From Bacteroidota bacterium (GTDB lineage: Bacteria > Bacteroidota > Bacteroidia > Flavobacteriales_D > Crocinitomicaceae): a stretch of 64,000 nt of DNA. The position numbers and the translations under genes were made by a program. The stretch is from positions 248,001-312,000 of the forward strand of contig JASBTZ010000013.1 of the NCBI GenBank assembly GCA_030148165.1. Reading direction: 5' to 3'. This document shows, in pieces, positions 1-64,000 of this stretch. Under the pieces are notes generated by a model that saw nothing but the letters and a program-made list of their open reading frames with translations, ran no database searches and was not told the DNA's origin. How positions within the stretch are numbered: the first letter of the stretch is position 1; every line of letters begins with the position of its first letter.

Positions 1-885
1 TTTTTGACGTTTAGGTAGGGCAAACATAAATTTCACATGAAACAAAATAGGCCAATATCTGGATGAGAACCAGTGCATGGAAGGATTTCCGAAATAGTTT
101 GATTTATCTCCACTACCATCAATCCCTGTAGTCGCCGTGTGGTATCCAAGGATAGGAAGTCTTACACCTGGAATAATGAACATTCCTCGTCGTGGGCTAA
201 ATCCAAATCCCAAACCATAATGTAACTGAGCATGGAATGGCTTGTAGAATTGTGACTCACTTGCAACGATCGGATATGCTCCACCGGTGTAATCTTCTGA
301 ATCCGTTAAAATGCGATAGTCAAAATTGAAGCCAAGTGAATGATCTAAAAAGAAAGGTAGCTTCTTATCCCTTTTCTTTGGATGGAAATATTGGTTTTTA
401 TGCAATGAGAATCTACCGTAAATATTACCGTTTGCGAATTGATAAGCTTGTTCATCGGAGGTTGTTGGGGTGCCAAGCGCATCCGTAAAATTTATTTCAA
501 TGTCTTCCTGACCTCGAAAGTATTTAAAGCCGAGTCCCCAATCGAAATAGCTCAGAAGAATAATATTCTTATCCTTGATCCTGATCTTTGGAAATCGTTT
601 AGGGAAATGAAACATGCCAACTTCTGCATAAGCCCCTAATTTTCCTTGAGGGTCGTGTAGGTAATTCCCTCTAAAACCACCCGTAGTCATATCAACTTCC
701 TTTGTTTCATTTTTTCCGGAAGTCATTAAATAGGTCGCCCCCAATTGAAATTGTATCCCATAAGGATTATAGTCCTTGAAACTTCGCGCTCCTCCGAAAG
801 CTTTTCGCTTCGAATCCGGAGTTAAATCCCTCTGTGCGAAAGAAAATCCTGCCCAGAGAAACACTAATATTAAACCATACTTCAT
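1..885 (-). CDS. Putative outer-membrane beta-barrel protein, 3'-truncated by window edge
   Basis: An open frame runs on the minus strand from an ATG at 885 to the first base of the window without a stop, giving at least 295 residues; the C-terminus lies outside. The start MKYGLILVFLWAGFSFAQ is a clear Sec signal peptide ending at an A-Q site typical of this phylum. The rest alternates aromatic/hydrophobic and polar residues with many glycines (for example LHYGLGFGFSP near the end), as in outer-membrane barrels. The start is 4 bases downstream of the kmo stop at 890, so it is probably the last gene of the kynU-kmo transcript, although its product has no obvious link to tryptophan metabolism. 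I do not recognise the family. Confidence 0.7.
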   Translation of the reverse strand, partial: MKYGLILVFLWAGFSFAQRDLTPDSKRKAFGGARSFKDYNPYGIQFQLGATYLMTSGKNETKEVDMTTGGFRGNYLHDPQGKLGAYAEVGMFHFPKRFPKIRIKDKNIILLSYFDWGLGFKYFRGQEDIEINFTDALGTPTTSDEQAYQFANGNIYGRFSLHKNQYFHPKKRDKKLPFFLDHSLGFNFDYRILTDSEDYTGGAYPIVASESQFYKPFHAQLHYGLGFGFSPRRGMFIIPGVRLPILGYHTATTGIDGSGDKSNYFGNPSMHWFSSRYWPILFHVKFMFALPKRQK

Positions 886-889
886 CCCA

Positions 890-2233
890 CTATATTTTTT
901 CCAGAATTGCATTCATGATTTCATCCGATTCCCAAACAGATTCTATGTCCGGTCTATCCATTACTTCTTTCATGATCATATCCTGATGTTTTCCATTTTT
1001 GTAAGCCTCACTGTAGCGAATATCACTAAACGTCACCTGTGAATATAACGGCATCCACTTGTCAGGGTACAATTTAGAGAATTTCGCTTCAATCTTTTTC
1101 TGCAAGAGAAATTTTGGATCTGCTACATAATCCCGCATTACGTAATAATTTTCCAAAGAAAGATTCTGCAAAGCGTCACCATCCGGTTTTCTAATAACGC
1201 TAAATTCTTCAAATATCTTATCCCAATCCTGGTTGTATTTCTGCATTAATTCCCACATAACTGTGCAATCTTCGAATCCAGCATTCATCCCTTGTCCATA
1301 AAATGGAACCGTCGCATGAGCTGCATCGCCCATTAGGACAGCCTTTCCACTGTGCCATGGATAAGATCTCATTATAGCCAATGCCGATAGGGGGTGGTCT
1401 TCCCAGGCATGAGCTATGTTCGGCATCATTTCGTAGAAATCCGGAAAGGTATTTTTGAAAAATGAATCGACCTGCTCTTTGGATTGTAGTTGGTCAAATG
1501 AATTGGCTTCTCCCTCATGCGGCATGAATAAGGTACAGGTGAATGATCCATCTTCATTAGCCAGTGCAATCAGCATAAATCGACCACGTGGCCATATATG
1601 TAATGCATTTTTGTCAAGTTTATATGATCCATCCTCATTAGCGGGAAGAAGAATCTCCCGATATCCATCGCTGATATAAAACTGACTAAAATTAAACAGT
1701 TCCTGCTTCTGAAACTCATGATAACGTACGGCACTAAAGGCGCCGTCAGCAGCGAATATTACATCCGCACTATCTGACATTTTTTCTCCCGTTATATTGT
1801 CTTCGAGATATACAATTCCCTTTTTGGAATCTACATCGATGCATTCTTTATTGTAGAAGATCTCAGCGTCACCATACTCTTCAGCGATATCCATCATTTT
1901 AGCATTGACCCCGCCTCTTGATACAGAAAAAATAGCCTGCCCTTCCTGTCCGTAAGGCTGATAGGTCAAGTTACCTTCCATATCGTGCATCGTTCTTCCA
2001 TACATGGGAATTGCAATTTTACGAATTTCATCACCAACACCAACGGCGTCTAATGCCTTCCAACCTCGGTTGGAAAGTGCCAGGTTGATCGATTTTCCTG
2101 CTGAAATATCTGCTCTTCGAATATCCGGTCTTCGTTCATAGATCTTTACTTTATAGCCTGCCTTTGATAAATACACAGCCCACAGCGAACCAACTAAGCC
2201 AGCTCCAACGATGATTGCATTTTTTTCGCTCAT
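890..2233 (-). CDS. kmo: Kynurenine 3-monooxygenase
   Basis: FAD-dependent aromatic hydroxylase converting L-kynurenine to 3-hydroxykynurenine with NADPH and O2, on the route to quinolinate and NAD. The 447-residue protein has the N-terminal dinucleotide-binding motif VGAGLVGS at residues 9-16 with the ribose-binding acid at E33, and the second FAD motif GDAAHATVPFYGQGMNAGFED near residues 301-320, both diagnostic of KMO-type flavoproteins. The length matches bacterial KMOs. Unlike the mitochondrial enzyme, no C-terminal membrane helix is visible. The gene starts 3 bases after the stop of the small membrane-protein gene, which in turn overlaps kynU, so the three are translated from one message. 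Confidence 0.95.
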   Translation of the reverse strand: MSEKNAIIVGAGLVGSLWAVYLSKAGYKVKIYERRPDIRRADISAGKSINLALSNRGWKALDAVGVGDEIRKIAIPMYGRTMHDMEGNLTYQPYGQEGQAIFSVSRGGVNAKMMDIAEEYGDAEIFYNKECIDVDSKKGIVYLEDNITGEKMSDSADVIFAADGAFSAVRYHEFQKQELFNFSQFYISDGYREILLPANEDGSYKLDKNALHIWPRGRFMLIALANEDGSFTCTLFMPHEGEANSFDQLQSKEQVDSFFKNTFPDFYEMMPNIAHAWEDHPLSALAIMRSYPWHSGKAVLMGDAAHATVPFYGQGMNAGFEDCTVMWELMQKYNQDWDKIFEEFSVIRKPDGDALQNLSLENYYVMRDYVADPKFLLQKKIEAKFSKLYPDKWMPLYSQVTFSDIRYSEAYKNGKHQDMIMKEVMDRPDIESVWESDEIMNAILEKI

Positions 2234-2236
2234 AAT

Positions 2237-2458
2237 CTATTTTCTTTTCCAGCCTTTCGAATAAGGCGTTTCAAAATAAGAACTCCTTTGTCTTTCTTTT
2301 GCTTTCCGACGTTGATAGTTAACACTTAATCGCCACAATAGAATTCCGCCAAAGACAACTGCACTTGCCTGAATTGCTAGATTAATGTAGGTGCTCATTT
2401 CCGATAAAGACCCGGAAAATTTAGCTTTAATCAATGTCTGTATTGTCAATTCATCCAT
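2237..2458 (-). CDS. Small single-pass membrane protein inside the kynurenine operon
   Basis: A 73-residue protein of unknown family. One hydrophobic segment (about residues 25-46, around AIQASAVVFGGILLWRLSV) is followed by a very basic tail (YQRRKAKERQR and KGWKRK), so by the positive-inside rule the C-terminus should be cytoplasmic. The ATG overlaps the kynU stop as TAATG, and kmo begins 3 bases downstream, which implies coupled translation. An internal ATG at 2398 would give a 53-residue form keeping the whole helix and tail. Being real is supported by the tight packing on both sides. The function is unknown; anchoring or regulating Kmo at the membrane is only an inference from position. 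Confidence 0.7.
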   Translation of the reverse strand: MDELTIQTLIKAKFSGSLSEMSTYINLAIQASAVVFGGILLWRLSVNYQRRKAKERQRSSYFETPYSKGWKRK

Positions 2459-3735
2459 TATTGTATAGCTTTCTCAAGGCATCGTCCGAAGCGGAAACAA
2501 TCTTCAAACGAATTGTACAACGGTGCCGGTGCAATTCGAATAACATTTGGCTCTCTCCAGTCTGCAACTACGCCTTGATTTGTCAACTCATCGAACAGAT
2601 CTTTCCCCTGACCGTGAGCTAGTATAGACAACTGTGCTCCTCTTTTTGAAGGGTTTCGCGGCGTTACTATTTCAAACGTACAACGCTCTGCATTTTTTTT
2701 CGAAACATCATCAATAATGTATTCTAAATAGGCTGTTAATAGGTCTCTTTTCTCTCCGATTCGGTCCATCCCTGCTTCATCAAAGATCTCTAAAGAAGCA
2801 AGGTGTGCAGCCATTCCCAGAACAGGAGCATTACTCAACTGCCATCCTTCGGCACCTTTCATTGGCTTGAAACCAGCTTCCATTTGAAACCGTGTGTCCT
2901 TATCATATCCCCACCATCCTGCAAAGCGAGGAAGATCAGGGCGGTTTGCGTGTCGCTCATGAACAAACATTCCGGATACGCCTCCTGGAGATGAGTTCAA
3001 ATATTTATAGCCGCACCATGCTGCAAAATCAACATCCCAATCGTGTAAATGTAAATTGATATTGCCCGCGGCGTGTGCCAGATCAAAGCCAACTACAGCG
3101 CCGACTTTGTGCCCGGCTTCCGTAATTTTTTCCATGTCGAATAGCTGTCCCGTATAGTAATTCACTCCTCCGATCATTACCATTGCAAGCTCATCACCAA
3201 GCTGATCAATCTTGTTGATGAGATCATCTTCATTAATCAGGTGTTCCCCTTCTCTGGGTGCTATTTCGACGAGGTGATCTTCCGGATCAAGTCCATGAAA
3301 GCGAATCTGTGACTCCAGAGCATACTGATCACTCGGAAAAGCCTTTGATTCACATAGAATTTTTGTCCGCTTGCCTTCCGGTCGATAAAACGACACCATT
3401 AACAAATGTAAGTTTGTCGTCAGCGAGTGTGTTACGACAACCTCCAGTGGCTTAGCGCCAACTATTTTTGCCACTTTTTCCGTACAAAATTCGTGATATG
3501 AAAACCAGGGACGCTTGGCAAGAAAATGACCCTCTACGCCAAACTTTGCCCAATCTGATAGCTCTTGTTCAATATATTTCTTCACCGACTTAGGCTGAAG
3601 CCCTAATGAGTTTCCTGTAAAGTAAACGACCTCATTCTCCGTAAAAGTCGGGAAATGAAATCGGTCTCTATAAGATGCCAACGAGTCATTCGCGTCCATC
3701 TTTTTCGCAAAATCAACTGAGTTTTCGAATATCAT
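2458..3735 (-). CDS. kynU: Kynureninase
   Basis: PLP-dependent hydrolase that cleaves kynurenine or 3-hydroxykynurenine to (3-hydroxy)anthranilate and alanine. The family signature is seen in FDLAHAAGNINLHLHDWDVD followed by WCGYKYLNSSPGG, where the lysine near residue 240 is the expected Schiff-base residue. Total length, about 425 residues, is normal. The open frame extends upstream to a TTG at 3768, but that codon sits upstream of a good -7 box (3756-3763). I prefer ATG 3735 (protein starting MIFENSVDFAKKMD), which fits the usual N-terminus; ATG 3750 is an alternative that would be almost leaderless. First gene of the operon with the small membrane protein and kmo. Confidence 0.95.
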   Translation of the reverse strand: MIFENSVDFAKKMDANDSLASYRDRFHFPTFTENEVVYFTGNSLGLQPKSVKKYIEQELSDWAKFGVEGHFLAKRPWFSYHEFCTEKVAKIVGAKPLEVVVTHSLTTNLHLLMVSFYRPEGKRTKILCESKAFPSDQYALESQIRFHGLDPEDHLVEIAPREGEHLINEDDLINKIDQLGDELAMVMIGGVNYYTGQLFDMEKITEAGHKVGAVVGFDLAHAAGNINLHLHDWDVDFAAWCGYKYLNSSPGGVSGMFVHERHANRPDLPRFAGWWGYDKDTRFQMEAGFKPMKGAEGWQLSNAPVLGMAAHLASLEIFDEAGMDRIGEKRDLLTAYLEYIIDDVSKKNAERCTFEIVTPRNPSKRGAQLSILAHGQGKDLFDELTNQGVVADWREPNVIRIAPAPLYNSFEDCFRFGRCLEKAIQ

Positions 3736-3755
3736 TGTTGCTGTCGTCATGAATT

Positions 3756-3787
3756 CAAAGATAGTCAAGATTCACTGAAATTCTCAA
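3756..3787 (-). promoter_or_regulatory. Predicted kynU promoter
   Basis: Reading the minus strand, TATCTTTG (3763-3756) matches the Bacteroidota -7 element TAnnTTTG exactly, and a TTG at 3787-3785 lies 21 bases upstream as the -33 element. Transcription should begin near 3750, at or just before the candidate ATG at 3750. Confidence 0.55.
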
Positions 3788-4005
3788 CTTATGTCTCTCT
3801 GAAAATTGATTCCGAAAATGACTTTTATCATCGTGCCAATTTCATATGATTAAATCAATCTCGTCCTGCTGGCAACTATTTTGAGGATAGGTCGTAACTA
3901 TAATCAGTAAGGCTTGCTTATTTAAAGAATTGCGTTTCACTCATTTTCAGTCACTTGTGACAAGAAAAAGAAGGTGATCAATTGTGCAATTCGAAGTATT
4001 TGAAG

Positions 4006-4013
4006 TACTTTTA
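4006..4013 (+). promoter_or_regulatory. Possible promoter of the PKD-repeat type B gene
   Basis: TACTTTTA matches TAnnTTTG in 7 of 8 positions (7 including the free ones; the last base differs), with TTG at 3982-3984 spaced 21 bases away. It ends 5 bases before the ATG at 4019. The 3736-4018 stretch is otherwise a divergent promoter region with no gene. Confidence 0.3.
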
Positions 4014-4018
4014 GAGAA

Positions 4019-7000
4019 ATGTCATTGAAAACAACCCGGCTACTGTTCTTCCTGGTAGTATCGCTGCTACTATCATTCAACTCGAATGCCCAACAGGATA
4101 ATGTCTTAATTATATACAATTCTTCCTGGGGAACTCAAGGTACATTTAACTGTGTTCAGGATTATGCCGGAGCCAATGGGAATTTTACGTTATGTCCCAT
4201 GCCGAATGGAACAAATGTGCCTGCTCCACCGTGCGTAACTAATTTATGCAGTTACGATGTGATTATGGTTCAGGCAACTTATAGTTCCTTAGACCCCGCA
4301 TTTATTGCTCAGTTAATAGCTTATCTTCAATGCGGAGGAAATCTATACTTCCAAAATGATATTGGCTCTGGTCCACAAGCACAGGCACAGCAAAACATGA
4401 ATGATCTTCTGGCTGCGATCGGTCAGCCACCTATAACCTTAACACAGGAAATGGGAAGTTACCCTAACCAACAGCCGGTAATAGATGTTGGTACTTCGGG
4501 AATCACAAATCTTTGTTCTATCTCTCCTCTTTATTATGCTTCCGGAGGTCTTTTAAGTGGGCCCGGACTGGCAAATGCTGCCACGGTTGATTTGCCGATA
4601 GGGACAATTGCTGCGTTTTGGCAAACACCCTGGGGTGGAGTCCTTGGTTTGGGAGGAGAATTTTACACGAGTGGCAACTGGTCTGGCTCCTGTCTTCCAG
4701 GATCCGGCGAAATGGTATGGGGATTCATGAGTACCACAAACCCCGGTTGTGTAACCGTTTTGGCAGACTTTACGCCATCCAGTACTACTATTTGCGCTGG
4801 AGACTCGATTACGGTCACCGATGTGAGTATAGGTGATAGTCTAAATGCCTGGAACTGGGTGTTCAATGGTGGAAATCCCGGTAGTTCAACGTTACAGGAT
4901 CCCGGTTTTATCAGTTACGCAAATCCCGGAACATTTGATATTACCTTAACGGTAACGGATACTTCTGGTGTCACAGATGACACGACCATGCAGATCACGG
5001 TTACTTCTTGTCCGCCAACGGCTTCTTTCAGTGTCATTGATACAGTCTGTGCAGGGACCCCGATAACGGTAACCGACCTGAGTACTTCACCAACGCCCAT
5101 CCAAACATGGGCCTGGGATTTTACCGGTGGAACGCCATCAAGCTCTACTCAACAAAACCCAGGAAACATCGTTTACAATACAGCGGGTAATTACAATATC
5201 ACATTGACCGTTACAAGTGCATCAGGGTCGGATGATACAACGATAACTTTAGTCGTCATACCTTGTCTGCCCGAAGCCTCCTTTAGTGTCATCGATACGG
5301 TTTGTGTAGGAACACCTATAACGGTGACAGATCTAAGTTCAGCACCAACACCTATTCAAACATGGGACTGGGATTTTACCGGTGGAACACCGGCAAGCTC
5401 TACCCAGCAGAACCCGGGAAGCATCGTCTACAATACTCCAGGTAACTATGATATTACTTTAACCATAACGAGCGCAACCGGTTCTGATGACACGACCATT
5501 ACCATTGTTGTTGAGTCATGTCCACCGATTGCATCCTTTAGTGTTATTGATTCAATTTGTGAAGGTCAGCCGTTTACAGTTACCGATCTAAGTACCGCTC
5601 CTACACCTATTCAAACATGGGCCTGGGATTTTACCGGAGGAATCCCTTCGAGCTCTAATCAACAGAATCCCGGAAACATCGTATATAACACACCTGGAAC
5701 TTATAATATTACATTAACCGTCACGAATGCTTCAGGGTCAGACGATACTACTATCACAGTCGTCATTTTGGATTGTTCACCCCCGACAGCAATTTTCGCT
5801 ATTCCTAATGACACGATTTGCGTCAATGAGTGTTTTGCACCGATTGATCAAAGCACTTCCCCACTGCCTATCGTTCAATGGGATTGGACTTTTAGCGGTG
5901 GAAATCCAGGTGTTGGAAATGGCCAAAATCCAGGCAATGTTTGCTATAACAGTCCGGGACTTTACGATATTACTTTAACTGTCACCAATGACATTGGTCT
6001 GATCGACGATACAACCATTCAAGTCTATGTTCAATCGTGTAATCCGACAGCGTCATTTAGCGTCATAGATACTGTTTGCGCAGGAGACCAAGTGATTCTA
6101 ACTGATCTGAGTACTTCACAGTTCGGGATTCAATCCTGGGATTGGTCCATGAACGGTGCAACCCCTTCATCCTCCAATGTTCAGGATCCCGGACCTATTG
6201 TTTACAATGTTCCTGGAGTCTACAACATTACACTTACTGTAAGTGATTTTTCAGGAAGTGACGATACAACGATCACTTTAGTTGTAATTAACTGTGGATT
6301 ACCGACAGCCATTTTCTCAATCCCGGGAGACACACTCTGCCCTGGAGATTGTATTACACCAATTGAGATGAGCGTTTCGCCGACTCCAATTCTAACCTGG
6401 ACATGGAATTTCACGGGTGGAAATCCTTCCAGCAGTGATGCTCAAAATCCGGGGACGATTTGTTATCCAAATAGTGGGGTTTTCCCTATTACATTAACCG
6501 TCACCAATATCGCAGGGAGTCATGACACGACCCTTTATGTGGTTGTTGATAATCCACCGATAGCCAACTTTGGTTATACGCCTCCAACGCCAGTCGAAAA
6601 CGAGACTGTATTCCTACATGATCAGTCTACAGGAGCTGTTAATTGGAACTGGTTCATCAATGGTGAAAACTTTGATATTCAGAATCCAATAATAAGCTTT
6701 GAAGAGCCGGGAACGTATCCTGTCTTCCTCATGGTGGAAAGCGATGCCGGATGCATTGATACGATCACCAAATACATCTATGTAGAAGAAGAGTTGATTT
6801 ATTACGTGCCTAATACTTTTACTCCGGATGCAGATGCCTTCAATAATGTGTTTCAACCGGTTTTCACGTCTGGATTCGATCCATACGACTATCAATTAAG
6901 AATCTATAACCGTTGGGGACAGCTGATCTTTGAATCGAATGACCCTGAAATTGGATGGGACGGTTCCTATGGATCAAAGGGTCAGATTTCTCTTGTACAG

Positions 7001-7090
7001 GGAGGTATTTATACATGGACCATCGAGTTCAAGACCATCTTAAACGATGAGCGAAAATCCATTAACGGACACGTCAATGTGATGTATTAA
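4019..7090 (+). CDS. Secreted multi-PKD protein with T9SS type B sorting domain
   Basis: A 1023-residue exported protein: signal peptide (residues 1-24, cleavage after SNAQ), an N-terminal domain of about 220 residues opening VLIIYNSSWG with alternating strands and helices, then about eight PKD-type beta-sandwich repeats of 85-87 residues (starts near nucleotides 4760, 5021, 5276, 5531, 5789, 6050, 6304 and 6560). It ends in a gliding-motility-associated type B C-terminal domain (YVPNTFTPDADAFNNVFQP, YNRWGQLIFES, GWDGSYG, GGIYTWTIEFKT). By family knowledge it is exported through the T9SS and held at the surface or released. The N-terminal domain could be a glutamine-amidotransferase-like Rossmann fold, but no catalytic motif is clear. 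Stands alone between kynU and hemL. Confidence 0.88.
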   Translation: MSLKTTRLLFFLVVSLLLSFNSNAQQDNVLIIYNSSWGTQGTFNCVQDYAGANGNFTLCPMPNGTNVPAPPCVTNLCSYDVIMVQATYSSLDPAFIAQLIAYLQCGGNLYFQNDIGSGPQAQAQQNMNDLLAAIGQPPITLTQEMGSYPNQQPVIDVGTSGITNLCSISPLYYASGGLLSGPGLANAATVDLPIGTIAAFWQTPWGGVLGLGGEFYTSGNWSGSCLPGSGEMVWGFMSTTNPGCVTVLADFTPSSTTICAGDSITVTDVSIGDSLNAWNWVFNGGNPGSSTLQDPGFISYANPGTFDITLTVTDTSGVTDDTTMQITVTSCPPTASFSVIDTVCAGTPITVTDLSTSPTPIQTWAWDFTGGTPSSSTQQNPGNIVYNTAGNYNITLTVTSASGSDDTTITLVVIPCLPEASFSVIDTVCVGTPITVTDLSSAPTPIQTWDWDFTGGTPASSTQQNPGSIVYNTPGNYDITLTITSATGSDDTTITIVVESCPPIASFSVIDSICEGQPFTVTDLSTAPTPIQTWAWDFTGGIPSSSNQQNPGNIVYNTPGTYNITLTVTNASGSDDTTITVVILDCSPPTAIFAIPNDTICVNECFAPIDQSTSPLPIVQWDWTFSGGNPGVGNGQNPGNVCYNSPGLYDITLTVTNDIGLIDDTTIQVYVQSCNPTASFSVIDTVCAGDQVILTDLSTSQFGIQSWDWSMNGATPSSSNVQDPGPIVYNVPGVYNITLTVSDFSGSDDTTITLVVINCGLPTAIFSIPGDTLCPGDCITPIEMSVSPTPILTWTWNFTGGNPSSSDAQNPGTICYPNSGVFPITLTVTNIAGSHDTTLYVVVDNPPIANFGYTPPTPVENETVFLHDQSTGAVNWNWFINGENFDIQNPIISFEEPGTYPVFLMVESDAGCIDTITKYIYVEEELIYYVPNTFTPDADAFNNVFQPVFTSGFDPYDYQLRIYNRWGQLIFESNDPEIGWDGSYGSKGQISLVQGGIYTWTIEFKTILNDERKSINGHVNVMY
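5021..5785 (+). repeat. Three near-identical 255-bp PKD-encoding tandem units
   Basis: Units starting at 5021, 5276 and 5531 have an exact 255-base (85-residue) period and share long stretches at DNA level, such as the block encoding TPIQTWAWDFTGG. Flanking PKD units at 4760, 5789 and 6050 are clearly more diverged and have slightly different lengths. Confidence 0.8.
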
Positions 7091-7155
7091 TCGGTCATTT
7101 TTGACTTCAACACGATCTTTCAGCTATCATTTATTCAGGATGTCAAATTGCTTTT

Positions 7156-7163
7156 TACCTTTG
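7156..7163 (+). promoter_or_regulatory. Predicted hemL -7 promoter element
   Basis: TACCTTTG matches the Bacteroidota -7 element exactly and ends 15 bases before the hemL ATG. No clear TTTG element is seen at the expected -33 distance, so the call rests on one element. Confidence 0.45.
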
Positions 7164-7178
7164 GTGAAAATTTAGTAC

Positions 7179-8486
7179 ATGGGTGAGACAGTAACAGGAA
7201 TTAATCGTTCTACATCGAATAAATTATTTGAAAAAGCTAAAAACTATTTCCCTGGAGGAGTTAATTCGCCGGTTCGAGCATTTAAATCAGTTGATGGGTC
7301 ACCCTTGTTCATTCAGAAAGGAGATGGACCTCACATTTGGGATGAGGATGGAAATCAGTTCATCGATTTTTGCTGTAGCTGGGGGCCACTTATTCTTGGA
7401 CATAATAATCCCGACGTATATAATAAGATTGTAACGACTCTTCAGAATGGTTCCAGCTTCGGGGCACCGACTGTTTTGGAAAATGAATTGGCAGAATTGA
7501 TTTTGAATCGAAATCCTTATATCGAAAAAATTCGATTTGTCAGTTCGGGAACTGAGGCTGTCATGTCCGCCTTAAGAATGGCGCGTGGATATACAGGTCG
7601 AAATAAGGTTGTAAAGTTTGAGGGTTGTTATCACGGTCATGTTGATTCAATGCTTGTGAAAGCCGGAAGTGGTCTTGCAACATTGGGAACATCCTCCAGC
7701 GCAGGAGTTCCCGAGTCTTATGCCAGTGAAACAATTGTGCTACCCTTAAATGATCCGGAAGCCATAAAAGCTTGTTTCGAGAAACATCAGGATGAAATTG
7801 CCTGCGTGATCATTGAACCAATTCCTGCAAACAATGGACTTCTTCTTCAGGATCAGTCATTCCTTAATCTTTTAAGAGAACTGTGTACGGAAAACAAAAG
7901 TCTATTGTTTTTTGATGAAGTAATCTCCGGATTCCGTGTGGGATTCAACGGTGCAGCAGAGTATTTTGGAATTAAACCCGACATCATTACCTATGGCAAG
8001 ATCATCGGTGGAGGATTACCAGTGGGTGCGTATGCCGCAAGTAAAGAAATTATGGGGTGCATAGCACCTGACGGGCCAGTTTATCAAGCAGGCACATTGT
8101 CCGGTAACCCGGTAGCAATGGCGGCCGGTATTGCCCAATTAACAGCTTGTTCAAAACCTGGGTTTTATGAAGATCAGGAGTCGCGAACAAGTGCCTTTGT
8201 CAATAAGATTAATTCCCACGCTAAAACAAAGGGATATGATTTTGAGATCGTCACAGTAGGCTCGATTTTCTGGTTGTCTTTCGACGGTAAAAAGCGAATT
8301 CAGCGAGCTGATCAAATTGACGGTGACATGTCGAAATTTAATTTGCTTTTCAATGGACTGTTACAAAGAGGAGTTTATCTCGGGCCGAGTGGATATGAGG
8401 TTGGTTTTGTTTCAGCAGCACATACTTCGGAAATTCTGGAAAAAGCTGCTGATGCATTCTGTGAGTCACTGGACTCGTTCATGTAG
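7179..8486 (+). CDS. hemL: Glutamate-1-semialdehyde 2,1-aminomutase
   Basis: PLP enzyme that moves the amino group of glutamate-1-semialdehyde to make 5-aminolevulinate, the C5-pathway entry to tetrapyrroles. The 435-residue length is typical. Diagnostic stretches are FPGGVNSPVRAFKSV (residues about 23-37), SGTEAVMSALRMARGYTGR, YHGHVDSMLVKAGSG, FDEVISGFRV and TYGKIIGGGLPVGAYA, where K274 is the PLP lysine. The start at 7179 has an exact -7 box upstream. The stop (TAG, 8484-8486) directly abuts the stop of the convergent lipoprotein gene with no bases between. No other haem gene is adjacent. Confidence 0.97.
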   Translation: MGETVTGINRSTSNKLFEKAKNYFPGGVNSPVRAFKSVDGSPLFIQKGDGPHIWDEDGNQFIDFCCSWGPLILGHNNPDVYNKIVTTLQNGSSFGAPTVLENELAELILNRNPYIEKIRFVSSGTEAVMSALRMARGYTGRNKVVKFEGCYHGHVDSMLVKAGSGLATLGTSSSAGVPESYASETIVLPLNDPEAIKACFEKHQDEIACVIIEPIPANNGLLLQDQSFLNLLRELCTENKSLLFFDEVISGFRVGFNGAAEYFGIKPDIITYGKIIGGGLPVGAYAASKEIMGCIAPDGPVYQAGTLSGNPVAMAAGIAQLTACSKPGFYEDQESRTSAFVNKINSHAKTKGYDFEIVTVGSIFWLSFDGKKRIQRADQIDGDMSKFNLLFNGLLQRGVYLGPSGYEVGFVSAAHTSEILEKAADAFCESLDSFM

Positions 8487-8744
8487 TTATTCGCTGTTAC
8501 AACCTTCTTGAAGCTCTTTTAACGTTTCGCCGTCCGTGTTTTCAAAGTCCTTACAGGCGTTGCGCTTTTTCTCAAGTAATTCTTCCTGAATAGTATACGC
8601 CTCCTCCGAGTTGTCTCCATTGAGAATACTATTGGAGTGCTCATTGAGTTTTTCGCCGGCTTTCATACAGTCACAAAATGAATTGTCGCTACATGCGGTC
8701 CCAAGGATCACTATTAAGGCACCTAAGATTAATTTTGATTGCAT
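8487..8744 (-). CDS. Small cysteine-containing lipoprotein
   Basis: An 85-residue protein whose N-terminus MQSKLILGALIVILGTAC is a lipoprotein signal with lipobox LGTAC (acylated Cys18). The mature part is short, acidic and probably helical with four further cysteines (FCDCMK near residue 24, NACKD and EGCNSE at the end), which could form disulfides in the periplasm. I do not recognise the family. Its stop touches the hemL stop. It lies 60 bases downstream of the duplicated-domain protein gene, but a strong terminator separates them. Confidence 0.72.
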   Translation of the reverse strand: MQSKLILGALIVILGTACSDNSFCDCMKAGEKLNEHSNSILNGDNSEEAYTIQEELLEKKRNACKDFENTDGETLKELQEGCNSE

Positions 8745-8756
8745 AGGATAAAATTA

Positions 8757-8785
8757 AAAAAGCCACCCGAACCCGGATGGCTTTT
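8757..8785 (-). terminator. Rho-independent terminator after the duplicated-domain gene
   Basis: The inverted repeat AAAAGCCA-CCCG / CGGG-TGGCTTTT has a short loop. On the minus strand it ends in a run of six T. It lies 20 bases past the stop of the 8805-9287 gene; its A-rich 5' side could make it weakly bidirectional. Confidence 0.8.
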
Positions 8786-8804
8786 GTGAATATAATTCAA
8801 TTGA

Positions 8805-9287
8805 TTACATATTGCTTTTTTCGATCTTCTTCTCTTCCTTGATGATCACTTTTTGCTTCTTCTCTCCTTTCTCCTGCTCCTCGATCTCTTTCAATCTCTT
8901 CTCTGCTTCCTCTCCTTCGTAGATCTCAATAGATTCTTTTCCATCCTTTCGTTTTATAACTTTCAGTTGCTTTACACCATTAACTTCAGTCATTTTAACT
9001 TCCATAGCCTCGCCTTCTGTCTTCCCAACATTCGGATTGTCTTTCTGAAGATCCGCCAGTTTTTCATCAGCAGCATCTCCTTCATAAACCTCCTCCGTTA
9101 TGGAACCGTTATTGTCTGTAGTGATGGTCAGTTTTTTAACTCCATTTTCATTGGTCATTTTAACCTCTTTCTTAACGCGATTCGATGCTTTCGCGCTTTC
9201 TGAAGTTTTTACTGTTGTTTCAACTTGTGCATTTAACCCCGTTGTAATAAGGGAAATAAACAAGGTGAATAAGACTGTCTTTTTCAT
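8805..9287 (-). CDS. Secreted charged protein with an internal duplication
   Basis: A 160-residue exported protein with signal peptide MKKTVLFTLFISLITTGLNAQ (1-21). Residues about 41-80 and 96-135 are two copies of one motif: EVKMTxxNGVKxLxxxxxxxGxxxxExYEGxxAxxKLxxL, offset by 55 residues. The tail (136-160) is a Lys/Glu-rich stretch (EKGEKKQKVIIKEEKK) likely to be helical. Each copy looks like a small beta-hairpin unit of the kind found in periplasmic proteins, but I cannot name a family. It has its own terminator downstream. The 9288-9410 region upstream is divergent with the aminotransferase gene. Confidence 0.72.
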   Translation of the reverse strand: MKKTVLFTLFISLITTGLNAQVETTVKTSESAKASNRVKKEVKMTNENGVKKLTITTDNNGSITEEVYEGDAADEKLADLQKDNPNVGKTEGEAMEVKMTEVNGVKQLKVIKRKDGKESIEIYEGEEAEKRLKEIEEQEKGEKKQKVIIKEEKKIEKSNM

Positions 9288-9410
9288 AATGTAGATTTTT
9301 AACCATACAATAATACATCAAAAGAAGAAGAAACTCAAAAATGTTCGTGTTAAGGTCTGTTAATCATAAGCTTCTTGACAGAATGTTTATTTTTACCTCA
9401 AAAGCAACGA

Positions 9411-10541
9411 ATGTCTAAACTGCCTGATGTAGGAACAACAATATTCACGATCATGTCCAAGTTGGCAAATGATCATGAAGCTATAAATCTTTCTCAGGGC
9501 TTCCCGAATTTTGATGTTGATCATGAGTTAATAAACACCTTAAAGCGCAATGCTGAGAATAATGCATTTCATCAGTATATGCCAATGACTGGTTTCCCGC
9601 GTCTTAACCTGGCTGTTTGTGATGCAGTTCAAAGTTCCTACAAAAGAGCATTAGACCCAAGTTCCGAGGTGCTAATTACTGCCGGAGCAACACAAGGAAT
9701 TTTTACAGCCATCATGGCTCTTATTGAAAAGGATGACGAGGTGATTATTCTTGACCCGAGTTATGACTGTTACGATCCGGCGGTCGTATTAGCAGGGGGA
9801 AGACCGGTTCATGTTTCTCTCAGTAAAGATTTCAAAGTGGATTGGGATGCTGTTCAGGGTTCTATGAATGACCGAACCCGTATGATCATAACAAATAATC
9901 CTCACAATCCTTCCGGTCGAGTCTGGGTGAATGAAGATTTTATGCGGCTTGAAGCCCTGATGGAATCATACCCAAACGTTTTGATTTTATCCGATGAGGT
10001 ATACGAGTACATTACCTTTGAGAACAAACATATTTCTATCAATGAACGCAGTTCACTTATTGACCGTTCAATTATAGTCTCCTCATTCGGGAAAACATTT
10101 CATATTACCGGGTGGAAAATTGGTTATTTGGTGGCAAATAAATTCCTCATGGATGAGATCAAGAAAGTTCATCAGTTCAATGTGTTTTCAGTGAACAGCA
10201 TCGGTCAGGCTACGCTCGCAGACTATCTCACACAGGTTGACTTGAATAGCCTAGGTTCATTCTACCAAAAGAAAAGGGACTTGTTTCGTTCATTGCTTCA
10301 GAGCAGCAAATTTGATCTTCTACCATGTGAAGGCACCTATTTTCAAGCAGCACGATACGACAAGATTTCCACCCTTGATGATGTAAGCTTTTGCAAGGAA
10401 TTAACGATGCGACATGGCGTTGCTGCCATACCGATATCCGTGTTTAATAAATCAGGTGTTGATAACCGGGTTATTCGGTTTTGTTTTGCTAAGACAGATG
10501 AAACATTAATTGAAGCTTCTAATAAATTATGCAGGATCTAA
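9411..10541 (+). CDS. Methionine/glutamine-type class I aminotransferase (YbdL/KAT family)
   Basis: PLP-dependent aminotransferase of the fold-type I family containing E. coli YbdL and eukaryotic kynurenine aminotransferase/glutamine transaminase K. Motifs are SKLPDVGTTIFTIMSKLA, INLSQGFPNFD, YMPMTGFPRL, NNPHNPSGRVW, DEVYEYITFE and SSFGKTFHITGWKIGY, with the PLP lysine near residue 228. The open frame extends to 9375, but the ATG at 9411 (MSKLPDVG) matches the family start and is preceded by A-rich sequence. It overlaps the next gene by 13 bases. Substrate is inferred: methionine, glutamine or aromatic amino acids are all plausible, and kynurenine is possible given kynU and kmo nearby. Confidence 0.88.
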   Translation: MSKLPDVGTTIFTIMSKLANDHEAINLSQGFPNFDVDHELINTLKRNAENNAFHQYMPMTGFPRLNLAVCDAVQSSYKRALDPSSEVLITAGATQGIFTAIMALIEKDDEVIILDPSYDCYDPAVVLAGGRPVHVSLSKDFKVDWDAVQGSMNDRTRMIITNNPHNPSGRVWVNEDFMRLEALMESYPNVLILSDEVYEYITFENKHISINERSSLIDRSIIVSSFGKTFHITGWKIGYLVANKFLMDEIKKVHQFNVFSVNSIGQATLADYLTQVDLNSLGSFYQKKRDLFRSLLQSSKFDLLPCEGTYFQAARYDKISTLDDVSFCKELTMRHGVAAIPISVFNKSGVDNRVIRFCFAKTDETLIEASNKLCRI

Positions 10542-11299
10542 GAATAACACTTGTTCAGGCTGATCAGATCTGGGAGGATAAATCGGCTAATTTTCACAAT
10601 TATACTCGGCTGCTGAACGGTGTTGAAACCGATCTCATCTTGCTCCCTGAAATGTTTCAAACAGGATTCACTATGAACACTGCTGAAATGGGAGAATCGT
10701 ATAAAGAAAGTCCAAGTATAGGCTGGTTGCAAGAATTGGCAAAAGCAAAACAATCCGCCATTTACACCTCACTAATCATTGAGGATGATTCAAAGTATTA
10801 CAACCGCGGTGTATTCGTTGAGCCCACTGGTGAAGTGACCATTTATGATAAAAGAAAGACCTTTACTTTAGCGAGAGAAAACGAATATTTCGCGAATGGT
10901 GATCAGGAAGTCATTGTAACATTCAAGAATTGGAGTTTTCAACTTCAGATTTGCTATGACCTGCGCTTTCCTGAAATAGTCAGGAATTCTATTGATTCCA
11001 ACCATCAACCAAAATACGACGTTATACTGTATGTCGCCAATTGGCCGGAGAAAAGATCTGAACATTGGCGGTGCCTGCTTCGAGCAAGGGCAATTGAAAA
11101 TCAGGCTTACGTTATTGGCGTGAATCGGGTAGGAAGTGATCAAAAGGGGCATACATACAGTGGTGACTCAAAGTTGGTTAACGCCCTTGGTGAAGAGCAA
11201 ATTTTAACAGCATCTGCTGAAATGACAACAACATTTGTGATAAATAAACAAGAATTGAACGAAATTCGTGAAATGATCCCATTTCTAAAGGATAGATAG
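10529..11299 (+). CDS. Omega-amidase-type nitrilase-family hydrolase
   Basis: A 256-residue carbon-nitrogen hydrolase with a complete Glu-Lys-Cys triad: E41 in LLPEMF, K108 in YDKRKTF and C142 in ICYDLRFPE. It most resembles the YafV/NIT2 omega-amidases, which hydrolyse alpha-ketoglutaramate or ketosuccinamate, the products left when glutamine or asparagine acts as amino donor. The gene starts inside the aminotransferase gene (13-base overlap), so the two are translationally coupled. This supports a glutamine transaminase plus omega-amidase pathway, in which amide hydrolysis makes transamination irreversible. No signal peptide, so cytoplasmic. Confidence 0.88.
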   Translation: MQDLRITLVQADQIWEDKSANFHNYTRLLNGVETDLILLPEMFQTGFTMNTAEMGESYKESPSIGWLQELAKAKQSAIYTSLIIEDDSKYYNRGVFVEPTGEVTIYDKRKTFTLARENEYFANGDQEVIVTFKNWSFQLQICYDLRFPEIVRNSIDSNHQPKYDVILYVANWPEKRSEHWRCLLRARAIENQAYVIGVNRVGSDQKGHTYSGDSKLVNALGEEQILTASAEMTTTFVINKQELNEIREMIPFLKDR

Positions 11300-11341
11300 G
11301 GTCTTGCGAATAAAATAAAAGCAAGTTAATTTTACAATCGA

Positions 11342-11349
11342 TATATTTG
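11342..11349 (+). promoter_or_regulatory. Predicted -7 promoter element of the type A protein gene
   Basis: TATATTTG is an exact match to TAnnTTTG and ends 21 bases before the ATG at 11371. The -33 position is not clearly matched. Confidence 0.45.
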
Positions 11350-11370
11350 GCAATCTAAAATTCAATCTAT

Positions 11371-13254
11371 ATGAAAAAAGTATACTTAAGTGCCTTGTTC
11401 TTTGGACTATCTCTGGGAACAGTTATGGCACAAGCAATTGAAAAACCATATTCATTTGGTCAAGCGAGCACAGAATACAAGCCTGCGCAGCAAATGCCGG
11501 GTGAAGCAGCACCTAAAGCATTGGGTGTGCAGATTTTGGCTGACGACTTTACTACATCAGCGGGGTGGACAGCAACAACAGTGTGGGACGGAGCTCCTGG
11601 TCAAACAGGTGCAACTTACGGTTGGAACATGGACGCAACACCAGACAGCTGGTACTTCACAGGGGGTATCAACTCTACATCAGGTGGTAATTTTGCCGAA
11701 ATCAACAATGGTGACCCTATAGCGGGGACTCAAAATGATTCTGTAACATACAGACTGACAACATCATTTGGAATTGATATTCCAAACCTTCCGGCGAACA
11801 CTTCTAACACAGACCAGGTTACTTTGCAGTACGAACAAACTGGTGCATTGTTTAATGATGCCCAATTAACTCAGGTTAGTACTGATGGAGGAGTGACGTG
11901 GACTACTATTCGCGATAACAGAGACTTCCACGGAGTATTATCTTCAACTGGAGGATCTCCATACCCGGATCCGGAATTAGTTACGATCAACCTTGCGCCG
12001 TACATCACAGGGAACGCAAGTAACGTATTGATCCGTTTCGAGTGGACTACAGCTTATCCAACGTTCTCGAACAATCCTAACGTATGGATTACCTACGGAT
12101 GGCTAATTGATGATGTTGAGATATGGACAAACCCTGACCATGATCTAGAAGCTCAGGATGCATATTGGGGAACATGGTATTTGAACTATTATCAGATTCC
12201 ACTTACTCAGACTGCTCCGATCGATTTCACTACCAATGCATTTAACAATGGTATTCAGACACAAACAAACGCAGTACTGAACGTTGATATCACTGGTGCT
12301 GAAACATTCTCTGGAACTTCTCAGTTGGCGAACATCGCTCCAGGTAACTATGATAGCCTTATTCTTCAAACTCCATTTACACCAGGTACAATTGGTACGT
12401 ACAATGTAACATGGGGTATAACTCAAGATCAGGTGGATGACGTACCAGGGAACAATGATAACCCGAACATTACATTCGATGTAACTCAGTATATCTATGC
12501 TCGTGATGATAACAACGTTTCGGGTATTACTGGTAACAGTGGTGAAGAATATCAGGCAGGTAACTTCTTCGATGCGTGGAATACTGAAAATGTGTTTAAC
12601 ATCGATGTGATGCTTGATAATACTAGCGAAATTGGTGCGACACTTTATGGTAAGATCTACTGGATCGATACGACTCAGTCTGGTGGATTGGAAAACCTAA
12701 TCGTTCAAATTGGTCAGACTAACTATCACCAGATTACTGCACAGGACCTTAACGGTGTTCTTACAATGCCTTTATTAGCACCAACTCAGCTTGATGCTGG
12801 TTCTACTTATCTGGTAGTTATTGGATCAGATGGCGACGGTGGTGCAACAGATGACGTTGTGATTAAGGACGCTGGTGTTTCTGACCCTCAAACTTCATTC
12901 TTCTATGATGGAACGAATACAACTTGGTATTACACAACTGGTACACCAACTGTACGTTTGAATTTCCAGGACTTCACTGGATTGGAAGAAAATGATGCGC
13001 TTACAGGGCTTAATGCTTATCCAAACCCGACGTCAAATGATGTTACTGTTTCTTATGCATTGAATAATGCATCTGAGGTTGCAATTCACATTGTTGATAT
13101 CAGTGGAAAGGTAATCGAATCAACTGATTTGGGTGTTCAAACAGCTGGAGCTCACATGTTTGACATAAATTCTTCAAATCTTTCTAGCGGTGTGTACTAT
13201 GTTACTGTAGAGCATGCGGCAGGATCGAACACAGTTAAATTTGTGAAGAAATAA
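11371..13254 (+). CDS. Secreted protein with T9SS type A sorting domain
   Basis: A 627-residue exported protein. The signal peptide MKKVYLSALFFGLSLGTVMAQ is followed by a beta-rich body with many aromatic, Asn and Thr residues. Residues about 50-250 look like a jelly-roll module (DDFTTSAGWTATTVWDG, then LIRFEWTTAYPTF and GWLIDDVEIWT, a pattern common in carbohydrate-binding-like secreted domains). It ends with a type A C-terminal signal: LNAYPNPTSNDVTVSYAL, VDISGKVIE, LSSGVYYVTVE and a basic end KFVKK. By family knowledge the sorting domain is removed during T9SS export. No catalytic motif is visible. Followed by a strong terminator, so monocistronic. Confidence 0.85.
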   Translation: MKKVYLSALFFGLSLGTVMAQAIEKPYSFGQASTEYKPAQQMPGEAAPKALGVQILADDFTTSAGWTATTVWDGAPGQTGATYGWNMDATPDSWYFTGGINSTSGGNFAEINNGDPIAGTQNDSVTYRLTTSFGIDIPNLPANTSNTDQVTLQYEQTGALFNDAQLTQVSTDGGVTWTTIRDNRDFHGVLSSTGGSPYPDPELVTINLAPYITGNASNVLIRFEWTTAYPTFSNNPNVWITYGWLIDDVEIWTNPDHDLEAQDAYWGTWYLNYYQIPLTQTAPIDFTTNAFNNGIQTQTNAVLNVDITGAETFSGTSQLANIAPGNYDSLILQTPFTPGTIGTYNVTWGITQDQVDDVPGNNDNPNITFDVTQYIYARDDNNVSGITGNSGEEYQAGNFFDAWNTENVFNIDVMLDNTSEIGATLYGKIYWIDTTQSGGLENLIVQIGQTNYHQITAQDLNGVLTMPLLAPTQLDAGSTYLVVIGSDGDGGATDDVVIKDAGVSDPQTSFFYDGTNTTWYYTTGTPTVRLNFQDFTGLEENDALTGLNAYPNPTSNDVTVSYALNNASEVAIHIVDISGKVIESTDLGVQTAGAHMFDINSSNLSSGVYYVTVEHAAGSNTVKFVKK

Positions 13255-13275
13255 CACAAAACCTATAAATCATAG

Positions 13276-13304
13276 AAGGGTCGGTTTTCAACCGGCCCTT
13301 TTTT
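13276..13304 (+). terminator. Terminator after the type A protein gene
   Basis: Hairpin AAGGGtCGGTT-TTC-AACCGgCCCTT followed by a T run. The T run ends one base before the ATG of the YqaA-like gene at 13306. Confidence 0.85.
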
Positions 13305-13305
13305 C

Positions 13306-13731
13306 ATGGAATACATCGAGCTAGGATATATCGGTCTTTTCATTGCATGCTTCCTGTCGGCCACTATTTTGCCATTTGCGTCAGAAGGAGTGGTAGCATA
13401 TTTTGTTCTAGACGGATTTGATCCACTTCTTGTGTGGTCGCTTGCTACCGTTGCGAACTCCTCAGGAAGCTTAAGTAACTATGCTTTGGGCATGCTCTCT
13501 AGTCCGGATAAAATTAAATCCAGGCTTAAGCGGCCGGATAGGTTCGAGCGCTTGTCACAAAAAGCCGAAAAGTATGGCTTCTGGTTGGCGGCATTTGCCT
13601 GGGTTCCTATTATTGGCGATCCACTAACCATTGTGTTGGGGTTCTTTCGGGTTCGATTTGTGCCTTTTCTAATACTATTAATTTTAACAAAAGGCCTCCG
13701 TTATCTTGTTATAATCTACCTGCTGATGTAA
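13306..13731 (+). CDS. YqaA-family (DedA/VTT-like) membrane protein
   Basis: A 141-residue integral membrane protein of the small DedA-related YqaA type. Hydrophobic helices occupy about residues 5-28, 34-58, 90-112 and 115-140. Family marks include GYIGLFIACFLSATILPFASEG near the start, the glycine/asparagine-rich ANSSGSLSNYALG segment (about 49-61), and FAWVPIIGDPLTIVLGFFRV (about 99-118), the re-entrant-loop region of this superfamily. The family is thought to act in membrane lipid or bactoprenol handling, but the specific role of YqaA is not established. The ATG lies one base beyond an upstream terminator, so its own promoter is not apparent. Confidence 0.82.
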   Translation: MEYIELGYIGLFIACFLSATILPFASEGVVAYFVLDGFDPLLVWSLATVANSSGSLSNYALGMLSSPDKIKSRLKRPDRFERLSQKAEKYGFWLAAFAWVPIIGDPLTIVLGFFRVRFVPFLILLILTKGLRYLVIIYLLM

Positions 13732-13771
13732 GAAAGTCCGTGCTTTCGACTTACTAAAGCAAGCATTTTGC

Positions 13772-13779
13772 GATATTTG
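13772..13779 (+). promoter_or_regulatory. Possible fbp -7 element
   Basis: GATATTTG differs from TAnnTTTG only at the first base and ends 14 bases before the fbp ATG. Only one element is visible. Confidence 0.25.
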
Positions 13780-13793
13780 TAAAAAATTTCATC

Positions 13794-14798
13794 ATGTCAC
13801 GAGTTGTTACCCTTCACGAATTCATCATGGACAGGCAAGCAGATTTTCCATATGCTTCAGGTGAGCTTTCACGTCTGTTGAGCGATATCGCTATCGCCGC
13901 AAAAATGGTGAGTATGGATGTCAGACGTGCGGGCTTAATGGAAAACATCCTTGGTGCCGAAGGGAATACAAACGTTCAGGGAGAAGAGCAACAAAAACTC
14001 GATGTAATTGCCGATAAACAATTTATCAATATGTTCCGTGCCGGTGGTGAGGTGTGTGGAATCGCATCGGAAGAAAACGACGATTTCATGGCGTTTGAAA
14101 GCGAGTTTTCCAGAAAAGGAAAATACGTCGTTCTCTTCGATCCTTTAGATGGGTCCTCCAATATTGATGTCAATGTATCGATAGGAACTATTTTCTCCGT
14201 CTTCAGAAGAAAAAGTGAGATCGGATCTCCTGCCACATTAGAGGATATGATGCAGTCAGGCGAGGAACAAATAGCCGCTGGATACGTGCTTTATGGTTCT
14301 TCTACTATGCTGGTTTATACCACAGGTAAAGGAGTTAATGGCTTCACGTTAGATCCTATGATTGGTGAGTTTTGTCTTTCGCATCCTGACATGAAAATGC
14401 CAGAGAATGGTAGAATTTACGCCATGAATGAAGGAAACATCAATATCTGCGAGGGAGGGATCAAAGAATATATTGAAAACTATTGCCAGAAGACCTTGCC
14501 TGGTGCCGAAAGGCCTTATTCGGGTAGATACATTGGTTCACTCGTTGCCGATTTTCACCGAAACCTTATTAAAGGAGGAATCTATATCTATCCAGACACA
14601 ACGACAGACCCGGAGGGTAAACTCAGACTTCTATACGAGTGCAATCCACTGGCATTTATAGCAGAACAAGCCGGAGGGCTAGCCACAACGGGTAGAGAAC
14701 GTGTCTTATCGATTCAACCTGAAAGATTGCATCAACGCATACCGTTCTTTATTGGTTCAAAGCAAATGGTAGAAGAGGCGATGAGCTTCCTCAAATAA
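13794..14798 (+). CDS. fbp: Class 1 fructose-1,6-bisphosphatase
   Basis: Gluconeogenic enzyme that dephosphorylates fructose-1,6-bisphosphate in the cytoplasm. The 334-residue protein carries the class 1 metal-site motif [18 protein letters not shown] near residues 114-131, preceded by the acidic GIASEEND segment, and the sugar-phosphate region [16 protein letters not shown] and [13 protein letters not shown] with the catalytic-loop lysine. Length and order of motifs are normal. The stop codon is followed directly by the mfd ATG with zero spacing, so fbp and mfd are probably one transcript; there is no functional link I know of. Confidence 0.96.
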
Positions 14799-17700
14799 AT
14801 GGAAATAAAAGACCTCAAAGACGCATTTAAATCTCTAACTCAGGTCGAAGAAACTGCCGGTGAGCTACAACTGCACAGTGTAAAAATTAAATGGAAAGGT
14901 CATGTCGGATCTTCGTCATCTATATGTGCATCTGCAGTATCTGATCAAATTCCCGGAAATCATCTGTTTATACTAGACGATAAAGAACAAGCTGCCTATT
15001 TCTTAAATGATCTTCAGGGATTATTTCCATCCAAAACAAATTTACTTTTCTATCCGGCTTCCTACAAGGTCCCTTACGACATTGAAAAAACCGATAACGC
15101 TAATGTCGTGTCACGTGCAGAGGTGTTAGAGCGGATTTCGAATAGTCGTAATAACTGGATCATTACCTATCCAAAGGCCTTGTTTGAAAGAGTTCCTTCA
15201 AAACGGACACTGAATAAAAACACCTTTAAGGTGGAGGTGGGAAAATCATATGGGCTCGACTTTTTAAATGAGACTTTAATCGAAATGAAATTTGACCGCG
15301 TCGACTTTGTATACGAACCCGGTCAGTTTTCCATCAGGGGTGGAATCGTTGATGTTTATTCATTCGCAAATGACGACCCTTATCGAATTGAATTTTTTGG
15401 TGATGAGGCAGAAAGCATCCGTACTTTCGACGCGAGCACGCAGCTATCTATCAAGACGCATAAGCACTTTCAAATTGTTCCGAATGTGCAAAATAGTTTG
15501 TCAATAGAAGACAATGTTTCCTTTTTGCAATATCTTGGTGACGGTGTTACACTTTGGGTTAATTCAGTCGATCAGATTCTTGGAACATTGGGCCGAGAAT
15601 ATAAAAAAGCTGTTCAGATATTCGATAAACTAGATGGTGCCGTCAAACACTCGCTTCCGTCAGAACTATTTATTGACGAAAGTGATTTAAAGACTGAATT
15701 CGAATCAAAATCTGTCATAGAAATTGGAGCCGATCGATATTTTGAAAGCGATTCCATCATTGACTTTAACTTTAAACCACAACCAAGTTTTAATAAGAAC
15801 TTTGACCTTCTGGCAAAGGATCTTATTAAACATCATCAGAACAAGTACGAGAACATCATTTTCTCAAATCAGCCGAAACAAATTGAGCGCTTAGAACAGA
15901 TCTTTCATGATATCGATGACAGTGTTTCGTTCAGCCCTATACCCATCGCTCTTCACGAAGGCTTCATTTCTCCCGATACCAAGCACGTTTGTTATACGGA
16001 TCATCAGATATTTGAACGATATCATCGTTTCAGATTAAAAGAAGGCTTTAGACAGGCAAAACAGGCACTTACTTTAAAGGAACTGTATAATCTTCAGCCT
16101 GGAGACTACGTGACACATATCGATCACGGTGTTGGTAAATTTTCCGGATTGGAAACCATTGATGTAAACGGAAAAGAACAGGAGGCAATTCGGCTTTTGT
16201 ACCGTGACAATGACGTACTGTATGTAGGGATACATTCCCTGCATCGCATCTCGAAATTTACAGGTAAAGATGGTGCGGCACCAAAGATCAATAAACTCGG
16301 GACCCAAGCCTGGTCAAATCTGAAGAATAAGACTAAAAAGAAGATAAAAGAACTCGCATTTGATCTCATTAAATTATACGCAAAGCGTAAAGCACAGCCC
16401 GGTTTTGCCTATAACCCTGACACCTATTTACAAAATGAACTGGAAGCCTCATTTATGTACGAGGACACTCCGGATCAATTAAAGGCGACTCTTGCCGTAA
16501 AAGAAGACATGGAGTCCAGTACGCCAATGGATCGACTCATTTGTGGCGATGTTGGTTTTGGCAAGACCGAAATTGCGATCAGAGCCGCCTTTAAAGCAGT
16601 AGCTGACAATAAGCAAGTGGCTGTTCTTGTGCCGACCACTATTCTTTCGTTGCAACACTATCGTAGTTTTAAGGAAAGGCTGGAAGACTTCCCTTGTACG
16701 GTAGAATACCTGAATCGATTTAAATCTGCTAAAGAAACTACAGAAACAGTAAAGAAACTTGAAAAAGGTGAGATTGACATTCTGATCGGCACCCATGCAA
16801 TTGTCGGAAAGCGTGTCAAGTTTAAAGATCTCGGATTGATCATTATTGACGAAGAACAAAAATTTGGCGTCTCTGTCAAGGATAAATTAAAAACGCTCAG
16901 AGCAACGGTAGATACACTTACTCTAACCGCTACGCCAATACCCAGAACATTACAGTTTTCATTAATGGGAGCTCGTGATTTGAGTATTATTAACACTCCC
17001 CCACCCAACAGACAGCCTGTTTTAACCGAGATAGTCGTTTACAATGAAGAAACCATTCGTGACGCGATCAATTACGAAGTTAGCCGGGGAGGTCAGGTGT
17101 TCTTTGTGCACAACCGGGTTCAAAACATTCAGGAAGTGGCAGGAATGATCCAACGACTCTGTCCGGGTGTAAAAGTTGGTATCGGTCATGGTCAAATGGA
17201 TGGAAAAAAATTGGAAAAAGTCATGTTCGGATTTATCAACGGTGAATACGATGTCCTTCTTGCAACGACCATAATCGAATCGGGTATTGATATTTCAAAT
17301 GCAAACACGATTCTAATCAATCATGCTCATAATTTTGGTTTGAGTGACTTACACCAGCTACGCGGAAGGGTGGGACGATCTAACCGTAAAGGGTTTTGCT
17401 ATCTGATTGCGCCACCGTCAAGTCTTATTACTTCAGAAGCACGCAAAAGACTGGAAGCACTAGTTCAGTTTTCAGATCTTGGATCCGGTTTTAATATCGC
17501 TATGAAAGATCTTGACATCCGTGGCGCGGGGAATCTTTTAGGAGGTGAGCAAAGTGGTTTCATCGCCGATATTGGGTTTGATATGTATCAGAAGATCCTC
17601 AATGAAGCGATTGAGGAATTGCGGGAAGGCGAATTCAAAGACCTGTTTAAAGATCGTAACACAGATCAGTTCACGCATTACGCAAAAGATTGTCTCCTGG

Positions 17701-18149
17701 AAACAGACCTCGAGGTGCGAATACCGGATGATTATGTCAACAACATCACTGAACGACTCAGCTTATATCAGGAATTTGACAGCATTGACAATGAAGAGCG
17801 TTTAACCGCCTTTGTTGCGGAGTTGGAAGATCGATTCGGGCCTGCACCCAAACCGGTAAAAGAACTGGAGCTTTCATTTAAACTTCGTTGGCTTGCGCAG
17901 GATATCGGAATTGAGAAACTGGTACTTAAGTCCAACAAAATGATCGCCTACTTTGTCTCGAATCCTGATTCTGAATTTTACAAATCGGAGGTGTTTTCAA
18001 AAGTGTTGGATTATGTTCAACACAATCCACAAGGAGTCAGATTAAATCAGAAAAACGAAAAGTTGCGACTGATCTTCGAAAATGTTGATTCCCTTGATTC
18101 ATCCTTTAACAAGTTAAAAGGAATATTAGAAGTTGAACTTCTTAGCTAA
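14799..18149 (+). CDS. mfd: Transcription-repair coupling factor
   Basis: Superfamily 2 translocase that displaces stalled RNA polymerase and recruits UvrA to lesions. The 1116-residue protein shows the UvrB-like N-terminal region (YPASYKVPYDIEKTD, then REVLERIS-type motif), the RNA-polymerase-interaction domain (LQPGDYVTHIDHGVGKFSGL, about residues 430-450), Walker A CGDVGFGKTE near 582-591, the DEEQ Walker B box near 684-687, ATPIPRTLQFSLMGARD, and helicase motifs V/VI (TTIIESGIDISNANT, HQLRGRVGRSNRKGFCY). It ends with the TRCF domain. Begins immediately after fbp and overlaps the convergent LD-carboxypeptidase gene by 8 bases. Another nucleotide-excision gene, uvrC, lies in the same window at 58263. 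Confidence 0.97.
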   Translation: MEIKDLKDAFKSLTQVEETAGELQLHSVKIKWKGHVGSSSSICASAVSDQIPGNHLFILDDKEQAAYFLNDLQGLFPSKTNLLFYPASYKVPYDIEKTDNANVVSRAEVLERISNSRNNWIITYPKALFERVPSKRTLNKNTFKVEVGKSYGLDFLNETLIEMKFDRVDFVYEPGQFSIRGGIVDVYSFANDDPYRIEFFGDEAESIRTFDASTQLSIKTHKHFQIVPNVQNSLSIEDNVSFLQYLGDGVTLWVNSVDQILGTLGREYKKAVQIFDKLDGAVKHSLPSELFIDESDLKTEFESKSVIEIGADRYFESDSIIDFNFKPQPSFNKNFDLLAKDLIKHHQNKYENIIFSNQPKQIERLEQIFHDIDDSVSFSPIPIALHEGFISPDTKHVCYTDHQIFERYHRFRLKEGFRQAKQALTLKELYNLQPGDYVTHIDHGVGKFSGLETIDVNGKEQEAIRLLYRDNDVLYVGIHSLHRISKFTGKDGAAPKINKLGTQAWSNLKNKTKKKIKELAFDLIKLYAKRKAQPGFAYNPDTYLQNELEASFMYEDTPDQLKATLAVKEDMESSTPMDRLICGDVGFGKTEIAIRAAFKAVADNKQVAVLVPTTILSLQHYRSFKERLEDFPCTVEYLNRFKSAKETTETVKKLEKGEIDILIGTHAIVGKRVKFKDLGLIIIDEEQKFGVSVKDKLKTLRATVDTLTLTATPIPRTLQFSLMGARDLSIINTPPPNRQPVLTEIVVYNEETIRDAINYEVSRGGQVFFVHNRVQNIQEVAGMIQRLCPGVKVGIGHGQMDGKKLEKVMFGFINGEYDVLLATTIIESGIDISNANTILINHAHNFGLSDLHQLRGRVGRSNRKGFCYLIAPPSSLITSEARKRLEALVQFSDLGSGFNIAMKDLDIRGAGNLLGGEQSGFIADIGFDMYQKILNEAIEELREGEFKDLFKDRNTDQFTHYAKDCLLETDLEVRIPDDYVNNITERLSLYQEFDSIDNEERLTAFVAELEDRFGPAPKPVKELELSFKLRWLAQDIGIEKLVLKSNKMIAYFVSNPDSEFYKSEVFSKVLDYVQHNPQGVRLNQKNEKLRLIFENVDSLDSSFNKLKGILEVELLS

Positions 18150-19167
18150 GTCCTTCTTCAAGCATCGTAATTATTCCTTCGCTCGCATTCATTTCTACCT
18201 TAACACCAACAGGTAGGATATACTTGTTTTTCGTATGACCAAATTGTGCGCCATAGTAAACAGGGATGTCGAGCCCATTAAAATGCTGATCAAATACTTC
18301 CTCCAGGGTAAATGAAAATTCCGGCTCCTCCGGTATACATTCCCTAAAAACTCCCAACACAATACCGGATACCTGGTCGATTACACCTGCCAATTTGAGC
18401 TGAGTTAACATGCGGTCAATTCGATAAGGTTCTTCCATAACATCTTCCAGGAAAAGAATCTTACCGTTCCAGTCGGGTAGATAATCCGACCCTATCAATG
18501 CCGAAAGCACAGATAGATTCCCGCCATATAATTCTCCTGTTGCGCTTCCTTCTACAAGCGTTTTAATCTTTTGATCATACGATTTGTTTTGAAAGGATAC
18601 GGCTTCATTCGCATGAAACAATTGCTTGAAATAAGACATGGTATAATCATTCCAGGAAGAGTTTCCTCCCGGACCATGAAATGTCACCAAGCCTGTTCTG
18701 GAACTAATGGCATTAAGAAGAGTAGTGATGTCGCTGAAGCCCATAATTACCTTCGGATTGTTTTTGATCTCGTCAAAATTCAGGTGTTCGATCATCCGTG
18801 CGCACCCCCAGCCACCTCGTACGAAAAAAATCCCCGAAACACTCTTATCTCTGATGAGGTCCATAAAGTCATTCGCCCGATCCTCATCGGTTGCAGAGAA
18901 ATAACCATATCGTTCAGTAAGATGGGGGGAGGCTTTAACATTATATCCAAACGATTTTAATGTGTATTCGAAGTCCAGCCATTCTTCATTGGTCTTAATA
19001 GCTCCGGCGGGAGCGCATACTCCAATCAGATCGCCCTTTTTAAGCCTGCGAGGCTTTAATTTGGTCATTGACATCTCTTCATCCTTTTGTGTGACGGATA
19101 AGCATGACGTGCTCAATACTGTTAGTCCCATTAATGGGATGAATTCTCTTCTGCTAAATGCTTTCAT
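18142..19167 (-). CDS. Exported S66-family LD-carboxypeptidase
   Basis: Serine peptidase family S66 (LdcA-like), which removes the terminal D-alanine from tetrapeptide stems of murein during recycling. Core motifs are KPRRLKKGDLIGVCAPAG (about residues 36-53), FFVRGGWGC, VIMGFSDITTLL with the nucleophile S145, and TFHGPGG; C-terminal Glu and His residues (FLEDVMEEPYRIDRML, YYGAQFGHTKNKYILPVG) complete the triad. Unusually, the N-terminus MKAFSRREFIPLMGL resembles a twin-arginine signal and is followed by a lipobox-like LSTSC (Cys22), suggesting a periplasmic lipoprotein rather than the usual cytoplasmic enzyme. An internal Met at residue 32/34 would give a cytoplasmic form. Overlaps the end of mfd. 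Confidence 0.9.
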   Translation of the reverse strand: MKAFSRREFIPLMGLTVLSTSCLSVTQKDEEMSMTKLKPRRLKKGDLIGVCAPAGAIKTNEEWLDFEYTLKSFGYNVKASPHLTERYGYFSATDEDRANDFMDLIRDKSVSGIFFVRGGWGCARMIEHLNFDEIKNNPKVIMGFSDITTLLNAISSRTGLVTFHGPGGNSSWNDYTMSYFKQLFHANEAVSFQNKSYDQKIKTLVEGSATGELYGGNLSVLSALIGSDYLPDWNGKILFLEDVMEEPYRIDRMLTQLKLAGVIDQVSGIVLGVFRECIPEEPEFSFTLEEVFDQHFNGLDIPVYYGAQFGHTKNKYILPVGVKVEMNASEGIITMLEEGLS

Positions 19168-19247
19168 AATTAAAAGATATAAATTCTTTAATTCGTAATT
19201 GCAAACTAAATTGCTTTCATCATCGTTATTAGAACAGATTTTATTCT

Positions 19248-19874
19248 ATGAAGAAATTTTTCGTACTACTGCTACTGGCATTCTTTGTGTACTCTTGTGC
19301 TACTGATCGGATTAGATATGTTCGCGTAAAAGGTCAAGAGAAAGAAGTTGTTACGATTGCTTCCGAAGACCATAAGGATACTTATGAACCTGAAGCTAAA
19401 AACGAAACGAATCTCCGACTTACTTCAAGTGATAAGGAAGGTCAATTGGTGGCGGAGCTACAAGAAGATATCGCTCCAGCAGAAGTTGTTTCAACTAAAC
19501 CCTCGAATAAATCAGAATCGGGTATTAATCCTTTGTTTAGCGATGAAGAAGACCCGTTAAATGAGAAAGTTGACGCAGCCTTATGGGCAGAAGATCAAGC
19601 TTTTAGATCCCGGCGTAATATGCGGCTTTCTATGATATTTCTGAGTCTGACAGTTATTCCTTATGCAGGATTAGTTTTGTTTTTCATTCCTGCCTTAATT
19701 CTTTTCATCATTGGTTGGACACAGTATGCATCTGCAAACAGATCTCGTTACATTACGGTAAAGGGAGATGCGCTTCTACATAGTGCTAAGAAAGGATTCT
19801 ATGTATGGGGAGCATATATTCTACTTCTTTTTCTAGCTGCCGCCCTCGTAATTGGCTTATACTATTATTGGTAA
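19248..19874 (+). CDS. Lipoprotein-like membrane protein with two C-terminal hydrophobic regions
   Basis: A 208-residue protein of unknown family. The N-terminus MKKFFVLLLLAFFVYSC is a lipoprotein signal (Cys17). A charged, low-complexity middle (about 25-120) is followed by hydrophobic segments at about 125-160 (a likely hairpin with VIPYAGLVLFFIPALILFII) and 181-208 (YILLLFLAAALVIGLYYYW) ending at the C-terminus. This C-terminal part resembles small membrane domains (DUF4190-like) found in many Bacteroidota lipoproteins. The combination implies an inner-membrane protein with an acylated N-terminus. It is 20 bases upstream of the glycosyltransferase pair, but a functional link is unproven. 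Confidence 0.72.
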   Translation: MKKFFVLLLLAFFVYSCATDRIRYVRVKGQEKEVVTIASEDHKDTYEPEAKNETNLRLTSSDKEGQLVAELQEDIAPAEVVSTKPSNKSESGINPLFSDEEDPLNEKVDAALWAEDQAFRSRRNMRLSMIFLSLTVIPYAGLVLFFIPALILFIIGWTQYASANRSRYITVKGDALLHSAKKGFYVWGAYILLLFLAAALVIGLYYYW

Positions 19875-19894
19875 ATTAGTACATTCGATATCGA

Positions 19895-21019
19895 ATGAAG
19901 TCGCCAAAAGCCATTGTATCTGTTACAAATGATCTTTACACCGATCAGCGTGTGAATAAAGTTTGTTTATTCCTGCAGAATCAGGGATATGATGTGCTGC
20001 TGATAGGTAGAAAAAGACGCTCCAGCCTGCCTCTGAACGATCGGTCTTATCGCATGAAACGTATTAAATTGATTTTTGAAAAAGGCCCTTTATTCTATGC
20101 TTTTTTCAATTTGCGTCTTTTCTTCTTCCTTTTATTTAGGAGAGCGGATGTCCTATTGTCCAATGACCTTGACACGTTGTTAGCTAATTATTTAGCCAGT
20201 AAATTTAAGCGAAGGGTTAAACTTTGTTATGATTCACATGAATTGTTTACTGAAGTTCCAGAACTGACCAATCGACCAAGGATTCAACGAATTTGGGGAA
20301 GAATCGAGAGGTGGATATTTCCCAAACTTAAATGTGTTTACACCGTTAACGAATCTATTGCGGCTATTTATTCCAAAAAGTATGAAAAGGAGGTAAGGGT
20401 AGTTCGCAACGTATCAAAACGATGGCAGGCAAAGGGAGTTAAATCAAAGAAAGAACTTGGCATTCCTGAAAACGTACCATTACTTATACTTCAGGGGGCT
20501 GGAATCAATATTGATCGAGGAAGTGAAGAATTAATCGCTGCGATGGAGCAGATTAATGCGGTACTAATGGTTGTTGGAGATGGCGATGTGCTTCCGACAC
20601 TTAAAAAATATGTAGATCAAAAGGGTTTGAATAAAAAAGTCATCTTTTTTGGCAAGAAGCCCTATGATGTGATGATGAACTACACCTATTACGCAGATAT
20701 TGGTTTCACCCTGGATAAGGCCACCAATGCAAATTATAAATACTCCCTGCCGAATAAGGTCTTCGACTATATTCATACAGAGACAGCAATTATAGCAACT
20801 GATCTGATCGAAGTAAGCCGGGTGGTTCGTAAATACGACATTGGAATTATTTTGAACGAATTATCCGTAGAATCAATCGTGCAAGCAACCCGGAATCTAC
20901 TTCAGGACAACCTACGATTGAAACAACTTCATGATAACTGTAAATTAGCAGCATCGAAGGAAAACTGGGAAAATGAGTGTGATGTTCTAAGAGAAATCTA
21001 CCCTAAAGTTGAGTCATAA
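19895..21019 (+). CDS. Glycosyltransferase, GT4-like (GT-B fold)
   Basis: A 374-residue cytoplasmic glycosyltransferase. The N-terminal half has SVTNDLYTDQRVNKVCLFLQ and DSHELFTEVPEL, hallmarks of a GT4 subgroup in Bacteroidota. The C-terminal nucleotide-sugar half has LLILQGAGINIDRGSEELI, MVVGDGDVLPTL, VIFFGKKPYDVM and YSLPNKVFDYIHTETAII, where the last acts as the sugar-nucleotide-binding E-x7-E region equivalent. It likely adds a sugar to a surface glycan or lipopolysaccharide precursor; donor and acceptor cannot be read. It overlaps the next glycosyltransferase gene by 11 bases. Confidence 0.85.
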   Translation: MKSPKAIVSVTNDLYTDQRVNKVCLFLQNQGYDVLLIGRKRRSSLPLNDRSYRMKRIKLIFEKGPLFYAFFNLRLFFFLLFRRADVLLSNDLDTLLANYLASKFKRRVKLCYDSHELFTEVPELTNRPRIQRIWGRIERWIFPKLKCVYTVNESIAAIYSKKYEKEVRVVRNVSKRWQAKGVKSKKELGIPENVPLLILQGAGINIDRGSEELIAAMEQINAVLMVVGDGDVLPTLKKYVDQKGLNKKVIFFGKKPYDVMMNYTYYADIGFTLDKATNANYKYSLPNKVFDYIHTETAIIATDLIEVSRVVRKYDIGIILNELSVESIVQATRNLLQDNLRLKQLHDNCKLAASKENWENECDVLREIYPKVES

Positions 21020-22127
21020 AAAATTACATATCGTCTCTTTTGATGTTCCATTCCCTCCGGACTATGGAGGAGCTATAGACGTTTTTTTTCGGATCAAGGC
21101 ATTACACGCGCTGGGTGTGGAAATTACCCTTCACTGCTTTCACTATGGTCGCGGGATGCCCGAAGAACTTAAAGAATACACTCACACTATTCAATATTAT
21201 AAAAGAAAAAAGACCTTTGCCGATTGGTTAAGTCGTTACCCTTTCATTGTAAAGTCCAGAGCTTCGAATCATTTGATTCGCAATTTATTGATGGACGATG
21301 CCCCGATTCTTTTTGAAGGCTTACACACATGTTTTTTTCTTTCAGACGATCGTTTGAAAAACAGAATCAAACTCGTTCGTGCCCATAATATTGAACATGA
21401 ATATTATTCTGAACTGGCCAAACATGCTTCCGGTGTAAAAAAGCAATATTTTGTTTCTGAGGCTAAGAAGTTAGCGCGGTTTGAACCCACCCTGAAGCAT
21501 GCCAACCGAATTCTTGCGATTAAACAATCCGATGCAGAACATTTCGAGCAATATAATGATGATGTTAAGGTTCTACCTCCGTCTCTTCCCGCTCTTGAAA
21601 TAAATCCACAAAGGGACACAGAGCCGTATTGTCTCTTTCAGGGGAATTTGTCAGTAGTAGAAAATGAAAACGCTGTTAAGTGGTTGATCGAACATGTCTT
21701 TGAGCCCATCAACCTGACAGATAAGCTAGTCGTAGCCGGGAAGAATCCCAGCAGTGAGCTAAATACGATTTGTTCGGAGAACAATGTTGCTTTATATGCA
21801 AATCCGGATGATCATCAGATGGAAGATCTTACACAAAATGCCCGCATCCATGTACTATATTCAGACCAGGCTACCGGAGTCAAATTGAAGTTGCTAAATG
21901 CGCTTTGTACGTCCGGACATGTGATCGTTAATCATAAAATGATCGAGGGAACCGGCTTGGTCAACCTTTGTAATCTGGCACTAATAAAAGAAGATTTTCA
22001 GTATCTGGTTCAGAACAAACTCATCGTAGAGCTTAGCTCGTCCGAATATCATGAACGAGTAACATTTCTACGGGATCATTTTGACACACAGTCAAACTGT
22101 CGCACAGAGATTCTACCCCTGCTTTAA
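21009..22127 (+). CDS. Glycosyltransferase-like protein, TTG start
   Basis: A 372-residue protein with the two-domain GT-B pattern: an N-terminal glycine loop HIVSFDVPFPPDYGGAID (about 7-24), an acceptor-side LVRAHNIEHEYY, the interdomain LPPSLPALEIN, and a C-terminal FQGNLSVVENENAVKWL, KLVVAGKNPS and TGVKLKLLNALCTSGHVI. The YGG loop and HNIEHEYY fit GT4 relatives that begin with a Gly-rich loop. The only start near the family N-terminus is TTG at 21009, 11 bases inside the upstream gene, which implies translational coupling. It probably acts in sequence with the neighbouring glycosyltransferase on one surface glycan; substrate unknown. Confidence 0.8.
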   Translation: MSHKKLHIVSFDVPFPPDYGGAIDVFFRIKALHALGVEITLHCFHYGRGMPEELKEYTHTIQYYKRKKTFADWLSRYPFIVKSRASNHLIRNLLMDDAPILFEGLHTCFFLSDDRLKNRIKLVRAHNIEHEYYSELAKHASGVKKQYFVSEAKKLARFEPTLKHANRILAIKQSDAEHFEQYNDDVKVLPPSLPALEINPQRDTEPYCLFQGNLSVVENENAVKWLIEHVFEPINLTDKLVVAGKNPSSELNTICSENNVALYANPDDHQMEDLTQNARIHVLYSDQATGVKLKLLNALCTSGHVIVNHKMIEGTGLVNLCNLALIKEDFQYLVQNKLIVELSSSEYHERVTFLRDHFDTQSNCRTEILPLL

Positions 22128-22223
22128 TTAAAGGAGTTGCCAGATTTCAAGTTGGTTTAAACGATCGTGTACATCGTAGTTTTTGCCTCTTGGTTTCGAA
22201 AAAACATGATTTATTTCTTAATG

Positions 22224-22245
22224 AAGCATGACCTGCGTCATGTTT
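22224..22245. promoter_or_regulatory. Inverted repeat upstream of the type A protein gene
   Basis: CATGAC-CTGC-GTCATG is a perfect 6-base inverted repeat, extended to 9 pairs if a G-T pair is allowed. It lies about 80 bases before the ATG at 22326 in the 198-base gap after the glycosyltransferase pair. It could be an operator or a weak terminator; there is no T run after it. Confidence 0.3.
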
Positions 22246-22325
22246 AAACGGTTCAGCTGTATCTAACTTAGTACCATGCAATTAATGAGATACAAATAAC
22301 GAAAGTTGAACTAAAACATAACATT

Positions 22326-23621
22326 ATGAAAAACTGGATACTAATTATAGCTTTGTCGGTACCGATTGTATCATTTGCTACAACGTATACGACATTAGAA
22401 AATGGTGACTGGGGTGATCCAAATGAGCTTTGGTCTCTGAATGGGGTAACGCCATGTAATTGTAATCCCGGCACCATCGTGTCAGGTGATACAATCATCT
22501 TGAATCACGACATTATACTACAGGACGTTGGTTTAGTATTAACAAACGGCTCCTACATGCTTATCAATGCAACCGGATCTCTGGATGGTTCTGCCGGAGT
22601 CATAACGATCCAGACATCCGAGGTAGAAGCATATGGAGATATTTCCGCAAAGAAGTTAATGGTGGACTATATGGCTTCACTCAATCTTTATTGGGCTGAA
22701 CTTAGTATCGTCACGCGTATGGAGGTTAATGGATATGTCGGAATTCACTTCGCGAACCTCGTGGTGGATGCAGGCAATATCAACATCTTTGAAAACGGTG
22801 TGTTCGATCTCACCGAAGGAGCGAAACTTTATTTCGAGTTCGGAAACTTCAACAACTACGGAGTAACTAACCTCTGTGATGAATGTTGTATCGAATTGGG
22901 GGTTGGAAATATTAAAAACTTTACAAGCGGTGTCATCAATGGTGGAGGATCCATGATCTCAAATAACGGAAATATTCAAAACGAAGGGGTTTGGGATGTT
23001 CTAATCAAGTGGTGCTCTCAGGGGTCTGACTTTGGAATGCCTTCACCAGAAGATTGCTATGGGGCAAATGCCAATTGTTCCCCAGTCCCGTTACCTGTTG
23101 AGATCGTGTCATTTGATGGAGAGGCGAAAACAGGATACAATCAGATTAACTGGGTTACGGCAACAGAACTGGAGTGTGACTATTATATCGTAGAGCGCTC
23201 ATTGGATGGTGAAAACTGGGCGCTTGTTGCTCAGGTTGATGGATCAGGAACCACCTCTGAAGAATCAAAATATACTGTTCGTGATTTGATCGAAGAGCCA
23301 AATACTTATTACTACAGGTTGATTCAGTTCGATTTTAACCTAAGTCAAAAACAGGCGGGTGTCATCACTATCGAATCATTGAGAATCAATAATGCGTGTA
23401 TTTATCCAAACCCTAATAATGGCGAGTTCACCCTATTGATGGATGAAGTAAAACCAGGCTATGCGGTAAGCATTTTTGATGTAAATGGGACCCAAGTTTA
23501 TGAAGTCCCTGATTTATATGGTAAACGAATCGAAATTAAACCTCAGCTGGAAACCGGTGTCTATCTTTTAATTATAGATAAAGATGGTACAACTGAAACC
23601 TTGAGGTTTATTGTCAAATAA
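22326..23621 (+). CDS. Secreted protein with T9SS type A sorting domain
   Basis: A 431-residue exported protein. The signal peptide MKNWILIIALSVPIVSFA precedes TTYTTLENGDWGDPNELWSL, an opening common in Bacteroidota proteins with a beta-helix-like G8-type domain. The middle shows repeated short strands with Asn/Gly turns (about 60-235), followed by the linker PLPVEIVSFDGEAKTGYNQI, which in this phylum leads into a fibronectin-like domain (NWVTATELECDYYIVERSLD). The C-terminal type A signal is IYPNPNNGEFTLLMDE, VSIFDVNGTQVYE, LETGVYLLIID and LRFIVK. Terminator downstream. No enzymatic motif seen. Confidence 0.83.
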   Translation: MKNWILIIALSVPIVSFATTYTTLENGDWGDPNELWSLNGVTPCNCNPGTIVSGDTIILNHDIILQDVGLVLTNGSYMLINATGSLDGSAGVITIQTSEVEAYGDISAKKLMVDYMASLNLYWAELSIVTRMEVNGYVGIHFANLVVDAGNINIFENGVFDLTEGAKLYFEFGNFNNYGVTNLCDECCIELGVGNIKNFTSGVINGGGSMISNNGNIQNEGVWDVLIKWCSQGSDFGMPSPEDCYGANANCSPVPLPVEIVSFDGEAKTGYNQINWVTATELECDYYIVERSLDGENWALVAQVDGSGTTSEESKYTVRDLIEEPNTYYYRLIQFDFNLSQKQAGVITIESLRINNACIYPNPNNGEFTLLMDEVKPGYAVSIFDVNGTQVYEVPDLYGKRIEIKPQLETGVYLLIIDKDGTTETLRFIVK

Positions 23622-23642
23622 TTTCTCTCGTAATGTTAGCAG

Positions 23643-23680
23643 ATTGCCACGAGGTTCAGGCTTCGTGGCAATTTTATTTT
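23643..23680 (+). terminator. Terminator between convergent genes
   Basis: A perfect 10-base stem ATTGCCACGA / TCGTGGCAAT with a 10-base loop, followed by a T-rich tract. The tract overlaps the stop codon of the convergent gene (ending at 23674), so one short element serves the plus-strand gene. Confidence 0.8.
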
Positions 23681-24945
23681 TCTTTATCCTCGTCGTCCTC
23701 AATCTGATTTTCTCTAAATGCAGAAGGCACGAGTTCTGGCAGTGCCTTTAACAGAATCGGCATGAGTAATGATCCGCCGGGTAACATAAAAATCGCAAGG
23801 GCAGGAACAGACTTCGCAATATCCTTCAATTGCGCCTTGATGGCTTCTTTTTCAGCTGCGGATAGTTCCTGCGTAGTTGACTTAGAAATCAATAGAACTA
23901 ACTCTTTGCTTTCTTTAATCTCAATCGCCAGTTTTTCTTTATTTCTAACGATCACTCTTGACCATCTCGAAGTCAGGCTGATGTACACTTTTTCATAAGC
24001 CGCATGATCACTTAGAAAAGGCGCGTTATCCTTGCTGTTCCAAACGAAGTTCTCAACCAGCGCAAGGCTTTCATCCAACTCGTTTAAAGGGATGCCCAAT
24101 TTATCCGCCATACTACTCAAAAACTCCATTTCCGATTGAAGTGCTTTATGATTGGAGAAGATAAGCAGGGCCGATATATCCAAGAGGAAATGCTTTAACA
24201 GCCAATGGTCTTTGATGGAGTCTGAAAAATCATCAAGATCAGCCCCGGATTTTAATCGTTGTTTTGCGACCATTCTCAGTTCATCGGGCAATCCGGCTGA
24301 AGCAAGAAAGACGTTAAACATATCCTTTTCCTTGTCTTCAAGTTGTCCATCCGAATATGCTGCACAAGTCATTGCTAACAACGCGTTCATGGCGTATTCG
24401 TTGTAATTCATCAAAGCCTCATACTGATCTTTGTGTTCAAAGTCGTCGAAAAGGATTACATCGAGAAAAACAAACGCGTTACTTAGGGAATTTACCCACC
24501 ATTTGTTTTCCAGAAGTTTCAACTTTATATCCACCCTGCTTGTCAAAATCGACTCGAGCATTTCTTCTTTAGAAGCTTTTCTGAACAAGGAAAACAAGTT
24601 GGTAATAGATCGAGCGTTGTGAAACTTATAGAATTCAATTAATGCATCGACGAATGCCTCTCGATCAAATTCCTCATCACGATTAACCTGCAGATAAATA
24701 AATAGATGAGCCTCGAATAGAAGAACCTTTAGTTTTTCCTGGGTAGTCCAACTCACGGTATCCAGTTCTTTAGCAAATATCAATTCATGCGGATGACCGA
24801 AAACGATACCGCTATTTACCAGGGTCAAGTGCATAAAATTCAACTTTCGAATGCTCTTCGGTCTGTTGATTTCCAATCGCACATTACCCTTCTCGACCAG
24901 GTCGAAGTATTTTTTTATCCAGCCTTTTGAACTAGGTGACAGCAT
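23674..24945 (-). CDS. LETM1-like protein (LETM1-related biofilm-associated type)
   Basis: A 423-residue protein without a signal peptide. The helical body includes a TerB-like stretch (about residues 180-270, AMNALLAMTCAAYSDGQLEDKEK then a second helical half). The C-terminal 60 residues match the short LETM1-like motif: ELSAAEKEAIKAQLKDIAKS and ALAIFMLPGGSLLMPILLK followed by LPELVPSAFRENQ. Flavobacterial homologues are, from memory, named LETM1-related biofilm-associated protein. The LPGGSLLMPILL hydrophobic segment may be a single membrane helix. Its promoter overlaps the end of the upstream minus-strand gene. Function is not established in bacteria. Confidence 0.75.
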   Translation of the reverse strand: MLSPSSKGWIKKYFDLVEKGNVRLEINRPKSIRKLNFMHLTLVNSGIVFGHPHELIFAKELDTVSWTTQEKLKVLLFEAHLFIYLQVNRDEEFDREAFVDALIEFYKFHNARSITNLFSLFRKASKEEMLESILTSRVDIKLKLLENKWWVNSLSNAFVFLDVILFDDFEHKDQYEALMNYNEYAMNALLAMTCAAYSDGQLEDKEKDMFNVFLASAGLPDELRMVAKQRLKSGADLDDFSDSIKDHWLLKHFLLDISALLIFSNHKALQSEMEFLSSMADKLGIPLNELDESLALVENFVWNSKDNAPFLSDHAAYEKVYISLTSRWSRVIVRNKEKLAIEIKESKELVLLISKSTTQELSAAEKEAIKAQLKDIAKSVPALAIFMLPGGSLLMPILLKALPELVPSAFRENQIEDDEDKEK

Positions 24946-24963
24946 CTACTAACAAGTGTGATA

Positions 24964-24997
24964 CAAATCTACGTTTTTCGTAACACTAATGACCAAA
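24964..24997 (-). promoter_or_regulatory. Predicted promoter of the LETM1-like gene
   Basis: On the minus strand TTTG (24997-24994), 22 bases, then TAGATTTG (24971-24964) match both Bacteroidota promoter elements. The upstream element lies within the 3' end of the 24986-25474 gene, so this gene is probably transcribed independently of it. Confidence 0.6.
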
Positions 24998-25474
24998 TGC
25001 AAAGCGACAAGCAAATCCTACCCTCAAACCGATCTGTCGTTCCGGAATGACTCTAATTGTTGGACCAAGATCTAAAGCCAGGTTAATCGGTATAAAATCG
25101 GTTGTGTATTCTAAACCAACAACTGCATTGATTCCACTCCAGTATCCGGAGTGTGTCTCGTTATCATATCTGTTGTCATAATTCGTATTCCAATAGCCTA
25201 GGTCCAAGCCAGCGCCGCCATACCAATCAATATTACCCTTCAAAGGCTGATTTCTGTGATACATCCCTTCCAGCCATAGGTATCTTCGGCCAAAACCAAT
25301 ATTGGTCTCCAACGCATCAAACCCTGTAAAAAAATGCTTGACACTTAGTTCAGCTAGATTAATGTCCAGATTTGACCAATCGCCTTTTACACCAACAGCC
25401 GTATTGTATTGTTGTGATAATACTGATAATGAAAAGACGCATGTGCACGCCCAAACGATGAGATGACGGAACAT
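24986..25474 (-). CDS. Small outer-membrane beta-barrel-like protein
   Basis: A 162-residue exported protein: signal MFRHLIVWACTCVFSLSVLSQ then a series of amphipathic strands rich in Tyr, Trp and Gly (IDWYGGAGLDLGYW, YDNRYDNETHSGYWSGI, LALDLGPTIRVIPE) ending in the aromatic/basic CRFAFGH. The predicted topology is an eight-strand barrel. It is a distant paralogue of the 35259-35774 protein (shared WYxGxGxxxxY, YDxRYDN and IxLALDLxP-like positions). Function is unknown; similar proteins serve as structural or adhesion barrels. Confidence 0.65.
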   Translation of the reverse strand: MFRHLIVWACTCVFSLSVLSQQYNTAVGVKGDWSNLDINLAELSVKHFFTGFDALETNIGFGRRYLWLEGMYHRNQPLKGNIDWYGGAGLDLGYWNTNYDNRYDNETHSGYWSGINAVVGLEYTTDFIPINLALDLGPTIRVIPERQIGLRVGFACRFAFGH

Positions 25475-25529
25475 AAGAAATAAGGGTTTTAAGGTTTAAC
25501 AGCTTAATACTATAACGCGATTGGTTACA

Positions 25530-28100
25530 TTATATTTTTCCAGCAACTGTAAACACCTTCTTTTTGGTAAACATAAGCGCACCTTGAATAGAGAATGTTT
25601 CAAAAACTCCAACGTAGGTACCTATAGAAGCTTTGGTGCCATCATCACGCAGACCATCCCATGTAAATGAACCTTGTTTACCGAGCAATTCATTCTTCAT
25701 TAAAACCCTGATTAGTCTGCCTCGATCATCAAAAATGGTAAAGGTTCCAAGATAACCTGGCTCAACAAACTCATAATTTATCTGAAGTACATCTTCAAAT
25801 CCATCATTGTCTGGTGAAACAGTGTTACTGGTATAATTGAATTCTCCGTTGTATTCTGCTGCACGATACTGTGAGTTTTCACCCCCTGGAGTTGCAAAAC
25901 CCACTGCTTCTGCAGCTGTATGCCAATTTGATGATTCATCGGATTCATTTTGTGTGTCTATTCGTTCCAATGATTTACCATCCACATCATCCACTAATTG
26001 AAAATGCCAATCCTCACTGTAGGATACTTTATCCCGAACCGTGTTATCCTGAAGCAGATAAACCGTGCTAGAATCGTTGTTATAAGAAGGCAAATCCATT
26101 ACATAATATTTACCTGTGATTGCTGCCGGATAATCCTGTAGAATTTGTGTTGAGTCTTCCGTAAGAACCAGATAATCATCTGGATGTATTTTAATCGGAT
26201 CAGTTATCGGTTTCTGATTAGCTATAGTGTCGTTATCAAAGTTTGCGAGTTGCCAATTGAATAAATCGATCACCTTATCCGATCGGTTATATATTTCCAC
26301 CCAGTCAGACCCCCCTGTTAGCGGATTAAACATAATTTCATTTATCACCAGGTCTCCTGCCGATCCCGTCTCTGCCAACACAAAGCTGGCCGTAACGTCA
26401 GTAAGGTTTAGCCAACAATCAGAAATATCCTCCAACTGAATATTATATACAGTAGAAAAAGCCAGGTTTTCATTGAAATGAATGGTGATCTGAGATGGAG
26501 TTGCCTCGGTTATATCAATGGATTGAATTGTAAGCACCGGATTTGAGCTAAACATAGTGTTCGCTACAGATGTTGAATCAACTCGCTCATTAAACTCAAT
26601 ATTCAACAGGTTCGGTGCAAAGGCCGTCGCAGTTGTGATGAAAGGTGCATCAATATCAGGTGTCAAATCATAAACTGAATTAACCTCACCAGGAGTGCCC
26701 CCATCAATATCGTTACTGGCTATCCAGTTGGAAGCATCACTACATGGGTCGTCCGGATTAATGAGTTCTATTGAATAACCTCCATCCTCTTTCGCAGGGT
26801 CCTGATACCACTGGTCTGTATAATTTATAGAATCTAAAAGTACTCCCAGATTACTTTTCAATACGATAGCATCACCAGCATTATTGAGGCCAGCGAAACT
26901 TGTTACGCCCACAGCGTTGAAGAAAGAACCTGTTGAAGCAGTTGCACAAAGCACCCGATACTCACCCGGCAAAAGCCAATCCGTTTGAATGGTCCCACTT
27001 GTAGCATTGTCGGATAAGGTCCAATTACTCAGATCAAACACTTTCGAGCTACGATTATAGATCTCAACATATTCGAGATCCGGTAGAAAGACAGGAGGAG
27101 AAGGGTCACACATGAATTCATTGATAATCACATCACCAAATTCTGCTGTGTCTGCAACCAAAAAAGTGAAATTAACCGACTGTGCACCTGACAAATTTAA
27201 AGCAGCATCCGCAATATTATTCGTTGTTAGCTGATACGAATTCCCATTTAATAAAACTGACGCTGTAGTCAGGTGAACCAAGGTTGGGTCCATACCATCC
27301 AACGCTGCATTGGACACCGAATTAAAAGGAATGATATTATAATTCCCTATGTTTTCTGCACTTGTTTGATCCAGGGGCTCATCAAAAAAGACATCAACCG
27401 AAGTATCATTAATCGCAACTGCACTCAACAAGACAGGTGGAGTAATGTCAACAATTTCATTTCCGACATAAATATCATCGTAATAAAAATCGGTCGCATT
27501 ACTAACTGTATAGAGGTCATATACACCAAAGTGTGTACCTAGCAGAGCGGTAGCATCATTTACTGATCCAGCAAGTGTGTAATTGGTGCCTCCAGTATCA
27601 TCAATATACATATCCCAATTACCTATATTGTCACGAACTACCCTCACCCTAATCGCAAAGCTAGTAGCAATTTGTGCGAGTGGGCCGGCGAGCAATTCCG
27701 TATGCAGTCCTGACTCCGCTTTAAATAACCTTACTGCGTCATTTGATCCTGCTTCACCAAACTGTAAATAGAAACCATCGGGGTCCGCAGTTAGATCTGC
27801 ATTGCTCGAGGTCAAATATACTCTGCCATAGTTTCCTCCTGATGGCGAAAACGCCTGTCTTACCCACAAATTCCACTCTCTGTTATCAAGAGAAGTTAAT
27901 CCATGTGGGGTGCTTAAATAGGAAGTGTCGGCGAGCGTATTATTCAGTTGAAGCTGAAAACTCCCATTAACGGTGTAATGAGTATCCGTTCCCGACCAAA
28001 GGGGGTTTGACGTAAAATCACCATCCGAAAAATCGTCGGTAATCTGAGCAAAAAGCGCAGAATGTGTTAAAATAAATAGAATGCTGAAAAAGTGCCGCAT
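25530..28100 (-). CDS. Secreted lamin-tail-domain protein with FlgD-like C-terminal domain
   Basis: A protein of 856-857 residues starting MRHFFSILFILTHSALFAQ (a preceding Met at 28103 is also in frame). An N-terminal carbohydrate-binding-like region (about 20-210) is followed by Ig-like segments (PPVLLSAVAINDTSVDVFFD) and two lamin tail domains: GDVIINEFMCDPSPP with YVEIYNRSSKVFDLSNW (about 320-435) and GDLVINEIMFNP with WVEIYNRSDKVIDLFNW (about 588-700). The C-terminus (YTSNTVSPDNDGFEDVLQI, IFDDRGRLIRVL, FTWDGLRDDGTKASIGTYV) is a FlgD Ig-like / T9SS-related module. Bacterial LTD proteins are often secreted and near nucleases, but none is here. The 28101-28409 gap upstream holds divergent promoters; I saw no other gene in it. 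Confidence 0.8.
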   Translation of the reverse strand: MRHFFSILFILTHSALFAQITDDFSDGDFTSNPLWSGTDTHYTVNGSFQLQLNNTLADTSYLSTPHGLTSLDNREWNLWVRQAFSPSGGNYGRVYLTSSNADLTADPDGFYLQFGEAGSNDAVRLFKAESGLHTELLAGPLAQIATSFAIRVRVVRDNIGNWDMYIDDTGGTNYTLAGSVNDATALLGTHFGVYDLYTVSNATDFYYDDIYVGNEIVDITPPVLLSAVAINDTSVDVFFDEPLDQTSAENIGNYNIIPFNSVSNAALDGMDPTLVHLTTASVLLNGNSYQLTTNNIADAALNLSGAQSVNFTFLVADTAEFGDVIINEFMCDPSPPVFLPDLEYVEIYNRSSKVFDLSNWTLSDNATSGTIQTDWLLPGEYRVLCATASTGSFFNAVGVTSFAGLNNAGDAIVLKSNLGVLLDSINYTDQWYQDPAKEDGGYSIELINPDDPCSDASNWIASNDIDGGTPGEVNSVYDLTPDIDAPFITTATAFAPNLLNIEFNERVDSTSVANTMFSSNPVLTIQSIDITEATPSQITIHFNENLAFSTVYNIQLEDISDCWLNLTDVTASFVLAETGSAGDLVINEIMFNPLTGGSDWVEIYNRSDKVIDLFNWQLANFDNDTIANQKPITDPIKIHPDDYLVLTEDSTQILQDYPAAITGKYYVMDLPSYNNDSSTVYLLQDNTVRDKVSYSEDWHFQLVDDVDGKSLERIDTQNESDESSNWHTAAEAVGFATPGGENSQYRAAEYNGEFNYTSNTVSPDNDGFEDVLQINYEFVEPGYLGTFTIFDDRGRLIRVLMKNELLGKQGSFTWDGLRDDGTKASIGTYVGVFETFSIQGALMFTKKKVFTVAGKI

Positions 28101-28400
28101 CACAATAGTTTCAGTGAATCTAAATATACAAATTTTGGAGTATTCACATTATTACCTAGATCAGGTGGAGTTAAAGACATAGAATATTGGTTGTTAACTG
28201 CAAATGTCACCTAATGTTGAAAACTAAAAAAGATTGTTAATAACTCTCGTGTCTCCCTATGGGTCAGGCTTTTCGGGATATTTAAATATGTGTGCATAAT
28301 GTTTTTTTCTACGTTGATGCAACTTTTGTGGCAACTGCGCGACCACGCACACGTTTTAATAGTGGCCTGAGCAATTTTTTCAGTCAGTGCTACTACAAGT

Positions 28401-28409
28401 GGAGGTGAT
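28401..28409 (+). promoter_or_regulatory. Extended Shine-Dalgarno sequence
   Basis: GGAGGTGAT directly precedes the ATG at 28410 and is complementary to nine bases of the canonical anti-SD at the 3' end of 16S rRNA. Such extended SD sites are rare in Bacteroidota. Confidence 0.55.
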
Positions 28410-31400
28410 ATGCGTGCGAAAAATTTAATTAATCAACTTAATACAGTACTTATACTATTACTGGTTCTGGTAATTAGTCGAAATACGGCAATTGCGCAAT
28501 CTGCTTATTGCGATAGCACTGTGCCAAGCTTTGTTGTAGATCTTTCCGGCTCACCTACCAACAACTGGATAAGTCCTGTCATAGTTCGAGATGGTAATTG
28601 TTGCAATTCGGTTAACCCAGACGTCTGTCTTGAGTTTGTTATTACTCTTAACCCTAATACGATTGCTGTCAACTTTAATATTGCATCGGGTGCAGTACCG
28701 CCAGGAGCCTTATACTATCAGATTGATTGTGGTCCTCCAACTCCTGTAGGATCTCCGATATGCCTTAATGGCCCCGGTCCTCACCATCTAACATTTTGCA
28801 AGCCCGGAAACAACGCCAACACATTTAGCATTACGACTTATGCAGAGCCAATTGTAGGTCCGGATATAACTTTAAATGCAGGATGTTCAGGATTTTTGTA
28901 TGCCAATTATTACAATGTGCCATCAATTACCTGGAATAGTATTTACCCGGGGAACCCGGGAGATTATAACTATTTGCTTTCCTGCACTAGTGGATGCGAT
29001 ACTACTTATCTAACAGCCCCTATGTCAGGTCCTCCTTACGTTGATTACTTAATTTGTGGATTGGATCTTCCGAATTGCAACCCGAATCCTGTCTGTGACA
29101 CTGTACGCGTTTATTTAGTTCCTCCCGTCGATGTAAATATTACATCTAACCCCGCCTTTATTTGTGGCGGTGGTACGGCTACGTTAACGGCCAATCTTAC
29201 CGGAGGGTCTGCACCGTATAATTACCTGTGGAGTACAGGGCAAACAACCGGATCAATCGTCGTGGGACCTGGTACATATTATGTAGAGGTGTCCAGCGCA
29301 ACAGGATGCATAACGACTTACGATACCTTAACGGTGCCGGGATATCCGGCCCCGATTGCCGAGGCAGGACCCGTTCAAACTGTTTGCTTCGGGACAGCGG
29401 TTGTTCTTTCGGGATCCGGTACGGGTACTCCCCCACTAAGTTATTCCTGGAATGGCGGAGTTGTCGATGGCGTGCCATTTGTGCCTCCTGTTGGTACCAA
29501 TGTTTATACTTTAACAATTACTGATGGAAATGGCTGTACGGACACAGATCAGGCGGTGGTATTCGTTAAACCTCTTCCAACCGCAAATGCAGGCCCGGAC
29601 CAAACCGCGTGTTTAGGCGAAACTGTGACTTTAAGTTATTCAGGAAATGGTTTGGTTAATACTATTAGTTGGACCGGTGGTGTAACAAATAATGTCCCTT
29701 TCACGCCACCACTTGGCACTTCTACTTATATTGTTACCGTAGGAAACAACGTCGGATGTTACAACTCAGATACCGTTGACGTTATTGTAAACCCACTGCC
29801 TATTGTTGTTGCTGGGCCTGATCAAATAGTATGCGAGGGGACTGCTGTCACAGTTAATGGCTCAGGTGCATCAACCTACACATGGGATAATGGAGTAACT
29901 GATGGTGTTCCTTTTATCTCACCAGTAGGAAACACCACGTATACCGTAACAGGAACCGATGCTAATGGGTGTTCGAACACGGATCAATTAGTTATAATTG
30001 TTAACCCACTTCCTATTGTAGATGCCGGACCAGATCAGATTGTTTGTGAAGGGGAAGCCGTAACCCTAAGTGGATCAGGTGCTTCAACTTATGCGTGGGA
30101 CAACGGCGTGGTGAATAACTCACCATTTATTCCTAGTGTTGGCACAACTACTTATACGGTAACAGGCACAGATGGAAATGGCTGTGTAAATACTGATCAG
30201 GTCATAGTCACCGTTAACCCACTCCCTTCGGTTAATGCAGGACCGGATCAAACAATCTGTGTCGGGGAACAGGTTATCCTTTCGGGGTCTGGTGCTTCGA
30301 CATATAGTTGGGATAATGGCGTACAGGATGGTATTGCATTTACCCCAGCAATTGGTTCTGTAACTTACACGGTCACAGGTACCGATATTAATGGTTGCGT
30401 AAATACAGATCAAGTAGAGGTAACCGTTAATCCTTTACCAGTTGTCGATGCAGGAGCAGATCAAGAGTTCTGCGATGGCACCAGCGTTACACTCACCGGG
30501 TCTGGTGCAAGCTCATATAGTTGGAATAACGGCGTAATAGATGGGCAAAGTTTCATCCCTCCGGTAGGAACCACTGTATACACCGTTACCGGAACTGACA
30601 CAAATGGATGTGTGGCCATGGACTCTGTCGAAATATTGATAAACCCTCTGCCGAATGTTAATGCTGGGCCAGATCAGATTGTTTGTGAAGGAAGTCCAGT
30701 CACTTTGTCGGCGACAGGTGCAGTTAACTTTACCTGGAACAATGGCGTTATAGACGGTGTTCCATTTGTCCAGGCTGTGGGAACAGTCATTTATACTGTT
30801 GTGGGGGTTGATGCAAATGGTTGTGTAAACGAAGACGAAGCCTCCATAACGGTGAACCCAAATCCTATTGTGGATGCAGGGATAGACCAATCATTATGTG
30901 AAGGTACAGAACTAGTACTTCTAGCAAATGGTTCCCCGAACCTCAGCTGGAACAACGGGGTTCAAAATGGAGTTCCGTTCACTCCAGCACCAGGATTATA
31001 CACATTTATCGTTAGTGATTCGCTGCCTACCGGATGTACCGCTACTGATTCGGTAATAATTGAAGTTTTTCCGAATCCAATTGTCGTTGCAATTGGAGAC
31101 ACCATTTGTCAAGAAGTGGGCGTTGTTCTATTGGGACAAGGACAAGGACAGGGTGCCATGGAGTATAGCTGGAGTGGAGGAATTACTAATGGCGTTGAAT
31201 TCTTTCCGGTCAGCAGCGGTGAGTACATTTTAACCGGAACCGATGAAAATGGTTGTTCTTCACAAGACACCGCAATCGTAGTTGTGTATGACCTACCTAA
31301 TGTCAGCTTTTCTATAGACAATCTAGCCCTGACAACCCTTAATCCGACAACAAGCTTCACAAACTACACTACCGGTGCTGTTAGCTATTTCTGGGACTTT

Positions 31401-31832
31401 GGGGACGGAGGAACCAGCACACAGTTTGAACCTACACACTCGTATTCTGAAGAATCAGGGATGGAATATGCAATCACTTTAACTGCATATTCTGAAGAGG
31501 GTTGTGTCAATGAGCTCACCAAATATGTTCATGTTATGCAGGAATTCACGATCTATGTGCCGAATGCATTTACGCCCGATGGTGATAATTATAATGGAGA
31601 ATTTAAACCGGTTATGTGGGGGTTTGATGAGGCAGATTTCGAGATGCTGATTTTTGATCGTTGGGGTGAATTAGTCTTTGAAACACACGACATGAACATC
31701 GGATGGGATGGTACATATGCAGCTCAGAACTATACAGTTCAAGATGGTGTTTACACCTGGAAAATTGAAGCTAAATTAAAAGACTCCTCAGATTCCAAAT
31801 TATTCGTGGGTCACGTTGTTCTGATTAAGTGA
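28410..31832 (+). CDS. Secreted repeat protein with T9SS type B sorting domain
   Basis: A 1140-residue exported protein. The signal peptide (1-30, NTAIAQ) is followed by a Cys-rich N-terminal domain (about 31-240), then Ig-like units of the form PLPIVDAGPDQIVCEGEAVT-LSGSGAS-TYTVTGTDxNGC. From nucleotide 29793 these repeat every 71 residues with no length change for six units, and an eighth, more diverged unit keeps the same phase. A PKD domain (SYFWDFGDGGTSTQFEP) and a type B C-terminal domain (YVPNAFTPDGDNYNGEFKP, FDRWGELVFET, GWDGTYAAQN, DGVYTWKIEA) finish the protein. It is expected to be exported by the T9SS and to be surface-linked or secreted. Adhesin-like; no enzymatic motif. Confidence 0.87.
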   Translation: MRAKNLINQLNTVLILLLVLVISRNTAIAQSAYCDSTVPSFVVDLSGSPTNNWISPVIVRDGNCCNSVNPDVCLEFVITLNPNTIAVNFNIASGAVPPGALYYQIDCGPPTPVGSPICLNGPGPHHLTFCKPGNNANTFSITTYAEPIVGPDITLNAGCSGFLYANYYNVPSITWNSIYPGNPGDYNYLLSCTSGCDTTYLTAPMSGPPYVDYLICGLDLPNCNPNPVCDTVRVYLVPPVDVNITSNPAFICGGGTATLTANLTGGSAPYNYLWSTGQTTGSIVVGPGTYYVEVSSATGCITTYDTLTVPGYPAPIAEAGPVQTVCFGTAVVLSGSGTGTPPLSYSWNGGVVDGVPFVPPVGTNVYTLTITDGNGCTDTDQAVVFVKPLPTANAGPDQTACLGETVTLSYSGNGLVNTISWTGGVTNNVPFTPPLGTSTYIVTVGNNVGCYNSDTVDVIVNPLPIVVAGPDQIVCEGTAVTVNGSGASTYTWDNGVTDGVPFISPVGNTTYTVTGTDANGCSNTDQLVIIVNPLPIVDAGPDQIVCEGEAVTLSGSGASTYAWDNGVVNNSPFIPSVGTTTYTVTGTDGNGCVNTDQVIVTVNPLPSVNAGPDQTICVGEQVILSGSGASTYSWDNGVQDGIAFTPAIGSVTYTVTGTDINGCVNTDQVEVTVNPLPVVDAGADQEFCDGTSVTLTGSGASSYSWNNGVIDGQSFIPPVGTTVYTVTGTDTNGCVAMDSVEILINPLPNVNAGPDQIVCEGSPVTLSATGAVNFTWNNGVIDGVPFVQAVGTVIYTVVGVDANGCVNEDEASITVNPNPIVDAGIDQSLCEGTELVLLANGSPNLSWNNGVQNGVPFTPAPGLYTFIVSDSLPTGCTATDSVIIEVFPNPIVVAIGDTICQEVGVVLLGQGQGQGAMEYSWSGGITNGVEFFPVSSGEYILTGTDENGCSSQDTAIVVVYDLPNVSFSIDNLALTTLNPTTSFTNYTTGAVSYFWDFGDGGTSTQFEPTHSYSEESGMEYAITLTAYSEEGCVNELTKYVHVMQEFTIYVPNAFTPDGDNYNGEFKPVMWGFDEADFEMLIFDRWGELVFETHDMNIGWDGTYAAQNYTVQDGVYTWKIEAKLKDSSDSKLFVGHVVLIK
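29793..31070 (+). repeat. Six-unit, 213-bp tandem coding repeat
   Basis: Units start at 29793, 30006, 30219, 30432, 30645 and 30858, each exactly 213 bases, and the next diverged unit begins at 31071 in the same phase. The preceding unit at 29571 is 222 bases long. Protein consensus per unit: PLPxVxAGPDQxVCEGxxVTLSGSGAS and so on. DNA identity is high between units 2-5. Confidence 0.85.
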
Positions 31833-31958
31833 TCTACCCTTCAAGTGTTTCTTAGCTTTCAATAGTCAGTTATTGCTGATTTGCAGAGTAATTGTGTTAG
31901 AATAAAAACAATTCTAAAAAAGTGGCACGTGGCAATAATTTCAGTGATTTTTATATAC

Positions 31959-31966
31959 TAAATTTG
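31959..31966 (+). promoter_or_regulatory. Predicted asd -7 promoter element
   Basis: TAAATTTG is an exact TAnnTTTG match, 27 bases before the ATG at 31994. It lies within the upstream extension of the open frame that begins at GTG 31922, which argues that the extension is not translated. Confidence 0.5.
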
Positions 31967-31993
31967 TGCTTCAAAAGTCTAAAAAACGAGGAT

Positions 31994-32992
31994 ATGAAGG
32001 TAGCTGTAGTTGGTGCAACAGGGATGGTTGGTAACGTGATGTTGCAGGTGTTGAGAGAAAAGTCATTTCCAATAACAGAATTAATTCCTGTGGCCAGTGA
32101 AAAATCTATCGGTAAAATAATCCCATTTGGTGGGCTCGAGTTTCCGGTCGTTTCCATGCAAGATGCTATTGACAGGAAGCCGGATATTGCCTTGTTTTCT
32201 GCCGGTGGAGAAACCTCGCTCAACTGGGCTCCTAAGTTCGCTGAAGTTGGGACTGTGGTAATTGATAATTCTTCTGCATGGCGGATGAACCCTGATCATA
32301 AACTCATTGTTCCTGAAATTAATGGCGATCTGTTAACATCAAATGACAAGATTATAGCCAACCCAAATTGTAGCACCATTCAAATGGTATTGGCATTAAA
32401 GCCACTCCATGAACAATACGGTATCAAGCGCGTTGTTGTTTCCACTTACCAGTCGATTTCCGGCACAGGTATTAAAGCTGTTGAGCAAATGGAAAATGAG
32501 CGTGAAGGAGTTGATGGTGAAATGGCATACCCTTATCCAATCGATCAAAACTGCCTTCCTCATTGCGATGTCTTTCTAGAAAATGGCTATACCAAGGAAG
32601 AAATGAAATTGAGTAACGAGACTCAAAAGATCCTCGACCCATCGATCAAAGTGACGGCTACTGCTGTTCGGGTTCCGGTATCCGGAGGACATTCAGAAGC
32701 TGTTAATGTTGAATTCGAAAAAGATTTTGATTTATCTGAGGTTCGTTCCTTGTTACATCAGCAGTCAGGCATCATCTTAAAAGATGACCCCACAACGAAC
32801 ACTTATCCGATGCCGCTTTATGCAAAAGGAAAAGACGAAGTCTTTGTCGGTAGAATTCGTCGGGATGAATCACAGGAAAAGACCCTTAACATGTGGATTG
32901 TTGCAGACAACCTTCGCAAAGGTGCGGCGACGAACGCAGTACAAATAGCTGAGCTTCTTATGCAAAAGCAGTTAATTCCTTCAATGGTTTAG
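31994..32992 (+). CDS. asd: Aspartate-semialdehyde dehydrogenase
   Basis: NADPH-dependent enzyme making aspartate-4-semialdehyde for lysine/diaminopimelate, threonine and methionine synthesis. The 332-residue protein starts MKVAVVGATGMVGNVML (Rossmann GxTGxVG). It has the catalytic cysteine C126 in NPNCSTIQMV, the phosphate-binding SSAWRM, and the active-site histidine in VPVSGGHSEAV. The open frame extends to GTG 31922, but the ATG at 31994 fits the family N-terminus, has a promoter element just upstream and a purine-rich GAGGAT before it. Its end overlaps the convergent SUFU-like gene by 4 bases. Confidence 0.96.
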   Translation: MKVAVVGATGMVGNVMLQVLREKSFPITELIPVASEKSIGKIIPFGGLEFPVVSMQDAIDRKPDIALFSAGGETSLNWAPKFAEVGTVVIDNSSAWRMNPDHKLIVPEINGDLLTSNDKIIANPNCSTIQMVLALKPLHEQYGIKRVVVSTYQSISGTGIKAVEQMENEREGVDGEMAYPYPIDQNCLPHCDVFLENGYTKEEMKLSNETQKILDPSIKVTATAVRVPVSGGHSEAVNVEFEKDFDLSEVRSLLHQQSGIILKDDPTTNTYPMPLYAKGKDEVFVGRIRRDESQEKTLNMWIVADNLRKGAATNAVQIAELLMQKQLIPSMV

Positions 32993-33609
32993 CTACGCCA
33001 AAAGCGCAAACGGCTATTCAACACATTTGCCCTAAAGTCGTCCAGCTTTTCAGTTACCCCGTTATTGTTGAGCTTTTTAAGAAATTTTACGGTCCCCTTT
33101 CCTTGCTTGTAATCCATCTCATCAGCAAATATTGGCACCAGTGCCAGGAATTGAACTGTCCTATCATTTAGTTCTAGTGGTGCCAACTCCTCTTCCAGCA
33201 GTATAGGCCGTATCATGAAAAAGTGATTTTGTTTCATCGTTTGTGAAAGAGATTGCATATCCTTTCCGCATGGAATTGTGTGCCCGTGACCAAACCAGGT
33301 TTCTCGGTTCACAACAAAAGATGAGAGCTTTTGAATCCACGTAAAAACCCAGTTCATTTGCGGATTATCTAGCTCTTCCCATTTCCAGTAGTTCGGAAGA
33401 CAGAAATACAACTCGTTATACTCATTGCCTTTTTCAGCTTCTGGTACCGGCATTTTGTAATCGGACAAGCCATTGGTAACGATAACTGTTACAGGTGACT
33501 TTAACTCAAGATCCAGAGCCAATAGAGGAATTTCGCCTTGCTGTACAGGAATCGATTGAACTCGTTCTTCCCCAAACCTTGTTATTAGTGCCTTTTCCAG
33601 ATCTGTCAT
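32989..33609 (-). CDS. Suppressor-of-fused (SUFU)-domain protein
   Basis: A 206-residue cytoplasmic protein matching the SUFU domain (PF05076-type). The core signature is a GLS-x-MPVP segment (TNGLSDYKMPVPE, about 45-57), NELYFCLPNYW (about 66-76), a following W-rich helix (MNWVFTWIQKLSSF) and the terminal strand set with LVPIFADEMDYKQGKG. In animals SUFU regulates Gli factors; in bacteria SUFU-fold proteins are widespread and several are proposed as immunity proteins in polymorphic toxin systems. No toxin gene is adjacent. The ATG overlaps the stop of the upstream DUF6495-type gene as ATGA, so they form a two-gene operon. Confidence 0.78.
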   Translation of the reverse strand: MTDLEKALITRFGEERVQSIPVQQGEIPLLALDLELKSPVTVIVTNGLSDYKMPVPEAEKGNEYNELYFCLPNYWKWEELDNPQMNWVFTWIQKLSSFVVNRETWFGHGHTIPCGKDMQSLSQTMKQNHFFMIRPILLEEELAPLELNDRTVQFLALVPIFADEMDYKQGKGTVKFLKKLNNNGVTEKLDDFRANVLNSRLRFWRS

Positions 33610-34076
33610 TCCTCAATCACTTTTTCCAATAATATCCAAAAAGACTCGCTGGAGTTAACACATCCCTGAGATAACATTTCGTGAATCTCTATTTCTCTAT
33701 TTTTAGTGTAGTGCTTATCTGACTTAAACATCGTCAACTGATCCGGACTTTTAACTAAGGCCTGGTGTATTAATTCAGGGGTCTTCAATGACAGTTCCGG
33801 GTTTTTTGAGTTTATTGATATCAATTCGATCTTGTCCTCATTCAGCTTGAAAACCATACACGATGAATCCGTTCTGTGTTCAATGAATTTTATCTTTTCA
33901 TAAACCTTTTGAAGAACAACATCTGAAAACAGTTCAATCAGCTTAATTGCTTTCTCAGGGTTCTTTTCATTGATTTTGACCCATGTATCGCCATCAACAC
34001 CATTGCTGATCAGAAAGTGCTTAAGGTCTTCCTCTAACAACTCAAGTTCTTCATCTGTCAGCATTCGGTATTTCAT
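33606..34076 (-). CDS. Conserved Bacteroidota protein, DUF6495-like
   Basis: A 156-residue soluble protein without signal peptide, starting MKYRMLTDEELELLEEDLKH. The N-terminal MLTDEEL-LEEDLKHFLI-NG and central KAIKLIELFSDVVLQKVYEKIKF and EHRTDSSCMVF match a conserved family I recall as DUF6495, seen mainly in Bacteroidota. It is predicted largely helical with a small beta-sheet. Function unknown. First gene of the operon with the SUFU-domain protein. A -7 box ends 4 bases before its ATG, predicting a leaderless or nearly leaderless message. Confidence 0.75.
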   Translation of the reverse strand: MKYRMLTDEELELLEEDLKHFLISNGVDGDTWVKINEKNPEKAIKLIELFSDVVLQKVYEKIKFIEHRTDSSCMVFKLNEDKIELISINSKNPELSLKTPELIHQALVKSPDQLTMFKSDKHYTKNREIEIHEMLSQGCVNSSESFWILLEKVIEE

Positions 34077-34080
34077 GCTA

Positions 34081-34088
34081 CAAAACTA
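34081..34088 (-). promoter_or_regulatory. Minus-strand -7 element, leaderless type
   Basis: TAGTTTTG on the minus strand (34088-34081) is an exact TAnnTTTG match, 4 bases before the ATG at 34076. No clear -33 TTG is seen at the usual distance. Confidence 0.45.
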
Positions 34089-34089
34089 A

Positions 34090-34099
34090 GTTTATAAAC
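34090..34099. promoter_or_regulatory. Perfect 10-base palindrome between divergent -7 boxes
   Basis: GTTTATAAAC is a perfect palindrome centred in the 36-base gap between the DUF6495-type gene and dxr, with a -7 box on each side. Possible shared operator or melting element. Confidence 0.35.
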
Positions 34100-34101
34100 G
34101 T

Positions 34102-34109
34102 TACATTTG
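34102..34109 (+). promoter_or_regulatory. dxr -7 element, leaderless type
   Basis: TACATTTG is an exact TAnnTTTG match ending 3 bases before the dxr ATG at 34113, so transcription should begin at or next to the start codon. Confidence 0.5.
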
Positions 34110-34112
34110 CCT

Positions 34113-35279
34113 ATGTCCGGGAAAAAAGGAATAGCAATTCTAGGATCAACAGGGTCAATTGGAACTCAAGCGCTTGAGGTTGTTTCCGCATTTCCTGACA
34201 GTTTTGATATTCAGGTATTGACTGCTAATACGAATGCCGATCTTTTAATAGAACAAGCTAAAAAGTTTAAACCAAATCAAGTGGTCATTGCTGATGAAAA
34301 TGATTATACCCGAATCAAGAATGAATTATGGCCGCTTGATATTCATGTCTATTGTGGGCATGATTCACTTTCTCAGGTAGTTGAAGGAAACGATATTGAC
34401 ATCGTACTCTCGGCTTTGGTGGGTTATTCCGGGCTCGAGCCTACTTTATCTGCAATTGAGGCCGGTAAGACAATCGCGCTTGCCAATAAGGAAACACTGG
34501 TTGTTGCCGGGGAGTTAGTTACCCAAAGAGCCTATGAAAAAGGAGTAAATATTTATCCTGTTGATTCAGAGCACTCGGCCATATTCCAGTGCTTAACTGG
34601 TGAATTTCACAATCCGATTGAAAAAATATATTTGACGGCCTCCGGAGGTCCATTTAGGGGTAGGACAGCCTCCGAACTTCAAGCAGTAACCAGAGAACAG
34701 GCATTAAAGCATCCCAATTGGGAGATGGGGCACAAAATCACAATTGACTCAGCTACTTTAATGAATAAGGGCTTTGAGGTTATAGAGGCAAAGTGGTTAT
34801 TCAATTTAAAACCAAATCAAATTGATGTCGTGGTACATCCTCAGTCAATCATTCACTCAATTGTACAATTTGAGGATGGCAGCATGAAAGCTCAGATGGG
34901 ATTGCCCGACATGAAGCTTCCAATACAGTACGCTTTGACGTACCCTGATCGTTTTGAATCTGATTTTCCACGTCTTGACTTCAACAAATTGTCTCAATTG
35001 ACTTTTGAACAAGTAGATCGTAATGTATTTAAAAATCTGGATCTGGCATATCAAGCCATGGATCGTGCTGGAACTGCGGCATGCTCTTTAAATGCTGCCA
35101 ATGAAATAGCTGTTGATGCGTTTTTGAATGACCGCATTAAATTCTTGCAGATATTTGAAATTAATGAAAGAACGATGAGGGAAGTTCGTTCTATTGACAA
35201 GCCAACTTTGGCTGACTACATTGCAGTCAACAATGAATCTCGTAATTTTGCGCAGGAGTTAGTCAATCAGATATCTTAA
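34113..35279 (+). CDS. dxr: 1-deoxy-D-xylulose 5-phosphate reductoisomerase
   Basis: NADPH- and divalent-metal-dependent second enzyme of the MEP pathway to isopentenyl diphosphate. The 388-residue protein has the NADPH loop LGSTGSIGTQALEVV near the start, NKETLVVAGELV, the metal/substrate motif DSEHSAIFQCL (about 147-157), the active-site loop LTASGGPFRG, and KMTIDSATLMNKGFEVIEA-like HKITIDSATLMNKGFE. The open frame extends two codons up to TTG 34107, but ATG 34113 fits the family start. Its 3' end overlaps the convergent barrel gene by 21 bases. Confidence 0.96.
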   Translation: MSGKKGIAILGSTGSIGTQALEVVSAFPDSFDIQVLTANTNADLLIEQAKKFKPNQVVIADENDYTRIKNELWPLDIHVYCGHDSLSQVVEGNDIDIVLSALVGYSGLEPTLSAIEAGKTIALANKETLVVAGELVTQRAYEKGVNIYPVDSEHSAIFQCLTGEFHNPIEKIYLTASGGPFRGRTASELQAVTREQALKHPNWEMGHKITIDSATLMNKGFEVIEAKWLFNLKPNQIDVVVHPQSIIHSIVQFEDGSMKAQMGLPDMKLPIQYALTYPDRFESDFPRLDFNKLSQLTFEQVDRNVFKNLDLAYQAMDRAGTAACSLNAANEIAVDAFLNDRIKFLQIFEINERTMREVRSIDKPTLADYIAVNNESRNFAQELVNQIS

Positions 35280-35774
35280 GGAAAAGGCTGTTCCGTGGCC
35301 AAAGCCATTATACCAAGTGAACAAGAACATTGGGCGATAATCAAGTCCAATATGCAATGGAACGTCATGTTGGCTAAAGTCATATTCAATTCCAATTTGT
35401 CCCCCTATGCCAATATAGATTCCATCTTCGTCGTTATCATATCTTTCATCGTAGAAAATTGCCTGAGCACCAGGTCCAACATACCAGTTAAATCCCTCTG
35501 TAATGTTCCAGTGCCAATGGTAAACCCCTGAAAGCGCTGTTACAGAATAAATGTTTCCACTTCCCCATCCTATTCCATTATTCCAATTTCTTCGATACCA
35601 TCCTAAATCAAGTTCTAACCTGTTCCGGTCACTAAATCCTAATTGATATGAGACTTCTGGTCCGTAACCATAAAAGCCACCACCGCCACCGCGTATTCCT
35701 ATAGCATGCTTGTGAACTTGTGCCTCTGCTCCTAATGAAAACAACACAAGAATTGCAAGAAGTAAATTTTTCAT
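35259..35774 (-). CDS. Small outer-membrane beta-barrel-like protein
   Basis: A 171-residue exported protein: signal MKNLLLAILVLFSLGAEAQ, then alternating amphipathic strands (EVSYQLGFSDRNRLELDLGW, NWYVGPGAQAIFYDERYDNDE, GIGGQIGIEYDF, IGLDYRPMFLFTW). It likely forms an eight-strand outer-membrane barrel. It shares a pattern with the 24986-25474 protein, suggesting paralogy. It sits 11 bases downstream of the C1-peptidase gene on the same strand, so co-transcription is likely. Function unknown. Confidence 0.68.
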   Translation of the reverse strand: MKNLLLAILVLFSLGAEAQVHKHAIGIRGGGGGFYGYGPEVSYQLGFSDRNRLELDLGWYRRNWNNGIGWGSGNIYSVTALSGVYHWHWNITEGFNWYVGPGAQAIFYDERYDNDEDGIYIGIGGQIGIEYDFSQHDVPLHIGLDYRPMFLFTWYNGFGHGTAFSLRYLID

Positions 35775-35785
35775 AGCTCTAAATT

Positions 35786-37000
35786 TTAAAGATTAAGAGT
35801 CTTTCTCATTTCTTTAGAAAGGCCGTCCTTATGTAAATATATATTAATTGTTTTCCATTTAAAATAGCTTTCCGAAACATAAAGATATCCTTCCGGATAA
35901 TTTCCGGTTCCCCATGAGTTTTTCACAAGGAAATACTTTGTTCCATTTTGATCTTTGTAAAGCCCAACGATGTGCATTCCATGATCATCCGTTGTAGTTT
36001 TGTTATCATAACCTTCCTGTCTGATCTCTGGCGTAACATCAACTTCCTCAACAGGTGTTTTGAAGGCATTGGAAACCTTTTCCGATCCTGCATCCGAAAA
36101 GTTCTGATTGTCCTTACCCGATACTTGAATAGTAGATTCATCGACCGGATTGATTGCTAAACCATTACTAAAGCTGAATCCCTTTTCGGACACATCTGCT
36201 CCCCATGCAACCGTATAGCCTTCACGCAAAGCATACTCGCATGCATTCATCAAATCATCCAGACCAACGTTATAGCTCTCTCCCCAGGCCCAGTTGTCCT
36301 GAATAGCAAGCATACACCTTTCGTTTTGTGGGTGATTTGTAAAAGAAGTTAGTGAAACGTATTCGTCCATATTCAATCCAATTGCTTTCGCGTATGAATC
36401 CGGCGTGTATGATTTACCTTTAAAATCAAATTCTTTAATGTCTTCGCCCAGGTAAGCATCAAGGATTCCGTTCATTGCATCCTTCCATGCTGGAGTAAGT
36501 CCCTTCGAGGCTTTACCTGAATGCTTCAACAAGCCTTGCATGGCTCCATCTAATACGGCAAATAGTTCGCTGTGATTATGCTTGTCAGAACCATAATTTA
36601 ACCCCTCATATACTTCAAGTGGAACAATACCGTAATTTCTAATTACGTATGGGATATCGTGAAAGGCTCCTCCTTGCGAGAAATTTATTTTTCCGTCCAT
36701 GCGAATAAACTTTTCTGCCTTTGACTCATACGCTTTTCGTACAACGTACATTTCGGAAAGTAAGTCTGGATTCTTCGTTCCTTTTCTTATCAGTTCAGAC
36801 TCAAAGAATGAAAGCGCTGAAAAGCTCCAGCAAGTTCCGGTGTAACCCTGACTTTGAACAGGGGTAGCATCCAGATGAGCCACTTTCGCTAGTTTATATT
36901 CACTGTCTTCTGCGTTTTTTACTGGCTCGGAATATCCGAACTGCGACATTGCATAAGAACTCGCAACAAGCATTACGAGAACAATCAATTGTTTTTTCAT
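35786..37000 (-). CDS. Exported C1-family cysteine peptidase (aminopeptidase C-like)
   Basis: A 404-residue papain-like peptidase of the bleomycin hydrolase/aminopeptidase C type. The signal MKKQLIVLVMLVASSYAMSQ marks it as exported, unlike classic cytoplasmic PepC. The catalytic set is complete: oxyanion Q51 and Cys57 in VQSQGYTGTCWSFSAL, His near 342 in DDHGMHIVGLY, and Asn near 361 in FLVKNSWGTGNYPEGYLYVS. Family members trim N-terminal residues from peptides. It probably works in the periplasm or is released. Followed by the small barrel gene. Confidence 0.9.
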   Translation of the reverse strand: MKKQLIVLVMLVASSYAMSQFGYSEPVKNAEDSEYKLAKVAHLDATPVQSQGYTGTCWSFSALSFFESELIRKGTKNPDLLSEMYVVRKAYESKAEKFIRMDGKINFSQGGAFHDIPYVIRNYGIVPLEVYEGLNYGSDKHNHSELFAVLDGAMQGLLKHSGKASKGLTPAWKDAMNGILDAYLGEDIKEFDFKGKSYTPDSYAKAIGLNMDEYVSLTSFTNHPQNERCMLAIQDNWAWGESYNVGLDDLMNACEYALREGYTVAWGADVSEKGFSFSNGLAINPVDESTIQVSGKDNQNFSDAGSEKVSNAFKTPVEEVDVTPEIRQEGYDNKTTTDDHGMHIVGLYKDQNGTKYFLVKNSWGTGNYPEGYLYVSESYFKWKTINIYLHKDGLSKEMRKTLNL

Positions 37001-37022
37001 TCTATAAAGATTAATTGTAAAA

Positions 37023-38174
37023 TTACTTTAAGACCCAACCTCTCATTCCCAGGCTTTCTGCCTGTGAACGTAAATCAGTCATTGCTTCCATAGAGACCGC
37101 TTCTCCGGCTGATACCCTGTGAAGTCCATTGTGAACATCAACTATACGAGCATTCATGCCATTAGATCTCAGTTTTTCTACCAAATTTGTCGCGTTTGAT
37201 TCAACGCTGAAACAACCAACAATAAAATTCATCGCTTCCGGATTGAACGCCTCTTGAGTCGTTCCATTGTTAACTGGCTTATTGTTGTTTTTTATTTTAA
37301 CCGGGATGAATCTGCTTTCATCCAGCTTGTACGTGTAATAGTCCACTTCATCAGGGAGTTCTTCAATACTACTCTCTAGTGCTTGCTTCTCTTCCTGCTC
37401 GAGGATCGCCTCAAATGTGTTTTCAGCAGATGGCTGATATAAGCTTTCCGGTGCATTATAGAACGGATTGAAATCATTCAATGATATTACTCCTGATTCA
37501 AGAACATCTGTCTTAGCAGGAATCCAAACTGAATAGAATGCGATAGGTAGTATACAGGCTGCCGCAATATACCGACGTAACCTATAAGGTCCTTTCTTTT
37601 CTCCCTTCTCCGCGACAGTTTCTGCGCTAACCTGTTCTGTTAATTCCGGTTCTACTTCTGAAATTTGAGATGCAATTGGAATAATCTTCGTTTCTTCTTC
37701 GACAGGTACTTCAATCGATTGCTCTTTTTCAAGGGTCAACTGTTTTTCAACCTCCCGCTCCGGAACGAAATTCAATGAGCCCAAACCAAATGATTGTAAA
37801 AGAAGATTTGAGAATCGATCCTGTTCAAATCCTAAATTATTCTCCTTGTCCAAATACAACATTCCAACTCGTTCGATCTCAACTCTACCGCCATTCTGCA
37901 GTGATTTATTCCATTCAGCAATTTGTTCTTTCACGATTGCTTCTGCTTCTTCGAAAGAACGATTCGTTCTATGCGCAAGCTCGCTGATGATCAATCCATC
38001 ATTATTGATCAGTTGTTTATTGAAAAGTAATGCTTTACCAGGGGGTGTCATGGTTCCTTTATCGAAATCGATTTTCGCGGAAACCGGCTTAGTGACGAAT
38101 CCACCGAAAGACGGGATGATAACGCAATTAAAACGCAACAACAAATCCCCTATTATCTCTTCCATCATGACCAT
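37023..38174 (-). CDS. HU-type DNA-binding/SPOR domain protein
   Basis: A 383-residue protein with a composite build known in Bacteroidota. The N-terminus (EIIGDLLLRFNCVIIPSFGGFV, about 6-27) and IISELAHRTNRSFEEAEAIV / GRVEIERVGMLYLDKENNLGFEQD match the paired CCDC81-like/HU domains. A linker, one membrane helix (YIAAACILPIAFYSVWI, about 205-221), an acidic periplasmic stretch and a C-terminal SPOR domain (NFIVGCFSVESNATNLVEKL to GWVLK, about 310-383) follow. SPOR domains bind denuded septal peptidoglycan, so a link between chromosome or cytoplasm and division site is plausible. The start may be 38174, 38168 or 38165. A -7 box ends 5 bases before 38174. Confidence 0.85.
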   Translation of the reverse strand: MVMMEEIIGDLLLRFNCVIIPSFGGFVTKPVSAKIDFDKGTMTPPGKALLFNKQLINNDGLIISELAHRTNRSFEEAEAIVKEQIAEWNKSLQNGGRVEIERVGMLYLDKENNLGFEQDRFSNLLLQSFGLGSLNFVPEREVEKQLTLEKEQSIEVPVEEETKIIPIASQISEVEPELTEQVSAETVAEKGEKKGPYRLRRYIAAACILPIAFYSVWIPAKTDVLESGVISLNDFNPFYNAPESLYQPSAENTFEAILEQEEKQALESSIEELPDEVDYYTYKLDESRFIPVKIKNNNKPVNNGTTQEAFNPEAMNFIVGCFSVESNATNLVEKLRSNGMNARIVDVHNGLHRVSAGEAVSMEAMTDLRSQAESLGMRGWVLK

Positions 38175-38179
38175 ATAAA

Positions 38180-38208
38180 CAAAAATACGTAATTCCAGTA
38201 AGAATCAA
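38180..38208 (-). promoter_or_regulatory. Promoter of the HU/SPOR gene, short-leader type
   Basis: On the minus strand TTG (38208-38206), 18 bases, then TATTTTTG (38187-38180), an exact TAnnTTTG. The box ends 5 bases before the first candidate ATG (38174), giving a leader of at most a few bases. Confidence 0.55.
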
Positions 38209-38227
38209 CAGCGAAAAGAAGTCTGAA

Positions 38228-38959
38228 TTACAAGAGCTTTAATACGGCATCCAAATCCTCCCGGGTGTCGATATTTGGTGTTTCGATATTCGTGTCAACC
38301 ACTCTTATTCGATAACCATGATAAAGCCATCTTAACTGCTCGAGAGATTCGATTTTTTCGAGTGCCGTTGGTGCAAGATTGACTAATTCTTTGAGGGTTT
38401 CGCTTCGATAAGCATAAAGTCCGATATGGCGTCTAAATGGGTACTGCCGGATTTCCTCTGTGTTGCCACGTTCTGCATTCGGAATGGCACTTCGGGAAAA
38501 GTAAAGCGCATCACCGTTTTTATCGCACACAAGTTTCACCCTGTGCGTATTGTACATGTCCTCATCACTCACTTCTGTATAGCCGAGTGTTGCAATCGAA
38601 ACGTTTGAATCATTAAATACCTCACATAGATCTTCCAATTGTTCGGTATTTACTAGCGGTTCATCACCCTGGATATTGATAACCACATCCGCATCGATTT
38701 GTCCCAAAACCTCACCGCATCTATCTGTTCCTGTTGGATGATCCTTTGAGGTCATCACCACTTTACCTCCGAAGCTTTCTACCTCCTGAAATATCCGCTC
38801 ATCATCTGTGGCTACAATCACTTCGTTCAATCTGGCGCAGTCCTTTGCACCTTCATAAACACGTTGGATCATAGATTTTCCTTTGAGATCAATCAAGGGT
38901 TTTCCAGGGAAGCGCGAAGATTCATAACGCGCTGGTATTACACCAATAATTTTAAGCAT
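38228..38959 (-). CDS. kdsB: 3-deoxy-manno-octulosonate cytidylyltransferase
   Basis: Activates Kdo to CMP-Kdo for attachment to lipid A. The 243-residue protein has the nucleotidyltransferase start IGVIPARYESSRFPGKPLIDL (residues 4-24), IVATDDERI, GGKVVMTSKDHPTGTDRC, NIQGDEPLV and the YFSRSAIP motif; all are standard for KdsB. The gene begins 2 bases after the stop of the TonB receptor gene, so it is probably co-transcribed with it, an uncommon pairing. It indicates a Kdo-containing lipopolysaccharide. Confidence 0.95.
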   Translation of the reverse strand: MLKIIGVIPARYESSRFPGKPLIDLKGKSMIQRVYEGAKDCARLNEVIVATDDERIFQEVESFGGKVVMTSKDHPTGTDRCGEVLGQIDADVVINIQGDEPLVNTEQLEDLCEVFNDSNVSIATLGYTEVSDEDMYNTHRVKLVCDKNGDALYFSRSAIPNAERGNTEEIRQYPFRRHIGLYAYRSETLKELVNLAPTALEKIESLEQLRWLYHGYRIRVVDTNIETPNIDTREDLDAVLKLL

Positions 38960-38961
38960 AA

Positions 38962-41436
38962 TCAGAATTTTACCTGAAGCTGCAAGATAAAACTTCTTGG
39001 TGGTTGTACATCACCAGGTCTAGAGGTATATTCTCGATTAAAGATATTGTTAGCAATAAGTGACGCTCTATAATGCTCCTTAAACTTATATGCTATTCTC
39101 GCATCAAACACGAGGGCCCCCTTGTCGTTTTCTTCCAAATATTCCTTCAAACCAGGTAATATGTAGGTGTCAGGTGCGACTTCACGCAAGAAATCAACAT
39201 CAATATTTGTCATATTACTATTATACCTAGAAGAAAATCCAACACTGATTTTTTTCCATTCTACCTCAACGTCTGCTTTTGCCAGGTGATTAAATCGATA
39301 TTTCAGCGTATTGTCATATATGCCTATTGTGTCGCCAGAAGGAAGAATACTATCCTTGTAAGTTGAAAAAGTTCTCAGGTATTCCTCGTTGTCATTAAGC
39401 GTAATAGGGTTCATAAATGTGTATCCAAGTAATGACGTTATTTTAAAATCACCTATTTCACCCATCGTGTTGATCGATAGCTCCACCCCTGTTATCCTGG
39501 CTTTTTCTGCATTTTCTGCACTAAATCCAACCATGCGTGTTATTAACTCTGAAAGAGTTATGCCCGGGTTAGTTTGTTGATATTGCTGGTAAACCTCAAG
39601 TAACTCTTCTTGATTATTAACTCTATAGGCTGAATCCGGATGGAAAAGTCCAAATGAAAACTCCATCATATTGTCATATTGATTCACGAAACCAGCAATG
39701 TCAATTAGTGCCTTCCACTTCTTTTTGATCATTAAAACCTGTTTTACTCCCAGTTCTGTTGCCCACCCTGATTCAGGAAATAAGCCCGGATTTGGAAATA
39801 CATTTAATGCTCCAACAGATGTTGAGGTGTATCGTTCTGCAACTGACGGATATCTTATTCCCTGGCCGAAAGAAGCCCTTAGGTGGGTCCCTTTAAACAG
39901 CTGATAGTGTGCCCCCAGTCTCAAAATGGGATAAATAGGAAAATTACTCGAGGTATCGCCCAATGGATAGCGTGAATCTGGTTCCAGGTCATCTTGTTCA
40001 AAATACTCTAATCTTAGTCCTGCTGTCAGATTTAGTTTGGAAATCTTATGTTCGTACTGCGAATATGCGGCAAAATTGTTAGAAGCATGATCACCGAACA
40101 AGCTAGAATAAACATCCGTTCTAATTCCCGTAACTCCCGATGTAAGAACAACACCTTTATCCCATTTATGCTGGAATTGGTAATCGCCATAGAGGACCCC
40201 TGAAGCTGTAGATTGAGATGCGTTTGTAAGGTTATTATTCTGAATGTAGTAATATCTTGACTTCACCGTATGCAGGTTTTTGTTTTTGTCAAAAAACTTG
40301 ACATATGGATCAATGCTGAAACGATATGCTTTTTGAAAAGTAAGTGTTGAGCTAGAAGTTGTGTCATAAGGGTCTGCTCCACCTTGAGGGGTATACGCAA
40401 GCGAATCACTTTCCCAGATAATAAAGTTGCCATTCTGCTGCATCTGAAAATTGTATCCAATTCCTGCTTTCAGGTTCTTAAACTTTTGAGGCCTCATGTA
40501 AAAAGTTCCGCTAACCCTACCTCTATCTTCCCATTCTCCCTCTTTGTATCCGGAGGTAGTAAATCCATTTATAGAGATCGTATATCCGACATTCTTATAC
40601 ATCTTGCCATAATAGGCATCACCCATGTAATGCATCGGATTATTGGACGTTAAGCCTCCCGCCTTATAATTTGCTCGTTGCTCATCAGTTAACCACCATG
40701 CTAAAGATGCTCGCTTTGGATTTGCGTAGACACCTGCCTGAATCTTCCCTCTGAATTCTCCCTTTAGTCCAGGTTCTCTCTCTGATAAGGAAATGATACC
40801 ATTCAAAGCCCCACTACCATAAAGAACAGAAGATGCACCTTTAAGAATCTCTACTTGCGATGCACACTCCATTGGAATTGAGTTCCATTTTGCATCTGCA
40901 GCATCTCCTGATAGAATTGGCATCCCGTTCCAAAGTAAAAGAACCCTAGATCCTGCACCATAGGCAAATCCACTTCCCCCTCTTATGCTCACAGTCCCAT
41001 CCATTGTATAAACTCCCGGACTTTGATCAACCGCCTCTTCCAAATTCGCTAATCCTTTATTGTCTATTAGTTCCGGTCGAATGATTTCCATCGATATTGG
41101 AACCTCTTCTATATCCTGATCCCGTCTTCCGGATGTAACAACCACCGTTTTTACCTCCTGGATCTCCGATTTTAATTCAATCCTAAGATCCTTTTCCTTC
41201 TTCACTTCAACTGTATCAGTGTAATATCCCTGCGCAGAAATTATCAAGGTTAATGGAATTGAACTTTCTTTTAATTCAAATTTGCCATCGAAATCTGAGA
41301 TCGCCTTATCTCCTTTTGTACTAATGATTTTTGCGCCGTAAACCGGTTGTTTGGTCTTTTTATCCTCAACCGTACCACTGATCTGAGCAATGGTATAGAT
41401 CGGAGATAAAAGAAATAGTAATAGCAAGTTTTTCAT
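38962..41436 (-). CDS. TonB-dependent outer-membrane receptor
   Basis: An 824-residue receptor from the ATG at 41436 (signal MKNLLLLFLLSPIYTIAQ); the open frame has 7 more codons upstream. Domains in order: carboxypeptidase D regulatory-like beta-sandwich (about 20-100, ISGTVEDKKTKQPVYGAKI), TonB box/plug (VVVTSGRRDQDIEEVPIS, GLANLEEAVDQSPGVY, IRGGSGFAYGAGSRVLLLWN, ILKGASSVLYGSGALNGIIS), then a 22-strand barrel ending RSFILQLQVKF with the terminal aromatic. Ligand unknown; no SusD, iron or B12 partner is adjacent. It is followed by kdsB at 2 bases. It diverges from dprA. Confidence 0.92.
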   Translation of the reverse strand: MKNLLLLFLLSPIYTIAQISGTVEDKKTKQPVYGAKIISTKGDKAISDFDGKFELKESSIPLTLIISAQGYYTDTVEVKKEKDLRIELKSEIQEVKTVVVTSGRRDQDIEEVPISMEIIRPELIDNKGLANLEEAVDQSPGVYTMDGTVSIRGGSGFAYGAGSRVLLLWNGMPILSGDAADAKWNSIPMECASQVEILKGASSVLYGSGALNGIISLSEREPGLKGEFRGKIQAGVYANPKRASLAWWLTDEQRANYKAGGLTSNNPMHYMGDAYYGKMYKNVGYTISINGFTTSGYKEGEWEDRGRVSGTFYMRPQKFKNLKAGIGYNFQMQQNGNFIIWESDSLAYTPQGGADPYDTTSSSTLTFQKAYRFSIDPYVKFFDKNKNLHTVKSRYYYIQNNNLTNASQSTASGVLYGDYQFQHKWDKGVVLTSGVTGIRTDVYSSLFGDHASNNFAAYSQYEHKISKLNLTAGLRLEYFEQDDLEPDSRYPLGDTSSNFPIYPILRLGAHYQLFKGTHLRASFGQGIRYPSVAERYTSTSVGALNVFPNPGLFPESGWATELGVKQVLMIKKKWKALIDIAGFVNQYDNMMEFSFGLFHPDSAYRVNNQEELLEVYQQYQQTNPGITLSELITRMVGFSAENAEKARITGVELSINTMGEIGDFKITSLLGYTFMNPITLNDNEEYLRTFSTYKDSILPSGDTIGIYDNTLKYRFNHLAKADVEVEWKKISVGFSSRYNSNMTNIDVDFLREVAPDTYILPGLKEYLEENDKGALVFDARIAYKFKEHYRASLIANNIFNREYTSRPGDVQPPRSFILQLQVKF

Positions 41437-41479
41437 ATGAATTTTTTGTAAATTCAAGTAGCCTAAAATACCAATTATT

Positions 41480-42577
41480 TTGAACTACACCTACCTACAC
41501 TATCAAATTGGGCTCGATCACTTATGTGGTGTCGGCCCGAAGACAGCAAAGCACTTAATTAAGGAATTGGGAAGTGCCGAGTCATTATTCCAAAACACCT
41601 TTCCCAGCCTGGTGAAAAAAACACGGTTTTCAAGAACCTTTTTCGAAAATATGAGGCGTGAAGAAGCTCTCCAGTTAGCAGAAAAAGTTGTTGCTTATAA
41701 CAAAGAAAATAAAATACAAAGCATATTTTATCAGGACGAACGGTATCCTGAGCGGCTCAGGCATTGCGAGGATGGACCATTAAATCTTTTTATGCTGGGG
41801 GACATTGACTTAAATGATGGACATTTTGTTTCTATAGTAGGTACGCGTGACGCTAGTCCATACGGTCGGTTTTTTTGCGAAAAGTTGGTGCGTTCATTCA
41901 TAGATCAGAACATCATCGTTGTGAGCGGTTTGGCCAATGGAATTGATTCCTGGACACACCACTATTGTGTCCAATACAATGTGCCAACAATTGCTGTTTT
42001 GGGTCATGGATTAGACCGAATATATCCCGCCAACAATAAAAATCTGGCCAAGGCAATCCTGTCTAATGGTGCTCTAATAACTGAGTTCATTCAAGGCACC
42101 AATCCTGACAGAGAGAATTTTCCTAAACGAAACAGAATAGTAGCGGGAATGTGCGATGCCACAATTGTAGTAGAAAGTCGTGAAAAGGGTGGTTCACTCA
42201 TCACCGCTAATCTCGCAAACGACTATAACAGGGATGTATTTGCCGTTCCAGGAGATGTGGATCGCGAAACATCGGCCGGTTGTAATGCATTAATTGCAAA
42301 TGATCAGGCCCATTTGTTATCAGAACCTGCAGCCTTGATGTCTCAAATGGGATGGGTTGCGAAGAAGCCCGCGAATCGTCAAAGGAAAGTGATACCCAAC
42401 TTAAGCTCGATTCAAAAGAAAATAGTTGCTCTTCTGGAAAAGTCTGATGAAATGCATCTTGATAATATTGCCTTATCCATGAAACAGAGTGTCTCGACTA
42501 TCAATGTTGAAATGCTGCATTTAGAATTAGAAGGTGCAGTAATCTCCTGCACTGGTAATCGCTACAAATTACCATAA
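41480..42577 (+). CDS. dprA: DNA-processing protein DprA
   Basis: RecA loader protecting incoming single strands during natural transformation. The 365-residue protein begins with a helix-hairpin-helix-like segment (GLDHLCGVGPKTAKHLIKEL), followed by the Rossmann-like DprA core: VSIVGTRDASPYG, VVSGLANGIDSWTHH, TIAVLGHGLDRIYPANNK, FPKRNRIVAGMCDATIVVE, GSLITANLANDY and VFAVPGDVDRETSAGCNALI. The C-terminal winged-helix (LSSIQKKIVALLEKSDEMHLD) is also present. The frame is closed by a TAG at 41459-41461, so the only credible start is TTG 41480, which fits homologues; no Shine-Dalgarno is visible. Suggests competence, although no other competence genes are here. Confidence 0.93.
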   Translation: MNYTYLHYQIGLDHLCGVGPKTAKHLIKELGSAESLFQNTFPSLVKKTRFSRTFFENMRREEALQLAEKVVAYNKENKIQSIFYQDERYPERLRHCEDGPLNLFMLGDIDLNDGHFVSIVGTRDASPYGRFFCEKLVRSFIDQNIIVVSGLANGIDSWTHHYCVQYNVPTIAVLGHGLDRIYPANNKNLAKAILSNGALITEFIQGTNPDRENFPKRNRIVAGMCDATIVVESREKGGSLITANLANDYNRDVFAVPGDVDRETSAGCNALIANDQAHLLSEPAALMSQMGWVAKKPANRQRKVIPNLSSIQKKIVALLEKSDEMHLDNIALSMKQSVSTINVEMLHLELEGAVISCTGNRYKLP

Positions 42578-42605
42578 AAAAAGCCCCCGACTTAGCAAGG
42601 GCTTA
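42578..42605 (-). terminator. Terminator of the PpiD/SurA-like gene
   Basis: Stem AAGCCC / GGGCTT with a 12-base loop. On the minus strand it is followed by seven T. It begins right after the dprA stop, so convergent transcripts share it. Confidence 0.75.
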
Positions 42606-42625
42606 ATTTGTATATTAAGTGATTA

Positions 42626-44803
42626 TTATCTTCTTAATCCAATGCTGTAGAACCTTCTGTTGTCAATAACATCTGCTCTCTCGATTAGACCCTTAACAGC
42701 ATCACCGGAGAGCTTAGCTCTAGCAGTAGAAAGCAATTGATTTCGTTCGACTTCATAATCTTTGGCTACAGGAACCTCATCCGTCCGATCGATTCGAATG
42801 ACATAAACACCCTGTTTACCCTCGATTGGTTGTGTTTGCTGGCCATCCTTTAAGCCTGTATAAAGTGCTCCAACAACACCTGCCTCGAATCCAGCGCTAG
42901 CAATTTGTGGATTCGCAAATGTTACATCTGCTTTTTGGATTGGGTTAGCGTCAGAAGCAAGTTCCGTCAAAGTCTTTTTCATCATTTGTGCTTTCAAACG
43001 CTTCACTTTCTGATCTTGGATATAGTTTGCTCTAACCTTATCTTCGACATCCTCAAAGTTCGTTTCACCTTCGGTACGAATAGCGGCAAGAACTGCAATC
43101 AGAAATTTATCTTGGTCACGTATTGGTGATTCGATAAGGTCTCCGACAGCCGCTTCTTCTTTGAAGGCCAATTCAAGAATTTTATCTTCGGCAAGTTTTG
43201 TGTTGAAGGCTGTCATACGAGGACTTTTCTCACTAATGTTAACCGGTCTTGAGAAGTATCCTTCTTGCTTGGCAACGGTATCGAATATCGCAACCATTTC
43301 TTTTGCGTCCTTCGCTTTACTCATCTCATCATCCAGTTTCCAAAGTAATTTGTAGACACTTGTTTCAATTTCAGATAAAGTAGCGTCACTCGTTTTAAGT
43401 GTTTTGCTGATAATTCCAAGTCTCGGATATTTAGGCCCTTTTCTGTCTAGTACTTCAATGATGTGAATTCCATATTGAGATCGCACTTGTCCTATTTCAC
43501 CAATTGGCTTATCGGCACAGTAAACTGCAAATGGCTGCACCATTTCAGAAAAGAAGAAGTCTCCTAATTCACCTCCCTTTTCTTTCGATCCGGTATCTGT
43601 ACTATACTTGTTCACGAATTCAGTGAAGTTGTCGTGGTTGATAACGGCAAGAATACTGTCAACTCTTGCTTCAGCCACAGACTCCTGTCCTTCCGTCACC
43701 GGAATCAGGATGTGTCGCGCGTTGATCGTATCTTCAGTAAATCCAATAATCTTAGCAATGTTGAATGTACCCATGTGCTCATATGGTCCAATGATGTCCC
43801 CAACAGAAGAATTCATAAAAGTAGAATCCATACTTCTAGGGAACGTCAAGTGTTGCTTAGCCTTTCTATGCGATTCCGGCAGAGCTGTACTATATGGGTT
43901 CGTTGTAAAGAATCTCATATCGCTGTACTTTACGATATAGGCAGAATCATTTTCCGCAGTCGCCAGGTCATTTCTGTATGTTTCCATTTTATCATGGAAC
44001 TTGGCAGAATCTTCAGCTGACGGCTGGATAGCTATATCGAAGAAGTTAATGGAGCGCATGGACTCTTTATTCTCATACTTCTTTTCGTCTTTATGCTCTT
44101 CAAAATATGCTTTCAGATCTTCATCCGTAACTTCGATGTCTTCATCCTTTATTTCACTATATCTTCTCAACACAAAAGAGATGCTCTTTTTCTCTTTCTG
44201 AGCATAATAGTCTTCTTTTGCCTCTAGCTTTGTTACATAAATTCCTTGCTGAAGGATTTGAAAATACTTTTCTCTTTTACGTTTTTCAATATACCCTTGT
44301 TCGATTTCTTCCCACAGCTTTTGGTCCTCTGCTTTTTCTGATGATTTCATGTCATCAATTTTAGCCTGCAGCAAATTCTTGTTGAACATTCCGGTTGCTG
44401 AATCCTTGAAGTTGCTCGCCAGATCTGGCATTACCTCAAAGCCGTCTTCTCCGAAGAGATAAGCATCAAATTCGTTCTGGCCGACTGTGATTCCAAGCGC
44501 ATCATATTCTTGTCGGATAACCAGATCCTGAACAAAACTTTTCCAAACAGCAGATTCATCAACAGGCTCAGGTTCCTTGTTCTGTTGCTCTGCAGTTCGT
44601 TCATTGTTTACTCTCTGAATATTTATTGCCTCCTGAAAATCGACAGGGTCAACTTTTTCTCCATAAACAGTTCCTAATCCATACACCTCCTCAAGGCCTC
44701 CGCTAATTCGTTGCCAGTCACCAAGGATAAAAGCTATTAATGCTCCCCCTACGATCACCAGAATTAACCAGGATTTTTCCCGAATTTTACCAATTATTGC
44801 CAT
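42626..44803 (-). CDS. PpiD/SurA-like periplasmic peptidyl-prolyl isomerase
   Basis: A 725-residue membrane-anchored chaperone. The N-terminus MAIIGKIREKSWLILVIVGGALIAFILGDW is a short cytoplasmic piece followed by a transmembrane anchor (about 12-30), as in PpiD. A SurA-N-like helical region (about 60-230) precedes a parvulin domain (about 352-460: INARHILIP, GGELGDFFFSEMVQPF, VRSQYGIHIIEVLDRKG), and a second C-terminal parvulin-like half (about 600-700) is more diverged. It assists folding of outer-membrane or exported proteins, of which this window has many. Own terminator downstream. The 44804-44951 gap upstream has no gene. Confidence 0.88.
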   Translation of the reverse strand: MAIIGKIREKSWLILVIVGGALIAFILGDWQRISGGLEEVYGLGTVYGEKVDPVDFQEAINIQRVNNERTAEQQNKEPEPVDESAVWKSFVQDLVIRQEYDALGITVGQNEFDAYLFGEDGFEVMPDLASNFKDSATGMFNKNLLQAKIDDMKSSEKAEDQKLWEEIEQGYIEKRKREKYFQILQQGIYVTKLEAKEDYYAQKEKKSISFVLRRYSEIKDEDIEVTDEDLKAYFEEHKDEKKYENKESMRSINFFDIAIQPSAEDSAKFHDKMETYRNDLATAENDSAYIVKYSDMRFFTTNPYSTALPESHRKAKQHLTFPRSMDSTFMNSSVGDIIGPYEHMGTFNIAKIIGFTEDTINARHILIPVTEGQESVAEARVDSILAVINHDNFTEFVNKYSTDTGSKEKGGELGDFFFSEMVQPFAVYCADKPIGEIGQVRSQYGIHIIEVLDRKGPKYPRLGIISKTLKTSDATLSEIETSVYKLLWKLDDEMSKAKDAKEMVAIFDTVAKQEGYFSRPVNISEKSPRMTAFNTKLAEDKILELAFKEEAAVGDLIESPIRDQDKFLIAVLAAIRTEGETNFEDVEDKVRANYIQDQKVKRLKAQMMKKTLTELASDANPIQKADVTFANPQIASAGFEAGVVGALYTGLKDGQQTQPIEGKQGVYVIRIDRTDEVPVAKDYEVERNQLLSTARAKLSGDAVKGLIERADVIDNRRFYSIGLRR

Positions 44804-44906
44804 TGTATTATTCTTCTAAATCAAACAAGTGTGCGAATATAGTTACACCAATTCAGTTTTACAAGACAAAAAGTGTTGAATGTTACTGATAACAGGAGCT
44901 TAAAAC

Positions 44907-44938
44907 AAAAAGAGCCCGCACACTAGCAAGCTCTTTTT
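44907..44938 (-). terminator. Terminator after the mosaic 1000-residue protein gene
   Basis: Inverted repeat AAAAAGAGC / GCTCTTTTT with a 14-base loop, 14 bases past the minus-strand stop at 44952. It is T-rich on both strands. Confidence 0.75.
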
Positions 44939-44951
44939 CTAAATTGACTAA

Positions 44952-47900
44952 TTAATTATTCTTTTTTTCTTTAGAATTACTGTTGTTCCTTCCTTCACTG
45001 GTAGTTGCTTCCGAATTCTTTTGCGTTTCTTCTGCTGCTTTCTTCTTGACAGCTTCTTCAGCAGCTTTACGTTTTGCTTCTTCATCTACCTTCTTCTTGG
45101 CAGCTTCTTCCGCAGCCTCCTGCTTTTGCTTTTCTAATCGGGCCAGTTCAAGTTCTTTTTGTTTTTCTATGTCAGTTTGTAGTCCTCCACCCTTTCGATC
45201 TGGTTGAGTAGAGCCACTATTAACTTTTGTGCCTCCACTTTCTTCACCAGACCCTTTATTTCCGTTGCCGGATCCTCCACTATTTCCATTATTGCCTGAC
45301 CCATTTGAACCGGAACCAACATTTCCTCCGCCACCTGATCCTCCAATCGTATTACCTTGACCTGAACCAGATTCGACGTTAACATTACCGGACCCCGAGT
45401 TGGATCCAGAAGAGTTATTGTTTCCTCCCGAGTTTCCACTTCCACCTGAATTGTTATTGCCTCCAGAATTTCCACTTCCGCCTGAATTGCTGTTTCCTCC
45501 GGAACCTCCATTATTGCCAGAATTTCCGTTTCCACCAGAGTTTCCGTTTCCGCCAGGGTGCTCCTCCTCATCAGGACACGGTCCTAACTTGTCGCCGTGC
45601 GCCTGGTGTGCTGGCCATGCCGATAACGGAATCTCCAACTGCTGAGGGTTGCCTATGTTCCCCGGAGGGTAGTGACAGATTGTGATCTTCTCTTCCGGCT
45701 CCTCCTCTTGAGGGCATGGGCCTAACTTGTCTCCATGCGCCTGGTGTGCCGGCCATGCCGATAACGGAATCTCCAACTGTTGAGGATTACCTGTATTCCC
45801 CGGAGGGTAGTGACAGATTGTGATCTTCTCTTCCGGCTCCTCTTCTTCAGGGCATGGACCTAACTTGTCTCCATGCGCCTGGTGTGCCGGCCATGCTGAT
45901 AACGGGATCTCTAATTGCTGAGGGTTGCCTGTATTCCCCGGAGGGTAGTGACAGATTACGATCTTTTCCTCTACAGGTGTATCTACCACCTCTTTTTTGC
46001 GAATGATCGTAAAGGTCTTGATACTTCTTCCGCAATCGGTTGTTGCAGCAATTTCAACTGTATTTGTACCTACATTCAGGTTTACTGTTCTTGTGAATAA
46101 CTTCGTTGCTACATTGTAAGCTCCCCCAGTAAAAGTTGTTCCATTCACTTTCACCATTACCACATTACTACTCGTAATTCCTTCAATCAAAGCCTTCACT
46201 TCATAGGATGCTTGACTCACAGTAACAGAGCCTCCAGAAGGACTAACCATTGTTATAGCCGGAGTATTACATGGTTGATGTAATATCGTAATCGACTCGG
46301 TTACAGTTCCACAATCATTTGTTGCAGTTATCTGAATCACATTCGTTCCAACGTTTAAGTTTACAGTTGAGCTAACCGTGCCATTCGCGAATGTAAACGG
46401 CTTGTTTCCTCCATTTACACGGAATCCGATGTTGCTCTTTGTTAACACATTTGAAACCGTTGCTTTAACCGTTAGTCTATTCTCTGTAACTGTACTGTTA
46501 TCCTCTGTCAAGAAAGCAATTACCGGAAGTTCACAGTCATTGTGATTAATGACGATTGTTTCATTATCACTACCGCATTCGTTTGTTGCAGTGATTTTAA
46601 TGGTGTTCTTACCGCTTACCAATGTTACGTTTGACTGGAATGTGCCGTTCGAATTATTATAGTAAAAGTTCGAAGTGTTCATTCCATTTACTGTCATCTG
46701 AACATTATTTGCTTTAGGCGAAATATTCGCTTTGATAACATATTGTTCCTGGTCCGTGTTTATATTATTATTTGACGGTACCGTTACGTTGATAACAGGA
46801 ACCCTACAAGTAACATAGCTTATGTTTACTGTTTCTGAAGACGTACCACAACCATTTGTAGCCAATACTTGAATGGAATTCGCGCCTTCCTGCAGGAAGA
46901 CACTCGCTTCAAACTGATCTGTTGTTTCATTGTAAAAGAAATTAGTTGTACTAACCCCGTTCACTTTGAAAACAATGTGATCTCTGTTTGCTACTTTTTC
47001 AATCTTCGCACGAACAGTGATCATCTGCTGATCCGTTTCCATGCCATTCGTTGCTGGATTAATGATGTCGATAATCGGGTTAACACAGCCTCCGTTTGTA
47101 AGATTGTTGTTATTGTTGTTTTGGTTATCAACACTGCCCCCGGCGTTGCCTCGAACACCTATATGAAATCGCAAGTAGCCACTTGTATAATGATATATGT
47201 CGTTCACCCATCTGTTATCAACAGTACTAGGGTCAACAAAACCATCCCAGTCATCCTTCATCGCGAACGATGTCTTATGCTCAATCCCCAATGAGAATTT
47301 CGGTCCAATCTGATAGCCCAAACCTAATCCAAGACTCGGCACAAAATCAACATTATAACCAAGATCTTCACTGCCCTCATTCATAGCTGTTTCGCTCAGT
47401 CCATCCAGCGTAGTAAAGCCATTTGAATAATCGTAATACCCTGAGGTCATAAGTGAGCTGTCCGCATTGTACAAATCACTATAGGTTTGATTCCATGCGA
47501 TATTTGCACCTGCAAAAATGTATGGGTCCCAACCAGTCGTTTCGCGTAACCTATTTAAATGGATCGCTAATTCAAGTCCAAGCTCACGCGTTGTGTTCAT
47601 GAAGTTATTAACCGTGTATCCAACACTATCCTTATAGTATTTGAACTTTTCAGGTAAATACGTTCCCTGGTAATTTGAAAGACCAGTTGTATCTGTGTCC
47701 TGACCATACCATTGACCAGCAAGGAATCTCATTCTGAGATCGAATGATGTGCGCTTTCCATAATTATAATTGAACTGTTTACCCAGAATAAATCCCCATC
47801 CAGCGTAAGTGTCGTTTTTAATATCTGTTGAGTTCCATGTTCCTCCAACGTTAAATCCAAAGAACCATCTGGAATCTGTTTCATAATCAACTTTCTGGGC

Positions 47901-47954
47901 AAATGATGAATTTGCCAGCATGATGCCTAGTGCTAAAATTAAAATCCTTTTCAT
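44952..47954 (-). CDS. Mosaic outer-membrane/surface protein: barrel, Ig-like repeats, triplicated Cys/His module, Gly/Ser/Asn linker, charged helix
   Basis: A 1000-residue exported protein. Signal MKRILILALGIMLANSSFAQ; residues about 20-270 form a likely barrel (WFFGFNVGGTWN, SLGLGLGYQIGPKFSLGIEH, YLRFHIGVRGN); about 290-660 hold four Ig-like units with conserved NxIxITATNxCGxxxExI. Then come three copies of a 46-residue module, EEKITICHYPPGNxGNPQQL to HQAHGDKLGPCP, with two Cys and several His per copy. A low-complexity Gly/Ser/Asn stretch (about 800-910) leads to a Lys/Glu/Ala-rich coiled-coil (about 925-985). No T9SS sorting domain and no OmpA domain are visible. The Cys/His module is a motif seen in many secreted bacterial proteins and may bind metal or form disulfides. 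Upstream gap 47955-48104 is divergent with the type B gene. Confidence 0.78.
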   Translation of the reverse strand: MKRILILALGIMLANSSFAQKVDYETDSRWFFGFNVGGTWNSTDIKNDTYAGWGFILGKQFNYNYGKRTSFDLRMRFLAGQWYGQDTDTTGLSNYQGTYLPEKFKYYKDSVGYTVNNFMNTTRELGLELAIHLNRLRETTGWDPYIFAGANIAWNQTYSDLYNADSSLMTSGYYDYSNGFTTLDGLSETAMNEGSEDLGYNVDFVPSLGLGLGYQIGPKFSLGIEHKTSFAMKDDWDGFVDPSTVDNRWVNDIYHYTSGYLRFHIGVRGNAGGSVDNQNNNNNNLTNGGCVNPIIDIINPATNGMETDQQMITVRAKIEKVANRDHIVFKVNGVSTTNFFYNETTDQFEASVFLQEGANSIQVLATNGCGTSSETVNISYVTCRVPVINVTVPSNNNINTDQEQYVIKANISPKANNVQMTVNGMNTSNFYYNNSNGTFQSNVTLVSGKNTIKITATNECGSDNETIVINHNDCELPVIAFLTEDNSTVTENRLTVKATVSNVLTKSNIGFRVNGGNKPFTFANGTVSSTVNLNVGTNVIQITATNDCGTVTESITILHQPCNTPAITMVSPSGGSVTVSQASYEVKALIEGITSSNVVMVKVNGTTFTGGAYNVATKLFTRTVNLNVGTNTVEIAATTDCGRSIKTFTIIRKKEVVDTPVEEKIVICHYPPGNTGNPQQLEIPLSAWPAHQAHGDKLGPCPEEEEPEEKITICHYPPGNTGNPQQLEIPLSAWPAHQAHGDKLGPCPQEEEPEEKITICHYPPGNIGNPQQLEIPLSAWPAHQAHGDKLGPCPDEEEHPGGNGNSGGNGNSGNNGGSGGNSNSGGSGNSGGNNNSGGSGNSGGNNNSSGSNSGSGNVNVESGSGQGNTIGGSGGGGNVGSGSNGSGNNGNSGGSGNGNKGSGEESGGTKVNSGSTQPDRKGGGLQTDIEKQKELELARLEKQKQEAAEEAAKKKVDEEAKRKAAEEAVKKKAAEETQKNSEATTSEGRNNSNSKEKKNN
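45561..45974. repeat. Three-unit, 138-bp tandem repeat encoding the Cys/His module
   Basis: Units begin at 45561, 45699 and 45837 and are exactly 138 bases each. They are nearly identical except for a few substitutions; most differences lie in the acidic linker between units and at third codon positions. Confidence 0.9.
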
Positions 47955-48062
47955 AAGCGATGATTTTATAATTCGGGATCGAATGTTCTATTATTATGCC
48001 AAAGCCCCATATAATTCATGGGTTAAGTAGTTATAATCAAAATATTGTCGGTAAATTTATCT

Positions 48063-48070
48063 TAATTTTG
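48063..48070 (+). promoter_or_regulatory. Predicted -7 element of the type B/PorP operon
   Basis: TAATTTTG is an exact TAnnTTTG match 34 bases before the GTG start at 48105. The -33 element is not clear. Confidence 0.4.
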
Positions 48071-48104
48071 TTATAATTACTAATAAAGACGCGGGTTTTA
48101 GAAG

Positions 48105-49397
48105 GTGAGAATTATCGTTGTTATTTTTTTGTTAATGATCTTTTCGGGGTGGAATTACACTCATGGACAAGAGGCCAATAACAACTGCTCTAATGCGGTC
48201 GAACTGTGCCCAGGGCAAGTGGTAACGGCGAATAATATTGGTGCCAATGTTACCTTTTGTCCGAACTGTGAGGATGACTTCAATTATTGCTTCACAACAG
48301 ACAACACGATATGGTTTGAGTTTACCACGAACCAAACCGGAGGCAATGTGCAAGTGGATGTCTCAAATCTGATTTTTGAGAATAATCCCGGACAGGACAA
48401 CGAATTACAGGCTACTATTATTCAAGCCGCTGTGCCATGCGATGCCTCTACCTATACACAAATTGGAAACTGTCTTTCGAACGAAACAGCGAACTTTACA
48501 CTAACAGGAATGGGCTTAACCGCAAATACGACCTATTATGTGGTTATTGACGGTGATATGACTGGAGCGGGAATTACTTCTCCAGCAGAATGCACTTTTG
48601 ATATATCTGTGAGTGGGCCAGGTGTAGATCGTCCATTATCGATACTAACGGTTACCGCAGACACAACGAGCATATGTCTCAATGATATTGCCGGCTTTGC
48701 TGTTTCATTAACAGATTGTCCTTCCAATGGCAACTTCGAATGGTACATCAATGATTCTCTGGTTGCTGTTACTACAGATACCTTGTTCTTTACAAGTGAA
48801 TTGCAGGATGGAGATATCGTTACTGTTGAAACCACCTGTTATTCCTTATGTCCTGACTCGGTGAGTGCTAGCAGTGTGCCAATAAGTGTCTATTCCTTTT
48901 TTATAGATGCAGGAGTTGACCTAACTATTAACAATGGAACTGCTGTTCAACTCCTGGGCTCAACTACTGCTACTGATTATTCATGGGCTCCTGCATTCTT
49001 AGTTAGTGATCCAAATGTGATTAATCCAATCGCCGACCCATCCGAAACAACCACTTTTGCTTTCACGGCAACTCAAAATGGATGCACCCTTACCGATTAT
49101 GTCACAATTACTGTAATACGCGACCTTGAAATTCCAAACACCTTTTCTCCGAATGGAGATGGTAATAATGAAAGTTGGATCATTCCCGGCATTGATACCT
49201 ATCCTGATAATCTAATGATTATCTATGATCGTTGGGGACAGGAGATATTTAAAACGACTGGTTATTCTGAGATCCGTTCATGGAACGGAAAGACTAAACG
49301 TGGAGGAAATGCTTCTGAGGGAGTCTATTATTATGTGCTTGACCTGAGGGACGGAGTGAGCGACATTATTAACGGGACCATAACCTTGATTCGATGA
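48105..49397 (+). CDS. Secreted protein with T9SS type B sorting domain, paired with PorP/SprF
   Basis: A 430-residue exported protein starting at GTG 48105 (MRIIVVIFLLMIFSGWNYTHGQ signal); a purine-rich GAAG lies just before. The N-terminal domain (about 23-170) is a Cys-rich beta-sandwich (NNCSNAVELCPG, WFEFTTNQTGGNVQVDVSN, TYYVVIDGD) of a kind common at the front of T9SS proteins. An Ig-like region (about 180-340) follows, and the type B C-terminal domain IPNTFSPNGDGNNESWIIP, YDRWGQEIFKTTGYS, RSWNGKTKRGG and VYYYVLDLRDG finishes it. Its stop overlaps the start of porP/sprF as ATGA, so the exporter partner and cargo are made together. Confidence 0.87.
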   Translation: MRIIVVIFLLMIFSGWNYTHGQEANNNCSNAVELCPGQVVTANNIGANVTFCPNCEDDFNYCFTTDNTIWFEFTTNQTGGNVQVDVSNLIFENNPGQDNELQATIIQAAVPCDASTYTQIGNCLSNETANFTLTGMGLTANTTYYVVIDGDMTGAGITSPAECTFDISVSGPGVDRPLSILTVTADTTSICLNDIAGFAVSLTDCPSNGNFEWYINDSLVAVTTDTLFFTSELQDGDIVTVETTCYSLCPDSVSASSVPISVYSFFIDAGVDLTINNGTAVQLLGSTTATDYSWAPAFLVSDPNVINPIADPSETTTFAFTATQNGCTLTDYVTITVIRDLEIPNTFSPNGDGNNESWIIPGIDTYPDNLMIIYDRWGQEIFKTTGYSEIRSWNGKTKRGGNASEGVYYYVLDLRDGVSDIINGTITLIR

Positions 49398-50320
49398 GAA
49401 GTATTGTAACGATTTTTATCCTCGGGTTTAGTTTTACTCTTAACGCACAACAGCTTCCGCAATATACGCAGTCTATATTTCATCAGTTTTCATTTAATCC
49501 TGCTCATGCCGGAATAAAGAAATGCATTGATATCCACTCATTGTATAGAACTCAATGGGTCGGTTTTGATGGCTCACCGAATTCCGGATTCTTTACGGTT
49601 AGTGTACCGCTTGGGTCAAAAAGAAAACAATATCTCTCTGCCAGACAAGGTCTCGGATTTAAATTTGAAAATGATCAGATTGGACCATTCAGCTCGAACC
49701 GAATCAACTTTGCTTATGCCGCTCACTTTAATTTCAGTAAAACGAATCGCTTGTCGATGGGACTTTACGGTGGTGTGGTCCAGATAGGTTATGATCCATC
49801 GGAGGCCACTACCTATGAAGTGGATCCGGCGGTAATGAATCAGGCTAATTTCGTATTGCCAGATGCCACATTCGGTGCCTGGTATAATACTTCTAATTAC
49901 TACTTCGGACTGTCGCTCCCTTCAATGATTTACTCTAAATGGAAAAATATAGGAGTTGACCCAAGGAATCGATTTCACATGATACTTAATGCGGGTTATC
50001 AGTATCTTTTAAAAGAGGATCTGACGTTATCCCCGACAGGTCTAATTCGAATCCCTCCACGTGGTCCGCTTTCTGTAGATCTTAGTCTACAATTAAATTA
50101 CAAAGGCTTTCTTGGGTTTGGACTCGGTTACAGAAATGTAGATGCACTGATGGCTTATTTCAACATTAAATTATTTGATCAACTAACGATCGGGTACTCA
50201 TTTGATTATACCCTGTCGGACATTCAACTAGCAGCGAAAAACACACATGAGGTTTCATTACGATTTACTTCATGCAAAACGCCGAGGTCGTCAACCTCGG
50301 CGTGTCCATTATTTGAATAA
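49394..50320 (+). CDS. PorP/SprF-family T9SS outer-membrane protein
   Basis: A 308-residue outer-membrane protein of the PorP/SprF family, which in Flavobacterium is needed to display its neighbouring type B cargo on the surface. The signal MRSIVTIFILGFSFTLNAQ is followed by the family marks LPQYTQSIFHQFSFNPAHAG (residues 21-40), YRTQWVGFDGSP, GLGFKFENDQIGP and repeated barrel strands (LGFGLGYRNVDALMAYFNIK). Starts inside the end of the type B gene (4-base overlap). Family members normally stop soon after the HEVSLRF-type terminal strand; here the frame continues for 17 residues (TSCKTPRSSTSACPLFE) through a perfect hairpin that looks like a terminator of the opposite strand. Confidence 0.9.
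   Translation: MRSIVTIFILGFSFTLNAQQLPQYTQSIFHQFSFNPAHAGIKKCIDIHSLYRTQWVGFDGSPNSGFFTVSVPLGSKRKQYLSARQGLGFKFENDQIGPFSSNRINFAYAAHFNFSKTNRLSMGLYGGVVQIGYDPSEATTYEVDPAVMNQANFVLPDATFGAWYNTSNYYFGLSLPSMIYSKWKNIGVDPRNRFHMILNAGYQYLLKEDLTLSPTGLIRIPPRGPLSVDLSLQLNYKGFLGFGLGYRNVDALMAYFNIKLFDQLTIGYSFDYTLSDIQLAAKNTHEVSLRFTSCKTPRSSTSACPLFE
50280..50302 (-). terminator. Hairpin at the end of the PorP/SprF frame, likely terminator of the convergent gene
   Basis: Perfect 9-base stem CGCCGAGGT / ACCTCGGCG with loop CGTCA. On the minus strand it is followed by TTTT, about 30 bases past the stop at 50332. It lies inside the last codons of the plus-strand PorP/SprF frame. Confidence 0.6.
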
Positions 50321-50331
50321 TTTAATGTGTA

Positions 50332-52218
50332 TTAGTCGATCGCTAATTTGACGATCTCAGTTTCATCTGTGCTGCCATCCGTAACGGTTAACATGTACAT
50401 TCCTCTTGCTAAATCTGAAACAGGAATCTCAACAATGTTGGATCCTGCCTTAAGCGTCTCCTGAGAATTGTAAACTACTGCTCCGCTTGCACTTTTGATT
50501 GATATGGCGATGTTCTCTGCCGATTCAGCATAAAGCTGAACATTGAACACCTCTGTGGCAGGGTTCGGGAATGCCGACATGACTTTAAACGACCCCTCAA
50601 TCGTAGGTGCTATTGCAATTGTGTTTGAGTAGGTGTAAGCGCCGTTAAAGTCAAGTTGCTTTAATCTATAGTAATAAATTTCGTTGCCTATTTCATTGTC
50701 ATGAAATCTATAATCATGAACCTCAAATGACGTTCCTGTTCCTTCAACTTCTCCAATTTTCTGGAAGCTGCTACCATCAGTGCTTCTCTCGATATTGAAA
50801 TGAGAACAATGCACTTCTGATGCTGTGGACCACGTCAATTCATTATACGATTCGTGTCCGAGCCCATTGAATTCGACCATTTCTACCGGCAAAGGCAAAC
50901 AACTAATGTCAGCTGTTCCGAAGAAATCAATTGGCACATTCGTATACGCCGAGCTATAATTTGAAAGTAGGATCACAAATGCATCTCCTGTATTTACATT
51001 CATTGTAGGCTCGAAGTTATTCGCAAATCCTCCTGCAGGCACGGTACTTGACATTCCGGTAAAACCATCACACGTTCCATTCCAGTTACATGCTTCAGGT
51101 GGTAGGGTATTGTTTAAAATATCAGTACACGCATTTGGATCATATGGCCACATAATCCAGTCAAAACAATAAAGTCCTGAACCCGGTGTTCCCATGCTGA
51201 ACTCAAGGGTTCCTCCTTGTGCTACATTGATCGTCATCCAGGTACTATTCAGTTCACCTGATAAAAGGCACCCTGAATTAGCACTAGACGGATTTGTGCT
51301 TGGGTTTGAAATACACCCTGTACATAACTCGTCAATTGTTCCATAACCACTTGGGTCAACTGCAAAATTCTCGTCAGAACATAAAGGAATAGCTCCCATA
51401 CAGTCTCCTGAAGCATATCCCGAAGGATTCGGACAATCAACATTAAATGCCACCTGAGTTGTCGCTGTTGTTTCAGGATCCAAAAGTATGTAATACGTCT
51501 GTCCTGCAATCCAGTTCATCGAACCATATGTTCCCGGGGTGAGAACGTCGTCAATACAGTTCCAACCTGTCGGACCACATCCTGTTGTTGCATTCATCCA
51601 GGCAAAATCTACGAATCCACCTGTTATACTTGAAACCTCAATAGAATGAATTCCCGAAGTAGTAGGAGTAAACTCCCAGATTGACTCAACTCCCGGTGTA
51701 CTCCATCCACAAGGCGCAGTGTTCCATGAGCCTGTTCCTGTCATAGTTGAACTTTGGCTGGTACCACATCCGATAATTGTATTAATAGACGCACAAGGAC
51801 CCACTCCGCCTCCACCTCCTGTAGAACAGGTAACGTAAATAGGCGTACAAGTTGTCCCTGTTCCACATGGCCAGGAATTAACCTGTAATTGAACTGTTCC
51901 TGTAAAAGTAGCTGTCCATGTAATTACTGATTGTAATCCACAAGCATCATCATTTTCAGCAATGTATGTTGCTCCATTGTTTGTAAATAATGTCAATTCA
52001 GTGTCATAAGTAGCTCCGCAGGTTTCAAAAGTATATGTATTACCCGCTATTACATTAATTGTAATGTACTCCCCTGCCCATGCACAAGTAGTTGCTGTTT
52101 CCTGACCTCCGGTACATGCCGGAGTATATGTGATCCACGGGTTGCCAAGGAAAGGACACTGTGCATTCGAATATGCCGTGGCAAACAGTAGAAAAGATAT
52201 AAGTATTAGTTTTTTCAT
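50332..52218 (-). CDS. Secreted protein with T9SS type A sorting domain
   Basis: A 628-residue exported protein with signal MKKLILISFLLFATAYSNAQ. It is rich in Cys, Thr, Trp and Gly. The N-terminal half has two related beta-sandwich domains (AWAGEYITINVIAGNTYTFE, DTELTLFTNNGATYIAENDD; and VESIWEFTPTTSGIHSIEVS, GQTYYILLDPE), resembling the pre-peptidase C-terminal/carbohydrate-binding type. A linker PLPVEMVEFNGLGHESYNEL leads to a fibronectin-like domain, then the type A signal SAFPNPATEVFNVQLYAES, IKSASGAVVYNS, LARGMYMLTV and IVKLAID. Downstream of a small secreted protein gene at 17 bases on the same strand. Confidence 0.85.
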   Translation of the reverse strand: MKKLILISFLLFATAYSNAQCPFLGNPWITYTPACTGGQETATTCAWAGEYITINVIAGNTYTFETCGATYDTELTLFTNNGATYIAENDDACGLQSVITWTATFTGTVQLQVNSWPCGTGTTCTPIYVTCSTGGGGGVGPCASINTIIGCGTSQSSTMTGTGSWNTAPCGWSTPGVESIWEFTPTTSGIHSIEVSSITGGFVDFAWMNATTGCGPTGWNCIDDVLTPGTYGSMNWIAGQTYYILLDPETTATTQVAFNVDCPNPSGYASGDCMGAIPLCSDENFAVDPSGYGTIDELCTGCISNPSTNPSSANSGCLLSGELNSTWMTINVAQGGTLEFSMGTPGSGLYCFDWIMWPYDPNACTDILNNTLPPEACNWNGTCDGFTGMSSTVPAGGFANNFEPTMNVNTGDAFVILLSNYSSAYTNVPIDFFGTADISCLPLPVEMVEFNGLGHESYNELTWSTASEVHCSHFNIERSTDGSSFQKIGEVEGTGTSFEVHDYRFHDNEIGNEIYYYRLKQLDFNGAYTYSNTIAIAPTIEGSFKVMSAFPNPATEVFNVQLYAESAENIAISIKSASGAVVYNSQETLKAGSNIVEIPVSDLARGMYMLTVTDGSTDETEIVKLAID

Positions 52219-52235
52219 CGTTAGCGGTTCAGTGT

Positions 52236-52877
52236 TTATTCAATAATTAGGTATCCATTCGAGTGATTCAAAACGCTCTCACGTTTCGCTTCCGGAAAAG
52301 AAAGAAATTCTTCAGCGCTGATTTTAAGAACATTGTTGTTCTCGATCATTGCCTCGTAAGCTTCCCGATTTGACCTCTTAAATTGATCAAGCTCAACTTT
52401 ATAGTCGGAGTAACTCGCAACCAAGTCTCCTTTCAAAAGAAACTTCGGAGCTTCCGAAGAAACTTTTTCAGTATTGAACGAGCTTTCTATTGCAGTGTAA
52501 TTCAGCAAAATCTCTTTATCCGAATGAAGCGTTATGTGATATTTGTTCTTAAAATCAAATTCGTAAACCTCATTTCTCAATCTAACTGAACTATATTCTG
52601 TTACATCAAATAGAGAAATGTTGAATAGATCAACGTAATCAATTTCGCAAGAAGAACAGTCTATTAACTCTACATCGAATGACCTTGTAAAGAGGTACTT
52701 CATTTTTTCCAACTCCACAGGATTTTTCTCGATCAAGTCACGTATGCCATCTGCAGTTAAATTTTTAATGGCTGGTCTGTTCTGAGTAATGTCATTGTAT
52801 GGATCCTGTGCCTGTGCTTCAAAATGAAACAGGACAAGTCCACAAATAAATACACTGAAATGTAAAAATTGTTTCAT
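52236..52877 (-). CDS. Small exported protein of unknown family
   Basis: A 213-residue protein with signal MKQFLHFSVFICGLVLFHFEAQAQ. The mature part has an acidic N-terminal helical region (LTADGIRDLIEKNPVELEKM), then a Cys pair in LIDCSSCEIDYVDLF (about 72-86), strands (VYEFDFKNKYHITLHSD) and a C-terminal helical part with LKISAEEFLSFPEAKRE. I do not recognise it. It is the first gene of a likely operon with the type A protein that follows by 17 bases; its promoter is one of the best in the window. Confidence 0.72.
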   Translation of the reverse strand: MKQFLHFSVFICGLVLFHFEAQAQDPYNDITQNRPAIKNLTADGIRDLIEKNPVELEKMKYLFTRSFDVELIDCSSCEIDYVDLFNISLFDVTEYSSVRLRNEVYEFDFKNKYHITLHSDKEILLNYTAIESSFNTEKVSSEAPKFLLKGDLVASYSDYKVELDQFKRSNREAYEAMIENNNVLKISAEEFLSFPEAKRESVLNHSNGYLIIE

Positions 52878-52920
52878 AGTCTAATAGCGTTTAGGCAGTA
52901 GTTTCGTAGGTATTCGCGAG

Positions 52921-52951
52921 CAAAGATAATGATATATTACTGAATCACAAA
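52921..52951 (-). promoter_or_regulatory. Strong Bacteroidota promoter
   Basis: On the minus strand TTTG (52951-52948), exactly 19 bases, then TATCTTTG (52928-52921). Both elements and the spacing match the Bacteroidota consensus. It drives the small exported-protein gene (ATG at 52877). The rest of the 300-base gap to 53177 shows no gene or RNA that I can support. Confidence 0.7.
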
Positions 52952-53177
52952 AACTTAGGTACTACTGTTAGTTTTACTACACCGTTTTAGTATGTTGACG
53001 CTAGATTTAACACGGGGTTGCTTATTTAACACATGGTTTTCTTCACTTCTGTCTGTTGCTTAGTTCATTGTTGATCTTAATTAGGAATGCAAGAAATCCA
53101 TTCAAAGCACCCTTAGAATTTTAGTCAATGCGATTTCTTTCGTATTTTGCATGCTGAATCAAGCTATAACTATAAAT

Positions 53178-56100
53178 ATGAAAACAGCATTATTACTGTC
53201 ATCTTTTGCCTTTTTGTTCGCTTTTAATGGACAATCGCAGGAAGTCCTCAAATTGAAGTCGGGAGATTACTCCGTTTCGCAATTGGAGGCATCAAACTCC
53301 GTTCGACCAAATGAAAAATTGATCAATGGCAAGTTCTATCGAATTGTTGTATTTAATGAGATCCCCGATGAATCAACAAAAAGGGAGCTTTCCTCCGCAG
53401 GTTTTGAATTGATCGAATACCTCCCGCATAGAGCATTTATTACTTCAATTAGTTCCAACGCAAATTGGTCGCTTTTGGATTCAAAGAAGGTTCTGAAAGT
53501 AGTAGACATCGTTAGTGACTTCAAAAAATCAAAAGGATTGTTTCATAACGACATCCCACATTGGGCATTGTTTGGTGAATCACAGTTAGAGCTGGCTGTT
53601 ACTTTTTACAATGATCTATCGTCGGAAGAAACTTCAAACGCGCTTGCGGATATTGAACATGTCGTTGTAGAAGAGAATCATGGTATCAGTACAAAGATCA
53701 TTCGAATTGAACTTGATGATCTGGAAGCTTTGTTAGCAATTCCTGCTGTTCAATATGCAGATGCTGCTCCGGAACCTGGTGAACCGGAAAACCTTCCGGG
53801 AAGAACAGATCACCGAAGCAATACACTTTGGACCAGCTATCAAAGTGGATTAAAATTCAGAGGAGATGGTGTAAACGTCCTTATGCAAGATGATGGAATT
53901 ATTGGTCCGCACATTGATTACACAGGTCGCGATGATCAGTCAAACTGTATTGGTTGTAGTACAGATCCAAATGATGATCACGGAGACCACGTTGGTGGAA
54001 CCATCATGGGTGCTGGAAACCTCAACCCGAAATATCGGGGAATGGCTCATGGTGCTAATCTGATTGTTTATCAATACTGGACAGGTAACTATGCTGTTAT
54101 TATTCCTCCTTTATATAATAATGACTCGATGGTAATCTCATCTGCATCGTATAGTAATGGATGTAATGCTGGTTATACTTCTTTAACTCAAACACTGGAT
54201 CAGCAAACACGGGATTACCCGGCACTTATTCACGTGTTTTCTGCAGGTAACAATGGATCTTCAGCATGCAGTGGATCGAGCAACTATGGTGCAGGATGTT
54301 GCTGGGGAAATATTACCGGTGGACATAAGGCAGGTAAAAATGTAATGACTGTAGCGAACCTCAACGACATTGATAATTTGAATTCATCAAGTAGTCGTGG
54401 GCCTGCATCTGACGGTCGAATTAAACCGGATATCAGCGCAGTTGGAACCCAAGTTATGTCAACGCTACCGGGTCAAAACTATGCGGCATTTACAGGAACG
54501 TCTATGTCATGTCCCGGAGTGTCAGGAACGCTGGCTCAACTATATGAAGCATATCGCTCATTAAATGGTGGACAAAACCCTGAGTCAGGACTCATCAAGG
54601 CTGCGGTTTTAAACTCTGCAGAAGACATTGGTAACCCAGGCCCGGATTTTAAACACGGATGGGGAAGAATTAACGCCAGACAAGCATTTGACCTCCTGAG
54701 TAATAACATGTATCTGGTTGACTCCGTTTCTCAGGGAGGGCAGAATGTCCATAATATCACGGTTCCGGCTGGAGTCAGAGAACTACGCGTGATGACGTAC
54801 TGGACCGACTACCAGGGATCAACCAGTGCATCCATTGCATTGGTTAACGACATTAATATGGTTGTTACGGATCCAAACACGACGAATTACAATCCATGGG
54901 TGCTTGACCCAACTCCAAACGCAACAACTCTGGATTTACCTGCTGTTCAGGGGGTAGATAACCTTAATAACATGGAACAGGTTACAATCGATGATCCTGT
55001 TGCAGGAGTTTATACAGTAAGTGTTGATGGTTTCGGAATTCCTCAGGGACCACAGAAATATTATGTCGTGTATTACTTTGTTTATGACGAAATACACGTT
55101 ACATATCCATTGGGAGGAGAAGGATTTGAACCCCAAACAACCGAGCGTATTCGTTGGGATGCATCGGAGGGTACTGATCCATTTAATGTTTCCTATTCAT
55201 TAGATGATGGTGCAACCTGGACGTTGATCGGAACAGCAAATGCGGATGAACGTCAGCAAAGCTGGACTGTGCCGAACGGAACGTTATCAGGTTTGGCTCG
55301 AGTGAAAGTGGAGCGAAACGGACTAGAGGGAATCAGTGATACGACATTCTCGATTATTGGTGTTCCTCAAAATATTGATTTTGTATGGGCGTGTCCCGAT
55401 TCAACAATGATTACCTGGGATTCTGTTCCAGGAGCTACAGCATATGAGGTGAGCATGTTGGGAGCAAAATACATGGACAGCATTGGAACATCGACAACAA
55501 CGAGTTTTGTCGCTCAGGTTCCATCTACGGATGAAGGCTGGTTTAGTGTGAAGGCTCTTGGACCCGATAATGCTATTGGCGAGCGTGCAATAGCCGTTCA
55601 AAAATCTGCAGGAGAATATGGCTGCTTATGGAGCGCACCTTATGCTGATTTCTCTATTGATTGTCCTTCCGCAGGTGCCGGTTCATGCTTCAATGTGTAT
55701 GATCAGTCGATCAATACGGATCCATCAGCAACGTTTACCTATTACTTCCCTGGAGGTACTCCTGCAACAAGTAACAGCCCGAATCCGAACGTATGTTATA
55801 GCGCTCCGGGGACTTATGATGTCGCCATGGTTGTGGATAATGGATTTGGTGTTGACTCAATCTATATGACCGGTGTATTTAATGTAGTAACCACTCCTGC
55901 CTTGCCGTATTTTGAAGGCTTTGAAAATTATTTCAACTTCAATGCACTGGAAGAGTGGAGTGTTAACAATCCGGATCTGAACGGAACGTGGTTAATCGGC
56001 AATGTTGGTTTGAATAGTTCCAAGAGTGCTAAAATGAATAACTACGGTCAGGATGCCGGATATATTGATGAACTCATCTCCGGACCGATCGATCTTTCTT

Positions 56101-56717
56101 CGCTGGTACCTGGCGTGGATCAACTTACCTTAAGTTATCGATACGCCTACGTGAAGCGTGTTACTTCAAACTGGGAATGGTTGAAGTTATACGTTCGTGG
56201 TGCTTGTACAGACGGATGGGTTGTTCGAAAGTCACTTGGGGGAACAGTGCTCGGAGCTAATACTGCTCCTAACAACTGGATTCCAACATCTGAAAATGAT
56301 TGGGTTACAATTCATGTGACGAATATCACGGATATTTATTGGACAAGTAATTTCCAAATGAAGTTCCAGTTTGAAGGTGATGATGGTAACAACCTCTATC
56401 TGGATAACATTAACATTTATAATGGTGCTCCTTCTGATACCATTGTTGGTCTGGAAGAAATCGGAATTGAAAACATAGGAGTTTACCCGAACCCAACAAG
56501 TAGTGAGTTAAACGTGAGCTTCGATCAGTCTACCGGATCTCCGGTTGATGTGATCATTACAGATCTTTCAGGAAAGTCTGTGTTCAGCAGATCATTAATG
56601 GGACAGCCAGGAAATAATATTGTCGTAATAGATACACACGAATTCTCATCAGGTATGTACCTGTTAACCTTGAAACAAGGTGAGCATAAAACCGTGAAGC
56701 GATTTATTGCTGAGTAA
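53178..56717 (+). CDS. Subtilisin-like serine peptidase with PKD and T9SS type A domains
   Basis: An 1179-residue secreted peptidase (family S8). The ATG at 53178 gives the signal MKTALLLSSFAFLFAFNGQSQ; an upstream ATG at 53151 is less likely. A propeptide-like region (about 25-200) precedes the catalytic domain with Asp near 239 (MQDDGIIGPHIDYTG), His near 268 (DDHGDHVGGTI), the oxyanion Asn (FSAGNNGSS) and Ser near 443 (FTGTSMSCPGVSG). Then come a beta-sandwich, an Ig-like/FN3 region, a PKD domain (TFTYYFPGGTPATSNSPNPN), a MAM/jelly-roll-like domain, and the type A signal (VYPNPTSSELNVSFDQS, LTLKQGEHKTVKRFIAE). Convergent with, and overlapping by 14 bases, the PrcB-like lipoprotein gene. 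Confidence 0.92.
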   Translation: MKTALLLSSFAFLFAFNGQSQEVLKLKSGDYSVSQLEASNSVRPNEKLINGKFYRIVVFNEIPDESTKRELSSAGFELIEYLPHRAFITSISSNANWSLLDSKKVLKVVDIVSDFKKSKGLFHNDIPHWALFGESQLELAVTFYNDLSSEETSNALADIEHVVVEENHGISTKIIRIELDDLEALLAIPAVQYADAAPEPGEPENLPGRTDHRSNTLWTSYQSGLKFRGDGVNVLMQDDGIIGPHIDYTGRDDQSNCIGCSTDPNDDHGDHVGGTIMGAGNLNPKYRGMAHGANLIVYQYWTGNYAVIIPPLYNNDSMVISSASYSNGCNAGYTSLTQTLDQQTRDYPALIHVFSAGNNGSSACSGSSNYGAGCCWGNITGGHKAGKNVMTVANLNDIDNLNSSSSRGPASDGRIKPDISAVGTQVMSTLPGQNYAAFTGTSMSCPGVSGTLAQLYEAYRSLNGGQNPESGLIKAAVLNSAEDIGNPGPDFKHGWGRINARQAFDLLSNNMYLVDSVSQGGQNVHNITVPAGVRELRVMTYWTDYQGSTSASIALVNDINMVVTDPNTTNYNPWVLDPTPNATTLDLPAVQGVDNLNNMEQVTIDDPVAGVYTVSVDGFGIPQGPQKYYVVYYFVYDEIHVTYPLGGEGFEPQTTERIRWDASEGTDPFNVSYSLDDGATWTLIGTANADERQQSWTVPNGTLSGLARVKVERNGLEGISDTTFSIIGVPQNIDFVWACPDSTMITWDSVPGATAYEVSMLGAKYMDSIGTSTTTSFVAQVPSTDEGWFSVKALGPDNAIGERAIAVQKSAGEYGCLWSAPYADFSIDCPSAGAGSCFNVYDQSINTDPSATFTYYFPGGTPATSNSPNPNVCYSAPGTYDVAMVVDNGFGVDSIYMTGVFNVVTTPALPYFEGFENYFNFNALEEWSVNNPDLNGTWLIGNVGLNSSKSAKMNNYGQDAGYIDELISGPIDLSSLVPGVDQLTLSYRYAYVKRVTSNWEWLKLYVRGACTDGWVVRKSLGGTVLGANTAPNNWIPTSENDWVTIHVTNITDIYWTSNFQMKFQFEGDDGNNLYLDNINIYNGAPSDTIVGLEEIGIENIGVYPNPTSSELNVSFDQSTGSPVDVIITDLSGKSVFSRSLMGQPGNNIVVIDTHEFSSGMYLLTLKQGEHKTVKRFIAE

Positions 56718-57192
56718 GCTCGAAGCGAACCGGCTTCTTGCTTTTAGAAGTACTAAGAATGAAGTAGGGCTGCGTCAAAACTGACGTGGCCCCTTCTTTT
56801 GGACTCACTTTTTGCCCAACCACAACAATCTCTTTATCCGTTTCTAGAACCTGATCAATCAGAATTTCATATCCTCCCGAAGGTTGCACCTTATCAATGT
56901 AATAGATGATCATTTCGGTTTGAAAGTCGATCGTCACATTTGCAATATCTTCAGATACGGGATTGACTGAGCCCATTTGAGTCTTCAATGCGCTCCATGC
57001 CATTTCGGTATAAACAGCTTCGCCGCCCTCCTGAATACCTTCTGACCCTCCGCCAAATAATGCTCCTTTTGTGGCAAAGATAATCTCTCTGTTTTCTGGT
57101 GTGACTTCTTCTACTCCTTCTGCCATTGTTCCGCAACCATTAAAAATAAGTGTTGCTAAAAGTGCAAATATTAACGCAGGTATTCTTTTCAT
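56704..57192 (-). CDS. PrcB-like lipoprotein
   Basis: A lipoprotein of 162 residues from ATG 57192 (MKRIPALIFALLATLIFNGC, acylated Cys20); an upstream Met at 57201 is also possible. The C-terminal 100 residues match the PrcB_C domain (PF14343-type): VTIDFQTEMIIYYIDKVQPSGGYEILI, EIVVVGQKVSPKEGATSVLTQPYFIL. In Treponema denticola, PrcB is a lipoprotein partner of the PrcA-PrtP subtilase complex dentilisin. Here the neighbour is also a subtilase, convergent and overlapping by 14 bases, suggesting a partner or inhibitor; this is inference. Confidence 0.8.
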   Translation of the reverse strand: MKRIPALIFALLATLIFNGCGTMAEGVEEVTPENREIIFATKGALFGGGSEGIQEGGEAVYTEMAWSALKTQMGSVNPVSEDIANVTIDFQTEMIIYYIDKVQPSGGYEILIDQVLETDKEIVVVGQKVSPKEGATSVLTQPYFILSTSKSKKPVRFELTQQ

Positions 57193-57298
57193 GTCATTCA
57201 TATCTTACTGTTTATCCAATAGTTCGTGTGTAAAAAAACTAAAATTAGGCCAAAAATGCATTTAAGTTCTCATCATCTTTGTCTAAAAGGTGAAAATT

Positions 57299-58240
57299 AT
57301 GAGAATCATTGGCGCATTTATTCTAATATCGATCGGTATCGCATCTTGTGTTCCGGCTAAGAAATACAACGAGCTTTTAGAGAAAGAACAGCGATGCAGC
57401 GAAGAATTAGAAAAGTATAAATCAGACGCTATTAATTTTGGGTCACAAGTAAGTGGACTCAAGTCTGAGAATGAAGTTCTCATGAAATCAGTTACCATGC
57501 TGAAAGCGGATACTGCAAGAATTGGAAATGAATACCGCATACTGCGTGCAAAATACGATGACCTGGCCGCATTGAACGAAGCGCTTGAAACAAATTACAA
57601 TCAGCTCCGATTAATGGGTGCATCAGAAGTTGCTCAGTTGAAAGCACAGTTGGAAAAGGATGCGCTCGAATTACAGAAAAAAGAAGATCAGCTGTTGGAG
57701 CGCGAGAAGAAGATCAAAGCTCAGGAAGAACGGCTGGCTGAATTGAATGCCATCATCAAGAAGCAGGAAGAAGCTACCCGACTACTGAAGGAAAAAGTAG
57801 CCGCGGCTTTAAAGAACTTTACCAATCAAGGACTAACCGTTGTAGAAAAAGACGGGAAGATCTACGTGAACATGGAAGCGAAACTTTTGTTCAAGTCTGG
57901 AAGTATTGCCGTTGAACCGGAAGGTGAAAAAGCATTGATTGAGCTGGCTAAAGTATTACAAGACGAAAAAGATTTAGAAATCATTGTGGAGGGTCATACC
58001 GACACCGATGCTATGAACTCCAATACGCACCCATCGAATAACTGGGAACTATCCGTGTTGCGATCAACATCTGTTATATCCATCATGACGGCAAACTCTG
58101 GTATGGTTCCCGCAAATATCATGGCGGCTGGTCGAAGCGAATTTCATCCAGTTGATCCGAACAACAAAGCGAAGAACAGACGAATTGAAATCATCATCAG
58201 TCCTGACCTTGACGCCCTGTATGAGTTGATCAAGGAGTAA
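57299..58240 (+). CDS. OmpA-family lipoprotein with coiled coil
   Basis: A 313-residue lipoprotein starting MRIIGAFILISIGIASC (lipobox IASC, Cys17); GTG 57290 is an upstream alternative. Residues about 20-175 form a long charged coiled coil (ALELQKKEDQLLEREKKIKAQ). The C-terminal OmpA domain (about 195-305) has LFKSGSIAVEPEGEKALIEL, IIVEGHTDTDAMNSN, NWELSVLRSTSV and AAGRSEFHPVDPN-KNRRIEI, the peptidoglycan-binding core with the conserved Asp and Arg. It links outer membrane and cell wall. Lies directly before uvrC. Confidence 0.9.
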   Translation: MRIIGAFILISIGIASCVPAKKYNELLEKEQRCSEELEKYKSDAINFGSQVSGLKSENEVLMKSVTMLKADTARIGNEYRILRAKYDDLAALNEALETNYNQLRLMGASEVAQLKAQLEKDALELQKKEDQLLEREKKIKAQEERLAELNAIIKKQEEATRLLKEKVAAALKNFTNQGLTVVEKDGKIYVNMEAKLLFKSGSIAVEPEGEKALIELAKVLQDEKDLEIIVEGHTDTDAMNSNTHPSNNWELSVLRSTSVISIMTANSGMVPANIMAAGRSEFHPVDPNNKAKNRRIEIIISPDLDALYELIKE

Positions 58241-58258
58241 GCTTTTTGTTTACTTTTG
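58226..58258 (+). promoter_or_regulatory. uvrC promoter, leaderless type
   Basis: TTG (58226-58228), 22 bases, then TACTTTTG (58251-58258), an exact TAnnTTTG. The box ends 4 bases before the uvrC ATG (58263). The promoter lies in the 3' end of the OmpA gene. Confidence 0.55.
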
Positions 58259-58262
58259 AGGT

Positions 58263-60065
58263 ATGTCCAGCATTCGAAAGGATATACAACTCAAGCTCAA
58301 AACACTGCCCAATAAACCAGGAGTATACAAATACTTTAATCAGGGTGGTGAAGTAATCTATGTAGGGAAGGCAAAGGACTTAAAGAAGCGGGTTTCCTCT
58401 TATTTCACCAAGGCTCCTGAATCAGGAAAAACACAGGTCCTTGTCAAGCAAATACGTGATATCCAGTATATCGTTGTGGACAATGAATTTGATGCCTTGC
58501 TACTCGAGAACAACCTCATCAAGCAACATCAACCGAGGTACAATATCCATCTGAAAGATGATAAAACCTATCCATGGATTTGTATCAAAAAAGAACCTTT
58601 TCCCCGTGTTTTTACCACCCGAAAATTGATCAAAGACGGGTCCAAATATTACGGCCCTTATCCGAGTATGGCAGTGGTTAGCACACTGGTTGGACTTATG
58701 CGAGATCTCTTTCCTCTACGAACCTGTAATCTTGACCTGTCAGCTAAAAAGATCGCAGCAGGCAAACATAAAGTATGTCTGGAGTATCACATTGGTAATT
58801 GTAAAGGACCGTGCGAAGGAAAAGAAAGTGAAGAAGAATATCAGTCCTATATCGATGCCATTGAACAAATCGTAAAGGGAAAGTTGTCTGCTGTGATTCG
58901 TTCCCTTAAGGAGCAAATGGATCAAATGTCAAAAGAAATGCGGTTCGAAGAGGCTCAGGAATTAAAAAACAAGATGGCGCTCATCAAACGCTATCAGGCA
59001 AAGTCCACAGTAGTTTCACCAACCGTTGACAAGGTTGATGTAATAACCGTTGTTCACGATCAACGATCTGCTTTTGTGAATTATCTCGTGATCAGTAAAG
59101 GTGCTATCATACATGGTCTGACCGTTGAGGTGAATAAAAAACTCGATGAGACAGACGAGGAGATCATAGGCTATGTTCTGCCCGAGCTAAGGTCAACCTA
59201 CAACAGCGCCTCGAAAGAAGTGTTGGTGTCTCAGCACATGGATATCGAACTGGAGGGTGTGAACTTTTTTGTGCCACAGCGCGGTGATAAAAAATCGCTG
59301 GTTGAATTGTCAGAAAGAAATGCGAAAGCTTATCGACTTGAAAAGTTAAAGAAGGAGAAGATCACGGATCCGAACCGACATACAGACCGTATACTGGAAC
59401 AGATCCGAAAGGACTTCCGATTACAAAACCAGCCTGTTCATATGGAGTGTTTTGATAATTCAAATCTTCAGGGAACAAATCCGGTTTCAGCATGCGTCGT
59501 TTTTCGAAATGCTAAGCCCAGCAAGAAGGATTATCGACATTTTAACATCAAAACTGTTGAGGGTCCAGATGATTTTGCATCGATGGAAGAGGCTGTTTAT
59601 CGCCGTTATAAACGTTTGATGGAAGAAGGCGAATCTTTGCCTCAGCTAATTGTTATCGATGGTGGCAAGGGTCAACTCAGCGCTGCCATGGAGGCGATCG
59701 ACAAGCTCGGAATACGCGATCGGGTTGCAGTGGTTGGCATAGCCAAACGTCTCGAGGAAATCTTTTTTCCAGGAGATTCTCTTCCGATCTATCTCGATAA
59801 GCGTTCTGAAAGTTTAAAAGTAATTCAGCACATGCGTAATGAGGCACATCGTTTTGGAATCACGCATCATCGAAACAAAAGAAGCAAGGGCGCTCTAATT
59901 TCTGAACTGACTCAGATCCGAGGCATTGGTGAAAAAACCTATGAGCAGTTAATCAAGCGTTTTAAATCGGTAAGCGGAGTACGTTCGGCCAAATTCGAAG
60001 AGCTGGAAGAAGAGGTGGGTCTGGCCAAGGCAAAGATCATTCGCGATTACTTCGCTACAAATTAA
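58263..60065 (+). CDS. uvrC: Excinuclease ABC subunit C
   Basis: Nucleotide-excision-repair endonuclease making both incisions. The 600-residue protein has the GIY-YIG domain (PNKPGVYKYFNQGGEVIYVGK, DLKKRVSSYF, residues about 16-48), the cysteine-containing region NCKGPCEG, a UVR motif that binds UvrB (LKEQMDQMSKEMRFEEAQELK, about 217-237), the C-terminal endonuclease domain (ECFDNSNLQGTNPVSACVVF, VIDGGKGQLSAA) and the terminal helix-hairpin-helix (IRGIGEKTYEQLIKRFKS). Length is typical. It overlaps the convergent glycosyltransferase gene by 11 bases. Confidence 0.97.
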   Translation: MSSIRKDIQLKLKTLPNKPGVYKYFNQGGEVIYVGKAKDLKKRVSSYFTKAPESGKTQVLVKQIRDIQYIVVDNEFDALLLENNLIKQHQPRYNIHLKDDKTYPWICIKKEPFPRVFTTRKLIKDGSKYYGPYPSMAVVSTLVGLMRDLFPLRTCNLDLSAKKIAAGKHKVCLEYHIGNCKGPCEGKESEEEYQSYIDAIEQIVKGKLSAVIRSLKEQMDQMSKEMRFEEAQELKNKMALIKRYQAKSTVVSPTVDKVDVITVVHDQRSAFVNYLVISKGAIIHGLTVEVNKKLDETDEEIIGYVLPELRSTYNSASKEVLVSQHMDIELEGVNFFVPQRGDKKSLVELSERNAKAYRLEKLKKEKITDPNRHTDRILEQIRKDFRLQNQPVHMECFDNSNLQGTNPVSACVVFRNAKPSKKDYRHFNIKTVEGPDDFASMEEAVYRRYKRLMEEGESLPQLIVIDGGKGQLSAAMEAIDKLGIRDRVAVVGIAKRLEEIFFPGDSLPIYLDKRSESLKVIQHMRNEAHRFGITHHRNKRSKGALISELTQIRGIGEKTYEQLIKRFKSVSGVRSAKFEELEEEVGLAKAKIIRDYFATN

Positions 60066-61188
60066 AAATAAAATCTGCGTATTTCTTTTCCTGAAAGTCC
60101 ACGTGGTAAGACGTATTCGCCTCCATGGCTTGTCGTTTCTGATCGGTTTGCAAAACAGCTTCTTCTAAAACTGTTCTGAACTTATCCTCATTGTAATAAA
60201 ATGTTGCATCTTTCAACTCATCAATATGCTTATACCCTTCATGGATCAGCATTGGAATACCATAAGCCAGGGCAACAGACATGCTTCCCGGAATCTGATT
60301 TTTGAAGTATTGATCCGCGCTGGGCGTGTCCGGATGAATTAATGGGAGGATGAAATTTGTTGTTATCAATTCCTCGTGAAAGCTTTTCTGAGAAACAAAG
60401 TTTTGGTAAATCTTAATCGAGATTTCTTCATTCTCTAATTGCTTTAAAAAAGCTTCAACCCCCTCCTTACGCTTGTCGGTTTGACCCAGGAAAACGAATT
60501 CATACTTAGTTGGATCGAGCCCTTTAATCAGTTCAAGGAAGCCATCCAGATCTTTTCGGCGATATTCCACTCCGCCGATGATGGTGATTTTTGTTTTTTC
60601 CGAAGAATGATGTTCCTTGTTATCATAGGGGAATCGAATCGGATAAAACCAACTCAGTTTACTACTACCGTTCGCTACTGAATCGTAAAGAAAACGAGCC
60701 AGGAAGAAATATTTTTTGAATTTCAGGTTAATCAGCTTTTGGGTGAAGCTTCCTTTTAGTTTTCGGGTCGTGTGTAACACCCCTATGAACTCGATCTTAT
60801 TGAATAAGGCCTTCAAAGCGAGATCCCGGACGATGCTTCCCTGGGCTGTGTTGAAAATTACTTTATCAAATTGATTTGACTTCAAATGCTGCCATAAAGC
60901 TGCGACGGTTCGCTTGCGATTGTTGTTCAACTCTTCCTTGGTAATCGTTCGATGCGAATCCAGAAGTTCAAGAAAGTTCGGATTACGATCCAAAAGATCA
61001 GGAGTACAAATCAATTCGATTCGATGTCCACGAGACTTGATCGCATGCAGTTGTGTTAAGAGGCACTCATCATGAGATCCTCCCAATTCGATAAATGCGA
61101 TATGTTCTGATTCCTTCACAGCTTTAACAAAAATAGTATCTTTAAGAGCACTTATACAATCCGATATGAAATACCTGTTTTTCCCCAT
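60055..61188 (-). CDS. Putative GT-B glycosyltransferase
   Basis: A 377-residue protein without signal peptide. The N-terminal half (IAFIELGGSHDECLLTQLHA) and C-terminal half (KITIIGGVEYRRKDLDGFLE, YEFVFLGQTDKRKEG, IYQNFVSQKSFHEELI, GSMSVALAYGIPMLI) give the paired-Rossmann pattern of glycosyltransferases, though the usual E-x7-E is not obvious, so substrate and family are uncertain. It overlaps uvrC by 11 bases and, if ATG 61188 is right, the divergent lipoprotein gene by 23. An in-frame GTG at 61119 (residue 24) would remove the second overlap. Confidence 0.68.
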   Translation of the reverse strand: MGKNRYFISDCISALKDTIFVKAVKESEHIAFIELGGSHDECLLTQLHAIKSRGHRIELICTPDLLDRNPNFLELLDSHRTITKEELNNNRKRTVAALWQHLKSNQFDKVIFNTAQGSIVRDLALKALFNKIEFIGVLHTTRKLKGSFTQKLINLKFKKYFFLARFLYDSVANGSSKLSWFYPIRFPYDNKEHHSSEKTKITIIGGVEYRRKDLDGFLELIKGLDPTKYEFVFLGQTDKRKEGVEAFLKQLENEEISIKIYQNFVSQKSFHEELITTNFILPLIHPDTPSADQYFKNQIPGSMSVALAYGIPMLIHEGYKHIDELKDATFYYNEDKFRTVLEEAVLQTDQKRQAMEANTSYHVDFQEKKYADFIFNL

Positions 61189-61672
61189 ATTAGGCCTGTT
61201 CTTATTAACTGCTTGCGGCGAAAATCAACCAGACACACCTCTTATTGAACGCAATCCTGAAGTAAAGGAATACTTTGTTACGCTTGAAGAAGTAGTAGAC
61301 GAATACTGCAACATGGTTGAGCAAATGGTAGAAGACGCGCAGGCAATCGATGCCAAAGAAGAGGAGGGCGAAGAGGCTACGATTATGGACGGTCTGAAGA
61401 TCTTTGAAAACATGGGAACATCGATGTTTAAAATGGCAAGACTTGCTGATAAGATCGACAAGATGGAAAGGCAACACCCGGAATTTGAAGACGAGCTCAG
61501 TGAGGCTGACTTCAAAGAGTTCATGGGAATTTACACGCATATGATTAAGCGCTTTTACGAAATGGGGAAGCGACTGGAAGAGGCTGAAAAAGAAAAGAAG
61601 GCGAAGGAGATCGCGGAAGAATCTGAGGAGGAAGAAGTGCTTGAAGAGGCAGAATCGCAGGAAACTCACTGA
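61166..61672 (+). CDS. Acidic helical lipoprotein
   Basis: A 168-residue lipoprotein: signal MKYLFFPILGLFLLTAC (Cys17). The mature part is strongly acidic and helical (EEVVDEYCNMVEQMVEDAQ, DGLKIFENMGTSMFKMARL), ending in an extremely charged tail (EAEKEKKAKEIAEESEEEEV). I do not recognise the family. Its start lies inside the 5' end of the divergent glycosyltransferase frame. Followed 81 bases later by tRNA-Asn. Confidence 0.72.
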   Translation: MKYLFFPILGLFLLTACGENQPDTPLIERNPEVKEYFVTLEEVVDEYCNMVEQMVEDAQAIDAKEEEGEEATIMDGLKIFENMGTSMFKMARLADKIDKMERQHPEFEDELSEADFKEFMGIYTHMIKRFYEMGKRLEEAEKEKKAKEIAEESEEEEVLEEAESQETH

Positions 61673-61753
61673 TACAGCGAAATTTTTCCGGATTTATGTT
61701 TTAAAATAAATTCTTTGTATATATTTGCAATCGCTTTGAACGCAAAGCAACAT

Positions 61754-61827
61754 TCTCCCTTAGCTCAGCTGGTTAGAGCATCTGACTGTTAATCAGAGGG
61801 TCCTTGGTTCGAGTCCAAGAGGGAGAG
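61754..61827 (+). tRNA. tRNA-Asn (GTT anticodon)
   Basis: A 74-base cloverleaf: acceptor TCTCCCT pairs with AGGGAGA (7 bp), D arm GCTC/GAGC, anticodon stem TCTGA/TCAGA with loop CTGTTAA and anticodon GTT, T arm CTTGG-TTCGAGT-CCAAG, discriminator G. No encoded CCA. The motif reads AUU and similar Asn codons AAC/AAT. Confidence 0.95.
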
Positions 61828-61838
61828 CAGAGGAACAG

Positions 61839-61872
61839 CCCTGCAGAACTCACGTTCTGTGGGGTTTTTTTT
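61839..61872 (+). terminator. Terminator after tRNA-Asn
   Basis: Stem CCC-t-GCAGAAC / GTTCTGt-GGGG with loop TCAC, followed by eight T. Confidence 0.85.
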
Positions 61873-61911
61873 GTTGTTCTTAGCTTGCCTCCTTAGTTGT
61901 GACTGTATTGT

Positions 61912-62325
61912 TTACCACCTAAAGTCCTGTCCTCTTAAACAGTATTGACACCTTAATTTTCCGTTTTTCATTCTAACAAAATATAGGCTCCAATATTCAA
62001 AACTGCCGGGACTTGATTTTAGCCTCACCCATACATCAACATTGTAATCGTTATCTAGCACTTCACATTTCTCATTTGCAGAATGACTAACAGAGATGTC
62101 TTTCATCCCAATTATTGTGTCCCAAGCAATGGTCTTTGTCAGAGTGTCTTTGATTAAAAATACTAGATCTTCCGGGATTTTCTTTACTGTTAAGTCAACG
62201 CCGGGACATGGAGAATTATAGTAAATAAATCCTTCGGGCAATTCTTGTTTGCTTTCACTTTCCTTATCGCTAGCACAGGAGAGAAGAATAATGCCAAGAA
62301 TCAAATATGCTGAGTGTCTAATCAT
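61912..62325 (-). CDS. Small lipoprotein of unknown family
   Basis: A 137-residue lipoprotein with signal MIRHSAYLILGIILLSC (Cys17). The mature part has strands (YYNSPCPGVDLTVKKIPEDLVF, NVDVWVRLKSSPGSFEYWSLYFV) and four further Cys, two near the end (LRCQYCLRGQDFRW). No family recognised. AT-rich region; last gene of a four-gene cluster, 9 bases downstream of the next. Confidence 0.6.
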   Translation of the reverse strand: MIRHSAYLILGIILLSCASDKESESKQELPEGFIYYNSPCPGVDLTVKKIPEDLVFLIKDTLTKTIAWDTIIGMKDISVSHSANEKCEVLDNDYNVDVWVRLKSSPGSFEYWSLYFVRMKNGKLRCQYCLRGQDFRW

Positions 62326-62334
62326 AATGATAGC

Positions 62335-62538
62335 TTATTTTTTTATCACTTTAAACTTATTCTCAAAACACTTTTTAAACTGCCGCGCATCTCCGTAAGT
62401 GAAGTAAATCTCAGCATTGTCTTCATTAATTAGCACAACCCTGAATGCAACTCTTCCTATTGACCCTATTTGAAACTTATACCTCGTAATTTCTTCAAAC
62501 AAGATTTCGTTATCTCCCATTTTCAGCTTATCACTCAT
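62335..62538 (-). CDS. Small protein, possible PH-like fragment
   Basis: A 67-residue protein with no signal or membrane segment; alternating strands IGRVAFRVVLINEDNAEIYF and a basic C-terminus FKVIKK. The strand pattern ending in a helix (ARQFKKCFENKF) is like half of a bacterial PH-type sheet, but that is a guess. Four bases from its neighbour at 62543. Confidence 0.45.
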   Translation of the reverse strand: MSDKLKMGDNEILFEEITRYKFQIGSIGRVAFRVVLINEDNAEIYFTYGDARQFKKCFENKFKVIKK

Positions 62539-62542
62539 GACT

Positions 62543-62755
62543 TCAAGTTCGTTTTTCCTTTTTAGTAAATACGGGAACTACAACTCCTATTAAAATGAAT
62601 CCGCCAAAAAGAGTTATTCCAACAGGAATGGGAGGTAGACTTCCAATCACATACTTGGATATTAGAAAGGTGATAATAAATAGCAGAAATAAACAGATTC
62701 CTGAGATTATTCGGGTTTTCTTTTCATCGATAATGTTAAACTTCATTTCTCTCAC
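62543..62755 (-). CDS. Small two-helix membrane protein
   Basis: A 70-residue protein with two hydrophobic segments (about 16-35, SGICLFLLFIITFLI; and 42-62, IPVGITLFGGFILIGVVVPVF) and a basic tail KKEKRT. The first bases overlap the upstream gene by 20 bases. Unknown family. Confidence 0.5.
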   Translation of the reverse strand: MREMKFNIIDEKKTRIISGICLFLLFIITFLISKYVIGSLPPIPVGITLFGGFILIGVVVPVFTKKEKRT

Positions 62756-63179
62756 AATACTTCACTAACAGCTCTTCTATTCGTTTGTTGTTGGTTCTCA
62801 AAAACCCGAATTTTCTATTGTTATTTGTTTCAATGACTAATACTTTATTGGACTTATATGAATCGTAATAAAAGTTGATAATGTCCTTATAGCTGACAAA
62901 GGTGTTATCTTCTTCCATTGCCCATCTAAAAAACCAAGGAGCTGTTAAGATTATACCTTCTGTATTGAAAATTATTAAATCAGCATTGCCATTAACCCTA
63001 GCTTCAAGTGGTTTGTATCGAATAATGCTGCGAAACCACTCTTTATAAATTACTCTTGCTCTCTTATATGGCTTTAATTTCTTCGCTATCCTAATATTCT
63101 TTATAATAATGATCGTAAGGAGAATTGCCCATATAATGGCAATGGCATAGGGAAATATACTATCCAGACTTTCAAACAT
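62736..63179 (-). CDS. Membrane-anchored PH-like protein
   Basis: A 147-residue protein: an N-terminal membrane helix (about 9-28, YAIAIIWAILLTIIIIKNI), a basic linker, then a beta-rich domain (DLIIFNTEGIILTAPWFFRW, VSYKDIINFYYD, KVLVIETNNNRKFGFLRTN) and a terminal helix ELLVKYCERN. The pattern (strand, W, then I-x-Y-x-D-I, closing helix) resembles bacterial PH/GRAM-like membrane domains. Probably the first gene of the cluster down to 61912. No identifiable function. Confidence 0.55.
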   Translation of the reverse strand: MFESLDSIFPYAIAIIWAILLTIIIIKNIRIAKKLKPYKRARVIYKEWFRSIIRYKPLEARVNGNADLIIFNTEGIILTAPWFFRWAMEEDNTFVSYKDIINFYYDSYKSNKVLVIETNNNRKFGFLRTNNKRIEELLVKYCERNEV

Positions 63180-63311
63180 TTATTAAATATAAACTAGTCA
63201 ATTGATAATTGAAAAGTAAATAGTGTCCGATAATTACCTAAAAGAATACACCTGCATACAGATCGCAACATATTCGTGCCGTTTTTTTTTCGTGTCGGAT
63301 GTTGAAATTAA

Positions 63312-63323
63312 TTGATTAATCAA
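63312..63323. promoter_or_regulatory. Perfect 12-base palindrome
   Basis: TTGATTAATCAA is a perfect palindrome in the 268-base gap between the small-gene cluster and the type A gene. It is the size of a repressor operator, but no regulator is nearby. An inverted repeat TACAACATA (63370-63378) / TATGTTGTA (63398-63406) lies downstream. The gap otherwise appears gene-free. Confidence 0.3.
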
Positions 63324-63447
63324 ATACATTCAAACAACTATAAACAGGCAGCGTATAAGCAGCATTTTGTACAACATATCACACCAAATCAGCATATTAT
63401 GTTGTATTTTGTAGTGCATATATACTAGTTAGCGGTAATAATGAAAA

Positions 63448-64000
63448 CTACAGCTTGAAAAGCTTAGTGCTGCTGTATTTGTTCTGCGAGTGATGTACTT
63501 TAAGCATGTACATTCCTGTTCCAAGGCTGGTTAAATCAATTTCCAATTCATCTTCAGAATAATTGTCTAGTTCAAGTAAAACTTGACCTTGCAAATTAAG
63601 AACTCGAATATTTGTGATTGGTGATTCACTTCTAATGTTAACTATATCTTTAACTGGATTCGGATAAACTAAAACTTCTCCTGATAGTTCATCTAACCCT
63701 CCAGTACACCAAGGACCTTCTGAAAAATTCATCTTCAGATAATGATATGGTGTAATTCTGGAGTCCAGAAAAACGTATTCCTCTTGCGAACCTGAAGGAT
63801 ACAGTGTTATTACCCTAAATGTTGAATCGTTCTTGATGCGCATATCATGATACATATCGGTAGAACAATATACTTTCATGTAATCACCTTCATACCAATT
63901 ATCCATAATTATATCAAATCGATCACTACTTAAAGTAGAGGAATAGAACAAATCATCAAGATCAAAACAATAACTTTCATAATAGGTTGGCCCACCACCT
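63448..64000 (-). CDS. T9SS type A protein, N-terminus outside window
   Basis: The minus-strand frame is open from the stop at 63448 to the end of the window, at least 184 residues. It ends with a type A sorting signal: VLVYPNPVKDIVNIRSESP, VLNLQGQVLLELDNYS and LGTGMYMLKVHHSQ-TKLFKL. The preceding part (EYVFLDSRITPYHYLKMNFS) is beta-rich and unassigned. The N-terminal part lies beyond 64000. Confidence 0.8.
   Translation of the reverse strand, partial: GGGPTYYESYCFDLDDLFYSSTLSSDRFDIIMDNWYEGDYMKVYCSTDMYHDMRIKNDSTFRVITLYPSGSQEEYVFLDSRITPYHYLKMNFSEGPWCTGGLDELSGEVLVYPNPVKDIVNIRSESPITNIRVLNLQGQVLLELDNYSEDELEIDLTSLGTGMYMLKVHHSQNKYSSTKLFKL

Follow-up and report, generated by a model that had tools for sequence, protein, structure and literature searches.

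What does a short module rich in cysteine and histidine do when it stands three times in tandem within a large envelope protein? The question is raised by a gene of a Crocinitomicaceae bacterium (Bacteroidota), read here in the window, that is, the whole stretch of 64,000 nucleotides that was analysed (contig JASBTZ010000013.1). The gene, its parts and two conserved neighbours are located as follows, in window coordinates:

44952..47954, minus strand: gene of a predicted outer-membrane protein of 1000 amino acids (aa) carrying three modules (ORF list; syntenic orthologues)
47898..47954, minus strand: putative signal peptide, aa 1-19, ending in SSFA (sequence reading)
47160..47867, minus strand: predicted N-terminal eight-stranded OmpA-like outer-membrane barrel, about aa 30-265 (AF2 model and Foldseek)
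45990..47087, minus strand: Ig-like repeats, about aa 290-655 (Pfam PF09136 Glucodextran_B, PF12733 Cadherin-like)
45849..45965, minus strand: module copy 1, aa 664-702
45828..45848, minus strand: acidic linker 1, aa 703-709
45711..45827, minus strand: module copy 2, aa 710-748 (the copy modelled with AF2)
45690..45710, minus strand: acidic linker 2, aa 749-755
45573..45689, minus strand: module copy 3, aa 756-794
45240..45554, minus strand: Gly/Ser/Asn-rich low-complexity stretch, about aa 801-905 (sequence reading; 18/36 bp repeats)
44955..45182, minus strand: charged Lys/Glu/Ala-rich coiled-coil-like tail, about aa 925-1000 (sequence reading)
42626..44803, minus strand: SurA/PpiD-type peptidyl-prolyl isomerase, conserved neighbour (Pfam SurA_N_2 E 3.4e-20, Rotamase_3 E 1.8e-19; synteny)
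48105..49397, plus strand: CHU_C (type IX) sorting-domain protein, conserved neighbour (Pfam CHU_C E 1.6e-22; synteny)

The order of these parts, from signal peptide through barrel, Ig-like repeats, modules and Gly/Ser/Asn stretch to the charged coiled-coil-like tail, is the one described in the original prediction. The two absences that it named are also found. The six Pfam families listed for the 1000-aa protein at E <= 10 include no type IX sorting domain (Por_Secre_tail or CHU_C) and no OmpA peptidoglycan-binding domain; CHU_C is detected by the same Pfam library in the neighbour at 48105-49397. The Ig-like stalk matches Glucodextran_B (E 4.6e-14) and Cadherin-like (E 7e-6), in four stretches each and above the curated cut-offs; these bacterial Ig-type repeats cover the stalk before the modules but not the modules themselves. 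The order was said to be unusual, which is too strong, since the syntenic orthologues form a family and the order recurs in similar form in at least one archaeal protein. Elsewhere in the window, a further tandem repeat lies at 5025-5726 (unit of about 255 bp, 2.7 copies, 75% matches).

At the DNA level, the module array occupies 45573-45965, with a period of 46 codons (138 bp) and three copies of a 39-residue module, each containing both CHYPPGN and HQAHGDKLGPC; the linkers between them read EEEEPEE and QEEEPEE, and Tandem Repeats Finder returns a period of 138, 2.9 copies, 90% matches and a score of 665. An exact 138-bp triplication had been proposed for an interval that does contain this array. 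The three copies and the period stand, but the exactness does not: the 138-nt units differ at 12 (copies 1 and 2), 23 (1 and 3) and 20 (2 and 3) positions. Over the 117 nt of the 39-codon core, the same pairs are separated by 10, 14 and 11 differences, 8, 11 and 10 of them synonymous, and NG86 estimates between copies give a dN of 0.01-0.03 and a dS of 0.40-0.63. Because the copies differ mostly at synonymous sites, the protein sequence of each of them appears to be constrained. An assembly artefact was rejected as the source of the array, given that the copies can be told apart (12-23 of 138 nt) and that arrays recur in other species. The window copies, 10-14 of 117 nt apart, are closer to each other than to the modules of seven other loci (21-42 of 117), so that amplification or homogenisation probably took place within this lineage, selection on the protein maintaining the array thereafter. 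Acidic linkers were rejected as a general part of the module: flanks more acidic than the rest of the protein are enriched in the barrel/Ig family (44 of 52) but found in only 29 of 55 cases in other proteins, where a length filter had dropped 8 of 63.

The copy number of the module differs between species. For barrel homologues, identity is about 43-57% in closer relatives and 25-32% in distant ones, with two between, at 36 and 40%, and many of their loci keep the same neighbours, namely the SurA/PpiD-type isomerase and DprA on one side and the CHU_C protein and PorP/SprF on the other. In uncut proteins that have kept one or more of these neighbours, the parsed modules number 1 (L033), 4 (L034), 6 (L037), 2 (L038), 6 (L042), 5 (L046), 2 (L051), 5 (L078, the weakest orthologue, with a barrel 36% identical and one neighbour) and 4 (L092), next to 3 in the window protein; the syntenic orthologue L072, cut at its 3' side, has 19. 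The suggestion that copy number could vary is thus borne out between species, with 1 to 6 modules at the same syntenic locus in uncut proteins. Another orthologue cut at its 3' side, L044, ends in a long EEAAKKKA repeat over the last 60 residues of its open frame; this resembles the periplasm-spanning helix of TolA, and would be in line with a periplasmic tail.

The module is not confined to this family. With a window copy as query, matches at E <= 0.01 turn up in 32 of 60 relatives, and in 28 of the 34 relatives of the same genus, its own genome counted; with a small profile, the phylum yields 26 of 395 genomes at E <= 0.001. When genome contigs were scanned, 263 of 392 candidate stretches were confirmed and 78 loci were kept; most carry Bacteroidota titles, and the others are titled Lentisphaerae, Bdellovibrionales, Deltaproteobacteria, Burkholderiales, Peregrinibacteria and Nitrosotalea, many records being metagenome bins of which single titles may be wrong. 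Samples drawn from the phyla of five of these yielded 22 of 140 genomes around the Deltaproteobacteria-titled centre, 30 of 249 (Burkholderiales), 2 of 115 (Lentisphaerae), 6 of 121 (Nitrosotalea) and 5 of 116 (Peregrinibacteria), counts that take in the centre genome, chosen for having the module, and a few weak matches. Isolates bearing it include Subsaximicrobium wynnwilliamsii and the archaeon Halorussus limi (E 6e-7). Spread by phages was considered and rejected, as two tblastn queries gave no module match in 50,697 phage records; matches on plasmids are haloarchaeal only. One Deltaproteobacteria-titled genome (G455) has 24 module matches scattered over many contigs.

Despite this spread, no name could be attached to the module. 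A single window module matches no Pfam or NCBIfam family at E <= 10; the triple module gives four weak Pfam matches (E 0.0034-0.089), all below the cut-offs and mutually unrelated; and 138 modules scanned singly reach a best E of 0.021 in Pfam and 0.077 in NCBIfam. No zinc-finger family is among the seven Pfam families matched by any of these 138 modules at E <= 1. Solved structures show no sequence or profile match to it, and no match to the module motif strings was found in the literature searched, where a description in other terms is possible. By sequence comparison, the module is a member of a widespread, unnamed mini-domain of apparently exported bacterial and archaeal proteins.

The proteins that carry it are diverse. 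Where a stop codon lies upstream, 80 of 89 module proteins have an N-terminal hydrophobic segment; other ORFs from the same loci have one in 193 of 432 cases. Lipoprotein-like starts are common by eye; according to the count of hydrophobic segments, which is a crude rule, most module proteins look exported. Among them are type IX cargo proteins (L084 with Por_Secre_tail, L088 with CHU_C and, below the Pfam cut-off, L104) and a protein with RHS_repeat according to Pfam (L102); Pfam lists nothing for L109. In a Lentisphaerae-titled genome with six module matches, the module lies inside RHS-like proteins (L102, L109, L095 and L166-L169), the last two entries being judged by eye. A prepilin domain is confirmed by Pfam in one of the two L178 proteins and is not confirmed by Pfam in L098. 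Additionally, in all four inspected loci of one bacterial phylum (L184, L185, L186 and L188), picked for their clustered matches, minor-pilin-like genes are followed by two or three small module-protein genes. In L184, N_methyl is above the Pfam cut-off in two of the three minor-pilin-like genes, PilN and PilO are above cut-off nearby, and the PilX_N and PilV models remain below theirs; in L185, L186 and L188, the term minor-pilin-like denotes a scripted sequence motif. The position of these module genes resembles that of PilY1-type components, encoded in the minor-pilin operons of type IV pili. The likeness concerns position only, in module genes of distant relatives, with no shared domain shown. 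These small secreted module proteins, of one bacterial lineage (L153-L163, L184), mostly share a short terminal tail, R-x-[VI]-x-G-x, for example REVHGQ, present in 18 of 20 listed from L153-L163; the tail looks like a putative sorting or processing signal. Finally, in the archaeal protein L171, bacterial Ig/cadherin-like repeats (Big_9 E 3.3e-38) are joined to one module and to a tail rich in Lys and Glu, in an order like that of the window protein. In the phylum of the Nitrosotalea-titled genome, L171-L174 each combine one module with cadherin-like repeats, a stretch rich in Lys and Glu and an acidic tail; Pfam was run on L171 only.

The predicted structure of the module is compact. The AF2 model, from an input of window copy 2 and 137 other modules (model residue minus 3 gives the module number), has a beta-beta-alpha topology with a pLDDT of 93.9 and a pTM of 0.71; DSSP places strands at model residues 4-9 and 19-24 and a helix at 25-33. 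In it, His6 falls at the end of the first strand, His28 in the helix and His31 just past the helix. The beta hairpin and helix, the Cys/His content and the tandem use resemble classical C2H2 zinc fingers, and the predicted beta-beta-alpha fold is shared; in contrast, the module appears to be exported, keeps its Cys scaffold when the His residues are lost and has no zinc-finger match in Pfam. A known fold could not be assigned with conviction: Foldseek gave no match to the model at E <= 0.001, and VIA-align gave no Z >= 5 among 83 chains, an absence that excludes nothing.

The chief evidence on how the module works comes from modules that lack the conserved residues. The 411 distinct modules parsed on the two-Cys scaffold (the parse demanded both Cys and dropped 18 further matches, and the search profile had started from His-bearing modules) comprise 330 with His6, His28, His31 and Asp33, 70 with none of these, 5 with His6 only and 6 that are mixed. 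Four of the mixed modules (L030, L032, L126 and L135) keep the residues, as judged by eye, but have an insertion near the helix, which leaves two truly mixed ones, L128 (H-Y-K-D) and L133 (N-H-H-C), both of which break an all-or-none rule. For the triad of His28, His31 and Asp33, counting the four insertion-bearing modules as kept, 334 of the 411 retain all three residues, 75 have lost all three and 2 are mixed, against 185.8 mixed triads expected if the sites were independent; thinning by similarity leaves 39 kept, 18 lost and 2 mixed (n=59). The set is therefore lost jointly, and the lost form has a consistent character of its own. Its 75 modules have Tyr (69) or Phe (6) at position 28 and always Ala (75 of 75) at position 33, Trp25 is present in 66 and His6 is replaced in 70; the set of His, His, His and Asp gives way mostly to Leu/Phe/Tyr, Tyr, Gln/Leu and Ala. 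Gly32 is invariant both here and in the 330 His-form modules.

The two Cys behave differently. In a profile alignment of 420 distinct modules that did not depend on them, both are present in 384, a gap stands on one side in 35 and one module has neither. Both states can occur in one protein: among 128 distinct protein frames, several of them cut, 12 contain both states, 6 the lost state only, 104 the His form only and 6 neither. A looser scan returned 487 segments: the four residues are complete in 350, absent from 97 and partly present (one to three) in 40, in an uncleaned table where most of the 33 three-residue segments start, by eye, at the Cys of the preceding module and have an intact CH further on; it also places a segment without the four residues in L138, which is distant but belongs to the same phylum. 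When the four sites are masked, the resulting tree requires 14 state changes, compared with a mean of 69.5 for shuffled labels. The main caveat is this apparent relatedness of the lost-state modules, which cluster on a tree of a kind that is noisy for short sequences. Since the Cys stay in place when the His/Asp set is lost, they look like a scaffold, and the four His/Asp residues like one separable site; the two states would suggest, as their simplest reading, a metal site on a disulfide-held fold. Metal binding or disulfide cross-linking had been predicted from the Cys and His positions. The comparison lends support to the former, in that the residues of the triad stay or go together on a two-Cys scaffold, and points to a disulfide within the module, not to a cross-link between molecules.

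Taken as a whole, the reading that we hold to have somewhat better than an even chance is that of an exported mini-domain with a Cys5-Cys38 disulfide and a metal site of His6, His28, His31 and Asp33, stacked as beads in the envelope in the case of the window protein. Each copy would be a unit some 39 residues long, with a predicted fold of two beta strands in a hairpin plus one helix, and closed by an internal disulfide between Cys5 and Cys38, and the four His/Asp residues would hold one metal ion, most likely zinc. The three units may act as stiff, protease-resistant beads between the Ig-like stalk, putatively anchored in the outer membrane by the OmpA-like barrel, and the flexible charged tail, which probably reaches peptidoglycan or other periplasmic partners. 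The bead role gives no explanation for the single modules in unrelated proteins. A tentative extension, itself rather unlikely, is that two interchangeable forms, one metal-held and one with a hydrophobic core, are mixed within arrays, with the response to metal in the envelope limited to selected beads of a stalk anchored in the outer membrane.

On which side of the outer membrane the modules lie depends on the barrel. A second AF2 model (aa 5-385, from 45 sequences) shows eight barrel strands and one Ig-like domain (pLDDT 80.2, pTM 0.60), and the best solved match of the barrel model is OmpA (9fzc; Foldseek E 9.8e-10, TM 0.70 by target and 0.34 by query). The window protein shares with OmpA/OprF the barrel fold and the order of parts in the model, but instead of a listed OmpA peptidoglycan-binding domain it has Ig-like repeats, modules and a charged tail. 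The surface position given in the original prediction is doubtful with such an eight-stranded barrel, since for OmpA the predominant view places the portion that follows the barrel in the periplasm and takes the barrel to be too small for a polypeptide (PMC7553776). Together with the lack of a listed type IX sorting domain, the barrel model makes the periplasm, as a matter of judgement, appreciably more likely than the surface. The converse, that the modules are extracellular and belong to an adhesive fibre exported by an unknown route, is compatible with the fold proposed here and has a smaller though real share of the probability: related modules occur in type IX cargo (L084, L088), in an RHS-repeat protein (L102), in a prepilin-like protein (L178) and beside minor-pilin-like genes, and the barrel homologue L057 has an open frame of 2020 aa, which is long for the periplasm. 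It is the OmpA-like barrel of eight strands in the model, and the absence of a type IX sorting domain from the families listed for the window protein, that count against it.

The same His/His/His/Asp set could instead bind a ligand such as a glycan, peptidoglycan or haem, or form a hydrogen-bonded site, with the PPGN loop as part of the surface and no structural metal. The good conservation of this loop in the long-loop modules of several phyla fits such a site, as does the way in which single modules are spliced into differing exported proteins and adjoin minor-pilin-like genes, as a binding module would. However, the loop varies in other modules that keep the set, and the residues that mostly replace it in the lost state resemble a core rather than an open site, so that this reading is regarded as improbable. 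Lower still stands the proposal of a metal store or buffer in the envelope, with a capacity set by copy number. The 1 to 6 copies of the uncut syntenic orthologues, with 19 in the one cut at its 3' side, and some long barrel-family arrays entirely of the His form (17 of 17 parsed modules in L071) would agree with it, but other long arrays are mostly in the lost state (16 of 19 in L072, 13 of 14 in L087), which means that copies accumulate without sites, and the four window neighbours tested are the isomerase, the CHU_C protein, PorP/SprF and DprA, with no metal transporter. Least probable of all is that both Cys bind metal alongside the His residues, as in a zinc finger, or form intermolecular disulfides: classical zinc fingers also have Cys and His in a beta-beta-alpha fold, but the two-Cys scaffold persists in modules devoid of the His/Asp set, the Cys count of the window protein is even (14) and most module proteins look exported.

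The larger result concerns the family of which the preferred exported mini-domain is a member, since the window module appears to be part of a widespread, unnamed envelope domain with two states. The His/Asp and Tyr/Ala forms, on one and the same two-Cys scaffold, would offer a clean and cheap test of metal-held versus hydrophobically held folding. Finally, a family model for the module would aid in annotating exported proteins that are now called hypothetical.
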